A program made the translations under genes and the position numbers. This document shows positions 1-64,000 of a DNA stretch of 64,000 nucleotides, in pieces. How positions within the stretch are numbered: position 1 is the first letter of the stretch; the number at the start of each line of letters is the position of its first letter. Origin of the DNA: Natronomonas halophila. Its GTDB lineage: Archaea > Halobacteriota > Halobacteria > Halobacteriales > Haloarculaceae. The notes below the pieces were generated by a model that saw only the letters and a program-made list of their open reading frames with translations, searched no databases and was not told where the DNA came from. The DNA is taken from NCBI RefSeq assembly GCF_013391085.1, contig NZ_CP058334.1:2604001-2668000 (forward strand), written 5' to 3'.

Positions 1-1103
1 GTCAGGCCGCCGAGCAGGCGGGCGTGGTCCGCCAGCAGCCCCGTCTCGCTGTCCTCGCCGTCGAAGTGGGCGACGCGGCCGTCCTCGACGTGTGTTTCGA
101 GGACGTGTTCGAGCGCGCGTTCGGCGTAGCGGGTCGCGCCGTCGTGGTCGGTGACGGCGGCGAAGGACAGCAGGGCCTCGGCGGCCATGCCGTTGCGGTC
201 CGCGAAGACCGTCCCGTCGACGTGCGGGGGTTCGGCGTCCTCGCGGTCCGAGGGGTTCATCGTGTAGTAGTCGTCGTCAGCCGCCTGACTGCCGGCGAAG
301 GCCTCGCCCGTCCACAGGTTCGTCGTCAGGTAGTCGACGGCCCGCTCGGCGGTGCCCTCGTAGGCGTCCTCGCCGGTATACAGGTAGCCGTTGGCGAAGG
401 CGCGCACGAGCGCGGCGTTCTCGTCGGCCAGTTTCTCGCGGTGGGGTTCGCCCCAACTTCGGCTCTCGGCGAACCGATAGAAGCCGCCGTCGTAGGTGTC
501 GTGTAGGTGGGTCCGCACCGCCTCCAGCGTCCGGGTCGCTCGGTCGCGGTCCCGCTTGAGGGCGAACTCGATGGTTCGCGGGAGGGGGAACTTCCCGCCG
601 CTGCCCCAGCCGCCGTACTCCTCGTCGAAGGAGGCCGCGACCTGTTCGACCATGTGGGCTTCGATGTCGGCGGTCACCTCGCCGCTCGGCGGGTTGCTGT
701 CCGAGAGGTTCCGCGGAATACTCCCCGCCGCGGTCCCCTTGGCGTTCCACGACTCGCGGACGCTATCGAGGACGCCGCGAATCGTATCCGGACCCAGGTA
801 GGTCGCGCCGGTCAGTACCTCGCCGTCCGGCGTCAGGAAGACGGTCGTCGGGAAGCCGCCCATGTTGTAGCGTTCGCGGACGCGGGGGTTGCGGTCGACG
901 TCCACGCGGACGGGGACGAAACTCTCGCCGATGTTGGCGGCGAGTTTCGGGTCCGAATACGTCTCCTCGTCCATCTGCTCACACCAGTCACACCACGGCG
1001 CGGTCAGGCAGGCCAGTACGGGCTTTCCGGCCCGGTCAGCGACGTCGAAGGCCTCCTGGCCCCACGGCCGCCAGTCGACAAGCGTCCCGTCTCGGAAGGT
1101 CAT
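1..1103 (-). CDS. DUF255 thioredoxin-fold protein (YyaL-like), 3' end outside window
   Basis: The frame read leftwards from an ATG at 1103 stays open to the window edge, so the C-terminus is missing. The N-terminal 160 residues are a thioredoxin-like fold with the redox motif WCDWC (Cys38 and Cys41), followed by the start of an alpha/alpha-barrel region. This order is that of the DUF255/YyaL/SPATA20 family, whose full length is about 700 residues or more, so roughly half is visible. The biochemical role of the family is poorly defined; a cytoplasmic thiol or sugar-related function is usually assumed. A divergent gene starts at 1215, leaving a 111-base shared promoter region. Confidence 0.9.
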   Translation of the reverse strand, partial: MTFRDGTLVDWRPWGQEAFDVADRAGKPVLACLTAPWCDWCEQMDEETYSDPKLAANIGESFVPVRVDVDRNPRVRERYNMGGFPTTVFLTPDGEVLTGATYLGPDTIRGVLDSVRESWNAKGTAAGSIPRNLSDSNPPSGEVTADIEAHMVEQVAASFDEEYGGWGSGGKFPLPRTIEFALKRDRDRATRTLEAVRTHLHDTYDGGFYRFAESRSWGEPHREKLADENAALVRAFANGYLYTGEDAYEGTAERAVDYLTTNLWTGEAFAGSQAADDDYYTMNPSDREDAEPPHVDGTVFADRNGMAAEALLSFAAVTDHDGATRYAERALEHVLETHVEDGRVAHFDGEDSETGLLADHARLLGGL

Positions 1104-1214
1104 ACACCACCTTTCGTGAGCGGGGACGAAAGGGCTTCGAAGCCCCTGTCGACTTATTAACCCTCGGTCATCTTCGGAGATGGAATTTAGTCCGATGCTG
1201 GTCGACCCTCGAAT

Positions 1215-2237
1215 ATGATATCCCCTCACTTTCGAACGCGGGCTGTGCTCGTCGTCGGCCTCGTGGCCGTCTGTCTTCTCGCTGCTGCCGGTCTCGCACT
1301 CGCGGACGACCATACGCGCGAGACGGCACCCTACTACGAGCACGGCAACGAGAGCGCGAACGCCACCGTCGTCTTCCTCGACCAAGAGGACCACTACCCC
1401 GGGGCCGAGGAGGGAAGCGTTCGGTATACGGTCCGTGGTGACGAGGCCTTTGCCGATGTCGGTGCCTCCGATGGTTTCAACGCCAGTTGGTTCATCGTCG
1501 ACGCGCCGTTCGTCGACCACAGCGGTTGCGATATCGAGAACGTCGATACGTTCGGCGTCGACAGGGACGCCGACGGTACCGTCGAGGAAGACCTCATCGA
1601 GGCCTCTGTGGGAACAACATTCGAAGACGGTCGAATCACCGTCCGATTCTACGAGGAAAGCGACTTCGGCGGCGACCCCGTCCACATCTACCCCGGGGAC
1701 CGCATCATTCTCGAAATCGGCGACGAGTCGGCGGGCGGTCCCTGCACCCGGACGACCGAGGAGATGGGCTGGTATACTGCCGACCTCTTCCTGAACGGGT
1801 CGGCGTCAGCCGGCGACGGTGCCCAGTATGGCTTCACCGTCGAATCCAACGAAACCTACGTCTGCGAGTGCGACAGCCGCGAGGAAGCCGAGGAGGAACT
1901 CGGTCCGGACCCGGCGCCATCCACGGCGACGCCGACGGCCGCAACGGAAACGGCGACACCGACCAAAACCGCGACGCCGACGCCAACTGAAACGCCGACC
2001 GACACCCCTACCGTGACCGATACTGCGACACCGCCGGAGAAGAACCTCACCGCGGACCTCACGATTACGCCGCTCGGTGAGATAGAAACGGCAAACGGTA
2101 CTGACAACCCTATCGGCGCGGCTGGGGCCGACCCTACTCCCGAATCACCGACGCCCGAGGACGGCGTCGGCTTCGGCGGTTTCGCTGCTGTCGTGTCGCT
2201 ACTGGCGAGCGTCGTTCTGTGGCACCAGCGCCGGTAG
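1215..2237 (+). CDS. Exported, C-terminally anchored haloarchaeal protein (unknown function)
   Basis: 340 residues. There is an N-terminal signal peptide (hydrophobic residues about 9-30, ending in an Ala-rich cleavage region), an acidic globular part with an EF-hand-like loop (DRDADGTVEEDL, residues 116-127), and a Thr/Pro-rich low-complexity stalk (about 235-275). The C-terminal tail has Gly-Phe-Gly, a hydrophobic stretch and a final HQRR. The stalk plus tail resembles the PGF-CTERM layout processed by archaeosortase A, but the Pro-Gly-Phe core reads Val-Gly-Phe, so sorting is an inference. Otherwise it could simply be held by the C-terminal helix. I do not recognise the globular domain. 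Confidence 0.8.
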   Translation: MISPHFRTRAVLVVGLVAVCLLAAAGLALADDHTRETAPYYEHGNESANATVVFLDQEDHYPGAEEGSVRYTVRGDEAFADVGASDGFNASWFIVDAPFVDHSGCDIENVDTFGVDRDADGTVEEDLIEASVGTTFEDGRITVRFYEESDFGGDPVHIYPGDRIILEIGDESAGGPCTRTTEEMGWYTADLFLNGSASAGDGAQYGFTVESNETYVCECDSREEAEEELGPDPAPSTATPTAATETATPTKTATPTPTETPTDTPTVTDTATPPEKNLTADLTITPLGEIETANGTDNPIGAAGADPTPESPTPEDGVGFGGFAAVVSLLASVVLWHQRR

Positions 2238-2530
2238 AACGTCTGTGCGAACGAGCGCGCACACCTGCCGCTCTCGGTTCGGTGCTTTCAGGTATGGAAT
2301 AGCGGTCGCTCTTCGGTTTTAGAGCGACGGTTTAGGTCAGACAGCGGCAACTCACGTGGAAACCACGTAAATTGAAAGGTGGCTGTCCAACCGTGCCGTC
2401 TGTCTTCTACTCTCTGCTACCGCTACAAAACCCCTCCGGTACCAATCGGGTGCGTGTTAGGGTCGACTCATATTCTCACCGCGGTTTTGCCGAGGGTCGA
2501 CTCAGGCGACCCCCGTGTAAAAAGTGGGCG
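2238..2530. other. Convergent intergenic region with hairpins and a direct repeat
   Basis: No gene is visible. A 7-bp stem (GTCGCTC at 2305-2311, GAGCGAC at 2322-2328) has a T-rich loop and may end the upstream transcript. A perfect inverted repeat ACGTGG-AAA-CCACGT lies at 2354-2368. The 12-mer AGGGTCGACTCA occurs twice, at 2459-2470 and 2493-2504. Since genes converge here, terminator or RNA-structure roles are more likely than promoter roles. Confidence 0.5.
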
Positions 2531-4129
2531 TTAGTCCTTGCCCAGCACGAGGATGCGCAGGATGTCCCCGTAGGCGGGCCGCGTAATCAGGACGCCGATG
2601 AGGACGCCGATGATGGTGATGATGGCGAAGCCCTGCAGGTCACCCAGCGAGAGGACCGCCAGCGGCGACATGGCGATGATGGTCGTCGCCGCCGCGGCCC
2701 CGATGACCCAGAAGGCCTTCTTGAAGCGGGACTCGAAGACTTTGGAGGTCTTTACCTCCCCCTGTTGCATGATTTCGTCCGCGATTATCACGAGGTCGTC
2801 GACCCCTGTCCCGATGACCGCGATGAAGCCGGCGATGTGCGAGAGGTCCAACGAGAGGCCGACCACCGCGGAGAACCCGAGCAGGATGTAGACCTCCGCG
2901 GCCGCCGTCAGTAGCATCGGCGCCGCGACTTCCGGCTTGCGGTACCGGAGGAAGACGACGAACGCGACCGCGAGGATGGCAGCGAAGCCGGTCGCAAGCG
3001 AGAGCGGCTTGAACTGCTGGGCGAGACTCGGCTGGAGGTAGAACGACGTCCCGCGGTTGTCGATGTCCAGCGTCGTCCGCAGCGCGCCCTCACGCATGTT
3101 AATTTCGAGTTCGCGGGCTTCCTCCAGCGAGGAGGCGGTCGTCCGGTAGCGGGGGTTTTCGGCCCACGACCCGGAGCGGAACGAACTCGCGAGCCCCTCG
3201 TCGACGCCCGCCGCGAAGACGACTTCGCCGTCCAGCGTCGTCAGCAGACAGCGGTCGCCCTGTAGTTCGGGCTTGTTCTCTTCGAGGGACCTGTTGAGGT
3301 CGTAGTTCCGACAGTGGGTGCCGCCCTGTCGGTCGAAGCCGAACTCCTGCATCGAATCCTGGAACGCGGGGGCGGCGCCTTCCGAGACCCGAAGCGGGAC
3401 GTAGGGCGTTCCGCTCTGGTCCTGCTGTGCGGTCCCGATTTCGGCGAAGTCGCTCTGGTCGAGCAGCGAGACGGCGCGGTAGGAGCCGTTCTCGGGATAC
3501 AGCGCGACGACTTCCACCTGGCCCCGGTCACCGATGATGTCGATGACCTGCGTTCGGTTGGCGCCGGGCACGCGGACGAGCATGAACTGCTGGCCGGGCG
3601 AGGAGACCTGCGTCGCCTGCCCGCCGCTGAGGCCCTGCCCGCTGAGGCGGCTGTTGAGGACCTCCTCGACGCCGTTTCGGGTGTCGCCGGTGACGCCCAT
3701 CCGAACGTTCTCCTCGGTCACGTCGAGGCCGGCTTCCTGCAGTGCGGCCGCGAACTCGGCTTGGGTGATGTTGCCCTCGTAGCGGTCCTTGAACAGTTCG
3801 ATGGTGTTGCTGTCGGCGCTGGCACGCACGTCACCCGCGCTGACGTTGAGTTCCTGTTGGACGGTTCGCTCGATGGCCTGTTCCTCGTCGCGGGTAATCT
3901 CCTCGGAGGCTGTCATCCCGACGAGGGGGGCACGCACCTGCGTCCCGCCGGAGAGTTCGAGGCCGTATTGCAGGTTGGTGTATTCCGAAGAGGACGCCTG
4001 TGCGGTCCCGTTGTCCACGTCGTCGCCGCCACCGAGGAGTTCCCCGAACGGGAAGAGCGCGACGGTGCTCACGACGACGAACAGCGCGAGCAGCCAGATC
4101 CGCCAGTGTTTCTTGATATGCAGTTTCAT
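2531..4129 (-). CDS. secD: Protein export membrane protein SecD
   Basis: 532 residues. One transmembrane helix lies near the N-terminus (about 11-30), then a large extracytoplasmic region with the family segment around LEL-SGG-TQV, then five C-terminal helices (about 380-525) typical of the RND-like SecD/SecF family. With SecF it assists Sec-dependent translocation; archaea lack SecA, so the energy coupling differs from bacteria. The start codon overlaps the secF stop by four bases (ATGA), so the two are translationally coupled in the haloarchaeal order secF-secD. Confidence 0.95.
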   Translation of the reverse strand: MKLHIKKHWRIWLLALFVVVSTVALFPFGELLGGGDDVDNGTAQASSSEYTNLQYGLELSGGTQVRAPLVGMTASEEITRDEEQAIERTVQQELNVSAGDVRASADSNTIELFKDRYEGNITQAEFAAALQEAGLDVTEENVRMGVTGDTRNGVEEVLNSRLSGQGLSGGQATQVSSPGQQFMLVRVPGANRTQVIDIIGDRGQVEVVALYPENGSYRAVSLLDQSDFAEIGTAQQDQSGTPYVPLRVSEGAAPAFQDSMQEFGFDRQGGTHCRNYDLNRSLEENKPELQGDRCLLTTLDGEVVFAAGVDEGLASSFRSGSWAENPRYRTTASSLEEARELEINMREGALRTTLDIDNRGTSFYLQPSLAQQFKPLSLATGFAAILAVAFVVFLRYRKPEVAAPMLLTAAAEVYILLGFSAVVGLSLDLSHIAGFIAVIGTGVDDLVIIADEIMQQGEVKTSKVFESRFKKAFWVIGAAAATTIIAMSPLAVLSLGDLQGFAIITIIGVLIGVLITRPAYGDILRILVLGKD

Positions 4130-5004
4130 TGCGCGATCGCCTCGTATTTGTAGTAGCGAAGCAGGCTCACGTTGAGCAGGTAGGTGTTCATCAGGTCGGC
4201 CAGCAGGCCGAAGGCGAGGACGAGTCCGACCTCGGGCAGCAGCGGAATCCCGAACAGACCCGCAACGATGGTCATCACGACCATCGCGGCGATGGAGGTG
4301 ACCGTCATCGTCACACCGGTCCGCATCGCCCGGGCGGTCGAGGTGTAGAAGTCACCGTGCCGCCGGAGCACGTGGTTGTTCAACAGCAGGTCCGAGTCCA
4401 CGCTGTAACCGATAAGCATCAGCAGCGCGGCGACGGTCCCGAGCGTCAACTCGATGTTGAACAGTCGCATCAGCGCCAGCGGAATCATGATGTCGGAGAA
4501 CGCCGACGCCACGACGGCGATGGAGGGGACGAACGTCCGGAACATGAGGAAGACGAGCGCGGCCATCCCGGCGAAGGCGATAGCGAGGCCGAAGATGGCT
4601 TGCGTCTGGGAATCGGAGGCGAAACTCGCGCTCCGTTCGCCCTGCTGTTGGACGTCGTAGCCGGCGTCTTCGGCCTGTGTCACAAGGTTTCCGAGGCTCT
4701 CGTAGTTCTGTGACTGGAACTCGACGATGTAGGTGTTGCTGGTCGGCGAGCCGACCTGTGTGACGCCTTCGACCGGTTGGTCGAACTGCGATTCGATCTC
4801 CGCGGGCGAGTCGTTCGTTCCGTTCGTGTGAATCTGTATCTCCGCACCGCCGGTGAACTCCATGCCGAGTTCGACCGGCGTCCCCGTCATGACCGTCGCG
4901 ACGGCGAGAATCACCAGCGCGGCCGCCAGTAGTCCGAGCGGTACCGCGACCAACTGGCGGTTGGTGTAGTCGGAATAGTCGACTCTCGGTACCGACAAGT
5001 CCAT
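4126..5004 (-). CDS. secF: Protein export membrane protein SecF
   Basis: 292 residues from the ATG at 5004. An upstream in-frame ATG at 5094 would add 30 residues with no family resemblance, so the internal start is preferred; an A/T-rich box around 5025-5035 is at leaderless promoter distance from it. There is one N-terminal helix (about 20-40), a short periplasmic-side domain, and five C-terminal helices with the GYSVDSD-type segment of SecF. It partners the overlapping secD in the membrane to assist protein export. Confidence 0.95.
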   Translation of the reverse strand: MDLSVPRVDYSDYTNRQLVAVPLGLLAAALVILAVATVMTGTPVELGMEFTGGAEIQIHTNGTNDSPAEIESQFDQPVEGVTQVGSPTSNTYIVEFQSQNYESLGNLVTQAEDAGYDVQQQGERSASFASDSQTQAIFGLAIAFAGMAALVFLMFRTFVPSIAVVASAFSDIMIPLALMRLFNIELTLGTVAALLMLIGYSVDSDLLLNNHVLRRHGDFYTSTARAMRTGVTMTVTSIAAMVVMTIVAGLFGIPLLPEVGLVLAFGLLADLMNTYLLNVSLLRYYKYEAIAQ

Positions 5005-5287
5005 GAATTGCGGTGTGAGTGCCCCGCGAATAAGGGTTATCGTTCGTGCGTCGAAAGGGGCGGCCGCGAAACGGCCCCTGACGGCCGATTTCACCGTGTG
5101 TCGGTCTCACACGACTGGGGCGAATTTATGAACCGGGCCGCGGGTGCGGTTGACGTGTTTATTTATAAGTAGAGCGTCCCGAGAGCGCTTCGCCGACCGG
5201 CCGGGAAAATCCGTTCAGAAAGCCGGTCGAATTCTCCGAACACGTTCACCGAACGCTTGAAAAGCAATCACTCCCCATACCCGCCAA

Positions 5288-6091
5288 ATGGGAACGCCGA
5301 CGCTGGAACGCATCATCGTCTATCCGGTCAAGTCGCTTGACCCACACGACACGCTCGAACGGGTCGAAATCCGGCCGGACGGGGGCCTCACCTACGACCG
5401 ACGGTTCGCGATGGTCGACGCCGACGGCGAGTATATCAACGGCAAGAACGACCAGCGGGTCCACGCACTCCGGTCGTGGTTCGACCCGAAGGCCGGCCGG
5501 TTGACGCTCCGGCCGAACGACGGCGACCCGACGGCCTTCGACGTCGAGAACCACGAGGCCATCGAGGCGTGGTTGACCGACTACTTCGAGGAACCGGTCG
5601 AACTGAAACACGCCGAACGGAGCGGCTTCCCGGACGACACGCTCGCCTCGGGGCCGACGATTATCTCGCGGGCGACGCTGGAGGAAGTCGCGGGATGGTT
5701 CGACGGTATCGACGCCGACGAGATGGAGCGACGACTCCGACCCAACCTCATCATCAGCGGTGTCGAAGCGTTCTGGGAGGACCGCCTATATAAAAGCAAG
5801 GAGACGGCCGTCGGCTTCCGAATCGGCGACTGCGAGTTGGTCGGTTCGAACCCCTGTCAGCGCTGTGTCGTGCCGAGTCGCGACCCGGAGACGGGCGAGG
5901 AAACCGAGGGGTTCCGAGAGACGTTCATGCAGAAGCGCGAGGCGACGCTTCCCGAGTGGGCTTCGGAGGCGTGGTTCGACCACTACTACCGACTGATGGT
6001 CAACACGTTCGTCCCCGAGGGAACCATCGGTACGGAACTGCGCGTGGGTGACGAACTCGAGATACTGGACGAACGGCCGTATCCAGCCTGA
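5288..6091 (+). CDS. MOSC domain protein (MOSC N-terminal beta-barrel plus MOSC)
   Basis: 267 residues. The first 90 residues form the MOSC N-terminal beta-barrel (start of the type IVYPVKSL), followed by the MOSC domain with the conserved cysteine pair CQRC at 190-193. MOSC proteins bind or transfer sulfur-carrying molybdenum cofactor; mARC-like members reduce N-hydroxylated compounds. No molybdopterin genes are adjacent, so the substrate is open. It is transcribed alone, divergently from secF; the 283-base gap upstream includes a TTATTTATAAG box near 5160-5170. Confidence 0.88.
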   Translation: MGTPTLERIIVYPVKSLDPHDTLERVEIRPDGGLTYDRRFAMVDADGEYINGKNDQRVHALRSWFDPKAGRLTLRPNDGDPTAFDVENHEAIEAWLTDYFEEPVELKHAERSGFPDDTLASGPTIISRATLEEVAGWFDGIDADEMERRLRPNLIISGVEAFWEDRLYKSKETAVGFRIGDCELVGSNPCQRCVVPSRDPETGEETEGFRETFMQKREATLPEWASEAWFDHYYRLMVNTFVPEGTIGTELRVGDELEILDERPYPA

Positions 6092-6182
6092 AACCGGCAC
6101 GTCTAGTTTCGGCGAACGTTCTTCTCGTTCGGACGGTTTTCTATCACTTAAGTTTATTAAGAATACGGTCACAGTAGTTTGT

Positions 6183-6190
6183 GGGGAGGT
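6183..6190 (+). promoter_or_regulatory. Ribosome binding site deciding the E1 alpha start
   Basis: GGGGAGGT ends three bases before the ATG at 6194 and is complementary to the 16S rRNA 3' end. It supports 6194 over the ATG at 6179. Most genes in this window lack such a site, consistent with leaderless transcripts, so this leadered operon stands out. Confidence 0.6.
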
Positions 6191-6193
6191 ACC

Positions 6194-7219
6194 ATGACAC
6201 AAGAACGGGACCTAGAGGAGATGTATTCGGATATGGTAACCGCTCGTCACTACGAGGAGCGGTTACAGGAGGAGTATCTAGAGGGCAAACAACCGAAGTT
6301 CGACATTTCGGCGGGCCCGATTCCGGGGGAGTTGCACCTCGCGGCGGGTCACGAACCGGCGGCAGTCGGCGTCTGCCAGCACCTCGAGGACGAGGACACG
6401 GTGACGGCACCGCACCGGCCCCACCACATCGCCATCGCGAAGGGGGTCGACCTCAAGCGGATGACCGCCGAGATATTCGGCCGCGAGACCGGCCTCTCGA
6501 AGGGGAAGGGCGGGCATATGCACCTGTTCGACCCCGAGGTGAACTTCGCCTGTAGCGGCATCATCGCACAGGGCGCACCGCCCGCGGTCGGCGCGGCGCT
6601 CGCTGCCAAGAAGCGGAACAGCGACGCGGTTGCGGTCAGTTACCTCGGCGAGGGTGCCATCAATCAGGGCGGTTTCCTCGAATCGCTCAACCTCGCGGCA
6701 GTCCAGAACCTCCCGGTAGTCTTCGTCATCGAGGACAACGACTGGGCTATCAGCATGCCCAAAGGACGGGTTACCGACGTTTCGGACGGCTCCCAGCGCG
6801 CCAGCGGCTTCGAGATGCCGGGTGAACGCATCGACCACAACGACCCCGTCGCGGTCTACGAGGCCGCCGAGCGGGCGGTCGGCCGCGCCCGCGCCGGCAA
6901 CGGTCCGTCGCTCATCGAGGTGCAGGTCCACCGGCGGATGGGCCACTTCATGGGCGACGCACAGGGCTACCGTCCGGACGAGGAGATGGAGAAACTCGAC
7001 GAACTCGACCCCATCCCGCGCATGGAGGAGCGCCTGCGCGCGGCGGGCCTCGACGACGAGCGCATCGAGAGCCTCCGCGACGCCGCCACCGAGCGCGTCG
7101 AGGAGGCCATCGACTGGGCGAAAGACCAGCCACAGCCGGACCCCGAGGACGCCTACGAGGACGTCTTCACGAACCCACCGGAGGGGCCGGCCGCGGCGGA
7201 AACCGGAGGTGACGACTGA
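6194..7219 (+). CDS. 2-oxoacid dehydrogenase E1 component, alpha subunit
   Basis: 341 residues of the thiamine-diphosphate-dependent E1 alpha family (pyruvate, acetoin or branched-chain 2-oxoacid dehydrogenase). The ThDP/Mg signature is present as GEGAINQG followed about 30 residues later by NDWAIS. The entrance motif around GHMHLFD, typical of acetoin/pyruvate types, is also visible. Its stop codon overlaps the E1 beta start by one base (TGATG), and a lipoyl-domain gene follows. Substrate specificity cannot be read from the sequence; the KGGHMH segment favours an acetoin/pyruvate-like group. Confidence 0.92.
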   Translation: MTQERDLEEMYSDMVTARHYEERLQEEYLEGKQPKFDISAGPIPGELHLAAGHEPAAVGVCQHLEDEDTVTAPHRPHHIAIAKGVDLKRMTAEIFGRETGLSKGKGGHMHLFDPEVNFACSGIIAQGAPPAVGAALAAKKRNSDAVAVSYLGEGAINQGGFLESLNLAAVQNLPVVFVIEDNDWAISMPKGRVTDVSDGSQRASGFEMPGERIDHNDPVAVYEAAERAVGRARAGNGPSLIEVQVHRRMGHFMGDAQGYRPDEEMEKLDELDPIPRMEERLRAAGLDDERIESLRDAATERVEEAIDWAKDQPQPDPEDAYEDVFTNPPEGPAAAETGGDD

Positions 7220-8247
7220 TGGCGAAAGCAAGAGAACCCGAACAGACCGACCGCGAACTGACCATGAGCAGGGCGATGGTGGAGGCCATCGCCACCGAGA
7301 TGCGCGACGACGAGGAGGTGTTCGTGATGGGCGAGGACGTGGCCGACTACGGCGGCATCTTCGACTCGACGGAGGGGCTTCTGGAGGGGTTCGGCCACGA
7401 ACGCATCATGGACGTACCCATCAGCGAGACCTCCTTTATCGGCGCGGGCGTGGGGGCCGCACAACAGGGGATGCGCCCGATTGTCGAGTTGATGTTCAGC
7501 GACTTCTTCGGCGTCTGCATGGACCAGATCTACAATCAGATGGCGAAGAACACCTACATGTCGGGCGGCGGCGTCTCCGTCCCGATGGTGCTGATGACCG
7601 CCGTCGGCGGCGACTACAACGACGCCGCCCAGCACTCCCAGACGCTCTACGGCACCTTCGCGCACCTGCCGGGCATGAAGGTCGTCGTCCCCAGCACCGC
7701 CCACGACGCGAAGGGCCTGATGCACAGCGCCGTCCGCGACGACGACCCCGTCGTCTACATGTTCCACAAACGCCTGATGGGCATCGGCTGGATGCCGGCC
7801 CCCGACGGCCCGAAGACGGGCGTCCCCGAGGGCGATTACACCATCCCCTTCGGCGAGGCCGACGTCAAACGCGAGGGGTCGGACGTTACCGTCGTCACGC
7901 TCGGGTTGCACGTCCACCGGGCCCTCGATGCGGCCGAATCCCTCGCCGATGAGGGCCTCGATGCCGAAGTCGTCGACCTGCGAACGCTCGTCCCGCTGGA
8001 CATCGAGACGGTCCTCGAATCGGTCCAAAAGACCGGCCGACTCGTGGTCGTCGACGAGGATTACCGTTCGTTCGGTGTCACCGGTGAAATCATCGCCAGC
8101 GTCGCCGAGTCGGACCTCGACGCGCTGGATGCCGTCGAGCGCGTGGCGATGCCCGACGTGCCGATTCCGTACGCCCGGCCGCTCGAAAAGGAGGTTCAGC
8201 CCGATGCGACCGACATCGAGGAGGCCGTCAGGTCGGTCAACGAATGA
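7219..8247 (+). CDS. 2-oxoacid dehydrogenase E1 component, beta subunit
   Basis: 342 residues. It has the transketolase pyrimidine-binding domain (about 10-185, with the GEDVADYGGIF and PISE segments) and the transketolase C-terminal domain (about 210-335). It forms the alpha2beta2 E1 tetramer with the preceding gene, decarboxylating a 2-oxoacid and passing the acyl group to a lipoyl domain. It overlaps both neighbours (one base upstream, ATGA downstream), so the three genes form a tightly coupled operon. Confidence 0.93.
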   Translation: MAKAREPEQTDRELTMSRAMVEAIATEMRDDEEVFVMGEDVADYGGIFDSTEGLLEGFGHERIMDVPISETSFIGAGVGAAQQGMRPIVELMFSDFFGVCMDQIYNQMAKNTYMSGGGVSVPMVLMTAVGGDYNDAAQHSQTLYGTFAHLPGMKVVVPSTAHDAKGLMHSAVRDDDPVVYMFHKRLMGIGWMPAPDGPKTGVPEGDYTIPFGEADVKREGSDVTVVTLGLHVHRALDAAESLADEGLDAEVVDLRTLVPLDIETVLESVQKTGRLVVVDEDYRSFGVTGEIIASVAESDLDALDAVERVAMPDVPIPYARPLEKEVQPDATDIEEAVRSVNE

Positions 8248-8501
8248 GCGGCAATCGCGTTGCCGTCGGGACCGAGGAACTGTGGCCCGACGACGCCGAC
8301 GAGGACGAGGGCTACGTCGCCAACTGGTTCGTCCGCGAGGGCGCGACCGTCGACGAAGGCGACACCCTCTGTGAGATACAGATAGAGAAGGTCAGCATCG
8401 ACGTGACGTCGCCCGTCGCGGGCCAACTCGTCGAAATCGTCCTCGGCGAGGACGCGGAGTTCGAGCGTGGTGCGACGGTAGCGTACATCGACCCGGCCTG
8501 A
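8244..8501 (+). CDS. Stand-alone lipoyl-domain protein
   Basis: 85 residues that are almost exactly one lipoyl/biotinyl domain. The lipoylation site is Lys49 in the loop EIQIEKVSI, with Gly-rich turns on either side. No peripheral-subunit-binding or catalytic E2 domain follows, and no E3 gene is adjacent. It starts with an ATGA overlap on E1 beta, so it is expected to be the acyl/electron carrier for this E1. How the acyl group is then transferred to CoA is not shown by the window. Confidence 0.88.
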   Translation: MSGNRVAVGTEELWPDDADEDEGYVANWFVREGATVDEGDTLCEIQIEKVSIDVTSPVAGQLVEIVLGEDAEFERGATVAYIDPA

Positions 8502-8516
8502 CCGCTCGCGGTTCGC

Positions 8517-8521
8517 TTTTT
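8517..8521 (+). terminator. T-run after the E1/lipoyl operon
   Basis: Five T residues lie 15 bases beyond the lipoyl-gene stop, on the + strand, where the operon meets a convergent gene. Archaeal termination commonly uses such T-runs without a stem. They partly overlap the stop of the opposing gene. Confidence 0.35.
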
Positions 8522-8984
8522 ACGGCAAATACCGAACGCTGACGACGCCCGGTTCGCTCCGGATTTCGACCCGGTTGACGTCGAGACGGGCCGCTCGTAC
8601 GAGGGTCGCCTCGTCGTCGAGGACGTCCTCGACGGCTTCGTCGGTTTCGTCGTCGGGGACGGTCAGCACGTGCAGTTCGCCGGTGCCGGCCCGTTCCTGC
8701 GTCGTCAGTTCGCCTTCGGCCTGCTCGGCGGCGATATCACGTTCCTGTTTGGTCGGCGGTTCGGCGCTGTGTTCGACGGTGAGGTTCCGCCTCTCCTCGA
8801 TTTCGACCAGTTGGTAGGTCACTTCCATCGGCGGTTCGGGGGCGACGGTCCCCTCGACGAAGTCGCCCTCCTCGACGCCGGGGTTGTCGCCGAGGGTGTG
8901 GACCTGTCCGCGGTCGATATCCTTCAGAACGGCAGACTCCTCCTCCGCATGAGTAACGAGAAAACGGCCTTCGGTTTCGGTCAT
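8520..8984 (-). CDS. Conserved haloarchaeal protein, DUF5812-like
   Basis: 154 residues from the ATG at 8984; a further-upstream ATG at 9140 lies inside the next gene and is rejected. The start is of the type MTETEGRFLVTHAEE, a form I associate with the haloarchaeal family DUF5812, though I cannot verify this here. An N-terminal small beta-barrel-like part (about 1-65) resembles an OB-like fold and is followed by a charged linker and an alpha/beta C-terminal part. No signal peptide or membrane segment. Function unknown. It follows the membrane-protein gene at 9058-9588 with a 73-base gap. Confidence 0.8.
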   Translation of the reverse strand: MTETEGRFLVTHAEEESAVLKDIDRGQVHTLGDNPGVEEGDFVEGTVAPEPPMEVTYQLVEIEERRNLTVEHSAEPPTKQERDIAAEQAEGELTTQERAGTGELHVLTVPDDETDEAVEDVLDDEATLVRAARLDVNRVEIRSEPGVVSVRYLP

Positions 8985-9057
8985 GTTCGTCTGAAGGCGC
9001 TCGGCCTTTTTCCGCGTTTCGAGGGGCGTTGTGACACACCAGCGCTCGATTTCGGGG

Positions 9058-9588
9058 CTACCGGGACCAGCGGTGGACGATGTAGATGCCCACGGCGCCC
9101 GCAAGCGGCAACAGCCACGAGAGGGATTCGGGCATCGCATAGAGGGCCTCGACGAGGGGAGCGGTCACCCCGGACGGTTCCGGCCGCGTCGTCACCTCAC
9201 CGTCGATGGTGAACTCGGCGGGCATCGAGGCGACGGCGCCGAGATACAGCGTCACGAGATAGCCGGCGCCCGAGGCCGCAAGCGCGGTATCGTACCGGGT
9301 ATCGCTGCCCTCCCGGCGGTGGTGGCGGGCGACGAGCAGGATGGGTGCCAGCAGGGGCGCGGTCACCACGAACCCGAGGAAGACGAACACCGACCGGACG
9401 AAGGTGACCGTCCCGCCGCTGAGGGTGGCCGTCGTGGCGATACTGACGACCAGCGCGAAGGTGAAAAACACCGCCAGCAGCCCGGCGAGGAGGCCGCCGA
9501 TGACGGCGTAGGCCCGAAAGAGGCGGGACTCGCTCTGTCGGAACGCGTAGGGCACCGCGCCGAACACGCCCGAATACGCCTCGCTCAT
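9058..9588 (-). CDS. Small integral membrane protein, unknown function
   Basis: 176 residues with four predicted transmembrane helices (about 22-50, 58-80, 100-120 and 150-170) and no catalytic motif that I recognise. It lies between the DUF5812-like gene and the divergent phosphoglucose isomerase. Composition fits the haloarchaeal core genome, with no sign of recent transfer. Confidence 0.75.
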   Translation of the reverse strand: MSEAYSGVFGAVPYAFRQSESRLFRAYAVIGGLLAGLLAVFFTFALVVSIATTATLSGGTVTFVRSVFVFLGFVVTAPLLAPILLVARHHRREGSDTRYDTALAASGAGYLVTLYLGAVASMPAEFTIDGEVTTRPEPSGVTAPLVEALYAMPESLSWLLPLAGAVGIYIVHRWSR

Positions 9589-9701
9589 TACCGGCCGGTA
9601 GGGCCGTCCGGCGAATAAACGGCGTGGTATCGGTCGTCGCGCCCGAAACGGTCGCGGGACACATCGTCAACGCCTTTGTGACGCGCCCCGCGCTGACGCA
9701 C

Positions 9702-10991
9702 ATGAACGTCGATTTCGGGAACGCGCTGGCGGCCGAGACCAATCGAGGGGTCTCCGAGGACTCCCTCGAACGCCTCGACGAGCGCGTCGCTCGGCTTCAC
9801 GGGCGCATCGAGCGGGGCATCGAAAATCGGGAGTTCGGCTACGCGAGTCTCGCGCTCCCCGAGGACACCGACCCGGCGGACATCCGGTCGGCCGTCGAGG
9901 GATTCGACCCCGAGGCGGTCCTGACCGTCGGCATCGGCGGGTCCTCGCTCGGAGCCGATACGATTACGGCCGCGCTCGGTCTGGACGGCCACTACTCGCT
10001 GGATAACGTCGACCCCGCCCATACCAAGCGCCTGCTCGCGGACCTGCCGCTGGAGTCGACGCTGGTCAACGTGGTCTCAAAGTCGGGGACGACGGCGGAG
10101 ACGCTGGCGAACTTCCTCGTCGTCCGGGAGGCGATGGCGGATGCGGGCGTCGACTGGACCGAACGCACCGTCGTGACGACCGGCGAGGAAGGGCCGCTCA
10201 GTGAACTGGCCGACGAACACGACCTGCCGTCGTGTTCGGTTCCCGATGGCGTCCCGGGGCGCTTTTCGGCGCTGTCTCCGGTCGGCCTGCTTCCGGCCGC
10301 GGCCCTCGGCGGCGATATCGAGGCCGTACTCGACGGTGGCGCTGCGGGCCGGGAGGCGCTCGAACCGTCGCTGTTCGAGTCGCCGGCCTACGCCTACGGC
10401 GCGGTGGCCTACGCCCTCGAACAGCGCGGGGCGACGACGAACGCGTTCGTCCCCTACGCGGAGGCCCTGGAGCCGTTCGCCGAGTGGTTCGCCCAGTTGT
10501 GGGCCGAAAGCCTCGGCAAGGACGGCCTCGGGCAGACGCCCGCCCGCGCGCTCGGTGCGACCGACCAGCACTCCCAACTGCAACTCTACCGAGCGGGCCG
10601 GGCGGACAAACTCGTCACGCTGGTGCGCCCCCGTGAGCGCTCGGACCTCGACATTCCGGAGACGGACATCGAAGAACTCGCCTATCTCGGCGGCGGCAGC
10701 CTCGGTGACCTGCTCGATGCGGAGTTCGAGGCCACCGAGGCGTCGCTGGCGGCGGCCGACCAGCCGAACGTCCGCATCGAAATCGACCGCCTCGATGCCG
10801 AGGGCGTCGGCGAGTTGCTCTACGGGATGGAAGCCGCCTGCATCCTCTACGGCGAACTGCTGGAGGTGTCGACGTTCACCCAACCGGCCGTCGAGTGGGG
10901 CAAGCGCGCGGCCCGCGGCCTGCTCGGTGGCGGCGACTTCGAGGAGGCCGACGCTGTCGAAGACAAGACGGTTCGCAGCGTCGAGAAGTAG
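9702..10991 (+). CDS. pgi: Glucose-6-phosphate isomerase
   Basis: 429 residues of the phosphoglucose isomerase superfamily. The first SIS-like domain contains GIGGSSLGAD and the sugar-phosphate loop VVSKSGTTAETL; the second contains the Gln-His-Ser element of the family (DQHSQLQLY). It interconverts glucose-6-phosphate and fructose-6-phosphate in gluconeogenesis and sugar catabolism. The ATG at 9702 is chosen because upstream in-frame sequence has no homology and the start matches the short haloarchaeal N-terminus (MNVDFGNAL). Confidence 0.93.
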   Translation: MNVDFGNALAAETNRGVSEDSLERLDERVARLHGRIERGIENREFGYASLALPEDTDPADIRSAVEGFDPEAVLTVGIGGSSLGADTITAALGLDGHYSLDNVDPAHTKRLLADLPLESTLVNVVSKSGTTAETLANFLVVREAMADAGVDWTERTVVTTGEEGPLSELADEHDLPSCSVPDGVPGRFSALSPVGLLPAAALGGDIEAVLDGGAAGREALEPSLFESPAYAYGAVAYALEQRGATTNAFVPYAEALEPFAEWFAQLWAESLGKDGLGQTPARALGATDQHSQLQLYRAGRADKLVTLVRPRERSDLDIPETDIEELAYLGGGSLGDLLDAEFEATEASLAAADQPNVRIEIDRLDAEGVGELLYGMEAACILYGELLEVSTFTQPAVEWGKRAARGLLGGGDFEEADAVEDKTVRSVEK

Positions 10992-11002
10992 GTAGCACCT
11001 TT

Positions 11003-11752
11003 TCAGAACGCGCCGACGGCTTCGGCGTAGTTACTCCCGAAGACGACGGCGTTGTAGACGCCGTGAGCGATGATAGGAACGAGGAGGTTCCCGGTGTATT
11101 CGTAGGCGGCGCCGAGCAGGCCACCGAGGACGAACAGCACGGCCAGCGTCGTCGCGAGTGCGGGGCCGAAGCCGCTGGTGAGGCCGTAGGCGGGAATGTG
11201 GACCAGCGAGAACACCGCGGCAGCGACGACGACGCCGCCGGCGGGCGTATCGAGCGCGTCCCGAAGCCGGGTCTGGATGACGCCGCGGAAGAGCAGTTCC
11301 TCGGTCGGCCCCGTGATGAGAATCGAGAGGGGAATCAACGGCAGCAGGGCCGCCGGGTTCTCCTCGGCCGACTGGGTAACCGAGTGTTCGGTCGTCGTCA
11401 GGCCGAGTTGGTCGATAATCGCCGACGCGAGCGCGAGCGCGCCGAAGAGGACGACCGTCGCGGCGACGGCGAAGCCGAGGTCACGGAGCGTCGGTTTCGA
11501 GATGCGGAGGTACGACCACGGCAGGTCGTGGCGGTCCATGTAGAGGGCGGCGACCGCGACGAGGCCGGCACCCTGTGCAATCAGGGCGACGGCGTTCCGT
11601 TCCGGGGAGTTCGACGGCAGCGGGACGACCGAACTGACAAGCGAGATGCTGATGACGCCGAGAAGCAGGCCGACGAAAAGCCCCGCGAGCGCGAGGGCGG
11701 CCGCCCCGGCGACGGCAACGACCGGCGAGGTGCGGTCGGTGGAGTGACTCAT
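11003..11752 (-). CDS. CPBP-family intramembrane metalloprotease
   Basis: 249 residues, about eight transmembrane helices. The CPBP (Abi/CAAX-like) active-site motifs are present: EELLFRG at 151-157 (Glu151, Glu152, Arg156), a His in SLVHIP, and HGVYNA near the C-terminus. The family cleaves membrane-anchored substrates or processes prenylated peptides; substrates in haloarchaea are unknown. It converges on pgi with an 11-base gap and is divergent from the small helix-turn-helix-like gene at 11852. Confidence 0.9.
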   Translation of the reverse strand: MSHSTDRTSPVVAVAGAAALALAGLFVGLLLGVISISLVSSVVPLPSNSPERNAVALIAQGAGLVAVAALYMDRHDLPWSYLRISKPTLRDLGFAVAATVVLFGALALASAIIDQLGLTTTEHSVTQSAEENPAALLPLIPLSILITGPTEELLFRGVIQTRLRDALDTPAGGVVVAAAVFSLVHIPAYGLTSGFGPALATTLAVLFVLGGLLGAAYEYTGNLLVPIIAHGVYNAVVFGSNYAEAVGAF

Positions 11753-11851
11753 CGCCGGCCCTACGGGAGCGAGGCGAATTAACCTTATCAGTCCGGTGTC
11801 GGTCAGTCGTCTGACGAGTTTTTATGCGGGAGTGTCACACACATATTGGGT

Positions 11852-11983
11852 ATGCGTCGCTACACCCTCGTCTGCGACGAAGAGACCGCCGAGCAAATCG
11901 AGGGGTTAGCAGTCGAATACGGCCTCACCGAACAGCAGGTCCTCGAACAGCTCGTGGGCGTGGGTATCGAGGAACTCGATTAG
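11852..11983 (+). CDS. 43-residue ribbon-helix-helix-like small protein
   Basis: ATG at 11852, TAG at 11981-11983. The product begins MRRYTLVCDEETAEQIEGL, a short beta strand followed by two helices, the general outline of a CopG/Arc ribbon-helix-helix domain. I believe similar short proteins occur in other haloarchaea, but cannot check. The stop codon overlaps the stop of the convergent nob1 gene by two bases. A possible DNA-binding or antitoxin-like role is inference. An A/T-rich TTTTTATG box at 11818-11825 is at leaderless promoter distance. Confidence 0.65.
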   Translation: MRRYTLVCDEETAEQIEGLAVEYGLTEQQVLEQLVGVGIEELD

Positions 11984-12435
11984 GGTCGCTTGCGTTCGAG
12001 GTCGCTGCCGCAGATTTCACACCGCTCGCGGTGGTCATCGAAGACCCGGCCACAGCCCTGACACTGGAACTTCCAGTCGCGGCGTTCGTCGATGCCCTCC
12101 TGTGCGATGACGTCGACGCTGACGTCGAGTTTCTCCGCGACGTTCTGCATCGCGTAGTCGTCGGTGACGAGCGTGGCGTCGAGTTCGAACGAGGTGGCCA
12201 GCAGCCGGATGTCGGTCCGGGAGAGTTCCTCAAGGTCGCCGGTCTCGCGGGCGGCGCGTTCGACGCGTTCGACGGTCGCGGGGTCGGGGATGTGAATCTG
12301 CATGCCCGAGCCTTCGAGGGCGTCGAAGCGGTAGCCGGCCTCGTCTTCGAGTTCCTCCCGAACCATCGGGATGGTCGCGATAGACTGGTCAGTCGTGTAG
12401 TCGTTAATAAACGCCGACGAGTCGAGAACGTGCAT
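11980..12435 (-). CDS. nob1: Nob1-type endonuclease (PIN domain plus zinc ribbon)
   Basis: 151 residues. The PIN domain (about 1-112) has acidic positions Asp5, Asp75 and Asp92/93; the C-terminal zinc ribbon has Cys125, Cys128, Cys139 and Cys142. This is the architecture of archaeal Nob1, which cuts the 3' end of pre-16S rRNA during small-subunit maturation. It lies six bases downstream of the PRC-barrel gene and near aIF5B, a translation-linked neighbourhood that supports the assignment. Confidence 0.9.
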   Translation of the reverse strand: MHVLDSSAFINDYTTDQSIATIPMVREELEDEAGYRFDALEGSGMQIHIPDPATVERVERAARETGDLEELSRTDIRLLATSFELDATLVTDDYAMQNVAEKLDVSVDVIAQEGIDERRDWKFQCQGCGRVFDDHRERCEICGSDLERKRP

Positions 12436-12441
12436 CGAAAA

Positions 12442-12681
12442 TTAGCGGGAGACGACGATGTTGTCCTTGACGGCCTGCACGCGACTGATGGGGATGAGCA
12501 GGTTGCCGTGGTCGTCGCGGTCGAACTCCGTCGAGGTGACCCGGTCGGCCGGGTCGACGATGACGTTGTGGAGCGACCCAGTCTTCAGGTCCATCGTGAT
12601 GTTGTAGAGGGTTCCGAGGTTGGAACCGTCCGATCCCATTACCTCCTTGTCCGAGAGGTTCTCAGCGAGTACTTCGGTCAT
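12442..12681 (-). CDS. PRC-barrel domain protein
   Basis: 79 residues that make up a single PRC-barrel domain (segments KEVMGSDG, LGTLYNITMDL and GNLLIPISRV). The ATG at 12681 is used; upstream in-frame sequence is not family-like. Small PRC-barrel proteins of haloarchaea include the cell-division factors CdpB1 and CdpB2, which link SepF to the division ring; whether this is one of them is inference. It probably forms an operon with the downstream nob1 gene (six-base gap). Confidence 0.88.
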   Translation of the reverse strand: MTEVLAENLSDKEVMGSDGSNLGTLYNITMDLKTGSLHNVIVDPADRVTSTEFDRDDHGNLLIPISRVQAVKDNIVVSR

Positions 12682-12817
12682 ACGCCCCGCTATACGGGGA
12701 CCATCTATCAACGTTAGGGTCCGCGGCCGGGTGCGACGCCCCGAAAAGGGGACTCCCCGTCGACTCTGGGGTGGAATTTGGGCCAACGCTGAAGGAAGGA
12801 CTTCCCATCCGTCGGGT

Positions 12818-13321
12818 ATGGACCGTAGACGCTACCTTCGCGCGTTCGCCGCGGGACCCGCCGCTGTCGCGCTGGCCGGCTGTACCGGCGACGACGGGAA
12901 CGGGGACGGGACTGAGTCTTCGACCGATGCTCCGACGGACACGCCGACAGCAGACCCGACATCCACCCCAACAGACGAACCGACCGAGACGCCGACTGCC
13001 GAACCGAGAGGGACGCCGCCGACGAACCCCGACCAGCGCGTCGCCGTCGGCGATGGTTTCGCGTTCGACCCCGAATCGTTCGAAATCTCGGTCGGTGACA
13101 CCGTCCTCTGGGAATGGGTCGGCGGGGGCCACAACATCAAATACGACGAGGGAGCGGCTCCTGAAGGCACCGACTGGACGGGCACCGCAGGCAGCCGGAC
13201 GACGACCTACGGCGAGGGCCATACCCACTGGCACACCTTCGAGACGACCGGCCAGTACGACTATTACTGCGTGCCACACCGGAGTTCGGGCATGCGTGCG
13301 TCGTTTACCGTGACGGAGTAA
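12818..13321 (+). CDS. Halocyanin-like blue copper lipoprotein
   Basis: 167 residues. There is a Tat-type signal (RRRYLR at 3-8) with lipobox LAGC, so Cys22 should be lipid-modified. A Thr/Pro/Asp-rich linker (about 24-70) leads to a plastocyanin-type cupredoxin domain. The type 1 copper ligands are visible: His105, Cys151, His154 and Met159. It is a membrane-attached, externally facing electron carrier. The gene sits between the PRC-barrel gene (divergent) and aIF5B without functional link to either. Confidence 0.92.
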   Translation: MDRRRYLRAFAAGPAAVALAGCTGDDGNGDGTESSTDAPTDTPTADPTSTPTDEPTETPTAEPRGTPPTNPDQRVAVGDGFAFDPESFEISVGDTVLWEWVGGGHNIKYDEGAAPEGTDWTGTAGSRTTTYGEGHTHWHTFETTGQYDYYCVPHRSSGMRASFTVTE

Positions 13322-13389
13322 CCGCCGCGGAGCGACAGTGAAACCGTTATATGCCGGGGTCGGCTGTACGTTCCTAAAGGGATTCTTCT

Positions 13390-15198
13390 ATGTCTGACGC
13401 TGACACCACCGACGCCGGGGATTCGGAGGCGCTGCGGACGCCAATCGTCGCCGTACTCGGCCACGTCGACCACGGCAAGACGAGCCTGCTCGACAAGGTG
13501 CGCGGCTCCGCCGTCACCGCCGGCGAGTCGGGCGCGATTACCCAGCACATCGGGGCGACGGCCGTCCCGCTGGATACGATATCGGAGATTGCGGGCGCGC
13601 TGGTCGACCCCGACGACTTCGACCTGCCGGGTCTGCTGTTCATCGACACGCCCGGCCACCACTCGTTCTCGACGCTCCGCTCCCGCGGCGGCGCGCTCGC
13701 CGACATCGCCATCCTCGTCGTCGACGTCAACGACGGCTTCCAGCCCCAGACGTGGGAGGCGCTGGACATCCTCAAGCGGACGCAGACGCCGTTCATCGTC
13801 GCCGCGAACAAGATCGACACCATCCCCGGCTGGAACCCCAACCCCGACATGCCGGTCCAGCAGACGCTGGAAAAACAGAGCGAACGGGCCGAAAGCCGCC
13901 TGAACGAGCAGCTCTACGAGATTATCGGCCAACTCTCGGACGAGGACTTCTCGGCGGACATGTACTGGCGGGTCCAGAACTTCCGGAAGAACATCGGCGT
14001 CGTCCCCGTCTCCGCCGAGACGGGCGAGGGCGTCCCGGACCTACTGACGGTCATGATGGGCCTCTCCCAGCGCTATCTCAAGGAGGAGATGTCCGTCGAC
14101 GTCGGCGGCCCCGGCGTCGGGACCGTCCTCGAAGTCAAGGAGGAACGCGGCTTCGGCGCGACTGTCGACATCGTCCTCTATGACGGCACCATCCGCACCG
14201 ACGACACCATCGTCGTCGGCGGACAGAACGAACCCATCGTCACCGAAGTGCGCGCGCTCCTCCAACCGCAGCCACTGGCCGAAATCCGGACGGAAAAGCA
14301 GTTCGAGCAGGTCGACGAGGTCAAGGCGGCCGCGGGTGTGAAAATCGCCGCACCGGACCTCGCGGACGCGATGGCGGGCGCGCCCGTCCGCGTCGTCCGT
14401 GACCGGCCCGTCGAGGACGTCATCGAGGAGGTCCAGGCCGAACTCGCCGAAATCGACGTCGTCACCGAAGAGGAGGGCGTCGTCGTCAAGGCCGACACGC
14501 TCGGGTCGCTGGAGGCAATCGCTTCGACGCTGAAGGAAGACGAAATCCCCATCGTCCGCGCCGAAGTCGGCGACGTGGCGCCGCGGGACGTCGCCGTCGC
14601 CTCGACTGCCGACGAGGACAAACACAAGGCCATCCTCGGGTTCAACGTCGACATGCTGGAGGACGCCGAACGCGAAGCCGAGGAAAGCGACGTCAAACTG
14701 TTCACCGACGACGTCATCTACCAGCTCATCGAGGAGTACGAGGACCACGTCGAGACCATCGAACGCGCCCAGCAAGAGCAGGTCCTCGACAAGATTCAGC
14801 GGCCCTGCCGGTTCCGTATCCTCGACGACCACACCTTCCGCCAGTCCAACCCCGCCGTCGTCGGCGTCGAGGTCATGTCGGGCACCCTGAAACGCAACTC
14901 GCGGGTCGTCAAGTGGGACGGCAACGAACCCGAACGCGTCGGCCAACTCAAATCCCTTCAGGACGCCGGCGATGACGTCGACGAGGCCCGGGCGGGCGAG
15001 CAGGTCGCGGCCTCCATCGACGGCCCGACGGTCGGCCGTCAAATCGAGGAAGGCGACGAACTCTGGACCGAGATTCCCGAAAAGCACGCGAAAATCCTCG
15101 AACAGGAACTCTCCGACGAGATTCCCTCGGACGAACTTGAGGCGCTGCGGATGTACCTCGACAAACACCGGAAACGGGACCCCTTCTGGGGCAAGTGA
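13390..15198 (+). CDS. infB: Translation initiation factor aIF5B (IF-2-like GTPase)
   Basis: 602 residues. The GTPase domain carries G1 GHVDHGKT (24-31), G3 DTPGHHS and G4 NKID, followed by domains II to IV of the IF2/eIF5B family. It promotes initiator-tRNA placement and subunit joining. A TATA-like GTTATATG box at about 13347 precedes the gene. Length is standard for archaeal aIF5B, and no intein is present. Confidence 0.96.
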
Positions 15199-15211
15199 AG
15201 TCGGACGACGA

Positions 15212-15217
15212 TTTTTT
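15212..15217 (+). terminator. T-run after aIF5B
   Basis: Six consecutive T residues begin 14 bases after the aIF5B stop codon, without a strong stem. This fits a T-run type archaeal terminator. The next small gene starts at 15242. Confidence 0.35.
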
Positions 15218-15241
15218 GACGACTTGACGAGAACGGCCAGC

Positions 15242-15421
15242 ATGGTCTCCCGTGAGAACCGAGTCATCGTCGGGTTCGTTCTGGCCGCGATGGTACTCGG
15301 GTTCGGCGTCACCGAACTGACGGCCCTCCCGTCCGAAGCCTCACTCGGCATCCTGCTCGTCGTGGGCGTGGTCGCACCGATACTCGTGAACAACTATCTC
15401 GATGCTGCGGGTTCGGACTGA
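15242..15421 (+). CDS. Small membrane protein, two helices
   Basis: 59 residues starting MVSRENRVIVGF. Two transmembrane helices (about 8-24 and 33-50) are joined by a short loop. The base composition and codon use match neighbours and the frame has normal third-position GC. It is in the same direction as aIF5B and 43 bases downstream. Unknown function. Confidence 0.65.
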   Translation: MVSRENRVIVGFVLAAMVLGFGVTELTALPSEASLGILLVVGVVAPILVNNYLDAAGSD

Positions 15422-15541
15422 ACCGCGCGGTTAGCGGCGGCCTTCGCAGGTTTTGCGGGAAGTCACGACGCTTCGTCACCGGCCGCGACAACGCGTATCC
15501 CAATAATGAGATTTAATTAGCGGGAGTACGATGGACTTCGT

Positions 15542-15730
15542 GTGGCGGGGACACCACCGGCGACACCGACGCGGTACGATGGCCTGCTGGCAGCCATGCC
15601 CGCGTCGGTTGCCGGTGGCGCCGCGGCCGGGTGGCTGCTGGCGATTCCCCTGACGCTCGGTGTCGGCGTCGGGAGCCTGCTTGCGGCCTGTTTCGTCGCC
15701 ATCTCGCTTTTCGTGGTGCCGCCGGAGTAG
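15542..15730 (+). CDS. Small membrane protein with GTG start
   Basis: 62 residues if the GTG at 15542 is used; no in-frame ATG lies upstream and the first internal ATG (15596) would cut into the first helix. A TRYDGLLAAMP segment is followed by two hydrophobic helices and a final FVVPPE. I believe small two-helix proteins of this type recur in haloarchaea, but no function is known to me. Confidence 0.55.
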   Translation: MAGTPPATPTRYDGLLAAMPASVAGGAAAGWLLAIPLTLGVGVGSLLAACFVAISLFVVPPE

Positions 15731-15784
15731 TCGCGTGATGGGTTCTGTGCTGTTCGCTTATAAATAGCGGATGGCTTTTCAACA

Positions 15785-15896
15785 CCTCCGAAGCCCTTAG
15801 CCGGCTGGCGGTCGCTAAGCAGGATAGGGCCTGCTTAGCGACCGCCAGCGGGCCGAGGGCTTTCTGACTGTTTGCGGTCGAGATGTCGCCACGCTC
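15785..15896. repeat. Hairpin-forming intergenic repeat, short copy
   Basis: The 112-base element has outer arms (GAAGCCCTTAGCCGG at 15790 onward, and GGGCCGAGGGCTTTC ending at 15864) that are imperfectly complementary. They enclose a perfect 19-bp stem (15805-15823 with 15830-15848) and a 6-base loop. The same outer ends and the same right flank (CTGTTTGCGGTC and GTCGCCACGCTC) recur in a longer copy at 28938-29242. No coding capacity. It lies between small membrane-protein and nurA genes. It may be a miniature mobile element or a processed RNA structure. Confidence 0.75.
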
Positions 15897-15966
15897 TACT
15901 CGCCTTCCATCAGAGTCGAATCCTAGCGCCCGACCATTTAACAGGGAGACCGACCGAGAGCCACCA

Positions 15967-17211
15967 ATGACGCTTGACCCGGTCCACTTCGACGGCATCG
16001 CGCAGTTGGCGGGCCGCATCAGCCAGCGCGTCGATGCCACGGACCACGACTCCTTCGCGGAGACGGTCTTCGAGGAGTTCCTCGACCCCCTCATGCAGGA
16101 CGGCCGGCGGGTCATCGAACCGCTCGACGAGGTCCAGCGGCGGCGGGTCGACACCGAGGACGCCGCCCTACAGGAAGCGCCGTTTTCGACCCAGCATGGC
16201 CTCGATTCGGGGACCATCAACCCGACGACGTTCACGAACGGCCTCGTGCTCGACGTCGCGCAGGCGGCGATGGCGTCGGTTCCCTCGGACCTCGAACTCC
16301 ACCGGGCGCGGTCGGTGGTGACGACGGTCCACTCCAACGACGCGACGGTCGACTGCGGCGAGGACGACTGGACGATGTTCGACCGCGGCTACTCCCGGGG
16401 GCGCATCATTCAGGCCCCGCGAGTGAACCGCTACGAGGAGGCGGTCGTCCACGCGCTGTCGCTGTATCTCGCCGAGGCCAAACACGCCCAGATGCAGTCG
16501 GCGGTGGTCGACGACCTCCTGATTCTGGACGGTCCCATCTACCCCAAGGGCCTGCTCGTCTGGAGCGACCGCCACCCCGAACTGGCGGATTTGCTGGTCG
16601 AGGAGAAACTCCCGAGACGGGTCGTCGCGGCCTATATCGACCTCGTCGAGGAGTTTGCCGAGCGCGGCGTCCCGCTCATCGGCTTCGTCAAGAACAGCGG
16701 CTCGAAGGCGATTATTCAGGCGGTTCGGGAGGCCGAGCGCGCGCCGTGGGTCGACGATTCGGCCTTCTTCACGCGCGTGCTGGAGCGGACCGACGACGAC
16801 GGCGAGACGGTGACCGGCGACCTCACCTATACCAACTGGTTCGTCTCCCGGGGCGGCGTCGACCAGCCGATGTCGACCGACGGCGACGCGTTGGGAATCG
16901 ACCGCGAGCGGGACGTCGAGGACTACGAGGTGACGTTCTTCTGTGTTTTCGACCCGCGCAAGGAGCAACTCTACCGCATCGAGGCGCCCGCGGTCTTCAC
17001 CCGCGACGAGGAGTTACGGGAGGCGCTGACGATGCAGGTGCTCCGGGACGTCGCCCACGAGAAGGGCCCGCCGATGGCCGTGGCTAAAGCCGACGAACTG
17101 GCGCGAATCAGTCGCGAGGAGAAAGCCGCACTGGGGCGGGCCATCGAGGAGCAACTCGACGCCGAGCGCGACCGCAGTTACGACGAGGAGCGGTGGGGAC
17201 TGGTCACGTAG
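15967..17211 (+). CDS. nurA: NurA-family 5'-3' nuclease
   Basis: 414 residues matching the archaeal NurA nuclease family, which works with the HerA helicase/translocase and Mre11-Rad50 in resection of DNA double-strand breaks. The RNase H-like core is recognisable, with the acidic segment LILDGPIYPKG in the middle and SRGGVDQPMS near the C-terminal third. The ATG at 15967 is preferred over upstream in-frame codons that overlap the hairpin repeat. No herA gene is visible beside it, which is unusual because the pair is often linked. Confidence 0.85.
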   Translation: MTLDPVHFDGIAQLAGRISQRVDATDHDSFAETVFEEFLDPLMQDGRRVIEPLDEVQRRRVDTEDAALQEAPFSTQHGLDSGTINPTTFTNGLVLDVAQAAMASVPSDLELHRARSVVTTVHSNDATVDCGEDDWTMFDRGYSRGRIIQAPRVNRYEEAVVHALSLYLAEAKHAQMQSAVVDDLLILDGPIYPKGLLVWSDRHPELADLLVEEKLPRRVVAAYIDLVEEFAERGVPLIGFVKNSGSKAIIQAVREAERAPWVDDSAFFTRVLERTDDDGETVTGDLTYTNWFVSRGGVDQPMSTDGDALGIDRERDVEDYEVTFFCVFDPRKEQLYRIEAPAVFTRDEELREALTMQVLRDVAHEKGPPMAVAKADELARISREEKAALGRAIEEQLDAERDRSYDEERWGLVT

Positions 17212-17553
17212 TTATTCGGCCCAGTCGGGGTTCGGCCGCGGCGGCGCGAAGATATCGACCCCACGGACGACCGTCTCGCCGCGGTTTTCGGCGGCGTGGG
17301 GTTCGTCGCCGGGAATCGTAAAGGATTCTCCCGGTCCGACGACCGTCTCCTCGCCGTCGGGGCCGATGAACGTCAACTCGCCCTCGTAGACGAACCCCGT
17401 CTGTTCGTGGTGGTGGTCGTGTTCCGGGACGTTCGCGCCCGGTTCGATTTCGAAGGCCTGAATGCTCGTCTTCTCGCCGGTCGCCAACTGCGTGAGGTGT
17501 ACCTTTTCGACTGCTTCGACCGATTCGCGGTCCGAGAGTCCGACGCGTTCCAT
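17212..17553 (-). CDS. Single-domain cupin protein
   Basis: 113 residues from the ATG at 17553. The cupin motif 1 reads PEHDHHHEQTGFVYEGEL (metal-binding His cluster and Glu), and motif 2 reads PGDEPHAAEN. The small beta-barrel fold supports metal binding; substrate is unknown. It converges on nurA with no gap and is divergent from the zinc-ribbon protein at 17655. Confidence 0.85.
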   Translation of the reverse strand: MERVGLSDRESVEAVEKVHLTQLATGEKTSIQAFEIEPGANVPEHDHHHEQTGFVYEGELTFIGPDGEETVVGPGESFTIPGDEPHAAENRGETVVRGVDIFAPPRPNPDWAE

Positions 17554-17654
17554 ACCGGGAGGTGGGCGGCGATAATCTTGAGCGTTCCCCACGGCAGTAA
17601 CACCCGTCGGGCGGTCGACGTGGGTTTTTATTCGACGACGACGAATCCCGGCGT

Positions 17655-18161
17655 ATGTATTCGGTCGTCGGTTGCAAGGAGTGCCACGCGCTGTGGGTCG
17701 TCGAGGGGCGCCCGGAGACGACGAACTGTCCCCGCTGTGAGAAGCGCCACAAGTTCGCGAAACTGAAGGCCTTCGCCGAGACCGAGACCTCCGATGCCGC
17801 CGCCCGCGTCCGCAGTTCGATGCTCGCCAAGCGCGCCGACGACGGGGAGTTCGTCGACCCCGCCGAAATCGACCTCGACGGCGTCGGCATCAGCGACGAG
17901 GAGTTCCTGACCGCCTCCGGACTGGATACCGACGAGGTCGCTGCAGCCGGCGAACGCGCGGAGGGCGGAGGTGGCGGCTCCCGGAGCCGCAAGCAAATCG
18001 TCCGCGACGCCCTCGAAGAACTCGATGAGCCGACGACCGAGGACGTGGTCGCCTACGCCGAAGAGGCGGGCGTCCCGGAATCCTATGTCGAACGCGCCCT
18101 CGAAAAACTCAAGCGGGCCGGCGAGGTGACCGAATCCGGCGGCGTCTACCGACCGCTCTGA
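17655..18161 (+). CDS. Zinc-ribbon plus winged-helix protein, DUF5817-like
   Basis: 168 residues. An N-terminal zinc ribbon uses Cys7, Cys10, Cys25 and Cys28 (start MYSVVGCKECHALW). A charged middle and a Gly/Ser linker (about 100-112) lead to a C-terminal winged-helix-like domain (about 113-168). I associate it with the haloarchaeal DUF5817 group. The fold combination suggests a nucleic-acid-binding regulator. A TTTTTATTC box at about 17620-17630 is 27 bases before the ATG, which fits a leaderless start. Confidence 0.82.
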   Translation: MYSVVGCKECHALWVVEGRPETTNCPRCEKRHKFAKLKAFAETETSDAAARVRSSMLAKRADDGEFVDPAEIDLDGVGISDEEFLTASGLDTDEVAAAGERAEGGGGGSRSRKQIVRDALEELDEPTTEDVVAYAEEAGVPESYVERALEKLKRAGEVTESGGVYRPL

Positions 18162-18215
18162 GGTCCACCGCGGCGAGACGGTTGGGCTTTTAGCCGGCCG
18201 TACTGAGACCCCAGT

Positions 18216-18545
18216 ATGAATCGCGACCCTGCGGATTACAGCCGGTTGCTCGTTCTGTTGGTGTTCGTGCCGCTCCTGTTGGCGGATTTGGCGTTCGGCC
18301 TGCCCGACGGCGCCTTTGCCGGCGTGGGTGCGCTCGTCTTCGTCGTCGCTGCGGGCATCCACCTCTACGGCGGCGAACGGCAGGCGGCGGTCGGGTGGCT
18401 GCTGTTCGGCGCTGCGTTGGGATTGGTCGGTCTCGTGGACGTTCAGCAGGACACGCTGTACCTCTTTGCAGTCGGCGTGCTGTTCGTCGCGGGGCTATTC
18501 GCGCTCGGAAGCCAGCGCGTTGCGGACCGATTGGAAGACCAGTAA
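18216..18545 (+). CDS. Four-helix membrane protein, unknown function
   Basis: 109 residues, mostly hydrophobic, with about four transmembrane helices and short charged ends. A CTTTTAGC box at about 18186 is at leaderless distance from the ATG. It converges on hmgA with an 11-base gap. No motif recognised. Confidence 0.75.
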   Translation: MNRDPADYSRLLVLLVFVPLLLADLAFGLPDGAFAGVGALVFVVAAGIHLYGGERQAAVGWLLFGAALGLVGLVDVQQDTLYLFAVGVLFVAGLFALGSQRVADRLEDQ

Positions 18546-18556
18546 CGGGTCGGGCT

Positions 18557-19765
18557 TTATCGGCCGAGTTCCTCGTGAGCGCTCGCGAGGTGGTCGGACG
18601 CAAGCGCGCCGAGCAGGGAGAGTTCGCCACCGAGGGCTGCGGTGGCGATGACTTCCGCGAGCGCGTCGGCATTCGACCCGGCGGGGTCGCCGCCACCGGA
18701 GACGCCGACGACGTCGAGTGCCTCGGCCTGCGTCGGGAGTTTGGTGCCGCCGCCGACGGTGCCGACTTCCAGCGACGAGAAGGTGATGCTGGCATAGAGG
18801 TCGCCATCGCGGACGTCGGCGGTCGTGATGGCGTTGCTGCCCTCGACGACCTGTGCGATGTCCTGGCCGGTCGCGAGGAAGGCGGCGGCGACGGTGTTGG
18901 CGGCGTGGGCGTTGAAGCCGAGCGCGCCCGCCTTCGCGGAACCGACGAGGTTCTTGCGCGTGTTAGCCTCGACGATGGCCTCCGGCGTCGTCTTGAAGTA
19001 GCTCTCGACGGTTTCTCGCGGAATCTCGATGTCAGCCGCCACCGTCCGCCCGCGGCCCTCCACGCTGTTGATTGCGGCGGGTTTCTTGTCGGAACAGAGG
19101 TTGCCCGACAGCGCGACGAGTTCGGCGGGCGTTCGGTCGGTGACGACCTCACAGGCCTCTTCAGTGGCGATTGTGGCCATGTTCATCCCCATCGCGTCCT
19201 TGGTGTCGTAGGCAAAGCGGAGGAAGACGTTGTCGCCGACGACGTAGGGCGTCACGTCGCGCAACTCGCCGTGGCTGGTCGTCGATTCGGCTGCGGCGGC
19301 GAGTTTGTCGACGTTTGCGCGGACCCACGAGGCGACTTCGCTGGCTTCGCCGACGTCCTCGACGCGGAAGACCGGTGCGCGCGTCATGGCGTTTTTGAGG
19401 ACGCGCGCGGTCGCGCCGTCGGCGGCCCGAATCGCGGCACAGCCACGGTTCACCGAGGCGACGAGCGCGCCTTCGGTCGTCGCCAGCGGGAGGAACTTCG
19501 AGCCCTCGACGGCCCCGCCGTCGATGCGGATGGGGCCGACGATGCCCATCGGAACCTGCGCGGCGCCGACCATGTTCTCGATGTTCGGGTTGGCGTCCGC
19601 GGCGTCGAAAGTATAGGCGCCGATGGCATCAAGGTCGGCCTCGGTGCGCTCGACGAGGAGGCGGCGGCGGGCGTCGGCGGCCGTTTCGGCGTCGGCGTGC
19701 TGTTCGAGTTCGTGTAGCCGCAACTCGCCGTTCTGGACGGCGTCGACGAGTTCCTGAGTGTCCAT
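18557..19765 (-). CDS. hmgA: Class I 3-hydroxy-3-methylglutaryl-CoA reductase (NADPH)
   Basis: 402 residues. The catalytic positions of class I enzymes are present: Glu in TTEGALV, Lys in SDKKPAA, Asp in TGQDIAQ, and His in SDHLASAHEE near the C-terminus; the ENMVGAAQVPMG segment binds CoA. It makes mevalonate for archaeal isoprenoid lipids and is the target of statins used in haloarchaeal selection. Standard family length, complete, with its own promoter region shared with the divergent amidohydrolase. Confidence 0.97.
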   Translation of the reverse strand: MDTQELVDAVQNGELRLHELEQHADAETAADARRRLLVERTEADLDAIGAYTFDAADANPNIENMVGAAQVPMGIVGPIRIDGGAVEGSKFLPLATTEGALVASVNRGCAAIRAADGATARVLKNAMTRAPVFRVEDVGEASEVASWVRANVDKLAAAAESTTSHGELRDVTPYVVGDNVFLRFAYDTKDAMGMNMATIATEEACEVVTDRTPAELVALSGNLCSDKKPAAINSVEGRGRTVAADIEIPRETVESYFKTTPEAIVEANTRKNLVGSAKAGALGFNAHAANTVAAAFLATGQDIAQVVEGSNAITTADVRDGDLYASITFSSLEVGTVGGGTKLPTQAEALDVVGVSGGGDPAGSNADALAEVIATAALGGELSLLGALASDHLASAHEELGR

Positions 19766-19859
19766 ATCGGCGGGTAGTGGGGCGATGACTAAGGGTTTCC
19801 GTCCCGCGGCCGGCCCGCCAGCGGCGGGATTGAAGGCGATGGCGTCCGGCGTTCCCGGT

Positions 19860-21365
19860 ATGACAGACGCCGCGGATCGGATTTTTACGAACGCCGAGGT
19901 ACATACGCTGGCCGACCCCGACGAGACGTACGAGGCGGTCGCCGTCCGCGATGGCCGCGTCCTCCGGGTCGACTCCGCCTACGAAATCGAATTTCTGGAG
20001 GGCGTCGACACCGATATCGTCGACTGCGAGGGTGGCGTCCTCCTGCCGGGATTCATCGACGCCCACACGCACATGGAGGTGGTCGGCCGGCGACTCGTCC
20101 ACGCCGACCTCGGGGGAGCCGAGAGCCGCGCGGAAGCCCTCGACCGACTCCGCGAGACGCCCGACGAGGAGTGGGTCCTCGGCTACGGCTACGACGAATC
20201 GACCTGGGACGACGACCGCTATCTCACCCGCGAGGAACTGGACGGCGTCTCCGAGGACAAGCCCGTCGTCGCTTTCCGCGAGGACCTGCATACGGCCTCG
20301 GTCAACTCCGTCGTCCTCGACCGCTATGCAGCGGACCTCCCGGAGGAAGACGTCGAGTACGCGGACGGCGACCCGACCGGCGTCGTCACCGAGGACGCCG
20401 CCGAATTCCTGCGGATGGAGACCGCACCGGACCGCGAGGAGACGCGCGAACTCATCGCGGCTGCCCGCGACCACGCCCACGAACTCGGGATTACGGGCGT
20501 CCACGACATGGTCCGACAGTCCGATGCACCCGCGGCCTACCGCGAACTGGCCGTCGCCGACGACCTCGACTTGCGGGTACGCCTCTACTACTGGGCTGAC
20601 CACCTCGATGCCGTCGAGGAGACCGGTCTCGTCACCAACCACGGCGGCGAATTCGTCGAGGTAGGTGGCATCAAGACCTTCACTGACGGCTCGCTGGGCG
20701 CCTTGACGGCGAAACTCTCCGAGCCCTACGCCGACGGCGAGGGGACGGGCGAGTGGGTTGTCGACCCCGAGGAGTTGGCCGATATTGCCGAACGAGCCGA
20801 CGACCTCGGGATGCAACTGGCGGTGCACGCCATCGGTGACGAGGCTATCGAGGTGACCCTCGAAACGCTGCCCGACGACCCCCAGTCGCGACACCGAATC
20901 GAACACGCCGAACTCCTGCCGGCGGACCTCGAGGACTTCGACGCCGTCGCCTCGATGCAACCCAACTTCCTGCGATGGGCCCGCGAGGACGGTCTTTACG
21001 AGAAGCGGCTTGGTCCCGACCGGACTGCCGACTCGAACCGGTTCTCGGACATCCTCGACGCCGACGTGCCGCTCGCCTTCGGCAGCGACTGCATGCCGGT
21101 CGACCCGCTCTACGGAATACAGGAAACCGTCACCGCTCCCGTCGAGAGCCAGCGACTGTCGGTGACCGAGGCGCTCCGTGCGTACACGTCCGGGGCGGCC
21201 TACGCCGGCCACGACGAGGACCGATTCGGGACCATCGAGGAAGGCAAGGCCGCTGACTTCGTCGTCCTCGATAAGTCGCCGTGGGACGTTGATCCGGAGG
21301 ACATCGCCGATATCGACGTGGCGATGACCGTCGTCGACGGCGACGTCGTCTACGGGAGCGAGTGA
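19860..21365 (+). CDS. Amidohydrolase family protein (YtcJ/Amidohydro_3 type)
   Basis: 501 residues from the ATG at 19860. The metal-binding motif HTH occurs in GFIDAHTHME, a carboxylated-lysine-like region in GGIKTFTDGSLG, later His in AVHAIGD and RIEHAELL, and Asp in FGSDCMP. This is the order in YtcJ-like exoenzymes hydrolysing N-substituted amides such as N-acyl or N-formyl compounds. True substrate unknown. The downstream rhomboid gene starts only six bases after the stop, so the two are probably co-transcribed. Confidence 0.88.
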   Translation: MTDAADRIFTNAEVHTLADPDETYEAVAVRDGRVLRVDSAYEIEFLEGVDTDIVDCEGGVLLPGFIDAHTHMEVVGRRLVHADLGGAESRAEALDRLRETPDEEWVLGYGYDESTWDDDRYLTREELDGVSEDKPVVAFREDLHTASVNSVVLDRYAADLPEEDVEYADGDPTGVVTEDAAEFLRMETAPDREETRELIAAARDHAHELGITGVHDMVRQSDAPAAYRELAVADDLDLRVRLYYWADHLDAVEETGLVTNHGGEFVEVGGIKTFTDGSLGALTAKLSEPYADGEGTGEWVVDPEELADIAERADDLGMQLAVHAIGDEAIEVTLETLPDDPQSRHRIEHAELLPADLEDFDAVASMQPNFLRWAREDGLYEKRLGPDRTADSNRFSDILDADVPLAFGSDCMPVDPLYGIQETVTAPVESQRLSVTEALRAYTSGAAYAGHDEDRFGTIEEGKAADFVVLDKSPWDVDPEDIADIDVAMTVVDGDVVYGSE

Positions 21366-21371
21366 TTCCCG

Positions 21372-23210
21372 ATGTTACCGACGGCAACGCAGGTCGCGCT
21401 CGTCGTGGCGCTGGCCGTCGCGTTCGTCTCCATCTGGTATTTCGAGGGCCGAGGCCGGTGGCGGTCGCTGGTCTCGGACCGATTCATCCGCGGTGTGCCG
21501 TGGGGGACGTTCGTCGTCGTCGGCATCGTCGTCGCCTTCTACCTGTTCGCACAGGGCGGACTGCGGAACTGGGATTCGCCGGTCATCTACCCCTTCGTCA
21601 CCTGGTCGTACCTCTACCCGACCGGTCTGCTTACGGCGGGCATCGCCCACGGGAGCCCGGCCCATATCATCTCGAACATGACGGCGACGCTGGCGCTGGC
21701 ACCCATCGCCGAGTACGCCTGGGGCCACTACGCGCCCTCCCGGCGCGACGAGTACGCGCGGCCGGCCGAGGGCGTCCTCGCGAATCCGTGGGTGCGGGCC
21801 GTCGTCGTCTTCCCGGCCGTCCTGCTCGCGGCGGCGTTTCTCACGTCGTTTTTCTCGCTGGGGCCGGGCCTCGGCTTCTCCGGTGCCGTCTTCGCCATCG
21901 CCGGGTTCGCGGTGGTGAACTACCCCGTTTCGACGGTCATCGCCGTCGTCGTCGGGGGCGTGTTGCGAACGCTCTATACGGCGTTTGCGACGCCCATCGT
22001 GCATGCGACGGTCGAATCCGGCGCACCCTCGCCGCCCGCGTGGGCGGGCATCGGCTTTCAGGCACACATGCTCGGGTTCCTGCTCGGCGTGGTGGCCGGC
22101 GCCGCCTTGCTGTGGTGGCGTGACCGCCAGCCATCGGCCGAGCGGGTGTTCTTCGGAACGTTCCTGTTAGCCATCGCGCAGACGCTGTGGCTGGTCGTCT
22201 GGGTCGACGGGGAGGTGTACACCCTCTATCGAGGGGCCGGTGTGGCCTTCGTCGCGCTGCTGACGATGGCGGTCACCGTCGCCGCAGCGGGGAGTCGAAA
22301 GCCGTTGCCGCGGCCGTTCTCGGAGTTCGGGTGGGTTCCATCGCGGCGCCAACTGGCGCTGGTGTGGCTCGGCGTGCTCTCGTTTTTAAGTGCAGGGACT
22401 ATCGCCGGTCTCGCAGTCGAGGGCGACCCGCTGTGGTGGGCGGCGGGAATCCTCGTCCCGCTCGCGGTGCTTTCGATACCGGCGGTGGTCGCACTGCTGC
22501 CGGAGCGGTGGCTCGGCGGACCGACCAGCGGCCGACAGGCCGGCGTCGTCATCGTCGTGGTCGTGACGCTGGCGGTCGCGCTGCCGAGCATTCCGCTCGG
22601 TCTCCTGACTGTCGATGCCGACAGCGCCCCCGATACGGACGGCGTCGACGTGCGCGATTACCACGTCACCTACGCCGAGAACGCGACGCCGGGTCAGGCG
22701 TCGCTCATCGACTGGGGCAACGAGACGACGTCGAACAATCAGACCGGCGTCATCATGGTGAGCGACGCCCGCGAGATGTGGACCATCGGGACCCGCGGTG
22801 CGGTGCTCGAACACGACGGCAACGACACCATCGTCGTCGGTGGCGTCGGCTGGCGGGAGGAAATCGAGGTCAACCGAACCGGCTGGGACGTCGTCGGCAA
22901 CGACAGCGCCTACGCGGTCGATTTGACCGTCGACGGCGAGACGACTCGGTCCTTCGCCACCGAACCGAAACGGGCCACCGCGCGTATCGACAACCGAACC
23001 GTCGCGGTCGCGCCTCGGCCCGACGGCTTCGAGATACTGGCCTTCCACGACGACGAGCGGGCCGGAACCGCCATGATGCCGCCGGTCAACGAGAGCGTCC
23101 GCATCGACGGCGTCCGGTTCGAGACGCGGCCCGGTGAGGACGGCGACCGACTGGTGGCGACCCGCGGGGGCACCGAGATTCAGGTCGCCGAGCGGGAGTC
23201 CTACGCGTAG
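21372..23210 (+). CDS. Rhomboid-family intramembrane serine protease with extra helices and a C-terminal ectodomain
   Basis: 612 residues. The rhomboid core (about 1-245) has the HxxxN element (His98, Asn102), the catalytic GFSG with Ser170, and the partner His232 in GFQAHMLG. Four further helices follow (about 255-415), then a polar domain of about 190 residues with several Asn-X-Ser/Thr sequons, presumably outside the cell. Core-only rhomboids are about 200-300 residues, so this is a fused or expanded form. It may shed membrane-anchored surface proteins. Confidence 0.87.
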   Translation: MLPTATQVALVVALAVAFVSIWYFEGRGRWRSLVSDRFIRGVPWGTFVVVGIVVAFYLFAQGGLRNWDSPVIYPFVTWSYLYPTGLLTAGIAHGSPAHIISNMTATLALAPIAEYAWGHYAPSRRDEYARPAEGVLANPWVRAVVVFPAVLLAAAFLTSFFSLGPGLGFSGAVFAIAGFAVVNYPVSTVIAVVVGGVLRTLYTAFATPIVHATVESGAPSPPAWAGIGFQAHMLGFLLGVVAGAALLWWRDRQPSAERVFFGTFLLAIAQTLWLVVWVDGEVYTLYRGAGVAFVALLTMAVTVAAAGSRKPLPRPFSEFGWVPSRRQLALVWLGVLSFLSAGTIAGLAVEGDPLWWAAGILVPLAVLSIPAVVALLPERWLGGPTSGRQAGVVIVVVVTLAVALPSIPLGLLTVDADSAPDTDGVDVRDYHVTYAENATPGQASLIDWGNETTSNNQTGVIMVSDAREMWTIGTRGAVLEHDGNDTIVVGGVGWREEIEVNRTGWDVVGNDSAYAVDLTVDGETTRSFATEPKRATARIDNRTVAVAPRPDGFEILAFHDDERAGTAMMPPVNESVRIDGVRFETRPGEDGDRLVATRGGTEIQVAERESYA

Positions 23211-23264
23211 TCGACGCCGGCATCACCATCCCGATTTATAGGCGTTCCGCGCCTTTGTCGGTCC

Positions 23265-23672
23265 ATGACTGACGAGACGGTATCCGACGAAGCGGACGCG
23301 TCGAACACGCCGTGGCGGGTCGGCCGCCTGCTGGTCGGCCTCGGCCTCGCGCTGCAGGCGTCGGAGGACTTCCGCGATATGGAGGGAACCATCGAGTACG
23401 CCGAATCGGCCGGCGTGCCCGAACCGGACGTGCTGGCGCCGCTGGCCTCGGTGTCGATGTTCCTCGGTGGGCTCGGTGTCGCGTTCTGGCGACTGCCACG
23501 GCTGTCGACGGCCGCCGTCACCGGATTTCTCGCCGTCGTGACCCCGACGATGCACGACTTCTGGAACGCCGACGAGGACAGCAAGGAGGGCGAACGCCTC
23601 GCCTTCTTCGGCAACCTCACCATGTTGGGCGCGGCGCTGGTCTTCCTCCGCGAAGCGTACCGCCGCGACTGA
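23265..23672 (+). CDS. DoxX-family membrane protein
   Basis: 135 residues with four helices in the DoxX pattern: GRLLVGLGLALQASEDF at helix 1, MFLGGLGVAFW, and a C-terminal FGNLTMLGAALVF. DoxX proteins are small membrane proteins found with terminal oxidase or thiol-redox functions; this copy has no such neighbours. Single gene with its own short leader. Confidence 0.8.
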   Translation: MTDETVSDEADASNTPWRVGRLLVGLGLALQASEDFRDMEGTIEYAESAGVPEPDVLAPLASVSMFLGGLGVAFWRLPRLSTAAVTGFLAVVTPTMHDFWNADEDSKEGERLAFFGNLTMLGAALVFLREAYRRD

Positions 23673-23814
23673 CCGGCTGACGCGACCGTTTTTCCGGGGT
23701 TCCTACCTGTCGAACAGCCTGTGTCTCGCCGCTGATAGCTGCGAGAACTCGTCGACCGTTCTTCGTTATGAATCACTATAGTGGCAATATCTTCCTCGCC
23801 TGTCTCCTATTGAA

Positions 23815-23828
23815 GACAAAATTTTATC
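23815..23828. promoter_or_regulatory. Palindromic operator candidate ahead of the nad operon
   Basis: GACAAAATTTTATC is a near-perfect palindrome (one mismatch pair) that also contains the likely TATA box, about 45 bases before the nadA start. A repressor bound here would exclude TBP, a plausible NAD-level control. A second perfect palindrome, CACTATAGTG, lies at 23774-23783. Confidence 0.45.
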
Positions 23829-23872
23829 AAAGATGGGGTCCGTGGGCTAGGACAACCCAAGGTGCACAACTG

Positions 23873-25009
23873 ATGCCCGAAATGGAGACGGTCGACCTCG
23901 AGACGGACCTGAGCCTCTTCAAGTACGACAACCTAGAGCAACTTCCACCTGCGTATCGGGAGTTGAGCGAAGAACAACGAACGGAGCGCATCGCGGCCGC
24001 CAAGGAGAAACTGGGCGAGGACGTGATTATCCTCGGCCACAACTACCAGCGCCGGGAAATCGTCGAACACGCCGACTTCATCGGCGATTCCTACGAATTG
24101 AGCCAGCGGGCCGCCAACGCCGACGCCGAGTACGTAATCTTCTGCGGCGTGACGTTCATGGCCGAATCGGCCGACATCATCACCGACGACGACCAGACGG
24201 TCATTCTGCCGTCGATGGAGGCCTCCTGTCCGATGGCGGGGATGGCCGAGGCGCTGCAGGTCGACGCCGCGTGGGCCGAACTCAACGCGGCCGCGGACGA
24301 TGACTCGAACATCATCCCGATTACGTACATGAACAGCTATGCCGACCTGAAGGCCTTCTGTGCCGAACAGGGCGGCCTCGTCTGTACCTCCTCGAACGCC
24401 CACAAGGCCTTCGAGTACGCCTTCGAGCGCGGTGACAAGGTGCTCTTCCTGCCCGACAAACACCTCGGGGGGAACACGGCCCACCGCCTCGATATGGAAG
24501 ACGCAACGGCTGAATGGGACCCGTGGGACCCCGAATCGAAGGACGCCGACGAGGTGGCCGACGCCGATATCATCCTCTGGGACGGCTACTGTCAGGTCCA
24601 CGAGCGCTTCACGGAGCAGCACGTTGAGGACATCCGCGCCGACCACGACGACGCCAACGTCATCGTCCACCCCGAGTGTCGCCGCGAAGTCGTCGAAGCC
24701 GCCGACGTGGCAGGGTCGACCTCGACCATCTGTGAGACGGTCGAAAACGCCGACCCCGGCGAGACGTGGGCCATCGGCACCGAGATTCACCTCACTAACC
24801 ACCTCCAGCGGTGGCATCCCGAGGTGAACGTCCTTCCGCTGTGCGGCGACGCCTGTATGGATTGTAACGCCATGCGGCAGGTCGACCCGAACTACCTGAC
24901 GTGGGTGCTGGAGGAACTGGTCGACGGCAACGAACGCAACGTCATCGAGGTCGCGCCGCGCGAGAAGGACCTCGCGGAACTGGCGCTGGAACGGATGCTG
25001 GAGGTCTAA
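23873..25009 (+). CDS. nadA: Quinolinate synthase
   Basis: 378 residues. The NadA triad of pseudo-repeated domains is present, with 4Fe-4S cysteines in FCGVTFMAES, LVCTSSNA and the C-terminal CGDACMDCNAM. It condenses iminoaspartate with dihydroxyacetone phosphate. The ATG at 23873 is used; an equally plausible start is the ATG nine bases later. An upstream in-frame ATG at 23768 would run through the operator and is rejected. First gene of nadA-nadB-nadC. Confidence 0.95.
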   Translation: MPEMETVDLETDLSLFKYDNLEQLPPAYRELSEEQRTERIAAAKEKLGEDVIILGHNYQRREIVEHADFIGDSYELSQRAANADAEYVIFCGVTFMAESADIITDDDQTVILPSMEASCPMAGMAEALQVDAAWAELNAAADDDSNIIPITYMNSYADLKAFCAEQGGLVCTSSNAHKAFEYAFERGDKVLFLPDKHLGGNTAHRLDMEDATAEWDPWDPESKDADEVADADIILWDGYCQVHERFTEQHVEDIRADHDDANVIVHPECRREVVEAADVAGSTSTICETVENADPGETWAIGTEIHLTNHLQRWHPEVNVLPLCGDACMDCNAMRQVDPNYLTWVLEELVDGNERNVIEVAPREKDLAELALERMLEV

Positions 25010-25011
25010 CC

Positions 25012-26520
25012 ATGCAGGAACGGACTACCGACCTACTGGTCGTCGGCAGCGGCGTCGCGGGCTGTGCGGCCGCGCTGGCCGGCGCACGGGCGGGCGCCGA
25101 CGTGACGCTCGCGACGAAAGCCAGCCGGCCCGAGGATTCGACCTCGTACTGGGCGCAGGGTGGCGTCGCGGTCTCTCGGGGCGACCCCGAGGCGTTCAAG
25201 CAGGACATCATCGAGGCCAGCGACGGGATTGCGGACCCCGAAGCGGTCGACGTCCTCGTTTCGGAGGCCGACGAAGCCGTTCGGGACGTGTTCGTCGACA
25301 CCCTTGACGTCGATTTCGACGAAAACGGCGATGGCCCCGACTACTGTCAGGAAGCCGCCCACAGCGAGGCGCGCATCCTCCACGTCGACGCCTCGACGGG
25401 CAAGCACGTGCTGGCACCGTTCCTGAACCACCTGCAGGGCCACGAGCGCGTCGAGGTACTGGAGGACACCGCGGCGCTCGAACTCCTGACTCACGAGGGG
25501 CGAGTCCACGGTGCGATGCTGGAACGCGACGGCGACTGGGCGCCCTGCTATGCTGGCGCGACGGTACTCGCGACCGGCGGTATCGGTGCGTGCTATCAGC
25601 GCTCAACGAACCCGCCGACAGCGACCGGTGACGGCATCGCGATGTCTGCCCTCGCTGGCGCGGACGTCGAGGACATGGAGTACGTGCAGTTCCATCCGAC
25701 TGCTTTCGCTGGTGGGGACGAGGATGCCGGCCAAGGCACCTTCCTTCTCAGCGAGGCCATCCGCGGCGAGGGCGCGCTCCTCCGAAACGCCAACGACGAA
25801 CGGTTCATGCCCGACTACCACGAGGACGCCGAACTCGCGCCGCGTGACGTGGTCGCCCGCGCGGTGAAGGCCGAACGCGAACGTACCGGCGAAGTGACGC
25901 TGGACGTCTCGCCGCTGGATTTCGAGGGCGAGTTCCCGGACCTCCACGCCGAATGTGAGAATCGGGGCGTCGACCCCACCGACGGGATTCCGGTCGCGCC
26001 CGCCGAGCACTTCCTCTGTGGCGGCATCGATGTCGACACTAAGGGTCGGTCCTCGCTGGACCGGCTCTTCGCGGTCGGCGAGTGTGCCCGAACTGGTGTT
26101 CACGGCGCGAACCGGCTGGCCTCGACCAGCCTGCTGGAAGCGCTCGTGTTCGGACTTCGGGTGGGGGAGGCCGCCGCCGGCTTCGATGCCGAACGCGTCG
26201 AGGCGCCCGAGTTGCTCGATAGCGATCCCGACCTGCCGGAGAGCTTCGCGGCCGAGAAGTTCGTCCGTCTGCGCCGGGTACTGGACGAGTTCGTCGGCAT
26301 CGAACGCACGCCGGAGGACCTCTCGCGTGCCGCGGGCGTCCTCCGGCGGCTGAAGGGCGAAATCGACGCCTACACCCGAACCCGGACGAGTCGCTCGCTG
26401 TACGAACTCCGGAGCGCCTGCGTGAGCGCGCTGCTGGTGACCCGTGCGGCCGCCGAGAACGGCACCTCGCGGGGCTGTCACCACATCGCCGAGGAGGGGA
26501 CCACCGTTGACGCTGATTGA
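25012..26520 (+). CDS. nadB: L-aspartate oxidase
   Basis: 502 residues. The FAD-binding start is GSGVAGCAAALAGARAG. Flavin and substrate signatures of the succinate dehydrogenase/NadB family are present (SYWAQGGVAVS, ATGGIGACY, TARGxN-like THGANRLASTSLLEAL). It oxidises aspartate to iminoaspartate for NadA. The gene begins two bases after the nadA stop. The C-terminal helical domain is shorter than in E. coli, as usual in archaea. Confidence 0.95.
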   Translation: MQERTTDLLVVGSGVAGCAAALAGARAGADVTLATKASRPEDSTSYWAQGGVAVSRGDPEAFKQDIIEASDGIADPEAVDVLVSEADEAVRDVFVDTLDVDFDENGDGPDYCQEAAHSEARILHVDASTGKHVLAPFLNHLQGHERVEVLEDTAALELLTHEGRVHGAMLERDGDWAPCYAGATVLATGGIGACYQRSTNPPTATGDGIAMSALAGADVEDMEYVQFHPTAFAGGDEDAGQGTFLLSEAIRGEGALLRNANDERFMPDYHEDAELAPRDVVARAVKAERERTGEVTLDVSPLDFEGEFPDLHAECENRGVDPTDGIPVAPAEHFLCGGIDVDTKGRSSLDRLFAVGECARTGVHGANRLASTSLLEALVFGLRVGEAAAGFDAERVEAPELLDSDPDLPESFAAEKFVRLRRVLDEFVGIERTPEDLSRAAGVLRRLKGEIDAYTRTRTSRSLYELRSACVSALLVTRAAAENGTSRGCHHIAEEGTTVDAD

Positions 26521-27325
26521 GCAGTCGCAGATCGAACGTTGGCTCCGGGAGGACGTGGGTCACCACGACGTGACGAACGAGGTACCCGGGGAGACGGACG
26601 GCCGACTCGTCGCCAAGGAATCGGGCGTTGTCGCCGGCCTCGATGCCGCCGAAGCGGTCTTCGACTACCTCGGCGTTGACGTCGACGAGTGTGTCGAGGC
26701 TGGCCAGCGTATCGAGGCGGGCGACGCCGTGCTTCGAGTCGACGGCCCTACCGCCGACGTCCTCCGAGGCGAGCGTGTCGCGGTGAACATCGCCGGGCAC
26801 GCTTCCGGCATCGCGACGAAGACGCGGAGAGCCGTCGATGCTGCACGGGAGGTGTCGGATTCAGTCGATATCGCCGGCACTCGAAAGACCACACCCGGCC
26901 TCCGCGGCGTCGAGAAACGCGCTCTCGTCGCCGGCGGCGGCGACACTCATCGGCTTGACCTCTCGCATATGGTGATGGTCAAAGACAACCACGTCGCCGA
27001 GATGGGGATGGAGGCGGCCGTCGCGCGGTTCCGCGAGCGGGCGTCCTTCGCGACGAAAATCGAGGTCGAAGTCGAACGGCCCGAGCGAGCGGTCGATGCC
27101 GCCGAGGCCGGCGCCGATATCGTCCTTCTAGATAACATGACGCCGGCAGAAGTCGAGCGGGCCGTCGCGACACTTCCGGAGGAGACGCTTGCCGAAGCAA
27201 GCGGTGGGATTACTGTTGAGGACATTCCCGACTACGCGGCGACGGGTGTCGACGTCATCTCGATGGGTAGTTTGACCCACAGCGCGCCGACGCTGGATTA
27301 CTCCTTCCGGACCGGCGCCGAGTGA
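26507..27325 (+). CDS. nadC: Nicotinate-nucleotide diphosphorylase (quinolinate phosphoribosyltransferase)
   Basis: 272 residues if the TTG at 26507 is the start, overlapping nadB by 14 bases; no in-frame ATG or GTG is suitably placed, so a non-ATG start is likely. Family segments include EDVGHHDVTNEV, TRKTTPGLR, KDNHV and SGGIT. It makes nicotinate mononucleotide from quinolinate and PRPP, ending the pathway begun by nadA and nadB. The overlap implies translational coupling. Confidence 0.93.
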   Translation: MTLIEQSQIERWLREDVGHHDVTNEVPGETDGRLVAKESGVVAGLDAAEAVFDYLGVDVDECVEAGQRIEAGDAVLRVDGPTADVLRGERVAVNIAGHASGIATKTRRAVDAAREVSDSVDIAGTRKTTPGLRGVEKRALVAGGGDTHRLDLSHMVMVKDNHVAEMGMEAAVARFRERASFATKIEVEVERPERAVDAAEAGADIVLLDNMTPAEVERAVATLPEETLAEASGGITVEDIPDYAATGVDVISMGSLTHSAPTLDYSFRTGAE

Positions 27326-28840
27326 TTATTCGAGCAGGCTTTCGCCAGTCATCGCCCCGGGTTTCTCGACGTCGATGAGCGATAGTAGTGTCGGTGCGAT
27401 ATCAGCGAGAGTTCCACCTTCTCGGACCCGCTGGTCGCCGTCGCTGCCGTCGGAGGCAACGTAGATGAACGGGACGGGATTGGTGGTGTGGGCCGTGTGC
27501 GGGTCCTCCGCTGTACCCATGTCGTCGGCGTTGCCGTGGTCGGCGGTCACGAGCAGGTGGCCGCCCGCGTCTCGGACGGCCGTTTCGAGCCGCGCGAGTT
27601 GTGCGTCGACGGCCTCGACGGCTGCCTTGGCCGCCTCGAAATCGCCCGTGTGGCCGACCATGTCGGGGTTGGCGTAATTGAGCACGAGCACGTCGGGGTC
27701 GTGGCTCTCGATACGGCCGATGGCGGTGTCGGTGAGTTCCTCGGCGGACATCGCCGGCTGTTTGTCGTAGGTCGCCACGTCCGGGCTGTCGACGATTTCG
27801 CGATGCTCGCCGTCGAATTCCACCTCGCGGCCGCCGTTGAGGAAGTAGGTGACGTGGGCGTATTTCTCGGATTCGGCCATCCGCAACTGGGTGAGATTCT
27901 CCGCCGCGAGGACTTCGCCCAGGGTGTTTTCTGGCTCCAGCGGCGGGTAGGCGACGGGCAGGTCAAACGTCTTGTCGTACTCCGTCATCGTCACGAGTTC
28001 GATTTCCGGCGGTGAGGTGTCGAACTCCCAGACGGGGTCGATGTCCGCGAGCATCCGCACGAGTTGGCGCGCGCGGTCCGCACGGAAGTTGAAGAAGACG
28101 ACCGAATCGCTGTCTTCGAGTGCCGGCCGGTCGGCAACGAGCGTCGGTTCGACGTATTCGTCGGTGTCGCCGCGCTCGTAGGAGGCTTCGACGGCTTCGA
28201 CGGCCGAGTCGGCTTCGTGTGGCGCCTCGCGATTGACGATGGCGTCGTAGGCGCGCTTCGTCCGCTCCCAGTTCTGGTCGCGGTCCATCGCGTAGTAGCG
28301 GCCACAGACCGTCGCGACGTCACCCGTCCCGGCCTCGTCGACGACGGACGCCAGTTCCGAGAGGTAGCCTGCGCCGCCTTTCGGTGCCGTATCGCGGCCG
28401 TCGGTGAAGGCGTGGGTGACCGCGTCGACGCCCTGCTCGGCGGCGAGTTCGATGAGCGCGTGGAGGTGTTCCTGATGGGAGTGGACGCCGCCGTCGCTGA
28501 CCAGCCCCATGAAGTGGACGCGGCCGTCGTTGTCGTCGGCGTGCTGTAGGGCGCCGCTGATGGCCTCGTTGTCCGCGAAGGCGTCGGCGGCGATGTCGTC
28601 GGTGATGCGGGTCGATTCCTGCTTGACGACGCGGCCCGAGCCGATATTTAAGTGGCCGACTTCGCTGTTGCCCATCTGTCCTTCCGGCAGTCCGACCCGC
28701 CGGCCGTGGGTTTCGAGCGTTCCGAAGGCGCCCGTCTCGCGCAAGCGGTCGAAGGTCGGCGTCTCGGCGGCGGCGACGGCGTCGGATTCGTCGCCGTCTC
28801 CGAGGCCCCACCCGTCGAGAATGACCAGCGCTGCTCTCAT
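27326..28840 (-). CDS. gpmI: 2,3-bisphosphoglycerate-independent phosphoglycerate mutase
   Basis: 504 residues. The alkaline-phosphatase-like core has metal ligands in LVILDGWG, nucleophile Ser in GNSEVGHLNIG, and VTADHGNADDM, with the inserted transferase domain between. It interconverts 3- and 2-phosphoglycerate in central carbon flow. It converges exactly on nadC without spacing. The upstream region (28841 onward) includes an isolated TTACTCAATAAC sequence like half of the TrmB-type operators found at 55 kb. Confidence 0.95.
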   Translation of the reverse strand: MRAALVILDGWGLGDGDESDAVAAAETPTFDRLRETGAFGTLETHGRRVGLPEGQMGNSEVGHLNIGSGRVVKQESTRITDDIAADAFADNEAISGALQHADDNDGRVHFMGLVSDGGVHSHQEHLHALIELAAEQGVDAVTHAFTDGRDTAPKGGAGYLSELASVVDEAGTGDVATVCGRYYAMDRDQNWERTKRAYDAIVNREAPHEADSAVEAVEASYERGDTDEYVEPTLVADRPALEDSDSVVFFNFRADRARQLVRMLADIDPVWEFDTSPPEIELVTMTEYDKTFDLPVAYPPLEPENTLGEVLAAENLTQLRMAESEKYAHVTYFLNGGREVEFDGEHREIVDSPDVATYDKQPAMSAEELTDTAIGRIESHDPDVLVLNYANPDMVGHTGDFEAAKAAVEAVDAQLARLETAVRDAGGHLLVTADHGNADDMGTAEDPHTAHTTNPVPFIYVASDGSDGDQRVREGGTLADIAPTLLSLIDVEKPGAMTGESLLE

Positions 28841-28937
28841 TATCTAAAGGGAGCCCGTCCCCGCACAAGGCCGTGTCGGTGTCTAGGTGGAGAGGATTCG
28901 TTACTCAATAACCACTATTCAAAAGGGACCACAACCG

Positions 28938-29242
28938 CCTCCGAAGCCCTCGGCCGGCTACGGTCGCGCGCCCCACGCTGCGCGCCTCGTCGCTTACTTC
29001 GTTCGCTCCTACGGTGCTTGCGGGGTCGTGCTTCCCGTACCCGCCCTCGCCCTTCGATTCCACCAGGTACGGCAACCGCGCCACAAGCCTCCCCAGCCGA
29101 CTCTCTCAGCCTCGCTACCGCTCGGCTTCGGTCGTCCCTCGCGCGCTGGCTGGCCTGACCGCCGCTCACGAACGCGTTCGCGGCGGTCGGCCAGCGCGCC
29201 GAGGGCTTTCCGGCTGTTTGCGGTCACGCAGTCGCCACGCTC
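28938..29242. repeat. Hairpin-ended intergenic repeat, long copy
   Basis: The 305-base element starts CCTCCGAAGCCCTCGGCCGGCT and ends in the inverted GCCGAGGGCTTTC followed by the same right flank as the 15.8-kb copy. Its interior is about 190 bases longer and different. Open frames inside it are Arg/Ser/Pro-rich, run on several frames and look spurious. It occupies most of the 494-base gap between gpmI and fxsA; the rest holds only a TTTATAAATA box near 29244-29255. Confidence 0.7.
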
Positions 29243-29334
29243 GGTTTATAAATAATCGAGAGAAAAGTCGATTCAAAATCATAGTGGCGGGGTGTCTCGG
29301 AAACGTTTTCCCGCGGCCGCCGATACTGACTGGC

Positions 29335-29937
29335 ATGGACTTGCGGGTCATCGGCGTCCTGCTGCTCGTGCCGCTGCTGGACGTCATGCTGCTGGTCGTG
29401 TTGGCGACGCGTCTCGGACCGGCGGTGACCGTGGCGCTGGTCGTGTTGACTGCCTTCATCGGCCTGCTGTTGGTTCGAGCGGAGGGGCGCCACACGCTCG
29501 GGCGCTTGCAGGCGAAAGTCGCCGAAGGGTCCCCGCCGACGAACGAACTGCTGGACGGAGCCCTGCTTCTCATCGCCGGTGCGCTGATGCTCACCCCCGG
29601 CCTCGTGACGGACCTCGTCGGCCTGCTGTTCGTGCTGCCGCCGACCCGCTACCCGATTCGCGTCGCCGTCAAGAAGTACGTCGTCACGCCCTACGTCGAC
29701 GCCAAAACCGGTGGATTCGCCACGGGGAACGTCTATATGGGCGGCTTCCCGAACGACGGTGGCGATAGCGACCCACGCGGCGAGGAGTTCTTCAAACAGG
29801 GCGACGGCGGCGCGGTCGATATGGACGACGACGCGTACGAATTCAGCGACGCGGACGACGATACTGGGTCGGATGACGGGTTCACCGACGTCCGGTTCGA
29901 CGAGGAGTCGGACGACGAGGACCCGCGCGAACCGTAA
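29335..29937 (+). CDS. fxsA: FxsA-family membrane protein
   Basis: 200 residues. The FxsA core (about 1-125) has three to four helices with the family segments RAEGRHTLGRLQ and LMLTPGLVTDLVG. An acidic cytoplasmic tail (about 140-200, Asp/Glu-rich) follows. In E. coli FxsA modulates phage T7 exclusion by the F factor; its normal role is unclear. The ATG at 29335 follows the long hairpin repeat by 92 bases. Confidence 0.88.
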   Translation: MDLRVIGVLLLVPLLDVMLLVVLATRLGPAVTVALVVLTAFIGLLLVRAEGRHTLGRLQAKVAEGSPPTNELLDGALLLIAGALMLTPGLVTDLVGLLFVLPPTRYPIRVAVKKYVVTPYVDAKTGGFATGNVYMGGFPNDGGDSDPRGEEFFKQGDGGAVDMDDDAYEFSDADDDTGSDDGFTDVRFDEESDDEDPREP

Positions 29938-30017
29938 CCGTGGGACGGCGCGCCGAAGGACGACCGAAAAGAAACGTTTAAACAAGTGTCCGCATTACGA
30001 TGAACTGCGCTGACCTA

Positions 30018-30092
30018 GGGCCAATAGCTCAGCTAGGTATGAGCGCTCGGCTGATAACCGGGAGGTCCTCGGTTCAAATCCGAGTTGGCCCA
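30018..30092 (+). tRNA. tRNA-Ile(GAU)
   Basis: A complete cloverleaf: acceptor GGGCCAA with TTGGCCC, D stem GCTC/GAGC, anticodon stem CTCGG/CCGGG with loop CTGATAA (anticodon GAT at 30053-30055), T arm CTCGG-TTCAAAT-CCGAG and discriminator A at 30092. No intron and no encoded CCA. Its 3' part is duplicated at about 31917-31951, which marks it as the integration target of the small element that follows. Confidence 0.95.
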
Positions 30093-30099
30093 CTCCCGG
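30066..30099 (+). repeat. Left attachment repeat (tRNA-Ile 3' end)
   Basis: The tRNA 3' end is repeated at 31917-31951 with one extra T in the second copy. The uninterrupted identical core is the 26-mer starting TCAAATCCGAGTTGG (left 30074-30099, right 31926-31951). Homology continues outward: an exact 27-mer (GCATAGTGGGCTGAACTCCC and on) is at 30123-30149 and 31975-32001. This is the left boundary of the integrated element. Confidence 0.8.
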
Positions 30100-30278
30100 C
30101 GTGGGCGGCCTTTGGCTGTCCCGCATAGTGGGCTGAACTCCCGTCAGCGCCCAACTTTCGTTGCTTCAACTTTTGATAAGATGCTTCTGTAGTCGGTGAG
30201 TTGAACCGAGAAATCCACGCGCCCCTACAACGTCTTCGGGTTTGATTAGTTGAACTGCTAAAAAGCCAATTTGCAGAG

Positions 30279-30710
30279 TTATTTGTTTAGCTGTGGACGG
30301 ACATAGGCCTCATATACCGCTACGAAGGTAACAGCGCCAGCCACTTGGCCTAATAGTGTCAGGCTTCTAATCCCTAATTCTGCAACTTGGAGCAGAAAGA
30401 GAATAAAAGCGAAGGCCCCAATAGCTTCGATTCCCCGATTCCAAATCCGAGTGAGCAAGTCCTCTGCGGTCGTATCTTCGCTCATTAGCGCTGAACTTTG
30501 ATGGAATTGGAGGTCTTTCAATTGTTTCTGTAATGCCATAATCGTCTTCTCAGATTCCTTATAACGACCGCGCCAATAATCCGCCTCATTTTCAACATCG
30601 GTCGGAGCATCATCCTCAGAAGGGACGCGACCCATTGTCATCATCTTCGTCTGATTCTTCCACCAGTCCGAAGGCTCCTCACGTTGGCCCGTCTCCTCAT
30701 CTTCACTCAT
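30279..30710 (-). CDS. Element-encoded coiled-coil membrane protein
   Basis: 143 residues. An acidic N-terminus (about 1-45) is followed by a coiled-coil-like helix (about 45-72, with EKTIMALQKQLKDLQ) and two transmembrane helices (about 93-115 and 118-138). A/T-rich codon use differs from chromosomal neighbours and matches the integrase. The gene lies 45 bases downstream of the integrase stop, same strand, so the two may form one transcript. Function unknown; a membrane-located accessory or immunity role is only a guess. Confidence 0.7.
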   Translation of the reverse strand: MSEDEETGQREEPSDWWKNQTKMMTMGRVPSEDDAPTDVENEADYWRGRYKESEKTIMALQKQLKDLQFHQSSALMSEDTTAEDLLTRIWNRGIEAIGAFAFILFLLQVAELGIRSLTLLGQVAGAVTFVAVYEAYVRPQLNK

Positions 30711-30755
30711 AGACGCGGATATATCTCCTTAGTTTAATAATTGTTTAGGTTATAA

Positions 30756-31781
30756 TTATATATCATCTAAGTAATCTCTACGCTGTTCTGCCTTCTCCTC
30801 TTCAGTTCGTCGGTCGTAGTGCTTTTCAAGCACATCGAGGCTCACGTTCATCCGATCACCAACGATTTTCTCGGGAACATCCTCGGAGAGATGGTGCGTG
30901 ATTGAACCACGCCGAATGGCGTGGGGACTCACACTTGACGGGCACTTACTGGCTTTATTCGTCTCCATCGCCTCACACGTCGCCTTCTGTCGTCCATGCG
31001 GGCAATCTCCGGTATAGATACAAGGACGACTGATTCGGTAGATGCTATCCCGTAAGGAAGTCTTCGCGGGTCGTCCTTCGGAAGTGGTGAACAACGGCTT
31101 TCGACCAGAATTATCCTCGGCCTCGATGCGATGATACTGGAGGTAGGCATCCAGCGCATCACAAACTTCAGCGTTCAACGTGACGACTCGTTCCCCGTCT
31201 TCCTTGTTTTTCAGCCGAGTATCTGACTCAGGACGGTGGTGCAACTCGATTGTCTGGTCTTCGGGATTGTAGTCTGCGAGGTCGATGCTATGAGCCGCAC
31301 CGATTCGCATTCCTGTGAGCCAAAGTACTTCCACAAGGGCGTGGGTGCGAGTTCCGAACTCGAATTGTCGGAGATAGTCTATCAATTGTTCCGCAGCCTC
31401 CGAATCGAGCATCGCGTCACGCCGGTCTTCCGTCTTCGAGAGTGAGGGAAGCAGTATCTTGTCGTGTAGTCCCTCCTCTACGGCGTCGATGTTTGCACAC
31501 CAGTTGATGAATACCCGAAGGGTAGAGAGCTGAGTGACGAGCGTGACGTTATTAAGATCACCATCGTCCCGACGCCACATCTTGTATCGCTGTAAGTCGC
31601 GTCCCGACAGCCCGTTCAAATTCTCTATCTCCTCGACCTCTTCGCACCAATGAATGAAGTGTTTGAGCCGGTAGTGGTGTGCTTGAATCGTATTTGTTGA
31701 TACCTCGCTTTCCCGCTGGGAAAGATACATCTCCTTAGCTTCAGCTGGACGAATCGGTTCCAGGTTGTTTTTGTTGGTCAT
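30756..31781 (-). CDS. Tyrosine recombinase / integrase of the tRNA-Ile element
   Basis: 341 residues from the ATG at 31781; a start at 31901 would run back to the attachment site. An N-terminal SAM-like DNA-binding domain is followed by the catalytic domain with Arg in TGMRIG, His287-x-x-Arg290 in HAIRRG, and nucleophile Tyr322 in EKHYDRR. A Cys-rich insert (CIYTGDC and nearby Cys) precedes the HxxR box; I have the impression that haloarchaeal integrases often carry such a cluster. The catalytic set is intact, so the element may be mobile. Confidence 0.92.
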   Translation of the reverse strand: MTNKNNLEPIRPAEAKEMYLSQRESEVSTNTIQAHHYRLKHFIHWCEEVEEIENLNGLSGRDLQRYKMWRRDDGDLNNVTLVTQLSTLRVFINWCANIDAVEEGLHDKILLPSLSKTEDRRDAMLDSEAAEQLIDYLRQFEFGTRTHALVEVLWLTGMRIGAAHSIDLADYNPEDQTIELHHRPESDTRLKNKEDGERVVTLNAEVCDALDAYLQYHRIEAEDNSGRKPLFTTSEGRPAKTSLRDSIYRISRPCIYTGDCPHGRQKATCEAMETNKASKCPSSVSPHAIRRGSITHHLSEDVPEKIVGDRMNVSLDVLEKHYDRRTEEEKAEQRRDYLDDI

Positions 31782-31916
31782 CGGTTTTCTTCCTGTAATC
31801 ACAGGACGTGGGGGGCTGGCCCCAGGCCAATACGTTCCGATGAGCGTCGGCAGATAACCATATGTGCGGTAGAGGGAGAGTCTTGTATTCGGGCAGTTCA
31901 AGCCTTCTATCCCTCG

Positions 31917-31951
31917 TCCTCGGTTTCAAATCCGAGTTGGCCCACTCCCGG
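31917..31951 (+). repeat. Right attachment repeat (tRNA-Ile 3' fragment)
   Basis: A copy of the tRNA-Ile T arm and acceptor end with one inserted T in the T stem (GGTTTCAAATCC), so it cannot fold as part of a functional tRNA. The 318-base gap from the integrase start to the next gene consists of this site, its outward homology to the left end, and a short A/T-rich promoter region for the integrase. Confidence 0.8.
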
Positions 31952-32099
31952 TCCGAACGGTCTTTGGCCGTCGGGCATAGTGGGCTGAACTCCCGTCAGC
32001 GTATCACTTTCGCTGTTCCAATTTTCCATAGCGGTGGCTCCGAGCACCGTTTGATATCGTCCGCGTAAAATCAATCTCGCAACGCCGTCGCCCGTTCCG

Positions 32100-32831
32100 T
32101 CAGAACGTGTAGGCGAGCATCACTTCGTCGACGTATTCGTCGCCGATGCTGTAGTGGTCCTTGCGGATGCCTTCGGTGTCCCAGCCGCGTGATTCCAGGA
32201 ACGCGACGGCTTCGTCGTTGGTGGTCGGCACGCTGTTGTAGACTTTCCGATAGCCGTTGGCTTCGGCCCAGTCGAGGGCCCGTTCCATGAGTTTGGTGCC
32301 GATTCCGTGGTCCTGATAGTCGCTTTTGACGCCGACGGTCAACTGGGCGGTACTCTGGAGTTTGTCGAGTTGGGGCAAATCGAGATGCGACCAGCCGACC
32401 ACCTCGCCGTCGACCGCCGCGACGAAGAAGACGCGGGATTCGACCTTGTTGTGCCGGGTGACCGTATCCTCGTAGAGCAGTTGTTCGGCGATGGATTCGG
32501 CGACGATGTAGGTATCCTCGGCGGTGACGTCCCGAATCGCGTCGACGAGGCCCTCGAAATCCGACTGCTGGGCGGGGCGAATGACGTACTCGAAGTCGTC
32601 GGCGTCGTAGGCCTCCACGGAGCCGACATCGAGTGCGACTTCCAGCGTGCCGCCGTCGTCTTCGAGGTAGCCGCGACTCTTCAGCCGTTCGAGGGCGTCC
32701 TGAAACTCGTCGGGGTCCAGCGACGTCACCTCGCGGACGCGGTGGCGGGCGGCCGTCCCGTGCCGTTCGACGTACCGATAGATTTCCTCGCCGGCCTCCG
32801 ATTCGAACGTCGGCCGTTCGCTCGTTTCCAT
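32100..32831 (-). CDS. GNAT acetyltransferase with N-terminal winged-helix-like domain
   Basis: 243 residues. The first 80 residues resemble a winged helix (segments [16 protein letters not shown] and LKSRGYLEDDGG). The GNAT domain (about 85-243) has the acetyl-CoA P-loop-like segment QDHGIGTKLMERAL. A protein or small-molecule acetyltransferase with a sensory or DNA-binding front end is likely; substrate unknown. It is the first chromosomal gene beyond the integrated element. Confidence 0.85.
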   Translation of the reverse strand: METSERPTFESEAGEEIYRYVERHGTAARHRVREVTSLDPDEFQDALERLKSRGYLEDDGGTLEVALDVGSVEAYDADDFEYVIRPAQQSDFEGLVDAIRDVTAEDTYIVAESIAEQLLYEDTVTRHNKVESRVFFVAAVDGEVVGWSHLDLPQLDKLQSTAQLTVGVKSDYQDHGIGTKLMERALDWAEANGYRKVYNSVPTTNDEAVAFLESRGWDTEGIRKDHYSIGDEYVDEVMLAYTF

Positions 32832-33226
32832 GGTTGGTCACAAGAGGCGAACCCCCTTTAGGTCTTGTTGCGCGCGAACGATTCGCCGGGAGAAATGGGG
32901 CTTCGACAGTCGGTCGACGATTAGCCGAAAACGGTGGGGCCGGCGGAAACGCCGGCTGCCCGAGGTGTGAGGTGAGATGCCGGGAACGACCCGGCCCGCG
33001 ACCGTTGCGTCGGCGACAGCCCTGACCGGCCGCGTGCGTATTCACCGCGAGCGCACCGCCTATTCGTGCGTCCGCGGTATCGGCGCGTTTGTGCATCGGC
33101 TAATAAAAGTTGCCCAGACCGACCTGACGGCACCTTCGAACCAACCCGCGCTGCTGCTCTCAGGGGTCCATCGAGTCCCCCGTCCGACTCCGTCACGGCT
33201 TTGCCGCCGCGTCGCTCGGGTCCGAT
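32832..33226. other. 395-base intergenic region with two strong hairpins
   Basis: No convincing gene. Perfect stems are GCCGGC-GGAAAC-GCCGGC at 32939-32956 and GCCGGG-AACGA-CCCGGC at 32979-32995. Open frames here have poor composition. The region separates two divergent acetyltransferase genes and should include both promoters; a CTAATAAAAG box lies near 33100. A structured RNA is possible but unproved. Confidence 0.5.
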
Positions 33227-33817
33227 ATGGACCTCCGTATCGCCACCCGGTCGGACGCCGAGGCCATCGCGTCCATCTATCGCCCCTACGTCGAGGAGAC
33301 GGCGATTACCTTCGAGGAGACGCCGCCGGACGCCGAGACGATTGCGGACCGCATCGCCGACACCGTCGAGACGTATCCGTGGTTCGTCGCCGAGCGCGAC
33401 GGCGAGGTGGTCGGCTACGCCTACGGCGGCAAACTCCGAAAGCGCGCGGCCTACCGCTGGGTCGTCGAACTCTCGGTGTACGTCGACCGCGAGCGTCGGC
33501 GCACCGGCGTCGGGTCGGCGCTCTATCGCGCGCTGCTGTCGACGCTCGAACAGCAGGGCTTTCAGAGCGCCTACGGCGTCGTTACCCTGCCGAACCCCGA
33601 AAGCGTCGCCTTCCACGAGGAACTGGGCTTCGAGCGGACGGCCTTCCTCCCCGAATCGGGCTACAAACTCGGTGAGTGGCACGATGTCGCGTGGTTCGAG
33701 CGCGCGCTCGGGGAGGGCCGCCCCGAGAACCCGACGGACCCGACGCCCTTCTCGGCGTGCCGCGACGCCGCGTGGCTGGATACCATCCTCGCGGATGTAT
33801 CGGCCGGCGCGGAGTGA
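33227..33817 (+). CDS. GNAT acetyltransferase, ArsN1/phosphinothricin acetyltransferase type
   Basis: 196 residues. The N-terminal pattern IATRSDAEAIASIYRPYVEET and the segment ERRRTGVGSALYRALL (acetyl-CoA binding) are those of the phosphinothricin/arsinothricin N-acetyltransferase group, with a later VTLPNPESVAFHEELGF. It probably acetylates an amino-acid-like toxic compound, but no arsenic genes are adjacent. It could also act on methionine sulfone-like substrates. Confidence 0.86.
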   Translation: MDLRIATRSDAEAIASIYRPYVEETAITFEETPPDAETIADRIADTVETYPWFVAERDGEVVGYAYGGKLRKRAAYRWVVELSVYVDRERRRTGVGSALYRALLSTLEQQGFQSAYGVVTLPNPESVAFHEELGFERTAFLPESGYKLGEWHDVAWFERALGEGRPENPTDPTPFSACRDAAWLDTILADVSAGAE

Positions 33818-33888
33818 GGCGGGACGTGCCCACGCGTCGGACCGGCGCGAACCGGAAGCCCTGAACCGCTGGACGTTCTATGTGGAGT

Positions 33889-34137
33889 ATGCCGCTTTCG
33901 AACGCCGATGCCGAGGGGTCGAGACTGCCGGGCTGGGCGGCGGGTGCCCTGTTGCTCGTCGGGACCGTCTCCGTCGCGGGAATCGCCGACTACCTGCTGA
34001 CCAGCGCGGGCTTTGACCTCCTCGGCACGCTGGTGTGGGGCTTCTGCTATACCACGGCGCTTTTCGTCGTCTGGATGGTCTGGCTCCGCGATATCGAACT
34101 GACGGGGCCGACCGAGGGGCTGGACCGCGAGCGTTAA
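33889..34137 (+). CDS. Small membrane protein, two helices
   Basis: 82 residues from the ATG at 33889 (another ATG lies at 33880). Helices at about 15-38 and 44-66 are followed by a charged tail. Composition is normal for the chromosome. No recognisable family; a two-helix DUF is likely. Confidence 0.6.
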   Translation: MPLSNADAEGSRLPGWAAGALLLVGTVSVAGIADYLLTSAGFDLLGTLVWGFCYTTALFVVWMVWLRDIELTGPTEGLDRER

Positions 34138-34250
34138 GCAAGAAGTGAACTGCCCGTGCCAGTCTCGCTCGTCTGATAACTCACATCTCTTGAAGGCGTG
34201 AAACTGGCCTCGCAAGAATTAAGAGCGAAACAACGCGATACCCGACAAGG

Positions 34251-34511
34251 ATGTTCGAGCTCCCCCTGCAGCTAATCGACGACTTCCTGATGAACTATCA
34301 CGTCGGTCACGCGCTGTTGCTCGCGTTCATCGGCGCGGTCGGCGCCGGCTTCGCCGTCAACCGCTCGGTCAAGGTCCTCGGCATTCAGTTCGCCCTGTTC
34401 GGCCTGCTTTTCATCGTCACACCGAGTACGATGATGCCGACCACGTTCCTCTATCTCGGTATCGGCCTCGCCGTTATCGGGCCCGTCATCGCTATTTCAG
34501 CCAAGGAGTAA
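34251..34511 (+). CDS. Small membrane protein, three helices
   Basis: 86 residues starting MFELPLQLIDDF, with helices at about 17-35, 40-57 and 62-82. An AATTAAGA box about 30 bases ahead of the ATG supports a leaderless start. I think this type of short protein is conserved in haloarchaea. No function assigned. It converges on the siroheme decarboxylase gene. Confidence 0.7.
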   Translation: MFELPLQLIDDFLMNYHVGHALLLAFIGAVGAGFAVNRSVKVLGIQFALFGLLFIVTPSTMMPTTFLYLGIGLAVIGPVIAISAKE

Positions 34512-34600
34512 TCCCCGTCCAACTCCCCCGCCGACCGCTGTCGTCCCCGTAGCGTTCCTGCCTTCTCCCCTGCCGTCTCTCTCCCACCGTCCGTGTGCCG

Positions 34601-35650
34601 CTACTCGTCGGCGACGATTTCCTCGTAGCGCGCGCCCGTCTGTTTCAGCGTCGCCGTCGAGTAGAGCCGTTCGTGGCCGACGGGCAGGTACTCGTCGGCC
34701 AGTTCGTCGATTTTCGCGGCGACGGCCTCCGCATCGCGGCCGTGAATCATGGTAAAGAGGTTGTACGGCCACCCCTGTTCGGGCCGTCGCGGTCGGTGGT
34801 AGCACAGCGTCACATAGGGGAGTTTACCGACGACCTCGCCCCACTCGTCGAGGTGTTCGTCGGGCACGTCCCAGACGACCATGCAGTTGGCGTCGAAACC
34901 CGTGACGACGTGGTTGACGACACAGCCGATGCGCTTGATACAGCCGTCGGCCTGAAGCCGTTCGATGGCCGCCAGCACGTCCTCGACAGGGGCGTCGACG
35001 GCCGCAGCGACATCACGGTACGGCGTCTCCGAGAGAGGGAAGCCGTCCTGAATCTCCAGCAGGAGCGCCTTGTCGAGCGCCGAGAGGTCCGCGGCGGCCG
35101 TCTCGGAGATGCGGGTTGCCTCCACCTCGGTTTCGGCCAGCGACTCGCGGGCGAACCGGTCCGTATTGACCACCGGAAATTCGAGGTCGATGTAGAAGTC
35201 GGTCAGCATCGGGAGGTTCAGCACCTCACAGCCGGTCCGGGCCTCGATATCAGCTATAATCTCGTCGCGCGTCTCCAGCGACCCGGCAGTGACGACGAAC
35301 CACATGTTCCACTCGTGGTCCCGCCGGTAGTTGTGGTTGACCTGCTGGTAGGAGTTGATGACCTCGGCTACTTCCTCGAAGCGCTCCTCGGGGGCGCTGA
35401 CCGCGGCCAGCGTCGAGGCACCGATGACGGGCGGATTGAGGACGGGGCCGAACCGGCGGAAGATGCCCTCCTCGCGCAGTCGCTCGACGCGCCGGAGCGC
35501 CTCGGGTTCGGTGATGCCGAGGTCCTCGGCGACGCGTCGGAACGGCCGCTCCTCGATGGGGAAGCCGGACTGATAGCCGTCGATGAGGGCGGCGTCGACG
35601 TCGTCGAGGCCGGCGCGCCAGTCGTCGCCGTCGGCCGCGGGCGAACTCAT
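34601..35650 (-). CDS. ahbAB: Fused siroheme decarboxylase (AhbA-AhbB type, Lrp/AsnC fold)
   Basis: 349 residues made of two tandem Lrp/AsnC-like units. Each has a winged helix (about 15-70 and about 187-240) followed by an RAM-like ferredoxin fold. Siroheme decarboxylase hallmarks are visible: NYRRDHEWNMWFV in the first unit and CYHRPRRPEQGWPYNLFTMIHG in the second. The reaction removes two acetate carboxyls from siroheme to give didecarboxysiroheme for haem (or d1) synthesis. The two subunits are often separate genes; here they are one chain. Confidence 0.88.
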   Translation of the reverse strand: MSSPAADGDDWRAGLDDVDAALIDGYQSGFPIEERPFRRVAEDLGITEPEALRRVERLREEGIFRRFGPVLNPPVIGASTLAAVSAPEERFEEVAEVINSYQQVNHNYRRDHEWNMWFVVTAGSLETRDEIIADIEARTGCEVLNLPMLTDFYIDLEFPVVNTDRFARESLAETEVEATRISETAAADLSALDKALLLEIQDGFPLSETPYRDVAAAVDAPVEDVLAAIERLQADGCIKRIGCVVNHVVTGFDANCMVVWDVPDEHLDEWGEVVGKLPYVTLCYHRPRRPEQGWPYNLFTMIHGRDAEAVAAKIDELADEYLPVGHERLYSTATLKQTGARYEEIVADE

Positions 35651-35790
35651 TGCCCACTCTACGGAAGCGGGGGATTAGGATTCGTCGGTTTCGGCGGCCG
35701 TCGCCGGTGAACGTTCGTCTATCGACGCGGCCTCCCATCTGTCGTTCCGGAACGGAGCGATTTTTGTCGGAGCGACCCTGAGAACCGAGT

Positions 35791-36852
35791 ATGGCAGTAG
35801 AGCAATCCTACGGCGAGTGGCCCCTCAAGCGGCTGATGACCGAAGTCGTCGGTTCCGGGCACAAATCGGCCGACGACATGACCCGCGAGCAGGCCGAAGA
35901 GGCTTTCCAGCGCATTCTGGACGACGAACCCGACCCGACGACGCTGGGTGCCTTCCTGCTGGCCAACCGCTGGAAGCGCAACACGCCCGAGGAGCTGGGC
36001 GCGTTCGTCGACGTGATGGCCGAGGGCGTCGACCACGCCGCCCCCGACTGCGACCCCGTCGACTGCGGCGCCAACTACGACGGCAAGGGCCGCAGCGCTA
36101 TCTTCGGCGTCGGCGCCGGACTGGTCGCCGCCGCCGCAGGAACGCCCGTCGTCGCTCACTCCGGGGACCGCGTGCCGACCCAGAAGCAGGACGCCTACAA
36201 GCACGTCCTCGACGAGTTGGGCGTTCGCACTGACCTCTCGTCCGAGGAATCGGCCGATATGACCGACGAGGTCGGCTTCGGGTTCTACTACCAGCCGAAC
36301 TTCGCCCCCGAGGTCGACGCGCTCGAGGACCGCCGCGAGGAGATGGGCGTTCGAACCTTCATCAACACCATCGAGACGCTGGCGAACCCCGCCGAGGCCT
36401 CGACGCATCTCGGCTCCTTCTACCATCTCCCCTACGCCAAGCGCATCATCGACACCTTCCAAGAGGCCGAAACGGCGACGGTCGACCGCGTCGTCATGTT
36501 CCAGGGGATGGAGGGCTACGACGACGTCCGCCCCGGGTCGACGAAGGTGGCCGTCTGGAACGAGGGCGAGGAGATGGACGACTTCGATATCGAGACGCCC
36601 GAGTACGGCATGGACTTCGAGGAAGAGGACCTCCACGTCGACGACGTGGCGGCCGACTCCGCCACGATTACCGAGGACGTCCTGACGGGCGAGCGCGACG
36701 ACGAGTTCGCCGACGCTATCGCCGTCAACGCGGCCCTGCGAATCTACGCTGGCGGGGACGCGGAGGATATCGATGCCGGCCTCCAGCAGGCCCGTGAGGC
36801 CCTCGAAAGCGGTGCTGCGGCGGAGAAACTCGAGGAACTGCGGGACTTCTAA
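35791..36852 (+). CDS. TrpD-like / nucleoside phosphorylase-type transferase (TrpD2-like)
   Basis: 353 residues with the fold of anthranilate phosphoribosyltransferase: an N-terminal helical domain (KSADDMTREQAEEAF, TTLGAFLLANRWK) and an alpha/beta domain. The PRPP loop GTGGD of true TrpD is replaced by DCGANYDGKGR, and the following HGxR-like loop reads HSGDRVPTQ. No trp genes are near. It is more like the TrpD2/YbiB group, which can bind nucleic acid, than a tryptophan enzyme. Monocistronic. Confidence 0.78.
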   Translation: MAVEQSYGEWPLKRLMTEVVGSGHKSADDMTREQAEEAFQRILDDEPDPTTLGAFLLANRWKRNTPEELGAFVDVMAEGVDHAAPDCDPVDCGANYDGKGRSAIFGVGAGLVAAAAGTPVVAHSGDRVPTQKQDAYKHVLDELGVRTDLSSEESADMTDEVGFGFYYQPNFAPEVDALEDRREEMGVRTFINTIETLANPAEASTHLGSFYHLPYAKRIIDTFQEAETATVDRVVMFQGMEGYDDVRPGSTKVAVWNEGEEMDDFDIETPEYGMDFEEEDLHVDDVAADSATITEDVLTGERDDEFADAIAVNAALRIYAGGDAEDIDAGLQQAREALESGAAAEKLEELRDF

Positions 36853-36870
36853 GGTTCCGACTCGCGCCGA

Positions 36871-38532
36871 CTACTGCTCGGCGGTCGGCGCGTCGGCCGC
36901 ACGCCGCAATTCGAAGCCATCGTACCCCTTCTCGCGAACCGTCTCACAGATGTCTCGGTACATCTCCAGACCGCCGGGGAAGGGCGTGAAGACGGTCGGT
37001 TTGTCGGGGACGTTCTCGCCGCGATACCACGAATCGGCCTCCGAGAAGAGCATCTGGTCGGCCAGCATGTTCGTCTGGGAGACCCACTGGGATTCGGATT
37101 CCTCGGTCGGTTCGATGTGGCTGTAGCCCTCGCTGTCCATGTACTCGATGCAGTCGGAAATCCACTCGACGTGCTGTTCGATGGCCATCGGCATGTTGGT
37201 CAGCACGGAGGGACTCTGCGGGCCGGTGATAGTGAACAGGTTCGGGAAACCATTGATACCGAGGCCGAGATACGTCTGTGGGCCCGCGGACCACTTTTCC
37301 TCCAGCGAGTGGCCGTTTCGCCCCTCGATGTCGAACGCGAGCAAGGCGCCGGTCATCGCATCGAAGCCGGTCGCGAAAACGACGATATCGAGGTCGTAGT
37401 GGTCGTCGGTCGTCCGGATGCCGTCGGCGGTGAATTCGGTTATCGGCGCCGAATCGACGTCGACCAGACTGACGTCCTCGCGGTTGTAGGTCCCGTAGTA
37501 GTCGTTGTAGTCCATCGGCGGCCGCTTGGATCCGTAAGGGTGGTCCGTCGGGACGAGTATCTCGGCGGTGTCGGGGTCGTCGACCGTCTCGCGAATCTTC
37601 GAACGGATGAACTCCGAGATTATCTCGTTCGTCTCCTCGTTGGAGAGGACGTGGCCGGGTTCGAAGGCGTGCAGAAAGCGGAAGCCGCCCTGTTGCCAGC
37701 GCTTCTCCAGAATCTCGTGAATCTCCTTCTCGGAGAGGCGTCGTGCGGAGTTCTCCTCGCTATCGAAGGGCATTCCGAGACGCGAGTATCGGGCCCGCTC
37801 CCAGATGTCGTCGTAGTTCGCCCGAATCTCTTCGTATTCGTCCTCCTCGAGCGGGCGGTTCCGTGCGGGGACCGCGTAGTTCGGCGTCCGCTGGAAAACG
37901 GTCAGGTGACCCGCACGTTCGGCGATTTCCGGAATGGTCTGGATACCCGTCGACCCGGTGCCGATGACGCCGACGCGCTTGCCATCGAAGTCGACGCCGC
38001 CGTCGGGCCAGCGACTCGTGTGATACCACTCGCCCGCGAACTCGTCGAGGCCGTCGAAGTCGGGCATGAACGGTTCGGAGAGACAGCCAACGGCGCTGAT
38101 GAAGAAGCGCGTCGTCACCCGCTGGCCGTCGGCCGTCTCGACCTCCCAGAGGCCGGTCCCGTCGTCGAAGGTCGCCGCCGTCACCTCCGTCTCGAACTCG
38201 ATATCGCGGCGCAAATCGAGGTGGTCGGCGGCGAAGTTGAGGTAGTCGAGGATTTCCGGCTGTTCGGGGTAGCGTTCGCTCCATTCCCACGACTCCAGCA
38301 GGTCGTCGTCGAAGGAATAACAGTAGATGTGGCTCTCGCTGTCGCAGCGAGCGCCCGGATACCGGTTCCAGTACCACGTCCCGCCGACGCCGTCGGCCTT
38401 CTCGTAGACGCGGACCGACAGCCCTAGTTCCCGCAGGCGATGCAGCATGTAGAGTCCGGAAAAGCCCGCCCCGACGACGACGGCGTCGACCTCGGGCGCG
38501 TCTCCGGCTTCGTGTTGGTCGTCAACAGACAC
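36871..38532 (-). CDS. Flavin monooxygenase, Baeyer-Villiger type
   Basis: 553 residues. An FAD-binding GAGFSGLYMLHRLRELG at the N-terminus, a second dinucleotide-binding GTGSTGIQ, and between them the Baeyer-Villiger fingerprint FAGEWYHTSRWP. Expected to oxidise a ketone to an ester or lactone using NADPH and oxygen. It is cytoplasmic (no signal). Next upstream on the same strand is the acylase, 98 bases away. The native substrate is unknown. Confidence 0.9.
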   Translation of the reverse strand: MSVDDQHEAGDAPEVDAVVVGAGFSGLYMLHRLRELGLSVRVYEKADGVGGTWYWNRYPGARCDSESHIYCYSFDDDLLESWEWSERYPEQPEILDYLNFAADHLDLRRDIEFETEVTAATFDDGTGLWEVETADGQRVTTRFFISAVGCLSEPFMPDFDGLDEFAGEWYHTSRWPDGGVDFDGKRVGVIGTGSTGIQTIPEIAERAGHLTVFQRTPNYAVPARNRPLEEDEYEEIRANYDDIWERARYSRLGMPFDSEENSARRLSEKEIHEILEKRWQQGGFRFLHAFEPGHVLSNEETNEIISEFIRSKIRETVDDPDTAEILVPTDHPYGSKRPPMDYNDYYGTYNREDVSLVDVDSAPITEFTADGIRTTDDHYDLDIVVFATGFDAMTGALLAFDIEGRNGHSLEEKWSAGPQTYLGLGINGFPNLFTITGPQSPSVLTNMPMAIEQHVEWISDCIEYMDSEGYSHIEPTEESESQWVSQTNMLADQMLFSEADSWYRGENVPDKPTVFTPFPGGLEMYRDICETVREKGYDGFELRRAADAPTAEQ

Positions 38533-38630
38533 CGAAATTCACCTGCCTTGTCTGTGGGCTATCGCCAGTTAAACTTGCTACCTGTCAAGCGAGGTAATAG
38601 GGTGCATCCGTCCCCGTCGCTTCCCCGTTG

Positions 38631-41396
38631 TTAGTCGTCGGTGAACTCCTCCGGCACGTCGAGTCCCTCCCACAGGCCCGAGAGGCTCTCGGGGGAGACG
38701 TCGCTCGACGGCGTGACGCTCCGCGGCGAGGGCCGAGAGACGGTCCGGACCGTCGTCGTCTCGACGGCCACCTGTTCGACCTGCGTCCGTGTGACTGGGT
38801 GCGGCCGGTACTCGTTGTTGATGTAGAGTTCCAGTTGATTGGTGAGGCGGTCGGGTTCGCCCTGTCCGGCCTGTGCCTGCACGAGTTCGTCGGCGGTGAT
38901 TACGCCGCTGTTGCCCGGCGGGATGACGTCGCCCGCGGTGGCCTGCCACGTCGCCTCGTCGTCGGACTGCCAGCCGTCGGCGTCGAGCACCTGATTGTAC
39001 GTCGCGCGGTTGCGCATGTCCATCGTCTCGACCTGCGTGCCGCCGAGCGGTCGGAACCGGCTCTTGTGGACCGGTTCGAGCCAGTGGGCGGGGTCGGGGC
39101 TCTCGAACTCGGCTTCGAGGGCTTCGGCCGTCTCCGACAGCGCCTCCCGAATCAACTCGTCGCGGCGGCCGTCGAACCACTCGTAGTCGGTGTCACCGCG
39201 GAGCGCGTCGATGAAGGTCACGTCGTTCCAGACGGTGCCGTGCGGGTCTGCGTGCCGGGAGATGGGTGGCTCCCAGTCGATGCTCGGGCCGTCCTCGTCG
39301 GGCGCGGTCGTGATATCGAAGACGCGTTCCTGGAGTCGCGAGCGCACCTCGTCGTAGATGGCGTGGCCGGGCTGGTCGTAGCGGTCGTCGCCGTCGGTGT
39401 ACGGGATTTCATCGTTGCCGTCGTCGAACCAGTCGGCGTGGTCGTCGGCCCACCGCTGGAGGTACTCGCCCATCTCCCGAACCCGCTCGTCGTCGCTACC
39501 CTTCGCGGCGTCGGCGAGGAACGGCGAGGAGACGTGCGCCGAGGCGTCGTGGAGCGCCGCCAGATGGATGACTTCGGCGATGTCGTCGGCCGTCAGCGGG
39601 TTCTGTGCGGCCTGCGGCGGCTGATTGCCCTTCGCGTCGAGGCCCGCCGCCTCCCGGAGCAGGCGGTCGAGTTGCTCGACGCGGTGGATGGAGCCCCAGT
39701 TCTGTTCGTTGTCGCCGGCCCGCCAGTCCGGCGCGGGGCCGTTGTTCCAGTTGACGACGTAGCCGCGGTCGGGATTGCGGGCGTGGGTGCCCAACCCGAG
39801 GCCGACCTGCGTGCCGCGCCACGAATGGGTCGCGGGCGTCTGCGGGAAGCGGTAATCGGGGCCGTCCTCGCGGTCCGGTATCTTGCCGGTGTGGTAGTAG
39901 GCGATGTCGCCCGAATCGCTGATGACGTGGAAGTTGAACGTGAAGGGGAACTCCTCGATGCTGTTTTCGAACTCGTCGAGGTCACCGACTGCGGCGGTTT
40001 CGGCCCACAACTGGGAGCCGGGAACCTCCTCTTTGCGCGTGGTTTTGCGCTGACACCACGCGACGTTCGCCTCTGGATTCCACGCGATGACGGGCATCTC
40101 CGCGCCCTGCTCGACGACGTAGGCGACCTCCTGTTCGACGATGCGGGTTTCGGGGCTGCCGCCCAGCGCGGGCGAGACGGGGGAGGCGACGTGTTCCTCC
40201 CGTCGCGTCTCCATCTCGTGCCATTTGCCCTCCCACCTGTAGCGGTGTTTGTCGTCGGGGTCGAGTTCGACCGCGATGGTATCGACCATGTCGTCGCGGC
40301 CGGAGGTGACCGTCCACGCGAGGCCGTCTTCGTCCTCCCCCGAACCGTTCGTCCGCCCGACGACCATCGCGGGCGCGGCGGTGACGCCGATGCCGCTCAT
40401 GTCGTAGCCCGCGCCGTGAAGCCCCACCTCGTAGGGGATAGGGGGCTTGAAAAAGCCCATCTGCGGGCCGCCGCCGAGCAGTGGCTGGCCGCTCTCGCTC
40501 AGTTCACCGGAGACGATGACGGCGTTGCTACCCCACTTGAAGCCGGACATGATACCCTGACCTTCCGCCCGCCCTTCGATGACGTCGTCGGGGAGCGACA
40601 GGTCGAGTTCGATACCCCACGGTTCGACGGCGTCGGGGTCGGCGGCTTCGAGGAAGCGCTGCTGTTCGTCGGGCAACTCCTCCCACGAGTCGGGGGCCGT
40701 TTCGCCGCCGTCGACGTTTAGGTCCTCGTCGGTCAGCGAGGTGTAGTGGTCGTCGGTCGTCTCCAGCCAGTTGAGGTCGGCGTAGGCGTCGAAGGCGTCG
40801 TCCCACGACCCGAGGTTCTCCTGCATCCGATAGAGGGTCTTCGCGTTCGAGAGTTCGGCGCCGCCGGAGACGCCGAAGAAGCCGATGAGGTAGTTGATGG
40901 CGGCGACGGAGTCCTGCGGCTTCCACGGCTCCGGCGGGTGCCCGAGCGCGGCGAACTCCGCCGGCAGGGTCCCGTTGGCGGCCATCTCGACCATCCGGCG
41001 GTTGACGCCGTCGGTGAAGCCACGGACGACCGTCTTGAACGTCGGCGGCGCGTCCTGCCATTGCTGGTCGATTTCCTCCCGGGAGTAAAGGTCGCGTTTG
41101 ACCTGAATGTCGCTGGCCAACTGGCCCGGACCGAGGACCTTCGCGCTGTCGCCGTAGCCGATGTGTCGGATGGCGTCCATCTGGAAGAGCCGGTCGCCGG
41201 CCTGTGCGTAGCCGTTGCCGTAGCCCAGCGCGTACACCGAGTCGGCGTAGATGTGCGGTTCGCCGGCCTCGTCGCGTAGTATCTCGATTTGCTCGGCGGT
41301 CGTGTCGGTCGTGAGGGTCTCGGCGGCGCTTACGCCCGTTCCGGCGGCCAGCCCCGCGGCTCCACCCAGTCCCTGCAAGAAGGTGCGTCGCTCCAT
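38631..41396 (-). CDS. Tat-exported penicillin acylase family Ntn hydrolase
   Basis: 921 residues. The Tat-like signal is MERRTFLQGLGGAAGLAAG, with cleavage expected after about residue 25. The precursor has the alpha-chain, a spacer, and the beta-chain start Ser in GSNAVIV, which would become the N-terminal nucleophile after self-cleavage. Family members hydrolyse penicillins, cephalosporins, aculeacin or acyl-homoserine lactones. In a haloarchaeon an acylated amine or lactone signal is a more sensible substrate than penicillin, but this is inference. Full family length. Confidence 0.92.
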   Translation of the reverse strand: MERRTFLQGLGGAAGLAAGTGVSAAETLTTDTTAEQIEILRDEAGEPHIYADSVYALGYGNGYAQAGDRLFQMDAIRHIGYGDSAKVLGPGQLASDIQVKRDLYSREEIDQQWQDAPPTFKTVVRGFTDGVNRRMVEMAANGTLPAEFAALGHPPEPWKPQDSVAAINYLIGFFGVSGGAELSNAKTLYRMQENLGSWDDAFDAYADLNWLETTDDHYTSLTDEDLNVDGGETAPDSWEELPDEQQRFLEAADPDAVEPWGIELDLSLPDDVIEGRAEGQGIMSGFKWGSNAVIVSGELSESGQPLLGGGPQMGFFKPPIPYEVGLHGAGYDMSGIGVTAAPAMVVGRTNGSGEDEDGLAWTVTSGRDDMVDTIAVELDPDDKHRYRWEGKWHEMETRREEHVASPVSPALGGSPETRIVEQEVAYVVEQGAEMPVIAWNPEANVAWCQRKTTRKEEVPGSQLWAETAAVGDLDEFENSIEEFPFTFNFHVISDSGDIAYYHTGKIPDREDGPDYRFPQTPATHSWRGTQVGLGLGTHARNPDRGYVVNWNNGPAPDWRAGDNEQNWGSIHRVEQLDRLLREAAGLDAKGNQPPQAAQNPLTADDIAEVIHLAALHDASAHVSSPFLADAAKGSDDERVREMGEYLQRWADDHADWFDDGNDEIPYTDGDDRYDQPGHAIYDEVRSRLQERVFDITTAPDEDGPSIDWEPPISRHADPHGTVWNDVTFIDALRGDTDYEWFDGRRDELIREALSETAEALEAEFESPDPAHWLEPVHKSRFRPLGGTQVETMDMRNRATYNQVLDADGWQSDDEATWQATAGDVIPPGNSGVITADELVQAQAGQGEPDRLTNQLELYINNEYRPHPVTRTQVEQVAVETTTVRTVSRPSPRSVTPSSDVSPESLSGLWEGLDVPEEFTDD

Positions 41397-41556
41397 GAAC
41401 GACGCGTGCTTGGCCGTAACTCCCGATAGTCGAATCGCCGTCTATCGTGGGTCGTTTATGAATACCAGCAAAAACGTCCGTAAACGGGTCGTCGGTCGGT
41501 TCGGCGGTCCGGGTGGCCGGCAGTCGGTCCGACTGTCTAGCTGTCTCGTCGGCGGT

Positions 41557-42702
41557 CTAGCCCTCGTAGCCGGCGGCGGCCATCAGTTTCGCGAAGATGT
41601 CCGAATCCATGACCTCCTCGTAGACGATGCCGCCGACCATGCCGCCGGGGTAGCTGTTGCCGTTCATCGCGTGGTTGACCTTGTGGCAGTGCATGAGGTA
41701 GATGCCGGGGTCGGCGTCGGCATCGAACTCGATGGTCTTCCGTTCGGCGGGCGCGAGGTTGACGATGTCCTGCTCGTACTGGGCGGCCTCGGGCACCTGC
41801 GAGCCGTCCTTCTCGACGAGCCGGAACCGGTGGTTGTGGGTGTGCATCGGGTGGTCCATGTAGCCGTTGTTCGCGAGGTGCAGCCGGACGGTATCACCCT
41901 GCGAGACGATGATAGGGGAGCCGTCCTCGGGGTGGAGCGTCCGGGGTGCCGACCGGCCGTTGATGGTGAAGACGTCGGGGTTGCGATTGCGGGGACTGTA
42001 GGCGACGTCCTCGCCGGCGATCTGTCGGTTGAGCCGGGAGTCCCAGTCCTTCAGCGTCATGAACAGTTCCTGGTCGGCCGGCTCGTAGCCCTCGGGGTCG
42101 ACCCGGAAGATGCCGTACATGCCCATGTCGATGTGTCGGTGGGTCTGGTAGTGACAGTGGTAGAGGTGGGTCCCCGGCACGTTCGCGGGAATCGTGTAGG
42201 TGTGTTTCTCGCCGGGGTTGACGGTGATGCCCGTCGTCGTCGGCACGCCGTCGTTTTCCCACGTCTTGCGGACGCCGTGGAAGTGGAGGGTGTGCGGCAT
42301 CGAGGCGTCGGTGTTGTCCAGCGTCACCTCGATGTCCTCGCCTTCCTTCGTCCGGATGACGGGGCCGGGAACGCTCGGGGTGCGGTCGTCGGCTTGGAAG
42401 GCCCACACTCGGGGAAGTTCGACGGGCCCGCCCATCGCGTCGCCGGGGTGGGCCGCCATCCGGGAGGTGACCGAGCGGAGGGTGACCTGGTTGTTCTGTT
42501 CGGTCACGTCGACGACCTGCGGGGCGCCGGCCAGCGGCAGTTTTGCCGCCTGCTGGGCCTGTTGGGCTTGCTGTGGTTGTTCGGTCTGTCGCTGTCGGCC
42601 GGCGGTACAGCCGGCCATACCTGCCGCGCCGACGGTGCCAGTCGCCTTCACGAAATCGCGCCGAGAGAACTTCGAACCGGGTGCGCCGATGTTGTCGGTC
42701 AT
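41557..42702 (-). CDS. Two-domain multicopper oxidase, Tat/lipobox exported
   Basis: 381 residues from the ATG at 42702. A Tat motif SRRDFVK and lipobox-like MAGC precede a Gln-rich linker. Domain 1 has HTLHFHG and HCHYQTHRHIDMGM; domain 2 has HPMHTHNHRF and HCHKVNHAMN. Both contain a His-Cys-His type 1 copper centre, so it resembles a two-domain (type A) multicopper oxidase rather than nitrite reductase NirK. It probably oxidises metal ions or phenolics at the cell surface. Confidence 0.88.
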   Translation of the reverse strand: MTDNIGAPGSKFSRRDFVKATGTVGAAGMAGCTAGRQRQTEQPQQAQQAQQAAKLPLAGAPQVVDVTEQNNQVTLRSVTSRMAAHPGDAMGGPVELPRVWAFQADDRTPSVPGPVIRTKEGEDIEVTLDNTDASMPHTLHFHGVRKTWENDGVPTTTGITVNPGEKHTYTIPANVPGTHLYHCHYQTHRHIDMGMYGIFRVDPEGYEPADQELFMTLKDWDSRLNRQIAGEDVAYSPRNRNPDVFTINGRSAPRTLHPEDGSPIIVSQGDTVRLHLANNGYMDHPMHTHNHRFRLVEKDGSQVPEAAQYEQDIVNLAPAERKTIEFDADADPGIYLMHCHKVNHAMNGNSYPGGMVGGIVYEEVMDSDIFAKLMAAAGYEG

Positions 42703-42811
42703 TACAGTTGGTCCTCCGAGTGCCATGGATAAACCCCGTCGGGCGAATCCCACCGATTGAGACACGGCCGGCAGCAGGTGAGACGGAAGAACGAGCCGAA
42801 GAAAGCACGGC

Positions 42812-43105
42812 CTACTGAACGCGAAGCGAGTAGGCGATAATCGACAGGCCCGCGAGGACGAAGAGGCTCTCGACGAGGACGCCGACGCCGATATCGACCA
42901 TCAGGATTTCGAACGTGAAGCCGCCGAGCAGGACGCCGACGACGATGAGGGCGAAGCCGGCCGATAGCAGCCGGAGGGATTCGTCGCGCGTGCGTCGGTA
43001 GGCGCTGTAGGCGAAGTAGGTCACCGATCCACCGACCACGAGGATGAGCGTCTTCACGATGGCGACTGCGAGCTGTACTTCGGCGTTGACTGTCGTATGG
43101 ACCAT
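42812..43105 (-). CDS. Three-helix membrane protein, DUF7521-like
   Basis: 97 residues from the ATG at 43105, with about three helices (15-37, 47-67, 73-93) and a basic loop AYRRTRDESLR. The start codon is two bases beyond the stop of the upstream winged-helix gene, so they are co-transcribed. Such regulator plus small membrane protein pairs are, in my recollection, common in haloarchaea (DUF7521 group). Function unknown. Confidence 0.72.
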   Translation of the reverse strand: MVHTTVNAEVQLAVAIVKTLILVVGGSVTYFAYSAYRRTRDESLRLLSAGFALIVVGVLLGGFTFEILMVDIGVGVLVESLFVLAGLSIIAYSLRVQ

Positions 43106-43107
43106 GG

Positions 43108-43485
43108 TTAGAGCTCCTTTCTGACTTCCGACCACATGTCGGCGAGGCGTTCCTCGGCCCGGCGGGCGGGGCGTTCGATTTCGACCCCGAGGTTGCGGTC
43201 CTCATCGCAGGTGATGACGACATCCTCGAAGTCGACTTCGTAGCGGTTGGCGTGGCTGCCGTCCTGCCGGATTTCGGTGCCCTCCCGGAGGAGCGTCGCC
43301 TCCGCCAACTGGTCGAGTTTCCGGTAGAGCGTCGACCGGGGGATATCACAGCGGTCGACCAACTCCCGGGCCGTCCGTGGTTCGTCCAGTTCCCCGATGA
43401 TGGCGCGACAGTCGTCGTCCTCCAGGGCAGTGACGACCGCTTCGAGGCCGGGGTCCTCGTCGTTCGCCAGCGGGTCCCGGACCAT
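43108..43485 (-). CDS. Winged-helix transcriptional regulator
   Basis: 125 residues. A winged helix at about 14-70 (recognition segment CDIPRSTLYRKLDQL) is followed by a beta-wing with Asp/Glu-rich end and a C-terminal helix. This is the haloarchaeal ArsR/TrmB-like DNA-binding fold with no metal-binding Cys pair. Co-transcribed with the downstream DUF7521-like membrane protein, which it may control or report to. Confidence 0.85.
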   Translation of the reverse strand: MVRDPLANDEDPGLEAVVTALEDDDCRAIIGELDEPRTARELVDRCDIPRSTLYRKLDQLAEATLLREGTEIRQDGSHANRYEVDFEDVVITCDEDRNLGVEIERPARRAEERLADMWSEVRKEL

Positions 43486-43596
43486 ACCCGGCGCTTTCCG
43501 GCCCCCGATATAAATACTGTCGCTCGCGGCGGGATGCTGGGGTTTCGATCCCTATGTGACACTACTATTTTATCACCCGATGGCGTTTCGGGTGGT

Positions 43597-44478
43597 ATGA
43601 CTCGGGCCGTCCCTTCCTACCGGGACTCTATCTCCCCTGACGAGCAAGCGTATATTACTGACCGTCACATTCTAGAACGGGCCGCTGGTCAGTCGTGTGT
43701 CTCCCCGAGACAATTGTTCGGGAGTCGACACCGTGAAAACGTCATCCGGCTTCAGTGCCGTGACCTATCGAGGGCCGGCCTCCTCCGAGAAAAAGCCCAT
43801 GAGGTGTACGCTATCACGGACCTCGGACTCGAATCGCTCCCCGAAGCGCCGGAACGAATGACCGATCAGGGAATGTTCGATTTACAATCGTTTCCGATGT
43901 ACTCGCTCCCGGATGAGAAATGGCGAATCACTGACTTCAGCATTCTCGACCCACCCACCATCAAGCAAATCAACTACGACGAGTACGCTGGGGATGATCA
44001 GTACGGGCTAGTTCGAAACGACAGACAACTAACGCAGAGGCGAATCTGGAACATCAAGAATAGTAGACTCAGCCGGTTAATGCGTGAATTCCCGACACAC
44101 GACCCGTTACCGAAGCAGTGTGCACACTGGATGCGAGCGGTGGCTGGCATCCATCTCTTTCCTGACGCCAACCATCGAACCGGGATGAACACACTACAGA
44201 TTCTCGTTGCCGAAAGCTCATGTGAGGTTGAACTTTCGATCAGCGAGGAAGTGGAGTGGTACGTTTTGCAGTCAAAGCTAATCCGGCATCTTCAGGCTAA
44301 CGTTCAGTTCGATACCCTCTGGAAGCGAGACGAGCATTACACGCTCTGGCATCGATATTTCAGAGCGGAACTGTGCGGCGAAGAGCACAGACACCAGACT
44401 CAGACCGACATTTCGCACTTACGAACGGTTTTAAATCACGCGAGGGAACGAAAAGAGGGTTTTAGAGCGACGAGTTGA
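43597..44478 (+). CDS. Fic/Doc-like protein with N-terminal winged helix
   Basis: 293 residues. The N-terminal 80 residues form a winged-helix-like unit (SRHRENVIRLQCRDLSRAGLL). The C-terminal half has a Fic-fold active-site sequence HLFPDANHRTG with His186, Phe188, Asp190, Asn192 and Arg194. This aligns to the Doc motif H-x-F-x-D-A-N-K-R, but Lys is His here. Fic/Doc enzymes transfer AMP or phosphate to proteins, and Doc is a plasmid-addiction toxin. Codon use is more A/T-rich than neighbours, suggesting transfer. No Phd-like antitoxin is recognised. Confidence 0.7.
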   Translation: MTRAVPSYRDSISPDEQAYITDRHILERAAGQSCVSPRQLFGSRHRENVIRLQCRDLSRAGLLREKAHEVYAITDLGLESLPEAPERMTDQGMFDLQSFPMYSLPDEKWRITDFSILDPPTIKQINYDEYAGDDQYGLVRNDRQLTQRRIWNIKNSRLSRLMREFPTHDPLPKQCAHWMRAVAGIHLFPDANHRTGMNTLQILVAESSCEVELSISEEVEWYVLQSKLIRHLQANVQFDTLWKRDEHYTLWHRYFRAELCGEEHRHQTQTDISHLRTVLNHARERKEGFRATS

Positions 44479-44481
44479 CCG

Positions 44482-44580
44482 TTATGAATCCGAGTCGTAT
44501 TCTGCACGACCCATGCGCTCGTACTCCGACTTGTACTTGCGTTTGAACTTCCTAGAGAGTTTGAGCGCTTTTTCATTCAT
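44482..44580 (-). CDS. 32-residue basic microprotein candidate
   Basis: ATG at 44580, TAA at 44482-44484. The product MNEKALKLSRKFKRKYKSEY and so on is a strongly charged helix ending in Asp/Ser. It converges on the Fic-like gene with a 3-base gap. Support is limited to its composition and position. It might be a small antitoxin-like partner or a chance frame. Confidence 0.35.
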   Translation of the reverse strand: MNEKALKLSRKFKRKYKSEYERMGRAEYDSDS

Positions 44581-44684
44581 TGTCCTACCGGTTCTTATTG
44601 ACCAAGGTATTTAGAATTGATGCTCGGAGATGCAGTGATATGCCAGTCGGCAGTCTTTTGCGAGTCCCACGCCACGTTCCCCCT

Positions 44685-45254
44685 ATGAGCAATCGAGACG
44701 TCGCGAACCCCGACAACCCGACTATCACGTTCGAGACCAGCCACGGCGAGATTACCATCGAACTCTTCGAGGACCGCTCGCCCCGAACCGTCGAGAACTT
44801 CCTCGGCCTCGCCCGCCACGACCCCGCCGCGGACGCCGACCCCGACGTCGAGACGAACACGTGGGAAGACCCCGAGAGCGGCGAGGTCCGCGGTGACTCG
44901 CTGTACGAGGGCGCGGAGTTCCACCGCGTCATCGAGGGCTTCATGATTCAGGGCGGGGACCCGACCGGCACCGGCCGTGGCGGCCCCGGCTACGAGTTCG
45001 ACGACGAGTTCCACCCCGACCTCAGCCACGACGGCCCCGGTATCCTCTCGATGGCCAACTCCGGGCCCGACACCAACGGCAGCCAGTTCTTCATCACGCT
45101 GGACGCCCAGCCGCATCTCGACAACAAACACTCCGTCTTCGGGCAGGTCATCGACGGCATGGACGTCGTCGAGGAGATCGGCTCGCTGCCGACCGGCCGC
45201 AACGACAAGCCCCGCGAGGAAGCCGTCATCGAGTCGGTCACCATCGACGAATAA
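44685..45254 (+). CDS. Cyclophilin-type peptidyl-prolyl isomerase
   Basis: 189 residues starting at 44685 (upstream ATG codons give no homology). Cyclophilin core motifs are present: FHRVIEGFMIQGGDPTGTG, with the active-site Arg in FHR, NTNGSQFFIT-like NGSQFFITL, and GQVIDGMDVV. Acidic surface typical of halophiles. It catalyses proline cis-trans isomerisation in the cytoplasm. Single gene, followed by a hairpin terminator. Confidence 0.94.
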   Translation: MSNRDVANPDNPTITFETSHGEITIELFEDRSPRTVENFLGLARHDPAADADPDVETNTWEDPESGEVRGDSLYEGAEFHRVIEGFMIQGGDPTGTGRGGPGYEFDDEFHPDLSHDGPGILSMANSGPDTNGSQFFITLDAQPHLDNKHSVFGQVIDGMDVVEEIGSLPTGRNDKPREEAVIESVTIDE

Positions 45255-45267
45255 CGGCGGGTATCGG

Positions 45268-45300
45268 CGCCGCAACCGGCGTCGTTCCGGCCTTCTTTTT
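45268..45300 (+). terminator. Hairpin plus T-run after cyclophilin
   Basis: A CGCCG-CAAC-CGGCG stem-loop (45268-45281) is followed within 15 bases by TTCTTTTT (45293-45300). It lies 14 bases after the cyclophilin stop. Confidence 0.45.
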
Positions 45301-45347
45301 GGGCTGACTGCGAAGGTTTACACCCTCCCAACCCCGACTAGCCGCCG

Positions 45348-46037
45348 ATGGCTCCGATATTCGGCTACGGCAGTCTGATTCTCCCGACTAGCCTTATCTC
45401 CCGGTTCGAGAACATCGATACGGCTATCGATGACGTCTATCGGGCGGACGCCGACAGTACCGTCAGGGACGACGCCATCGATCGGTGGGAGGAACGGAAG
45501 GACCGTATCACGTATCTTCCGGCCAAACTCTGGGGCTACCGCCGCTACTACTCGCTGGAGTCCGACCGCGGCGACATGATGCTGGAGGCGGTCCGGACCG
45601 GCGATGTCGACGACTGGATAAACGGCGTCCTGATTTTCGGCCTCTCCGACGAGGAGAAAATCCAGGTCAAAGGCACCGAATCCGCCTACGATTACGAGAC
45701 GATCGAGGACCCGCGACTGGAGTATTACGTCGATACCGACCGCATCGACGACGTCGACGTGACGTCCCTGTCGGAAATCGAAATCTTCGCGAAGAACATC
45801 GACCCCGAGGACCTGCGGGCCGAGAACCCCCGAAACCGGACGTATCACGAACGCATCTGTACGGGCATCATGATGATCGGCGAGATGTACGGCGCTGACG
45901 TGGCCGACGAGTTCTACGAGGATTTCTGCCGGAGCACCTACGAGGCGGCCTACGATGCCGACGACGCGACCACATTTAATACGGTTGCGGAGAACAACCG
46001 GATTCGAGGCGAATCCAGTTGGCCGGCCCGACCGTAA
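45348..46037 (+). CDS. Gamma-glutamylcyclotransferase-like (GGCT-fold) protein
   Basis: 229 residues. The start MAPIFGYGSLILPTSL is the substrate-loop signature (YGSL) of the GGCT/AIG2/ChaC fold. The middle has WGYRRYYSLESDRG and a Glu-rich part where the catalytic acid would be. Reaction unknown; GGCT-like proteins release 5-oxoproline or act on other gamma-glutamyl compounds. It overlaps the next gene by 19 bases, so the two are expected to act together. Confidence 0.65.
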   Translation: MAPIFGYGSLILPTSLISRFENIDTAIDDVYRADADSTVRDDAIDRWEERKDRITYLPAKLWGYRRYYSLESDRGDMMLEAVRTGDVDDWINGVLIFGLSDEEKIQVKGTESAYDYETIEDPRLEYYVDTDRIDDVDVTSLSEIEIFAKNIDPEDLRAENPRNRTYHERICTGIMMIGEMYGADVADEFYEDFCRSTYEAAYDADDATTFNTVAENNRIRGESSWPARP

Positions 46038-47260
46038 TCTCAAAAACCATCTCCGACTTCGAGTCCGACTGCTACGACGACACTGGCGACAAGTTCCGCT
46101 ACGCCGTCATCGTCCCGTCGTCGACGTTGGACCGACTCGAAACGACCGACGAACACGACTACGTCGAGTTGCGCCCCCACGGCACCGAAACCGAGGGGCA
46201 ACTGGCACAGATAGTCTCGTTCAGCGACGCACACGACCCCGACGAGTATTCGACCGACGGCATCCGCTGGGCCTGCATTCGGAGCCAACTCCAGCGGGAA
46301 ATCGGCATCGACCCGGACAGCGATGAGGGGGCGAAAATCGACATCCACGAACGCCGAACCGATTCGCTGGATGCCCTCCGCGTCCACCGTGTTTCCGCCT
46401 GGGAACAACTCGAACGCGACATCACGACCGAGGGGATGGCCGGCTATATCAACGCCGAGGATATGGCGAGTCTCGACTCGGTCGAACCGGGCGACGCCTG
46501 TGAGCTTATCAACCCGGAGACCGGCTCGCGGATTCAGGTCCCGCTGCAGACCTATCGCCACCAGAACTACGACCGCGATACGATTCGGCTGAACGGCATC
46601 ACGCGCAAACTACTCGAAATCGACTCCAAGGACGAAGGCGACAGCAACACGGTTCGGCTCCGCGTGCCGACCGACGACCCCGAGGAGTCACGTGGCCTCA
46701 CCAGCGCCGTCGCCGACTGGGTCGGCCGCCACTTCGTCGATTACAGTTACACCCAGCTTCGGGTGCTGCCCGGCTACGACCGCGATGAAGGCCGGAACGT
46801 TGTCCGGATGAACGAGGACGCCATGGAGGGCCTCGGTATCGAGGAGGACGACCGCGTCCTGATTCGGTGGAAGGGCCGCGTCCGGAACGTCCGGTGTCAG
46901 TCGGGGTGGGCCGAAGACCAGGAACTCGAACCCGACGAGGCCTCCGAGAGTTCCTACGGCGAAACGGAGTCGCTGTCGGTTCGCATTCCGAGCACCGAGC
47001 GCGACAACCTGCATATCAGCGTCGGCGACAGCGTGCAGGTCAGACGGGACATGAGTTATCAGGCCGGCAAGCAGGTGTCGCTGTCCGTGTTCGGCATTCT
47101 GGGAGTCATCGTCGGAACGAACCAGTTGATAAGCATGCTGTTCGATGAGGTCACGCTCGTGTACGTCCTCGCGTCGCTGCTCTCCGTGCTCGTCCTTTCT
47201 ATCGCCACCATCTGGCTGATTCTGAAGCCGGTCCGACAGAAGTGTCGCAGTCCGGCGTGA
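46019..47260 (+). CDS. Membrane-anchored multi-barrel protein (AbrB/Cdc48-N-like repeats)
   Basis: 413 residues with a TTG start at 46019; no ATG or GTG fits better. At least three units resemble swapped-hairpin/double-psi barrels, for example VIVPSSTLDRL, TIRLNGITRKLLEI and the clear VRMNEDAMEGLGIEEDD, which is like the VAT/Cdc48 N-domain. Two C-terminal helices (about 355-377 and 382-405) anchor it. It overlaps the GGCT-like gene. It may recruit proteins to the membrane as an adaptor; this is inference. Confidence 0.65.
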   Translation: MAGPTVISKTISDFESDCYDDTGDKFRYAVIVPSSTLDRLETTDEHDYVELRPHGTETEGQLAQIVSFSDAHDPDEYSTDGIRWACIRSQLQREIGIDPDSDEGAKIDIHERRTDSLDALRVHRVSAWEQLERDITTEGMAGYINAEDMASLDSVEPGDACELINPETGSRIQVPLQTYRHQNYDRDTIRLNGITRKLLEIDSKDEGDSNTVRLRVPTDDPEESRGLTSAVADWVGRHFVDYSYTQLRVLPGYDRDEGRNVVRMNEDAMEGLGIEEDDRVLIRWKGRVRNVRCQSGWAEDQELEPDEASESSYGETESLSVRIPSTERDNLHISVGDSVQVRRDMSYQAGKQVSLSVFGILGVIVGTNQLISMLFDEVTLVYVLASLLSVLVLSIATIWLILKPVRQKCRSPA

Positions 47261-47261
47261 C

Positions 47262-47825
47262 CTACTCGCCGCGAAGCGCGTACTGCAGAATCCCCAGCGC
47301 CGAGCGGCCGTCCCGCAGGTCGTCGGCGAGCGCGCGCTCTTTTAAATCGGTGAAGGATGCCGTCTCGACCCGGATCGATTCGTTGTGGTCGAGGTCCTGT
47401 TCGGCCGTCGGGGTACAGCCGTGGGCGACGACGTAGTGGAAGACTGAATCGAAGAGGCCGTTCGTCGGTTCGTAGGTGGCGAGCGATTCGATGGCGGCGG
47501 CCTCGTAACCCGTCTCTTCGGCGAGTTCGCGCTTCGCGGCGGCGTCCATATCCACGTCCTCGGCTTCGAGGCCGCCCGCGGGGAGGCCGTAGTTCACACG
47601 GTCTACGGCCTGCCGCCACTCCTCGATGACGACCACGTCGCCGTCTTCGGTGAAGGGGAGCACCACCACTGATGGCGGTTCGCTGACGTAGTGAAAGTCG
47701 GTCTCGGTGCCGTCCGGTAGGCGGACCTCGTCGCGGACCACGTCGAACCCCGGGCAGGTGTAGTCGGTTTCCGAAGCGAGCGTTTCCCACGCGAGGGACG
47801 CCTCCGCATCGTCGCTGTCGTCCAT
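47262..47825 (-). CDS. NUDIX hydrolase (ADP-ribose pyrophosphatase-like)
   Basis: 187 residues from the ATG at 47825. The NUDIX box is PAGGLEAEDVDMDAAAKREL followed by AEETGY, with the spacing between the first Gly and the RE-L-x-EE core lengthened compared with the consensus. The upstream segment VVIEEWRQAVDRVNYGLPAGG matches ADP-ribose pyrophosphatases. It probably hydrolyses ADP-ribose or a sugar nucleotide. It converges on the barrel protein with no spacing. Confidence 0.9.
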   Translation of the reverse strand: MDDSDDAEASLAWETLASETDYTCPGFDVVRDEVRLPDGTETDFHYVSEPPSVVVLPFTEDGDVVVIEEWRQAVDRVNYGLPAGGLEAEDVDMDAAAKRELAEETGYEAAAIESLATYEPTNGLFDSVFHYVVAHGCTPTAEQDLDHNESIRVETASFTDLKERALADDLRDGRSALGILQYALRGE

Positions 47826-47896
47826 ACCGGCCGTCGGTCGCGGGCCCTCAAAAATACCGCCCGTCCGCCAGTGTCCCGGCCGCCCCAACCGGCGGC

Positions 47897-48247
47897 CTAC
47901 CGCCGGTCGGGCGTTTCCTCGACGCCCTCGAAGTAGAGGTGGTAGTGGTTCGCGCAAGCCGGGTTGAAATCCGTGCCGCAGTCGGGGCAGGCGTCGACGC
48001 CCATGTACTCCTGTGTGGCGAGTTCGGTCCCGCAGGCACCACAGAGGACGGCGGGGTCGGCCCGGCGTTCGAGCGGCCATTTCTCGATATCGTGGTCGGC
48101 CGTCTCCTCGTGACACCGGAAACAGGGGTAATAGGTCTCACAGCAGGCGAACTTGATGGCGACGACGTCGCGGTCGGTTCCGTAGTGGGCACAGCGCGTC
48201 TCCGAATCGACGTCGACGCCGCGGACCTCGTGGCCGTGTACCTGCAC
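47897..48247 (-). CDS. CHY zinc-finger protein
   Basis: 116 residues. The CHY-type zinc-binding pattern is visible: RCAHYGTDRD, ACCETYYPCFRCHEE, then CGACG, and CPDCG near the C-terminus, giving about three zinc sites. CHY proteins are small cytoplasmic zinc proteins; in yeast Hot13 acts in mitochondrial import. Role in archaea unknown. It is 71 bases upstream of the NUDIX gene on the same strand. Confidence 0.9.
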   Translation of the reverse strand: MQVHGHEVRGVDVDSETRCAHYGTDRDVVAIKFACCETYYPCFRCHEETADHDIEKWPLERRADPAVLCGACGTELATQEYMGVDACPDCGTDFNPACANHYHLYFEGVEETPDRR

Positions 48248-48356
48248 GGGCCGAATTGCGGTACACAGCCGCTTATAAGATTCGCCCCGTTGCCGGCCAT
48301 ACCCGATTAATTAGGCATCAGGGTAAGGGGTGAGAAAGACGATACCCCCAACATCA

Positions 48357-48815
48357 ATGGGTGACGAACGGCAGTCGGTTCTCGTCGTCGACGACGACAC
48401 CGCCGTCGCGGACGCGTATCGGCTTCTACTCGAAGAGGACGGCGATTACGAGGTATCGGTCGCAAACGGGGGTCCCGAGGCAATGGAGGTGGTCGACGAG
48501 ACGTTCGACGTGATACTGCTGGACCGCAAAATGCCGGAGATGCCCGGCGACGAGGTGTTACGCCGCGTTCGGGAGCGGGGCTATGAGTGTGCCGTCGCGT
48601 TCGTGACGGCCGCGGAACCGTTCGACGGCGACGAACGGCTCCCCTTCGACGCGTACCTGACCAAACCCGTCGACAAGACGACCCTGCGAGCGGCGGTCGA
48701 CCAACTCACGTCGATCGAGAAAACTGGCTGTGGGGACCCGGCAAAGAGCCGGCCGAACGTCCCGCGGGGCAGCAACGTCGTCCGGAGCGAAAGCGGGTGG
48801 GAGTACGTTTCCTGA
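48357..48815 (+). CDS. Single-domain response regulator (HalX-like receiver)
   Basis: 152 residues. The receiver domain has acidic pocket DDD at 12-14, phosphoacceptor Asp56 in VILLDRKMPEMPGDE, and Lys in YLTKPVDK. The receiver resembles those of HalX proteins, but the usual C-terminal HalX coiled coil is missing, being replaced by a short basic tail. No histidine kinase is adjacent, so it is an orphan regulator. Confidence 0.87.
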   Translation: MGDERQSVLVVDDDTAVADAYRLLLEEDGDYEVSVANGGPEAMEVVDETFDVILLDRKMPEMPGDEVLRRVRERGYECAVAFVTAAEPFDGDERLPFDAYLTKPVDKTTLRAAVDQLTSIEKTGCGDPAKSRPNVPRGSNVVRSESGWEYVS

Positions 48816-48963
48816 CCGCTTGCCCCGGATGAACCGCCGAAACGGTTTTTAGCCGCCCGGATGCCGATTGTTCTGGGTGCGAGATGGTCCGTGAATATCC
48901 ACGGATTCGGCACCCTCCCCACCCCCGCGGCTTTGCGTTATCACGCTCGTCGACAGCGACCCG

Positions 48964-49692
48964 TCACAGTTCGATTTGCTCTAATGTCAACTCCAGGTCC
49001 GCGACGTGGTCGTTGTAGGCCTCGACGAAGCCCCGAAACTGCGGGGCGTACTCGCGGATATCGTTCGCCGACGGCGGGCCGTACTGCGAGACCAGATAGA
49101 CGCCGCTGGAGCCGCCGACGCGGAGATACGACGCCCCGTCGAGGTCCCACTTGAGTTCCCAGCGCGTTGAACCGACTCGCTCTGAATAGGTGCCGTAGTC
49201 GGTCCCCTCGTAGCGCTGCAGTTCGCCGGCCATCGTCTGACAGCACTCCTCGATGCGGCCGACGATGCGGTCACGCTCGTCGACGATGGTATCGGTCGAT
49301 TCGACCGGCGGAAACCCGTCGTCGACGCCGTCGAGCATCCCTTCGAGGGAATCCACGTAGTCGTTGTACGTCTCGACGAACGCCTCGTAATCCGCCAGCG
49401 CCTTCGCCAGCGGTTCGGGTTCGGCAGGCTGGTGGGTCGAGACGACGTAGGTTTCGCCCCCGCCTCGCGGCTTGTATCGGAGATACTCCAGGTCGCCGGC
49501 TTCGTATTTGACTGTCCACTCACCCTGCTTGGTCGAGAAGGACCGCTGGCCGTAATCGCCGCCCTGCAGTCGCGCGAGGTTGTAGGCCACGCGTCCGGCG
49601 TGGTCGCGTACCGCCGCGAGCACGTCGTCCCGTCTGGCCGCGATAGAATCCACATCGGAGATATCGACATCGAGGTCGCTCAGCGGAGCCAT
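48964..49692 (-). CDS. Internally duplicated haloarchaeal protein, unknown function
   Basis: 242 residues made of two similar units of about 110 residues (about 20-120 and 136-236). Shared landmarks are RDDVLAAV / RDRIVGRI, GGDYGQRSF / GTDYGTYSE, EYLRYK / SYLRVG, and FVETYNDYV / FVEAYNDHV. Each unit seems to have helix, beta sheet, helix. No signal or membrane segment. The repeat indicates an internal duplication and possibly a pseudo-dimer. It lies downstream of the tRNA-Pro gene on the same strand. Confidence 0.75.
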   Translation of the reverse strand: MAPLSDLDVDISDVDSIAARRDDVLAAVRDHAGRVAYNLARLQGGDYGQRSFSTKQGEWTVKYEAGDLEYLRYKPRGGGETYVVSTHQPAEPEPLAKALADYEAFVETYNDYVDSLEGMLDGVDDGFPPVESTDTIVDERDRIVGRIEECCQTMAGELQRYEGTDYGTYSERVGSTRWELKWDLDGASYLRVGGSSGVYLVSQYGPPSANDIREYAPQFRGFVEAYNDHVADLELTLEQIEL

Positions 49693-49779
49693 ACCGTCTC
49701 AAACACCGCAGCAGGGATAACGCGTGTGGCTTCCGATGTGGCCCGAGACGTGACTGGAAAAGGCGGAATGCGGGAAAAG

Positions 49780-49852
49780 TGGGCCGGCACGAATTTGAAT
49801 CGTGGTTACGGCCACCCGAAGGCCGAAGGATACCAAGCTACCCCACCGGCCC
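49780..49852 (-). tRNA. tRNA-Pro(CGG)
   Basis: Read on the minus strand from 49852: acceptor GGGCCGG pairs with CCGGCCC, anticodon stem CGGCC/GGCCG with loop TTCGGGT (anticodon CGG at 49818-49816), T arm CACGA-TTCAAAT-TCGTG and discriminator A at 49780. No intron and no encoded CCA. A CCTTAAACT box upstream (near 49880) is a plausible promoter element. TTTT follows the 3' end. Confidence 0.94.
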
Positions 49853-49903
49853 GCATCTGGAACGATGCCGTCGGCGAGTTTAAGGGTTATGATACGGGGT
49901 GCT

Positions 49904-50653
49904 TCAGGCCGAAACCGACGTCGTCTCCGCCGTAGCGTCCGATGCATCCTCGTCCCGAAGTTGGAGGTACGCGTCCGCGAGGATGCCGTAGGCGAGCACC
50001 GAGAGGACGCCGGTGAGGACGATACTGGCGACCTGTCCGGCGACGGGGTTGACGACCGAAAGCAGGGAACCGACCCCGCTCAGGGCGCTCGTCCCAACCG
50101 CGATGACGAGGATGAGTGCGAACAGCCGCCAGCGACTGCCGCTCGCCAATGCCCAACTCCGGCGTAGCGACGCGATGGCTCGTTCGTCCTCGACACCGAT
50201 GGCGAAGACGACGAACGAGAAGCTCACGGCGAGGAAGATGCCGGGCACTACGAGCAGGATGAAGCCGATGGAAACGGCTATCGACACGACGATGTTGGCG
50301 CCGATAGCTGAGAGCGCGGCGCGGCCCATACGACGGGTAAACACCGCCTGCGGCAGCGACGACAGCGAATCGGGGTCACGGGTCAACGCCCGTGTTGCGG
50401 CGATGTAGAGAACCATCCCGAACAGCAATCCGACTACGGCCAGCACGCCCGCCACGGCCGCCGGAATCGGGAGCGCGAACGCGAACTGCTCGGTCTGCTG
50501 GGCCTCCGGCGGGAGGGCCTCGCGGAAGACCGTGTTCACCGACGCGAGAAACACGAGTTGGTATGCGATCGTCAGCGCCATCAGGACGCCACCGGTGTAC
50601 GTCAGGCCGCGCTGGATTCCATCACCAAGCGCATCGCCTATCTGGAGGGACAT
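49904..50653 (-). CDS. Integral membrane protein, DUF7847-like
   Basis: 249 residues, about six helices. The pattern of long hydrophobic helices with Phe/Leu-rich IGFILLVVPGIFLAVSF and a cytoplasmic SLRRSWALASGSRW is typical of glycerophosphodiesterase-membrane-domain-like proteins of haloarchaea. Possible role in membrane or cell-envelope homeostasis. Transcribed towards the tRNA-Pro gene. Confidence 0.8.
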   Translation of the reverse strand: MSLQIGDALGDGIQRGLTYTGGVLMALTIAYQLVFLASVNTVFREALPPEAQQTEQFAFALPIPAAVAGVLAVVGLLFGMVLYIAATRALTRDPDSLSSLPQAVFTRRMGRAALSAIGANIVVSIAVSIGFILLVVPGIFLAVSFSFVVFAIGVEDERAIASLRRSWALASGSRWRLFALILVIAVGTSALSGVGSLLSVVNPVAGQVASIVLTGVLSVLAYGILADAYLQLRDEDASDATAETTSVSA

Positions 50654-50729
50654 AGCCCAAAATGACCGGGTTTCTACTTAAAACACGGCTACGGACGACG
50701 CCACACCGGCACTATATACAGCGTCCAGG

Positions 50730-51323
50730 TCAGTATCGGCTGAATCCGTCGGTATCGAGATAGTTGTGGGCGACGGTAATTGTGTGGTCGGCGTGGAGGG
50801 CGTGTGGGCCGATAGAAACCCGTTCGTCGGCGCTGGCGGCGAGCAGGTCGGCCTCGGAGTCGGTGAAGTCGTGGTGGTCCGAGAGGACGAAGACGGGGTT
50901 CTCGGGCGGTGCTACGTCGACGACGGGGTCGCCCCCCTCGTGAAGTTCGACGAGCGTTCCCTCCTCGACGGCTGATTCGACCGTCGAAGCGAAATCGCCC
51001 TTGCCGATGTAGACACCGGGCGAGGGATTGGCTTCCATCGCGCCGATGGCCTCCTCGCGTGCTTCCAGTGCGCCGCGAATCAGCGCCCCCGTCGAGCGCT
51101 CGTCGGGATTCAGGCGTCGGAGTTCTGCGCCCTCGAAACGGACGACGTACTCGTCGCCCAAGACGAGGTGGACGCGAACGTCCTCCCGGAGGTCATGCGA
51201 GAGGAAGAAGGCGCTGTTGACACACCGGCAGAGGACGTCGAGGCGGCCGGCACCGGGCAGGTCGTCCAGTGAGAAGTCGGCGGTCGTCGGCGCGTCGTGG
51301 CCGACGACGATGAACTGTCGCAT
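50730..51323 (-). CDS. trmY: tRNA (pseudouridine54-N1)-methyltransferase TrmY
   Basis: 197 residues of the SPOUT methyltransferase class. SAM-binding knot segments are NPVFVLSDHHDFT and the C-terminal RVSIGPHALHADHTITVAHNYLD. It makes N1-methylpseudouridine at position 54 of archaeal tRNA, replacing bacterial m5U54. Start MRQFIVVGHDAPTT is the typical family start. Divergent from the STT3-like gene. Confidence 0.93.
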   Translation of the reverse strand: MRQFIVVGHDAPTTADFSLDDLPGAGRLDVLCRCVNSAFFLSHDLREDVRVHLVLGDEYVVRFEGAELRRLNPDERSTGALIRGALEAREEAIGAMEANPSPGVYIGKGDFASTVESAVEEGTLVELHEGGDPVVDVAPPENPVFVLSDHHDFTDSEADLLAASADERVSIGPHALHADHTITVAHNYLDTDGFSRY

Positions 51324-51374
51324 ATCGGCCCTCGGAGCGCGGGGCCTATAGCCGCCTCGCTTCGGCGAATGGGT

Positions 51375-51382
51375 GATTTTAT
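51375..51382 (+). promoter_or_regulatory. TATA box of the STT3-like gene
   Basis: GATTTTAT is centred about 30 bases before the ATG at 51408 and so favours that codon as a leaderless start over the ATG at 51369, which would lie upstream of the box. Confidence 0.45.
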
Positions 51383-51407
51383 CGCCCCCGGGCAGTCACG
51401 AGTGGGT

Positions 51408-53720
51408 ATGGACGCCGCCGCGGTGCGTACTGTCCTCGACGAGAACCCGGCCCTCGAATCGGCCCTCTCGGACGTTCGAGACGTCGACCGCGAACGGGAG
51501 ACGTGGACGTTCGATGACGTGCCGATTGATTCGGGTGTCTTCGGCGAACTCGTCAACGAGGGACTGGTCGAATCGGTCGGCGACGAGTATCGCGTTGCGG
51601 ATTCCGAGGCCGTCGACCGGGCGCTCGCTGGTGAGGTTAAAGTCGAAGACTCCGGTTTCGACGCGAGCGGGTCGCTGTCGCTACCTGATATTGACCGGAC
51701 GGCCGCCGCGGTACTCGCTGGCTTGCTCGCTTTGGTGGCAGCTTTCCGAGCGAGTACGTATCCAGCGGTTTTTCGTGACCGAGTCGTCTTTCCCTCAAAT
51801 GACCCCTACGCGTACGTTTACTACGTCGAAGAGGGACTCCGGAACGGCTGGAGTTTCTCGAATCTTCCTGTGGGGCAGGGAACTGGTGAACCTCTGACGA
51901 CGGTTCAGATGCTCGTCGGCGCCGAATTAGTCGGCGGCCTTGGGAACCATACCGCGTTCCTCGCGTGGTTGCCGGTTCTGGTCGCGGTTGCGACCGGCCT
52001 TGTCGTCTATCTATTCGCCTGCGAAGTGACCGAGGACCGCCACGTGGCACTGGCGAGTGTATTTGTCTTGGCGGTCCTGCCGGTACACGTTCTGCGGTCG
52101 TCGCTCGGGTTCGTCGACCACCACGCCTTCGACTACTTCTGGCTCGCTATTGTTGCGTGGGGAACCGTCGCGACGTTCGACCTCGATTCGCTGGCCGCCG
52201 ACTGGCGGACAACGCGCGCAGTCGCGATTCTCGCCGTCGGTGTCGCGGGAAGCGTCCTCGCGTGGTGGGCCGCGACGCTGCTGTTGTTCCCGATCGCCAT
52301 CGCCGTCGTCTGTGGGGCCGCCATCGCCGTCCGCGACGATGACTCGTTCCTTGCGCCCGGTCTCGCCACCGCCGCAGGCGTGGGACTCGGTTCCGCCGTC
52401 GTCCTGCTAACACACGTCGCGTGGGGATGGCACGAGTGGTTCATCGCCGGCGTCCCCGTCGTTCTGACGCTCGGTATCATTGGCGTCGTCGGCGCAACCT
52501 ACGGCTGGCGCACCATAGGATTGCCCGCGTGGGCCTTCCCGACGACGGGTATCGTCGGCGTTGCCGGCGTTTCGGCGGGTGTGTATTTCTTCGCCCCCAC
52601 CGAGTGGGCAGCCATCTCTCGGCAGGTCTCTCGACTGTTCGCCGACCGCGACATCGTCGAGATGCAGTCGGTCTTCGGCACCGAAACGATGGGCTGGCTC
52701 TTCTCGTTCGGCTTGTTACTCTTCGTCGTCATTCCTGCCATGGGGTGGGGCGTCTACCGCGCCTATCGCGGCGACCGCTCGTGGCTCGTGGCCAGCAGTT
52801 ACGCGTGGTTTATGCTCGTTTTGGCGACGCTGCAGGCTCGGTATGCTGGCGAACTCGCGCCGTTTACGGCGCTGTTCGGTGGACTGGCTATCGTTACACT
52901 CGCCGAGCGCGTCGATGCGGCGAGGGTGCCAGTGCCGCTCGGTGGCGAGCATCGGTCAGTGACACTCCCCGATAGGGATGTCACCATCAGGCTGGTTGGT
53001 GTTGTCCTCCTCGTTTGCGGTCTGTCTGGGGTACTGGCCCCAATCGGCGCGTACAACCTCACGATCCCGGAAGAGCAGTACGAAACGGCCTCGTTTATCG
53101 ATACGCACGCCGCCGAGGCCGGCCACGAGTACCCCGACAACTACGTCTTCAGTCCGTGGTCGTGGAGTCGGATGTATAATTACCACGTCAACGGAGAATC
53201 CCGGGGATACGGCTTTGCGAACGCTTATTACCGGGATTTCACGTTCGCGACCGATCCGGGTTCGGCTTACGATAGGTATATCGCTGGCGGTCGGGCACAA
53301 AACGCCTACCTCGTCACGGAATCGGTCCCGGGTAACCCGAAAATATTGGATGAGATGCTGCAATCCCGCCTCCACGACCGCTACGGGAGCGCGGGTAACG
53401 GCACCGATGGCCTCGCCCATTACCGTGCGCTCTACGCCAGCCCGAGCGGCGATTACAAGGCGTTCCGCGTGGTGCCGGGCGCGACGATTCGCGGCGAAGC
53501 TGACCCCACTACGGCGGTGACTGTCGAAACACAGGTCGACATCGAGGGCGCTTCTTTCACCTATCAGCGTGAGGTGACTGCCAGCGAGAACAGTACCTAC
53601 GCCGTGACTGTTCCTTACCCTGGTGAATACAACATCGGCGGTGGTAACGCTACGTCGGTGACCGTCAGCGAGAACGCGGTACAGAACGGCGAAAACGTGC
53701 AGGCCGAACGGGCGGACTGA
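51408..53720 (+). CDS. STT3/AglB-like membrane protein lacking the WWDYG motif
   Basis: 770 residues from the ATG at 51408. A cytosolic front (about 1-75) resembles a winged helix. About 11-13 helices follow, with the STT3 features NDPYAYVYYV (first catalytic acid) and GFVDHHAFDYFW (DHH motif). After the membrane part, a domain begins YVFSPWSWSRMYNY where AglB has the acceptor-recognition motif WWDYG. It is therefore an oligosaccharyltransferase-like paralogue with an altered acceptor site; it could transfer glycan to something other than an N-X-S/T sequon. It heads a glycosylation island. Confidence 0.82.
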   Translation: MDAAAVRTVLDENPALESALSDVRDVDRERETWTFDDVPIDSGVFGELVNEGLVESVGDEYRVADSEAVDRALAGEVKVEDSGFDASGSLSLPDIDRTAAAVLAGLLALVAAFRASTYPAVFRDRVVFPSNDPYAYVYYVEEGLRNGWSFSNLPVGQGTGEPLTTVQMLVGAELVGGLGNHTAFLAWLPVLVAVATGLVVYLFACEVTEDRHVALASVFVLAVLPVHVLRSSLGFVDHHAFDYFWLAIVAWGTVATFDLDSLAADWRTTRAVAILAVGVAGSVLAWWAATLLLFPIAIAVVCGAAIAVRDDDSFLAPGLATAAGVGLGSAVVLLTHVAWGWHEWFIAGVPVVLTLGIIGVVGATYGWRTIGLPAWAFPTTGIVGVAGVSAGVYFFAPTEWAAISRQVSRLFADRDIVEMQSVFGTETMGWLFSFGLLLFVVIPAMGWGVYRAYRGDRSWLVASSYAWFMLVLATLQARYAGELAPFTALFGGLAIVTLAERVDAARVPVPLGGEHRSVTLPDRDVTIRLVGVVLLVCGLSGVLAPIGAYNLTIPEEQYETASFIDTHAAEAGHEYPDNYVFSPWSWSRMYNYHVNGESRGYGFANAYYRDFTFATDPGSAYDRYIAGGRAQNAYLVTESVPGNPKILDEMLQSRLHDRYGSAGNGTDGLAHYRALYASPSGDYKAFRVVPGATIRGEADPTTAVTVETQVDIEGASFTYQREVTASENSTYAVTVPYPGEYNIGGGNATSVTVSENAVQNGENVQAERAD

Positions 53721-53723
53721 ATC

Positions 53724-55019
53724 CTACCAGGTCAGGCCTTCGTAGGTGAGTCCCTCGCGGCGACTGATGATTCGCCGGCCGTCGACGACGACGGGATTGG
53801 CCATCTCATCGAATTCGGTGTTCAGTTCTGCGAAAGCCGGCCAGTCCGTAACGGCGGCCGCGGCGTGGGCGCCATCGAGCGCCTCGGCAGCCGAGTCGGC
53901 GTACTCGATATTCGGGAATTCCTCGGCCATTTTGTCAGCAGCAAGCGGGTCGTAGGCGACCACGTCGGCACCCCGGTCCTGTAGGCCCTCGATAACGGGC
54001 TTGGCGCGAGAGCCACGGATGTCGTCGGTGCCTGGCTTGAACGCGAGACCGAGGACGGCCACGCGCTTGCCCTCGACGTCGACGTGTTCGTCGATCAATC
54101 CGAGGAGTCGCTGGGGCTGGACGTCGTTGATTTCGATAGCTGCATTGACCATCGCCGGGTCGTAGTTCGCGGTTTGGGCAGCGGCACGGAGGGCTGCGGT
54201 GTCTTTCGGGAAGCAAGAGCCCCCCCAGCCGACCCCCGAGTTGAGGAACTTTTCGCCGATGCGGTCGTCCATGCCCATCGCCTCGGCCACCTCGTATGTG
54301 TCGACGCCGAACTCCTTGCAGATGTTCCCGAGGTCGTTGATGAGGCTGATTTTGGCCGCGAGGAAGGTGTTGTTAGCGTATTTAATCATCGCGGCTTCAC
54401 GTCGGCCAGTTTCGACGGTCGGCACGTCCCAGTCGCTGATGAGCGGCTGGTAGAGTTCGGCCAGCAGGTCCAGCGCGCGGCCATCGCCGTCGGTCCCGAT
54501 GACGATCTTGTCCGGGCTCATGAAGTCGTCGACAGCACTGCCTTCCCGAAGGAATTCGGGGTTGACGGCGACGCCCAGTTTCTCACCGTCGGTCTTGCCC
54601 GAGGCTTCCTCGAGAGTTGGGATGACCTCGTCGTCGATTACGTCCGGGAGGACCGTCGATTTCACGACGACGAGATGATAGCCGTCCTTGTCGGCGATGG
54701 CCTCGCCGACGTCTTCGGCGGCTGCGAGCAGGCCGCTCGGGTCGATAGAACCGTCTCTTCGGGCCGGTGTACCGACCGCGAGGAAGGTGAGGTCGGTGTC
54801 GGCGACTGCGGCGTGGTCGGTCGTCGCTTGGAGGCTGCTCCCCGCGTATGCCGAAACCATCGGGTCCAGTCCGGGTTCGTGAATCGTCGTCTCGCCGGCG
54901 TTGAGCCGTTCGACGGTCTCTTTATCGATATCGACTGCCGTCACGTCGTGCCCTAAATCCGCGAAACACGCCGCGAGCGTGGTGCCCACGTAGCCGCTTC
55001 CGACGACGCTTACGTTCAT
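53724..55019 (-). CDS. aglM: UDP-glucose 6-dehydrogenase (AglM type)
   Basis: 431 residues. It has the NAD-binding [18 protein letters not shown], the middle helix domain, catalytic Cys269 in GGSCFPKD, and the C-terminal UDP-binding domain with [10 protein letters not shown]. It oxidises UDP-glucose to UDP-glucuronate; in Haloferax AglM supplies hexuronic acids for S-layer N-glycans. It could equally use a related UDP-hexose. It is convergent to the STT3-like gene (3-base gap). Confidence 0.92.
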
Positions 55020-55151
55020 GGAGGATTCTATCGTGGGCGGGGATTTGAGGGTTTGGCTCTGGGCCGATAGAGAGTAATAGACTTTTAAAGAAGTCGCAAG
55101 GCCGGCCGAGAAAGATTACGTAAACCCTGCAAACGCCTGGTACGACGCGCT

Positions 55152-55280
55152 TTAGTCGTCGCTTGCCCGCTGCTCGGAGAGATGTTCCCACACTTCCGCA
55201 CACCCGCAGCCGTCTTCGACATCAGATAGGTGGTCGTCCCCCGAGCGTGCATCGTCGGTGTTCCCGTTTTTGCCAGACAT
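55152..55280 (-). CDS. 42-residue Cys-rich microprotein
   Basis: MSGKNGNTDDARSGDDHLSD, then the conserved-looking core VEDGCGCAEVWEHLSEQ. The pair CGC and a His allow possible zinc binding. I have the impression that short haloarchaeal proteins with a G-x-G/C-C-x-E-x-WEHLSE core are widespread. The ATG at 55280 comes right after an operator and a TATA box (TTATATAAA at 55314-55322, read on the minus strand), exactly the layout of the divergent SQD1-like gene. Too short for many gene callers. Confidence 0.65.
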   Translation of the reverse strand: MSGKNGNTDDARSGDDHLSDVEDGCGCAEVWEHLSEQRASDD

Positions 55281-55281
55281 A

Positions 55282-55298
55282 TACTCAGTCACTGAGTA
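55282..55298. promoter_or_regulatory. Operator 1, TACTCA-N5-TGAGTA
   Basis: TACTCAGTCACTGAGTA, a perfect inverted repeat, lies between the TATA box and ATG of the microprotein. It fits TACT-N8-GAGTA, the published motif of haloarchaeal TrmB. Its position downstream of TATA predicts repression. Confidence 0.7.
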
Positions 55299-55399
55299 AC
55301 TATTGTATCTTCTTTATATAAATGCTTTCTGCCACGTGTGTGCTCGGTTGCAAAACGTTCCGGAACCCGCTCGTACCGGCTCTCTGTGCCATGAGAAAG

Positions 55400-55406
55400 T
55401 TTTTAT
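55400..55406 (+). promoter_or_regulatory. TATA box of the SQD1-like operon
   Basis: TTTTTAT about 30 bases before the ATG at 55434, with operator 2 between them. Spacing predicts a leaderless or nearly leaderless transcript. Confidence 0.55.
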
Positions 55407-55413
55407 GCGTACT

Positions 55414-55430
55414 TACTCACTTGTTGAGTA
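55414..55430. promoter_or_regulatory. Operator 2, TACTCA-N5-TGAGTA
   Basis: TACTCACTTGTTGAGTA, inside the 19-bp inverted repeat TTACTCA-N5-TGAGTAA, ends three bases before the ATG at 55434. The half-sites and spacing equal those of operator 1, and the motif is TACT-N8-GAGTA. The region between the two operators (55299-55413) holds only the two promoters. Confidence 0.72.
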
Positions 55431-55433
55431 ACC

Positions 55434-56609
55434 ATGTCTATCTTGATAACTGGCGCGGACGGCTATATCGGCTGGCCGACCGCCCTCCGAATCGCGACGC
55501 GGACGGACGAACGAGTCGTACTGGTCGACAACTTCGGCCGGCGCGAGTGGGTCGAATCGGTCGGCTCCACGAGTGCGGTCCCCATCGCCAGCATCGACGA
55601 GCGAATCGACGCTGCCGAGGAAGTCCACGGTTGTGCGAACCTCTCCTTCGTCGAGGTTGACCTCACCGATCGGGATGCAGTCGACGAACTGCTGTCAGTT
55701 CACGAACCCTCCGTCGTCGTCCACACCGCAGCTCAGCCGTCGGCTCCCTACTCGCAAATCAACGGCGAACGGGCGAACTTCACCCAGCACAACAACATGC
55801 AGGCCACCCGGAATCTCCTGTGGGGGCTGGACACACACGATCTCAACGACACCCACTTCATCGAGACGACCACGACCGGCGTCTACGGTGCGCCTGAGTT
55901 CCCCATCCCCGAGGGGGGCGCCACGATGGAAAACCAGGGTGAGCGCGACGAGGTGCCATTCCCTGCGATGGCCGGCAGCTGGTATCACCTCAGTAAATCC
56001 CACGACGCAGCCAACATGCGGCTGGCCCACGACCAGTTCGATATCCCGATTTCGGACGTCCGGACCGCCATCACCTACGGTACGGAAACCGAGGAAACCG
56101 CGGTGGATTCGCGTCTCGCGACCCGGTTCGACTTCGACTACTACTTCGGCGTCGTCACCCACCGCTTCTGTGCTCAAGCTATCGCTGGCTACCCCATGAC
56201 CGTCTACGGGAAGGGCGAACAGCGAAAACCCTTCATCGCGCTGGAGGACGCCGTCGAGGGCCTCGCCCAGTTGGCGCTTTCCGATGCCGACGACCGACCG
56301 GACGACCACGTCGTCTACAATCAGGTCACCCGTGCCATCAGCATCGTCGAGATGGCCGAGACCATCGCGGACGTCTCCGACGAGTACGACCTCGATGTCG
56401 AGGTCGAACACTTCGAGAACCCCCGCGACGAGGACGAAACACATAAGATGGAGATCGAGAACGACCGTTACGCCGACCTCATCGGCGGCCAATCGACCAC
56501 CTTCGAGGAAGGCGTTCGCTCCATTCTCGGTACGCTCGTCGAGTACGACGACACCATCACAGCCCATGAGGACCGGTTCCTCCCCGGCGTGCTGACCGAA
56601 GATGAGTGA
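55434..56609 (+). CDS. UDP-sulfoquinovose synthase-like (SQD1/Agl3 family) enzyme
   Basis: 391 residues of the extended SDR family. N-terminal GADGYIGWPTALRI binds NAD. SQD1-specific features include TTTTGVYG (catalytic Thr), GSWYHLSKSHD (Tyr184, Lys188), AITYG, and RFDFDYYFGVVTHRFCAQA followed by YPMTVYGKGEQRKPF. SQD1 and archaeal Agl3 add sulfite to UDP-glucose to make UDP-sulfoquinovose. First gene of a four-gene operon, next to operator 2. An ordinary epimerase is the alternative, but the match in the sulfite-channel region is specific. Confidence 0.85.
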   Translation: MSILITGADGYIGWPTALRIATRTDERVVLVDNFGRREWVESVGSTSAVPIASIDERIDAAEEVHGCANLSFVEVDLTDRDAVDELLSVHEPSVVVHTAAQPSAPYSQINGERANFTQHNNMQATRNLLWGLDTHDLNDTHFIETTTTGVYGAPEFPIPEGGATMENQGERDEVPFPAMAGSWYHLSKSHDAANMRLAHDQFDIPISDVRTAITYGTETEETAVDSRLATRFDFDYYFGVVTHRFCAQAIAGYPMTVYGKGEQRKPFIALEDAVEGLAQLALSDADDRPDDHVVYNQVTRAISIVEMAETIADVSDEYDLDVEVEHFENPRDEDETHKMEIENDRYADLIGGQSTTFEEGVRSILGTLVEYDDTITAHEDRFLPGVLTEDE

Positions 56610-57585
56610 GATGATGGATGGCGACGACGGCTTGCGCATCCTCGTTACCGGCGGCTGTGGCTACATCGGCAGCGCGCTCGTCCCGCGACTCCTCGAGGAT
56701 GACCGCGTCGGCGAAGTGGTCGTCTTCGACTCGCTGACGTCGGGGTCGCCCCGTAACCTCGCCGGCTGTCTCGGCAATAATCTGCAGTTCCGCCGTGGCG
56801 ACGTCCGTGTCTACGGCGACGTCGAAAGCGCGATGCGTGGGGTCGACCGCGTCATCCACCTCGCTGCGATTACCGGCGCCGATTCCACACACGACCGCCG
56901 CGCGGAGACCTTCGCAGTCAACCGCGACGGCACCGAGAACGTCCTCACCGCCGTCCGGAAGTTCGACGTCGAGAACGTCGTCTACGCCTCTTCGTGTAAC
57001 AACTACGGGCGGGCGGCCACGACCGATATCGATGAGGAGACCGAACAGAACCCGCTGAATCCCTACGCTGAGTCGAAGGTCGAATCCGAGGAATTGCTCG
57101 CGGAAGCAGTCGACGAGTACGGTGTCGACGCGACCGCCTTGCGGATGAGCACGAACTACGGATGGGCCGCGGGCATCCGGTTCAATCTCGTGGTCAACCA
57201 CTTTGTCTTCCGCGCGCTGACCGATCGGCCGCTGACCGTCTACGGCGACGGCAGTAACTGGCGACCCTTCATCCATGTACAGGACGCCGCCCGCGCGTAC
57301 GCCGACGCCGTCCTCGATCCCGACTCGTGGCCACAGTTCGTCTACAACGTCGGTTCGAACGAAGGGAACTATCGTGTCTCCGAAATCGCCGAAATCGTCC
57401 GCGAGGAACTCGACCGCAACCTCGATATCACGTATCTGGAGGACGAACACCCCGGTCCGTCCTACCACGTCAACTTCGACCGGCTCTCTGAGACCGGCTT
57501 TTCGCCGGAGTGGACGCTCCGTGAGGGCGTTCGTGACCTTGCGAAACACCTGCAGCAATCGAACCCGGAGGTACTCGACGCATGA
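56602..57585 (+). CDS. NAD-dependent sugar epimerase/dehydratase 1
   Basis: 327 residues, extended SDR. GGCGYIGSALVPRLL binds NAD; the catalytic YxxxK is YAESK, and the usual Ser/Thr triad residue region reads ASSCNNYG. A C-terminal segment YHVNFDRLSETGFSPEW binds the UDP-sugar. It overlaps the SQD1-like gene by eight bases. It likely modifies a nucleotide sugar for the same glycan (4-epimerase or related); exact reaction not determinable. Confidence 0.86.
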   Translation: MSEMMDGDDGLRILVTGGCGYIGSALVPRLLEDDRVGEVVVFDSLTSGSPRNLAGCLGNNLQFRRGDVRVYGDVESAMRGVDRVIHLAAITGADSTHDRRAETFAVNRDGTENVLTAVRKFDVENVVYASSCNNYGRAATTDIDEETEQNPLNPYAESKVESEELLAEAVDEYGVDATALRMSTNYGWAAGIRFNLVVNHFVFRALTDRPLTVYGDGSNWRPFIHVQDAARAYADAVLDPDSWPQFVYNVGSNEGNYRVSEIAEIVREELDRNLDITYLEDEHPGPSYHVNFDRLSETGFSPEWTLREGVRDLAKHLQQSNPEVLDA

Positions 57586-58574
57586 CATCTAATGACCGAA
57601 CCGACTCCGACACGCCCACGATTGCAGTTACTGGCGCGGCCGGTTACATCGGTAGCCGTGTCGTATATCGCTTGCAGGAGACGCACCCCGACTGGAACCT
57701 TATTGCGCTGGATAACCAGTACCGCGGACAGGTCGAGTCCATCGGTGACCTCGATATCGAACACGTCGATATTCGCAACCGTAGCCGCCTCGAAGCGACG
57801 CTTGAAGGCGCGGACATCGTGATACACCTCGCCGCTGTCAGCGGCGTCGACGACTGCGAGGAGAACCAGGACCTCGCCTACGAGATAAACGTCACCGGCA
57901 CGAACAACGTCGCGTGGTTCTGCCGGAAGACCGGTGCGGCGCTGGTCTTCCCGTTCAGTATGGCGGTTCTCGGCGACCCGGAATTGTTCCCCATTACCGC
58001 CGACCTGCCGCGACGGCCGATGAACTGGTACGGCCGGACGAAACTCCTCGGCGAGGAGGCTATCGAGACTTTCGCCGAAGGCGAGTTCCCGGCCCATCTC
58101 TTCCTCAAATCCAACCTCTACGGCGAACACGTCGTCGACGGAACGACCGTCTCGAAGCCGACTGTCTTGAACTTCTTCGTCGACCGGGTTGATGCTGGTG
58201 AACCGCTGACGGTCTACGAGCCCGGCACGCAATCGCGCAACTTCATCCACGTCAAGGACGTCGCCGAGGCCTACATCGACAGCGCCGAGCGACTTCTCGA
58301 TGCGCTCGCGGAGGGTGAGACCGGCGCGACGGCCTACGAGATTGCTGGCGATGAGGACCCCTCCGTGATGGCGCTCGCCGAAACCGTCCAATCCATCGCC
58401 GAATCGGAGTACGGACTCGATGTCGAGGTGAAACTCGTCGAGAACCCGCGTGGAAACGAGACCCTCGTCGAGGATTTCACCGTCGACACGTCCCGGGCCA
58501 AGGAGGACCTCGGTTGGGAACCGACGCATACGGTCGAAGCATCTATCCGCACACTACTCGAACGCCGGGAGTAA
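57582..58574 (+). CDS. NAD-dependent sugar epimerase/dehydratase 2
   Basis: 330 residues, extended SDR. NAD-binding GAAGYIGSRVVYRL; catalytic YGRTK; but the preceding triad region is PFSMAVLG, with Met where Ser/Thr is common. The C-terminus has DTSRAKEDLGWEP. It overlaps gene 1 by four bases (ATGA). Two tandem SDR enzymes suggest successive steps (for example 4,6-dehydration then epimerisation or reduction), which is inference. Confidence 0.86.
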   Translation: MTSNDRTDSDTPTIAVTGAAGYIGSRVVYRLQETHPDWNLIALDNQYRGQVESIGDLDIEHVDIRNRSRLEATLEGADIVIHLAAVSGVDDCEENQDLAYEINVTGTNNVAWFCRKTGAALVFPFSMAVLGDPELFPITADLPRRPMNWYGRTKLLGEEAIETFAEGEFPAHLFLKSNLYGEHVVDGTTVSKPTVLNFFVDRVDAGEPLTVYEPGTQSRNFIHVKDVAEAYIDSAERLLDALAEGETGATAYEIAGDEDPSVMALAETVQSIAESEYGLDVEVKLVENPRGNETLVEDFTVDTSRAKEDLGWEPTHTVEASIRTLLERRE

Positions 58575-58593
58575 CGACCGACGTCTGACTACT

Positions 58594-59436
58594 ATGGACT
58601 CGAACCCAGATCCGACCGATTTGCTCGAAGAACTCGACCTCAAGGAATACGAGGCGACTGCACTGGCGCATCTGCTTCGTGCGGGCCGAACGACCGCACC
58701 TGATATCGCTGAGGCGACTGGTATCCCGAAGGCGCGCATCTATGGCGTCCTCGAAGCACTCGCGGATTACGGCTTCATCGAGGTGATTCCCGGCCGACCC
58801 AAGCAGTATCAGCCAAAATCCCCTGGGGAAATATTGGAGCGCGCGAAGGAAAACCGGCGGCAAGAATTCGAGGACTACTGTCGCGAGGTAGAGGGACTTC
58901 GTTCGGAATTCCTTGACGTGTTCGGGCCGCTGTACGAGCAAGCCGACGAGGATGTCTCGCCGACTTCTGAGTTGTTCCACGTTGTCGATGTCGGCGACCC
59001 AAGCGAGACCGAAACCCGGCGGCTGTATCGAATCGCTGACGATGCTGTTTACGTGATTACGAACAGTTTCGCCTACTTCGATTCGGTTGAGCCTGCGGTT
59101 TCGAACGCGCTTGATGAGGGTATCGACGTCTCGGTGCTATTCTTGAATCCCGAGTTGCTGCCCGACGATAACGTTCCACGACAGCAGGAAATAGTGGAGC
59201 GGCTGGAGACGGACTATCCGGAAATCGACTTCCGGTTCAGCGAGAAGGTCCTGCCGTGGCGTGGAACGTTCATTGACCCGAGTATGGACTACGACTCTGG
59301 ACTGGCGATTTTCCTGGTTGAGGAAACGGATGTGCCCGACTACAAGCGCCAGGCTGCGATCACTGAGAACGGATCCTTTGTGGCCGGAATGAAGCGATAC
59401 TTCGATTTAATCTGGGAGTACGAGAGCTTCTCGTGA
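58594..59436 (+). CDS. TrmB-family sugar-responsive transcription regulator
   Basis: 280 residues. The winged helix (about 14-70, with LKEYEATALAHLLRAGRTTAPDIAEATGIPKARIYGVL) is the TrmB start, followed by a coiled helix and the TrmB sensor domain (about 120-280). Last gene of the operon begun by the SQD1-like gene (20-base gap). The operon promoter has TACT-N8-GAGTA, the motif of haloarchaeal TrmB, so autoregulation is likely. Ligand would be a sugar or sugar phosphate. Confidence 0.88.
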   Translation: MDSNPDPTDLLEELDLKEYEATALAHLLRAGRTTAPDIAEATGIPKARIYGVLEALADYGFIEVIPGRPKQYQPKSPGEILERAKENRRQEFEDYCREVEGLRSEFLDVFGPLYEQADEDVSPTSELFHVVDVGDPSETETRRLYRIADDAVYVITNSFAYFDSVEPAVSNALDEGIDVSVLFLNPELLPDDNVPRQQEIVERLETDYPEIDFRFSEKVLPWRGTFIDPSMDYDSGLAIFLVEETDVPDYKRQAAITENGSFVAGMKRYFDLIWEYESFS

Positions 59437-59537
59437 GTACTTCGTGGTCCGAACCACACCGTATTTAGGGGGTGCCTACGGCCATACCCGCATGGTCGCC
59501 AGCGTCCAGCGTCCGCCCACTCGTGGGGGAGAGGGCG

Positions 59538-61067
59538 ATGAGTGACGACCGCAACCAGGCGATTCGAGATATCTTCAAGGGAGCCGGTGTCGTCTACGTC
59601 GGCCTCGTTCTGGAACTGTTCATCTCGTTTCTCGCACAGTTGCTCGCAGCTCGATACCTCAATACGGCAGATTTTGGAAGCATCACGGCCGGCGTTGCCC
59701 TTCTTAATCTCGGAGCGATTCTCGGAACGATGGGCCTTGACGAAGGGCTGATACGGCATCTCCCGCGGCAATCGGTTGTCAACCGGGCCTCGCTTACCCG
59801 AACCGCGTTTCTCATCGCCGTTCCAGTTTCTCTTACATTGGGTGTCCTCGTCGCCGCGAACGCGTCATTCATCGCCTCTAACGTACTCGGAGACCCGACA
59901 GTCACGACGAGCGTCCGCATCTTCGGCGCGACGATTCCGTTTGCCAGCGTGCTGATGTTGTCAATTGGCGGCATCAGAGGCCAAGAGGTCTCCCGCTACC
60001 GCGTCTACATCGAGAATCTCCTCCGGCCGACACTCCGTTTCGGGCTCGTCGTTGCTGCTGTTATTTTCGGCTTGGGACAGGCCGGGTTTGCGCTTGCCTA
60101 TGCGGTCCCCTACGCTATTGGAGCCGCTGTCGCCGTCGTGTTGCTGCTCCGGACTTTCGATGTCGATATCGATGCGGGTTCGTTGTCGAGCGATACTACG
60201 GAATTCGTCCGATACTCGCTGCCGATGACGGCTTCTCGTGCTGCTAATTTTGTATATAGAAGCTCTGATATTTTCTTATTATTGTTCTTCCTAAATGCAG
60301 GTGCTGTCGGGACGTATGGGGTCGCGTATGCAGCGGGACAACTCGTCGGGATGTTCTCAGCCGCCTTCAATTTCCTCGGTGCCCCAATCGCGAGCAAAAT
60401 CGAGTCCTCTTCAGGAGTTGATGACATGGTTACTGCCCACCAACCTGCACTTCGATGGCTTGTTATTCTCTCCTTTCCTGCGATGGCGCCACTGATTCTA
60501 TTCCCGGAATCATTTATTGTCAGTATATACCGACCTCGATATGCATCAGGTGCTGGAGCGCTCGTCGTACTAGCGCTCACATTCGCGATCGATAACGTGT
60601 TCAACGCACTCGGAAATCTCCTTCGGGGACTCGGCAAGGCACGACCTCTCGCTCTCAACAGCATCATTACTGGTTTGACAAATATTGGTCTCAACGTCGT
60701 CTTGATCCCTCGATATGGAATCCTCGGTGCTGCCCTCGCCACCTTCGCGTCGTATCTTTTGTTAGATTTCTTGATGATGGTTGAGTTATGGTATTTCACC
60801 GGTGATTTTCCGTTGTCGTATTCCGTCGTTTCTCCTGCATTAATCGGTGTTCCTCTCGTCGGCCTTGCGTGGGTTGGCCGTGGTCTCGTTCCGCCCTCGC
60901 TTCCCGGACTCGTCGCCTTCGGTGCGGTGTTTGCGACGATTTACATAGTTTCAATAATCGTCATACTGGGTCTCGAACCTGAGGAAGTGATGTTGATTCG
61001 CTCTGCCCAAGCACGGTTTGGCCTCCGACTCGGACCGCTAGAATGGATTCTTGACCGGTTTTCATGA
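59538..61067 (+). CDS. Polysaccharide/lipid-sugar flippase (MATE/MOP, AglR-like)
   Basis: 509 residues, about 14 helices, of the polysaccharide biosynthesis (Wzx/AglR) family. N-terminal KGAGVVYVGLVLELFISFLAQ and a central SRAANFVYRSSDIFLL are typical. It should flip dolichol-linked sugars outward for use by an STT3-type enzyme. A Shine-Dalgarno-like GGGGGAGAGG precedes the ATG at 59538. The second half is more A/T-rich than the first, a sign of recombination in the island. Confidence 0.9.
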   Translation: MSDDRNQAIRDIFKGAGVVYVGLVLELFISFLAQLLAARYLNTADFGSITAGVALLNLGAILGTMGLDEGLIRHLPRQSVVNRASLTRTAFLIAVPVSLTLGVLVAANASFIASNVLGDPTVTTSVRIFGATIPFASVLMLSIGGIRGQEVSRYRVYIENLLRPTLRFGLVVAAVIFGLGQAGFALAYAVPYAIGAAVAVVLLLRTFDVDIDAGSLSSDTTEFVRYSLPMTASRAANFVYRSSDIFLLLFFLNAGAVGTYGVAYAAGQLVGMFSAAFNFLGAPIASKIESSSGVDDMVTAHQPALRWLVILSFPAMAPLILFPESFIVSIYRPRYASGAGALVVLALTFAIDNVFNALGNLLRGLGKARPLALNSIITGLTNIGLNVVLIPRYGILGAALATFASYLLLDFLMMVELWYFTGDFPLSYSVVSPALIGVPLVGLAWVGRGLVPPSLPGLVAFGAVFATIYIVSIIVILGLEPEEVMLIRSAQARFGLRLGPLEWILDRFS

Positions 61068-61288
61068 CACTCGCTGGACAGGCTCTTCAGACGCTCTTGG
61101 AAGAACGGTTGGAGGACCCGTCGCGTTCGTTAGGCATCGAACGATAGTTCATGCGCGGCGAGTTGGTCGATGACAGGCGAGAAACCTCAGTCGTAGCCTT
61201 AGCAGCCGAGATGGTCCGCCCGGGAGGGTCGACTGTGACGAGGACGACGTTCGATAAACCTGCTTTGCAGGTGATTTATGTTAATTAG
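61064..61288 (+). pseudogene. Short frame with one in-frame TAG after the flippase
   Basis: An ATG at 61064 overlaps the flippase stop (ATGA). The frame gives 27 residues (MTLAGQALQTLLEERLEDPS onwards), a TAG at 61145-61147, and then in the same frame an ATG at 61151 and 45 more residues to 61288. It looks like a decayed or truncated gene. No family recognised. It fills the 232-base gap before the convergent glycosyltransferase. Confidence 0.35.
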
Positions 61289-61299
61289 TTGCTAAATCC

Positions 61300-62376
61300 T
61301 TACTCGACTATCTCTTCGAGGATTTCCGCGATTCGTTGTGTGCTCCGCTCCCGGGTGTATCGTTCGAACACGCCTGGGTCCGGATCGAACGTGTATCCAT
61401 AGCGGAATCGCGCGAGTGCATCGGCGACCGAGTCGGGATCGGCAGCGTCAGCGACGAGACCGAGGTCGTGTTCTCGAACGAAATCCGCAACGCGGAACGT
61501 CGGATCCACGACCGCGAGAATCGGGCGCCGCGCGCCGACGTAGTCCCATAGCTTCGAGGGGAGGTTCCGTCGGTTGCCGGGGTCGGAACCGCCGATATAC
61601 AGCAGCAGATCGGAGCCTTTCAGAACGGAGATGATCTCCTCGTGGGGGATGAACTCGTTTGTCTCGATGTAATCGGTCACGCCGGCGTCCGAAGCGGCAT
61701 CGCTGTACTCACTCGACCAATCACCGTAGAACTGTGCTCGGAGTTGCTGATCCCCTGTTCGATCGATGTATTCGCCGAGACCGGTAAGGAAGGTATACGG
61801 TTCGATCCACCCCTCGTAGAACGATCCGGCATACGTTATCGTAAACTCGTCATGCGTGTCGGCATCGGCGGAATCGAACTTCGCTTTCTCGTAGCCGATT
61901 GGCGGGAGTTTGATTACACGCTCTGACGGAACGTCGTACTTCTCGAAGTAGTCGTCCGAGAGTTGGATTCCATCGAACCAGACGACACGGTCGGCGCGGT
62001 AGGCCACGAGACGCTCAACCGCCTTCGCTGTCCACGTGACCGGCGATTTCGGATCGCGGTCGGGGTGGGTGGCGATCGGATCACGGAGTTCAGCAAGCCA
62101 CGGCTTACCCAGAGCGCGACTCGTGAGATACCCGAGAACGTGTAGGTGAAACGGGTTATTGACCGACTGAACCACGTCTACGCTCTGCCGTCGGCCGAGA
62201 CGAATACAGCGTCTGAGTGCCATCGGTGCTCCGAGGATGTAGGGTTCGGGTGCGTGGGCGATGGTGACGTTCCAGCCGTGGTCTTCGAGCAGGCGCTTTC
62301 GGGTTGCGATTTTCTCCGCTCGGCCCCCTGAATCGGTGGGAAGACGGTTCGAAATGAGAAGTACTGTACCGGGCAT
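61300..62376 (-). CDS. Glycosyltransferase (GT4-like, GT-B fold)
   Basis: 358 residues. GT-B start ISNRLPTDSGGRAEKIATRKRLL (G-G-x-x sugar acceptor turn), middle TYAGSFYEGWIEPY, and donor-binding part GGSDPGNRRNLPSKLWDYVGARRPILAV. It adds a sugar, probably from a nucleotide-sugar donor, to the growing lipid-linked glycan on the cytoplasmic face. It abuts the sulfatase-fold gene upstream on the same strand (stop 62377, start 62376). Confidence 0.87.
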   Translation of the reverse strand: MPGTVLLISNRLPTDSGGRAEKIATRKRLLEDHGWNVTIAHAPEPYILGAPMALRRCIRLGRRQSVDVVQSVNNPFHLHVLGYLTSRALGKPWLAELRDPIATHPDRDPKSPVTWTAKAVERLVAYRADRVVWFDGIQLSDDYFEKYDVPSERVIKLPPIGYEKAKFDSADADTHDEFTITYAGSFYEGWIEPYTFLTGLGEYIDRTGDQQLRAQFYGDWSSEYSDAASDAGVTDYIETNEFIPHEEIISVLKGSDLLLYIGGSDPGNRRNLPSKLWDYVGARRPILAVVDPTFRVADFVREHDLGLVADAADPDSVADALARFRYGYTFDPDPGVFERYTRERSTQRIAEILEEIVE

Positions 62377-63825
62377 CTACATGTATCCGAGGTCTTCCAG
62401 CTGCTGGACTGATTGCTCATCGAGTTCGTCGGCCGTTTTGCCCCCTCGTTTTACCCCAGCGGTCTCGATGTCCGAAAACGCGGAAGCGACTTTTCCCTCC
62501 TCGTCGTTGGATTCAACCCACGCAGTCTGTGCGTCCCGTATTCTAATCGTGCGCTTCTCGTCGCGCCACGTGATGTATTTCCGGACGTCGTTCCCGCTTC
62601 CCTCGTAGACGGTTCGTGCCGTCGAGGTGAACGGAGTCAGATCGGTGACGTATTTGCTCGCTCGTTCTTGAACCGGACCATCGAGACCATGTGCTGTGGC
62701 GATGACGGGGCCTTCTGTAACGAACGCTTCTCGGTCCGTCTGCCCCTCAATCGTCGATTCGACTGCTGTCGGGAAGTCCGTCAGTGAAACGGGCTGGGAG
62801 ACGACTCGGCCGTTGGTCTGACCTGGGTGCTTCACGACGAGCGGCACATGGAGGAGAGATTCGTGAATGGCGACGCTATGGGAGGCGATTTGGGTGTCTG
62901 GACGGATACGGGACGGGTCGCCGAACCCCTCACCGTGATCTGATGTGACCACAAGGAGCGTATCGTCGAGTCCACCGCGCTCTCTCAGAGACTCAACGAG
63001 TCGTTCCAGTTCAGCGTCTAACTGCCGAATGCAACCGTCGTAGAGCGCTTCGAGCGAACTCCGCTGCCACCATGGACGCTGTCCGCCGTTGAATTCCCAT
63101 TTCACGTCCTCGATGTCGTTCTGCAGTCCCCGGAGTGTGTCGTCTCCCCAGTCGTCGAACTCCTCGTCGGGTTCGTATGGGTGGTGAGCGTCCATGTAGT
63201 TCACACAGGCGGCCCAGGGTTCATCTTGGTCTGCGGACCACTCGAGAAACAGGTCCGTATACGTCGACCCATGGGTTCCCACTGACTCCTTCGGAAGGAT
63301 ATCCGGATAATCGGACTGGAGCTTGATTGCGAGACCGTTCAATACCGACTGAATTGGTTGGCCGGATTCGAAGGCATGTCGCAGGAACTTCTGATATTCA
63401 CCCTGTCCCTCCTCAGCGACGAAGGTCGTCGGATCGGCGGCGTCGGGGAATGGGACGTTCCGTGGTCCTTCAATGTGGTCGAACGCGTCCTTGAGGCCCG
63501 TATCAATATCCGTAATCCAATTGTTCTCGGAGAAAACACCGGTCGCGTAACCTCGTTCACTGAGCGTTTCCCATATCGTGTTTCCGGGTTCGATTTTGTC
63601 CCCCGTTTTGGTAATCTCATGTTCTTCGATGTGAAGGCCAGTAAAGATACTCGCGTGGCTGTCGAGACTCCGTGCCGCAGGCGCGCGGGCGTGTTGATAT
63701 AGGGTTGCGTTCTCGGCGAAATCCTCCAAAAACGGCGTGGTACGGTTGTGGTATCCGTGTATACTCGTGTTCCGCGCTCGGACGGTATCAAGAACGACGA
63801 GCAGAACGTTCGGCGGCATGAACAT
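62377..63825 (-). CDS. Sulfatase-fold (alkaline phosphatase superfamily) enzyme without formylglycine Cys
   Basis: 482 residues. N-terminal NVLLVVLDTVRA (metal-binding Asp), DSHASIFTGL, VTSDHGEGFGDP (metal-binding Asp-His). The place of the sulfatase C/S-x-P-x-R box reads APAARSLDSHAS, with no Cys, so it should not be a formylglycine sulfatase. Phosphoglycerol/phosphoethanolamine-type transferases of this fold use Ser or Thr. No signal or membrane helix is obvious, so a cytoplasmic role is possible. Probably modifies a surface glycan. Confidence 0.82.
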   Translation of the reverse strand: MFMPPNVLLVVLDTVRARNTSIHGYHNRTTPFLEDFAENATLYQHARAPAARSLDSHASIFTGLHIEEHEITKTGDKIEPGNTIWETLSERGYATGVFSENNWITDIDTGLKDAFDHIEGPRNVPFPDAADPTTFVAEEGQGEYQKFLRHAFESGQPIQSVLNGLAIKLQSDYPDILPKESVGTHGSTYTDLFLEWSADQDEPWAACVNYMDAHHPYEPDEEFDDWGDDTLRGLQNDIEDVKWEFNGGQRPWWQRSSLEALYDGCIRQLDAELERLVESLRERGGLDDTLLVVTSDHGEGFGDPSRIRPDTQIASHSVAIHESLLHVPLVVKHPGQTNGRVVSQPVSLTDFPTAVESTIEGQTDREAFVTEGPVIATAHGLDGPVQERASKYVTDLTPFTSTARTVYEGSGNDVRKYITWRDEKRTIRIRDAQTAWVESNDEEGKVASAFSDIETAGVKRGGKTADELDEQSVQQLEDLGYM

Positions 63826-63900
63826 TCGTCGTCGGTGAGTGGCAATAATATTGCTGGAAATGGAACAAGGACTTAACCACTGGGTCGTATTCGCAAAATA

Positions 63901-64000
63901 ATGGCTCTCCGGTATGCGCTTTCAGAGATACGGAAACACGGGACGGACCGAACGTGGTGGCGCAAGCGATTTCTGACGCACGCCGTGAGCCGATATTTCA
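63901..64000 (+). CDS. Start of an unidentified gene, cut by window edge
   Basis: ATG at 63901 opens a frame that continues to the end (33 residues: MALRYALSEIRKHGTDRTW and on). Its start is divergent from the sulfatase-fold gene, with a CTTAACC box about 30 bases ahead. The basic N-terminus fits cytoplasmic or membrane-associated island enzymes, but nothing can be assigned. Confidence 0.5.
   Translation, partial: MALRYALSEIRKHGTDRTWWRKRFLTHAVSRYF

Follow-up and report, generated by a model that had tools for sequence, protein, structure and literature searches.

Paired palindromes in a divergent promoter region of Natronomonas halophila as putative operators of a TrmB-family regulator encoded in a sugar-nucleotide operon

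Two copies of a perfect palindrome in one intergenic region of Natronomonas halophila are proposed here to be the operators of a TrmB-family protein encoded by the last gene (58594–59436, plus strand) of the operon beginning at 55434. The comparison of haloarchaeal genomes described below gives this reading a probability of about 0.87. All positions refer to the window, i.e., the whole stretch of 64,000 nucleotides that was analyzed.

Position, exactness and uniqueness of the palindromes

The first putative operator (TACTCAGTCACTGAGTA, 55282–55298, no strand assigned) covers the predicted transcription start of a small divergent ORF and ends one base from its ATG (55280–55278, minus strand), and its equivalents in other genomes are likewise placed. 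The second (TACTCACTTGTTGAGTA, 55414–55430, no strand assigned) covers the predicted start of the operon, three bases from the ATG at 55434 (plus strand). The initial annotation had described both as perfect inverted repeats located between the TATA box and the start codon of two divergent genes. The repeats are exact and their coordinates right, and the placement is borne out for both; the gene pair itself requires a refinement, since the right gene does start an operon and the left one is a mere 42-codon ORF. When the core pattern TACTCA-N5-TGAGTA was scanned with up to one mismatch over the chromosome, a complete single contig of 3,211,682 bp, just these two places were returned; about 0.04 exact sites per whole genome are expected by chance from base composition.

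The operator has been refined by aligning 47 promoters of the first operon gene, a UDP-sulfoquinovose-synthase homologue (hereafter the synthase), 46 of them from regulator-bearing genomes and one from genome G087. The resulting pattern, GTTACTCR-N5-YGAGTAAC, spans 21 bp, with its core at about -20 to -4 relative to the ATG and an A+T peak at -39 to -32 that corresponds to the TATA box. In N. halophila, this peak supports the assignment of the TATA-like box of the operon promoter (TTTTTATG, 55400–55407, plus strand), and that of the small ORF (TTTATATA, 55315–55322, minus strand) has been assigned by eye. In archaeal promoters, transcription usually starts some 26 bases away from the TATA box; with this spacing, the predicted starts are about 55292 and 55430, each within its palindrome. 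A TATA box at about -26 bp has been described (PMC10817205). The layout is that of TrmB-family operators, the predicted start being covered by a 6-N5-6 palindrome in 46/46 promoters from regulator-bearing genomes.

Perfect inverted repeats beside start codons, some of them including the start codon, would also suit hairpins in leader RNA, acting by attenuation or translation control rather than as DNA bound by a protein. This explanation is extremely improbable, since the predicted transcription start lies inside the site and the full hairpin would consequently not be transcribed, and since the outer positions are nearly invariant and not merely complementary (GAGTAAC is found in 47/47 synthase promoters). 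The operator of the small ORF includes the start codon in several lineages (ATGAGTAAC, the protein beginning MSN). A model of DNA looping between the two operators was set aside because their spacing is not constant and differs by genome (89, 118, 132, 305, or 325 bp).

The refined 21-bp pattern, searched with up to two mismatches, again finds just the same two places in the genome. At three mismatches, seven other places appear versus nine for a reversed-pattern control, and the extended pattern thus gives no third site above background in N. halophila. The many unrelated motif-bearing promoters that the initial annotation had named as an argument against its own model were not found in this genome; neither was the gluconeogenic regulon that it had suggested looking for, as the scans with core and extended patterns reveal no wider regulon of any kind. 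Judged from sequence, the palindromes are real operators under selection.

Association of the site with the regulator in haloarchaeal genomes

Homologues of the regulator have been found at 25 named loci and in 80 of the 242 genomes of the class. The exact site is present in 63 of these 242 genomes, 58 of which also carry the regulator (Fisher p = 2.2e-31, a value that ignores shared ancestry). Counted per genus, 27 genera have both, nine the regulator only, three the site only, and 34 neither (p = 2.7e-9, likewise ignoring shared ancestry); presence and absence of the two are also concordant within several genera, including that of N. halophila. The association is equally clear when synthase promoters are considered: the site is found in 46/46 examined promoters from regulator-bearing genomes, always a few bases from the ATG, versus 1/12 from genomes lacking the regulator (p = 5e-11). 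The single positive among the latter, G087, has retained the site in front of the synthase with no detectable regulator and is a genuine exception. An opposite example is G220, of the same genus as N. halophila, in which the synthase is 88% identical, the regulator is absent and the site is a degenerate remnant.

The exact site is missing from 22 regulator-bearing genomes, 21 of which have the synthase. All 20 synthase promoters examined together, 16 of them from these 21 genomes, bear the site with up to two mismatches, 3–6 bases 5' of the ATG, and the promoters of the remaining five (G043, G096, G117, G136, and G208) likewise bear an inexact site; the half-site changes most often at its sixth base, from A to G. 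Where this could be checked, regulator-bearing genomes without the exact site are therefore no real exceptions. G240 is the sole regulator-bearing genome with neither a synthase nor a site near the regulator. Four genomes with the motif and no regulator (G080, G152, G174, and G150) were attributed to chance, their sites lying in unrelated places, for two of the four inside or adjacent to unrelated coding sequence; G014 has three extra exact sites, and the two that fall inside ORFs were judged likewise.

The link is retained when gene order changes. At the named Haloarcula loci, the synthase is not found nearby; the regulator and the small ORF are arranged divergently there, separated by a site with one mismatch. 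In genus g3, which is probably Haloarcula in view of these named loci, the regulator occurs together with the small ORF, and the synthase operon lies apart, at a distance of over 0.5 Mb or on a different contig; a site is present at both loci, exact before the synthase operon and with one mismatch at the regulator in most cases. In Halostella, where gene order has changed, and in genus g27, one site is common to the regulator and the small ORF, and a second one precedes the synthase. Constant to every arrangement are thus the regulator, the small ORF, the synthase, and the site.

Because site and regulator co-occur and stay linked through these rearrangements, the TrmB-family protein encoded at 58594 is the strongest candidate binder by a wide margin, and very probably the true one. 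Its connection with the palindromes, which had first been proposed for this one locus, gains from the co-occurrence over 242 genomes and holds even where the regulator is far from the operon. The N. halophila genome encodes six PF01978 proteins, i.e., five besides that at 58594, so cross-talk by a paralogue is possible. It is very unlikely that such a paralogue (for example, that at G000:C1:2603174-2603377, just beyond the window) is the main binder: related winged helices may have a common half-site, but the site tracks and adjoins the 58594-type regulator in 80 genomes with the regulator and through several gene orders.

Several other observations concern these loci. Natribaculum and a close relative have a third, one-mismatch site (L009:6934 and L065:1388), located 3' of the regulator and before a nucleotidyltransferase-like gene that by sequence resembles sugar-nucleotide pyrophosphorylases, in keeping with a sugar-nucleotide regulon. 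In G039 (L193:1053), the small ORF occurs a second time, distant from the regulator; this copy carries an exact site of its own, and a glycosyltransferase-like gene comes after it on the same strand. Among synthase promoters without the regulator, those of L126, L127, L129, and L132 have another conserved block, TGCTATCGTTCGGATCACTATCTGGTAGCA, immediately 5' of the ATG, which may serve as operator for some other regulator. In Archaeoglobi (L030:5540–5680, L031:5910–6030, and L032:5900–6030), the regulator is divergent from the synthase and other palindromes occupy the gap (ATCACCAC-N5-GTGGTAAC in L031), which suggests that the operator changed along with its regulator. Finally, the 58594 protein shares 80% identity with its Natribaculum counterpart and 60–67% with most members of its own family, and the regulator is missing from five further species of the genus of N. 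halophila; horizontal transfer probably brought in the operon along with its operators.

The regulator among TrmB-family proteins

The proposed binder of both operators has 280 amino acids and consists of a PF01978 winged helix and a PLD-like domain in a TrmBL2-like fold. PF01978 is its sole Pfam match (70.7 bits, gathering threshold 25.6) and is matched in 29/29 aligned relatives. No match to PF11495 was found in the 58594 protein at E 0.1, and the relatives give weak matches in 5/29 cases (best 4.6e-4). Against the halobacterial TrmB family (NF047392), the protein scores 44.1 bits, in the HTH region only, versus a cut-off of 500, and with the TrmBL2 family (NF041141) it reaches 43.6 bits versus 530.

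Its structure was taken from a predicted model (pLDDT 87). Compared over its full length with TrmBL2, the model gives Z 17.6 over 254 residues and an rmsd of 10.2, which is high because the domain orientation differs. To TrmB it aligns only up to residue 240; the sugar contacts of TrmB are at residues 305–326 (PMC4158304). As modeled, the 58594 protein is without the sugar-binding subdomain of TrmB. TrmBL2 of Pyrococcus furiosus (5BPD, 5BOX, and 5BQT) is both its best sequence-profile match (1e-21) and its best full-length fold match. TrmBL2 is also without this subdomain and ends after the PLD-like domain (PMC4877046), as the 58594 protein does. However, TrmBL2 has been described as an abundant chromatin protein, whereas the 58594 protein is a predicted sequence-specific operon repressor with 21% identity to it; the fold and domain layout of TrmBL2 are shared, and the protein is not its orthologue.

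Another member of the family for comparison is TrmBL1/Tgr of the Thermococcales, the operator of which, TGM, is TATCAC-N5-GTGATA (PMC4158304), and the effect of which depends on the position of the operator relative to the promoter (PMC4158304, PMC10817205). Both systems have a TrmB-family winged helix and a 17-bp palindrome with 6-bp half-sites and a 5-bp spacer. They differ in the half-site sequence and in their targets: TrmBL1/Tgr has a sugar-binding subdomain and acts on glycolysis and gluconeogenesis genes, whereas the 58594 protein is without it and has a predicted local regulon of two promoters.

A further member is TrmB itself (VNG_1451C in Halobacterium salinarum, and the Haloarcula hispanica TrmB), with which the 58594 protein has in common the PF01978 domain and the TACT half-site. 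The Halobacterium motif is TACT-N7-8-GAGTA (PMC3794607, PMC4158304), and the initial annotation had matched the palindromes to it. Both sites formally satisfy this pattern, as had been claimed, yet it is much less specific than the core: TACT-N8-GAGTA occurs at six further places in the genome, all of them without the TCA/TGA half-site core, and TACT-N7-GAGTA has no match within the 64-kb window. As a search form, TACT-N8-GAGTA was rejected for being too loose; the six extra places also resemble coding sequence (TACTTC, TACTAC). The formal match would favor a use of the sites by the global TrmB, the orthologue of Halobacterium VNG_1451C, which would tie the operon to glucose and gluconeogenesis. 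This is highly improbable, because no gene of N. halophila encodes a protein that passes the halobacterial TrmB cut-off of 500 (top scores 48 and 44 bits), the motif is absent from other promoters at the mismatch levels given above, and the presence of the site tracks the 58594-type regulator. In addition, none of the listed targets of Haloarcula hispanica TrmB is annotated as such a synthase (PMC10817205). TrmB controls a broad regulon, whereas the 58594 protein, without PF11495, has two predicted non-gluconeogenic targets. An identity with halobacterial TrmB is thus not sustained, and a glucose response, which had been suggested for both promoters, is unsupported and not to be assumed, as the 58594 protein is not the sugar-sensing TrmB.

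The controlled genes and a model of their regulation

The 58594 protein remains the preferred binder, and the genes that it would control are those of a four-gene operon on the plus strand, in which the first three overlap and the regulator follows 19 bases after the third. The synthase (55434–56609) is related to plant SQD1, with an E-value of 2.6e-66 over 374 residues, and retains the Y-x-x-x-K motif. It scores 346 bits with the UDP-sulfoquinovose synthase family (NF041015/Agl3), versus a cut-off of 575. In Agl3, Arg101 and Met145 are essential and Glu147 is important for activity (PMC4388408); the equivalents are Pro, Thr, and Val in the 55434 protein and in 29/29 compared relatives. Because these three positions are replaced, the name UDP-sulfoquinovose synthase is tentative for this enzyme, and the product of the haloarchaeal homologues may differ from UDP-sulfoquinovose. 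The second (56602–57585) and third (57582–58574) genes code for NAD-dependent epimerases/dehydratases of the sugar-nucleotide type.

The operon probably makes a sugar nucleotide for surface glycans, given that its neighbors are aglB, aglM (minus strand, 55019–53724, after the small ORF), and a flippase-like gene. The window also contains a sulfatase-like gene (62377–63825, minus strand), relatives of which, 53–54% identical, adjoin the regulator in some Haloarcula (L016 and L022, at 6837). In the literature searched, which leaves out most subscription journals, no regulator of this operon has been described, and nothing was found, within the same limits, on sulfoquinovosamine in Haloarcula hispanica.

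The divergent 42-codon ORF (MSGKNGNTDDARSGDDHLSDVEDGCGCAEVWEHLSEQRASDD, 55152–55280, minus strand) belongs to a conserved family with the core DG[CA]GCxEIWExLSExR and with no match in Pfam or NCBIfam. Its relatives (L009–L197) have about 35–50 amino acids and are always found near the regulator or the synthase. This micro-protein is a possible metal- or thiol-active partner.

The proposed mechanism is as follows. A dimer of the 58594 protein would bind GTTACTCR-N5-YGAGTAAC, the half-sites of which are separated by one turn of the helix, and would thereby cover the predicted transcription start just downstream of the TATA box and block the polymerase. Both promoters, that of the sugar-nucleotide operon and that of the divergent 42-codon gene, would be repressed, and since the regulator gene is part of the operon, it would repress itself. 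A signal related to the pathway would presumably release the regulator. Repression is the probable direction of the effect, because the operator covers the predicted transcription start, and autoregulation is a reasonable expectation, given that the operon ends with the regulator gene; the autoregulation and repression model of the initial annotation can be kept in this form. A more specific scheme, which we consider rather unlikely as a whole, is that this TrmBL2-like branch without a sugar domain is a dedicated autorepressor of haloarchaeal sugar-nucleotide operons, in which the PLD-like domain would sense a nucleotide sugar or a sulfur intermediate and the co-repressed protein of about 40 residues would act as a feedback partner.

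Defined operators are scarce for archaeal regulators outside central metabolism. Here, sequence comparison across many haloarchaeal genera supports a predicted set formed by a regulator, a 21-bp operator, and a small number of targets. This would provide a target for the branch of the TrmB family without a sugar domain and flags a conserved micro-protein family common to the regulon, and it opens the regulation of archaeal glycan precursors to direct testing, the operon being next to aglB and aglM and probably making a sugar nucleotide for surface glycans.
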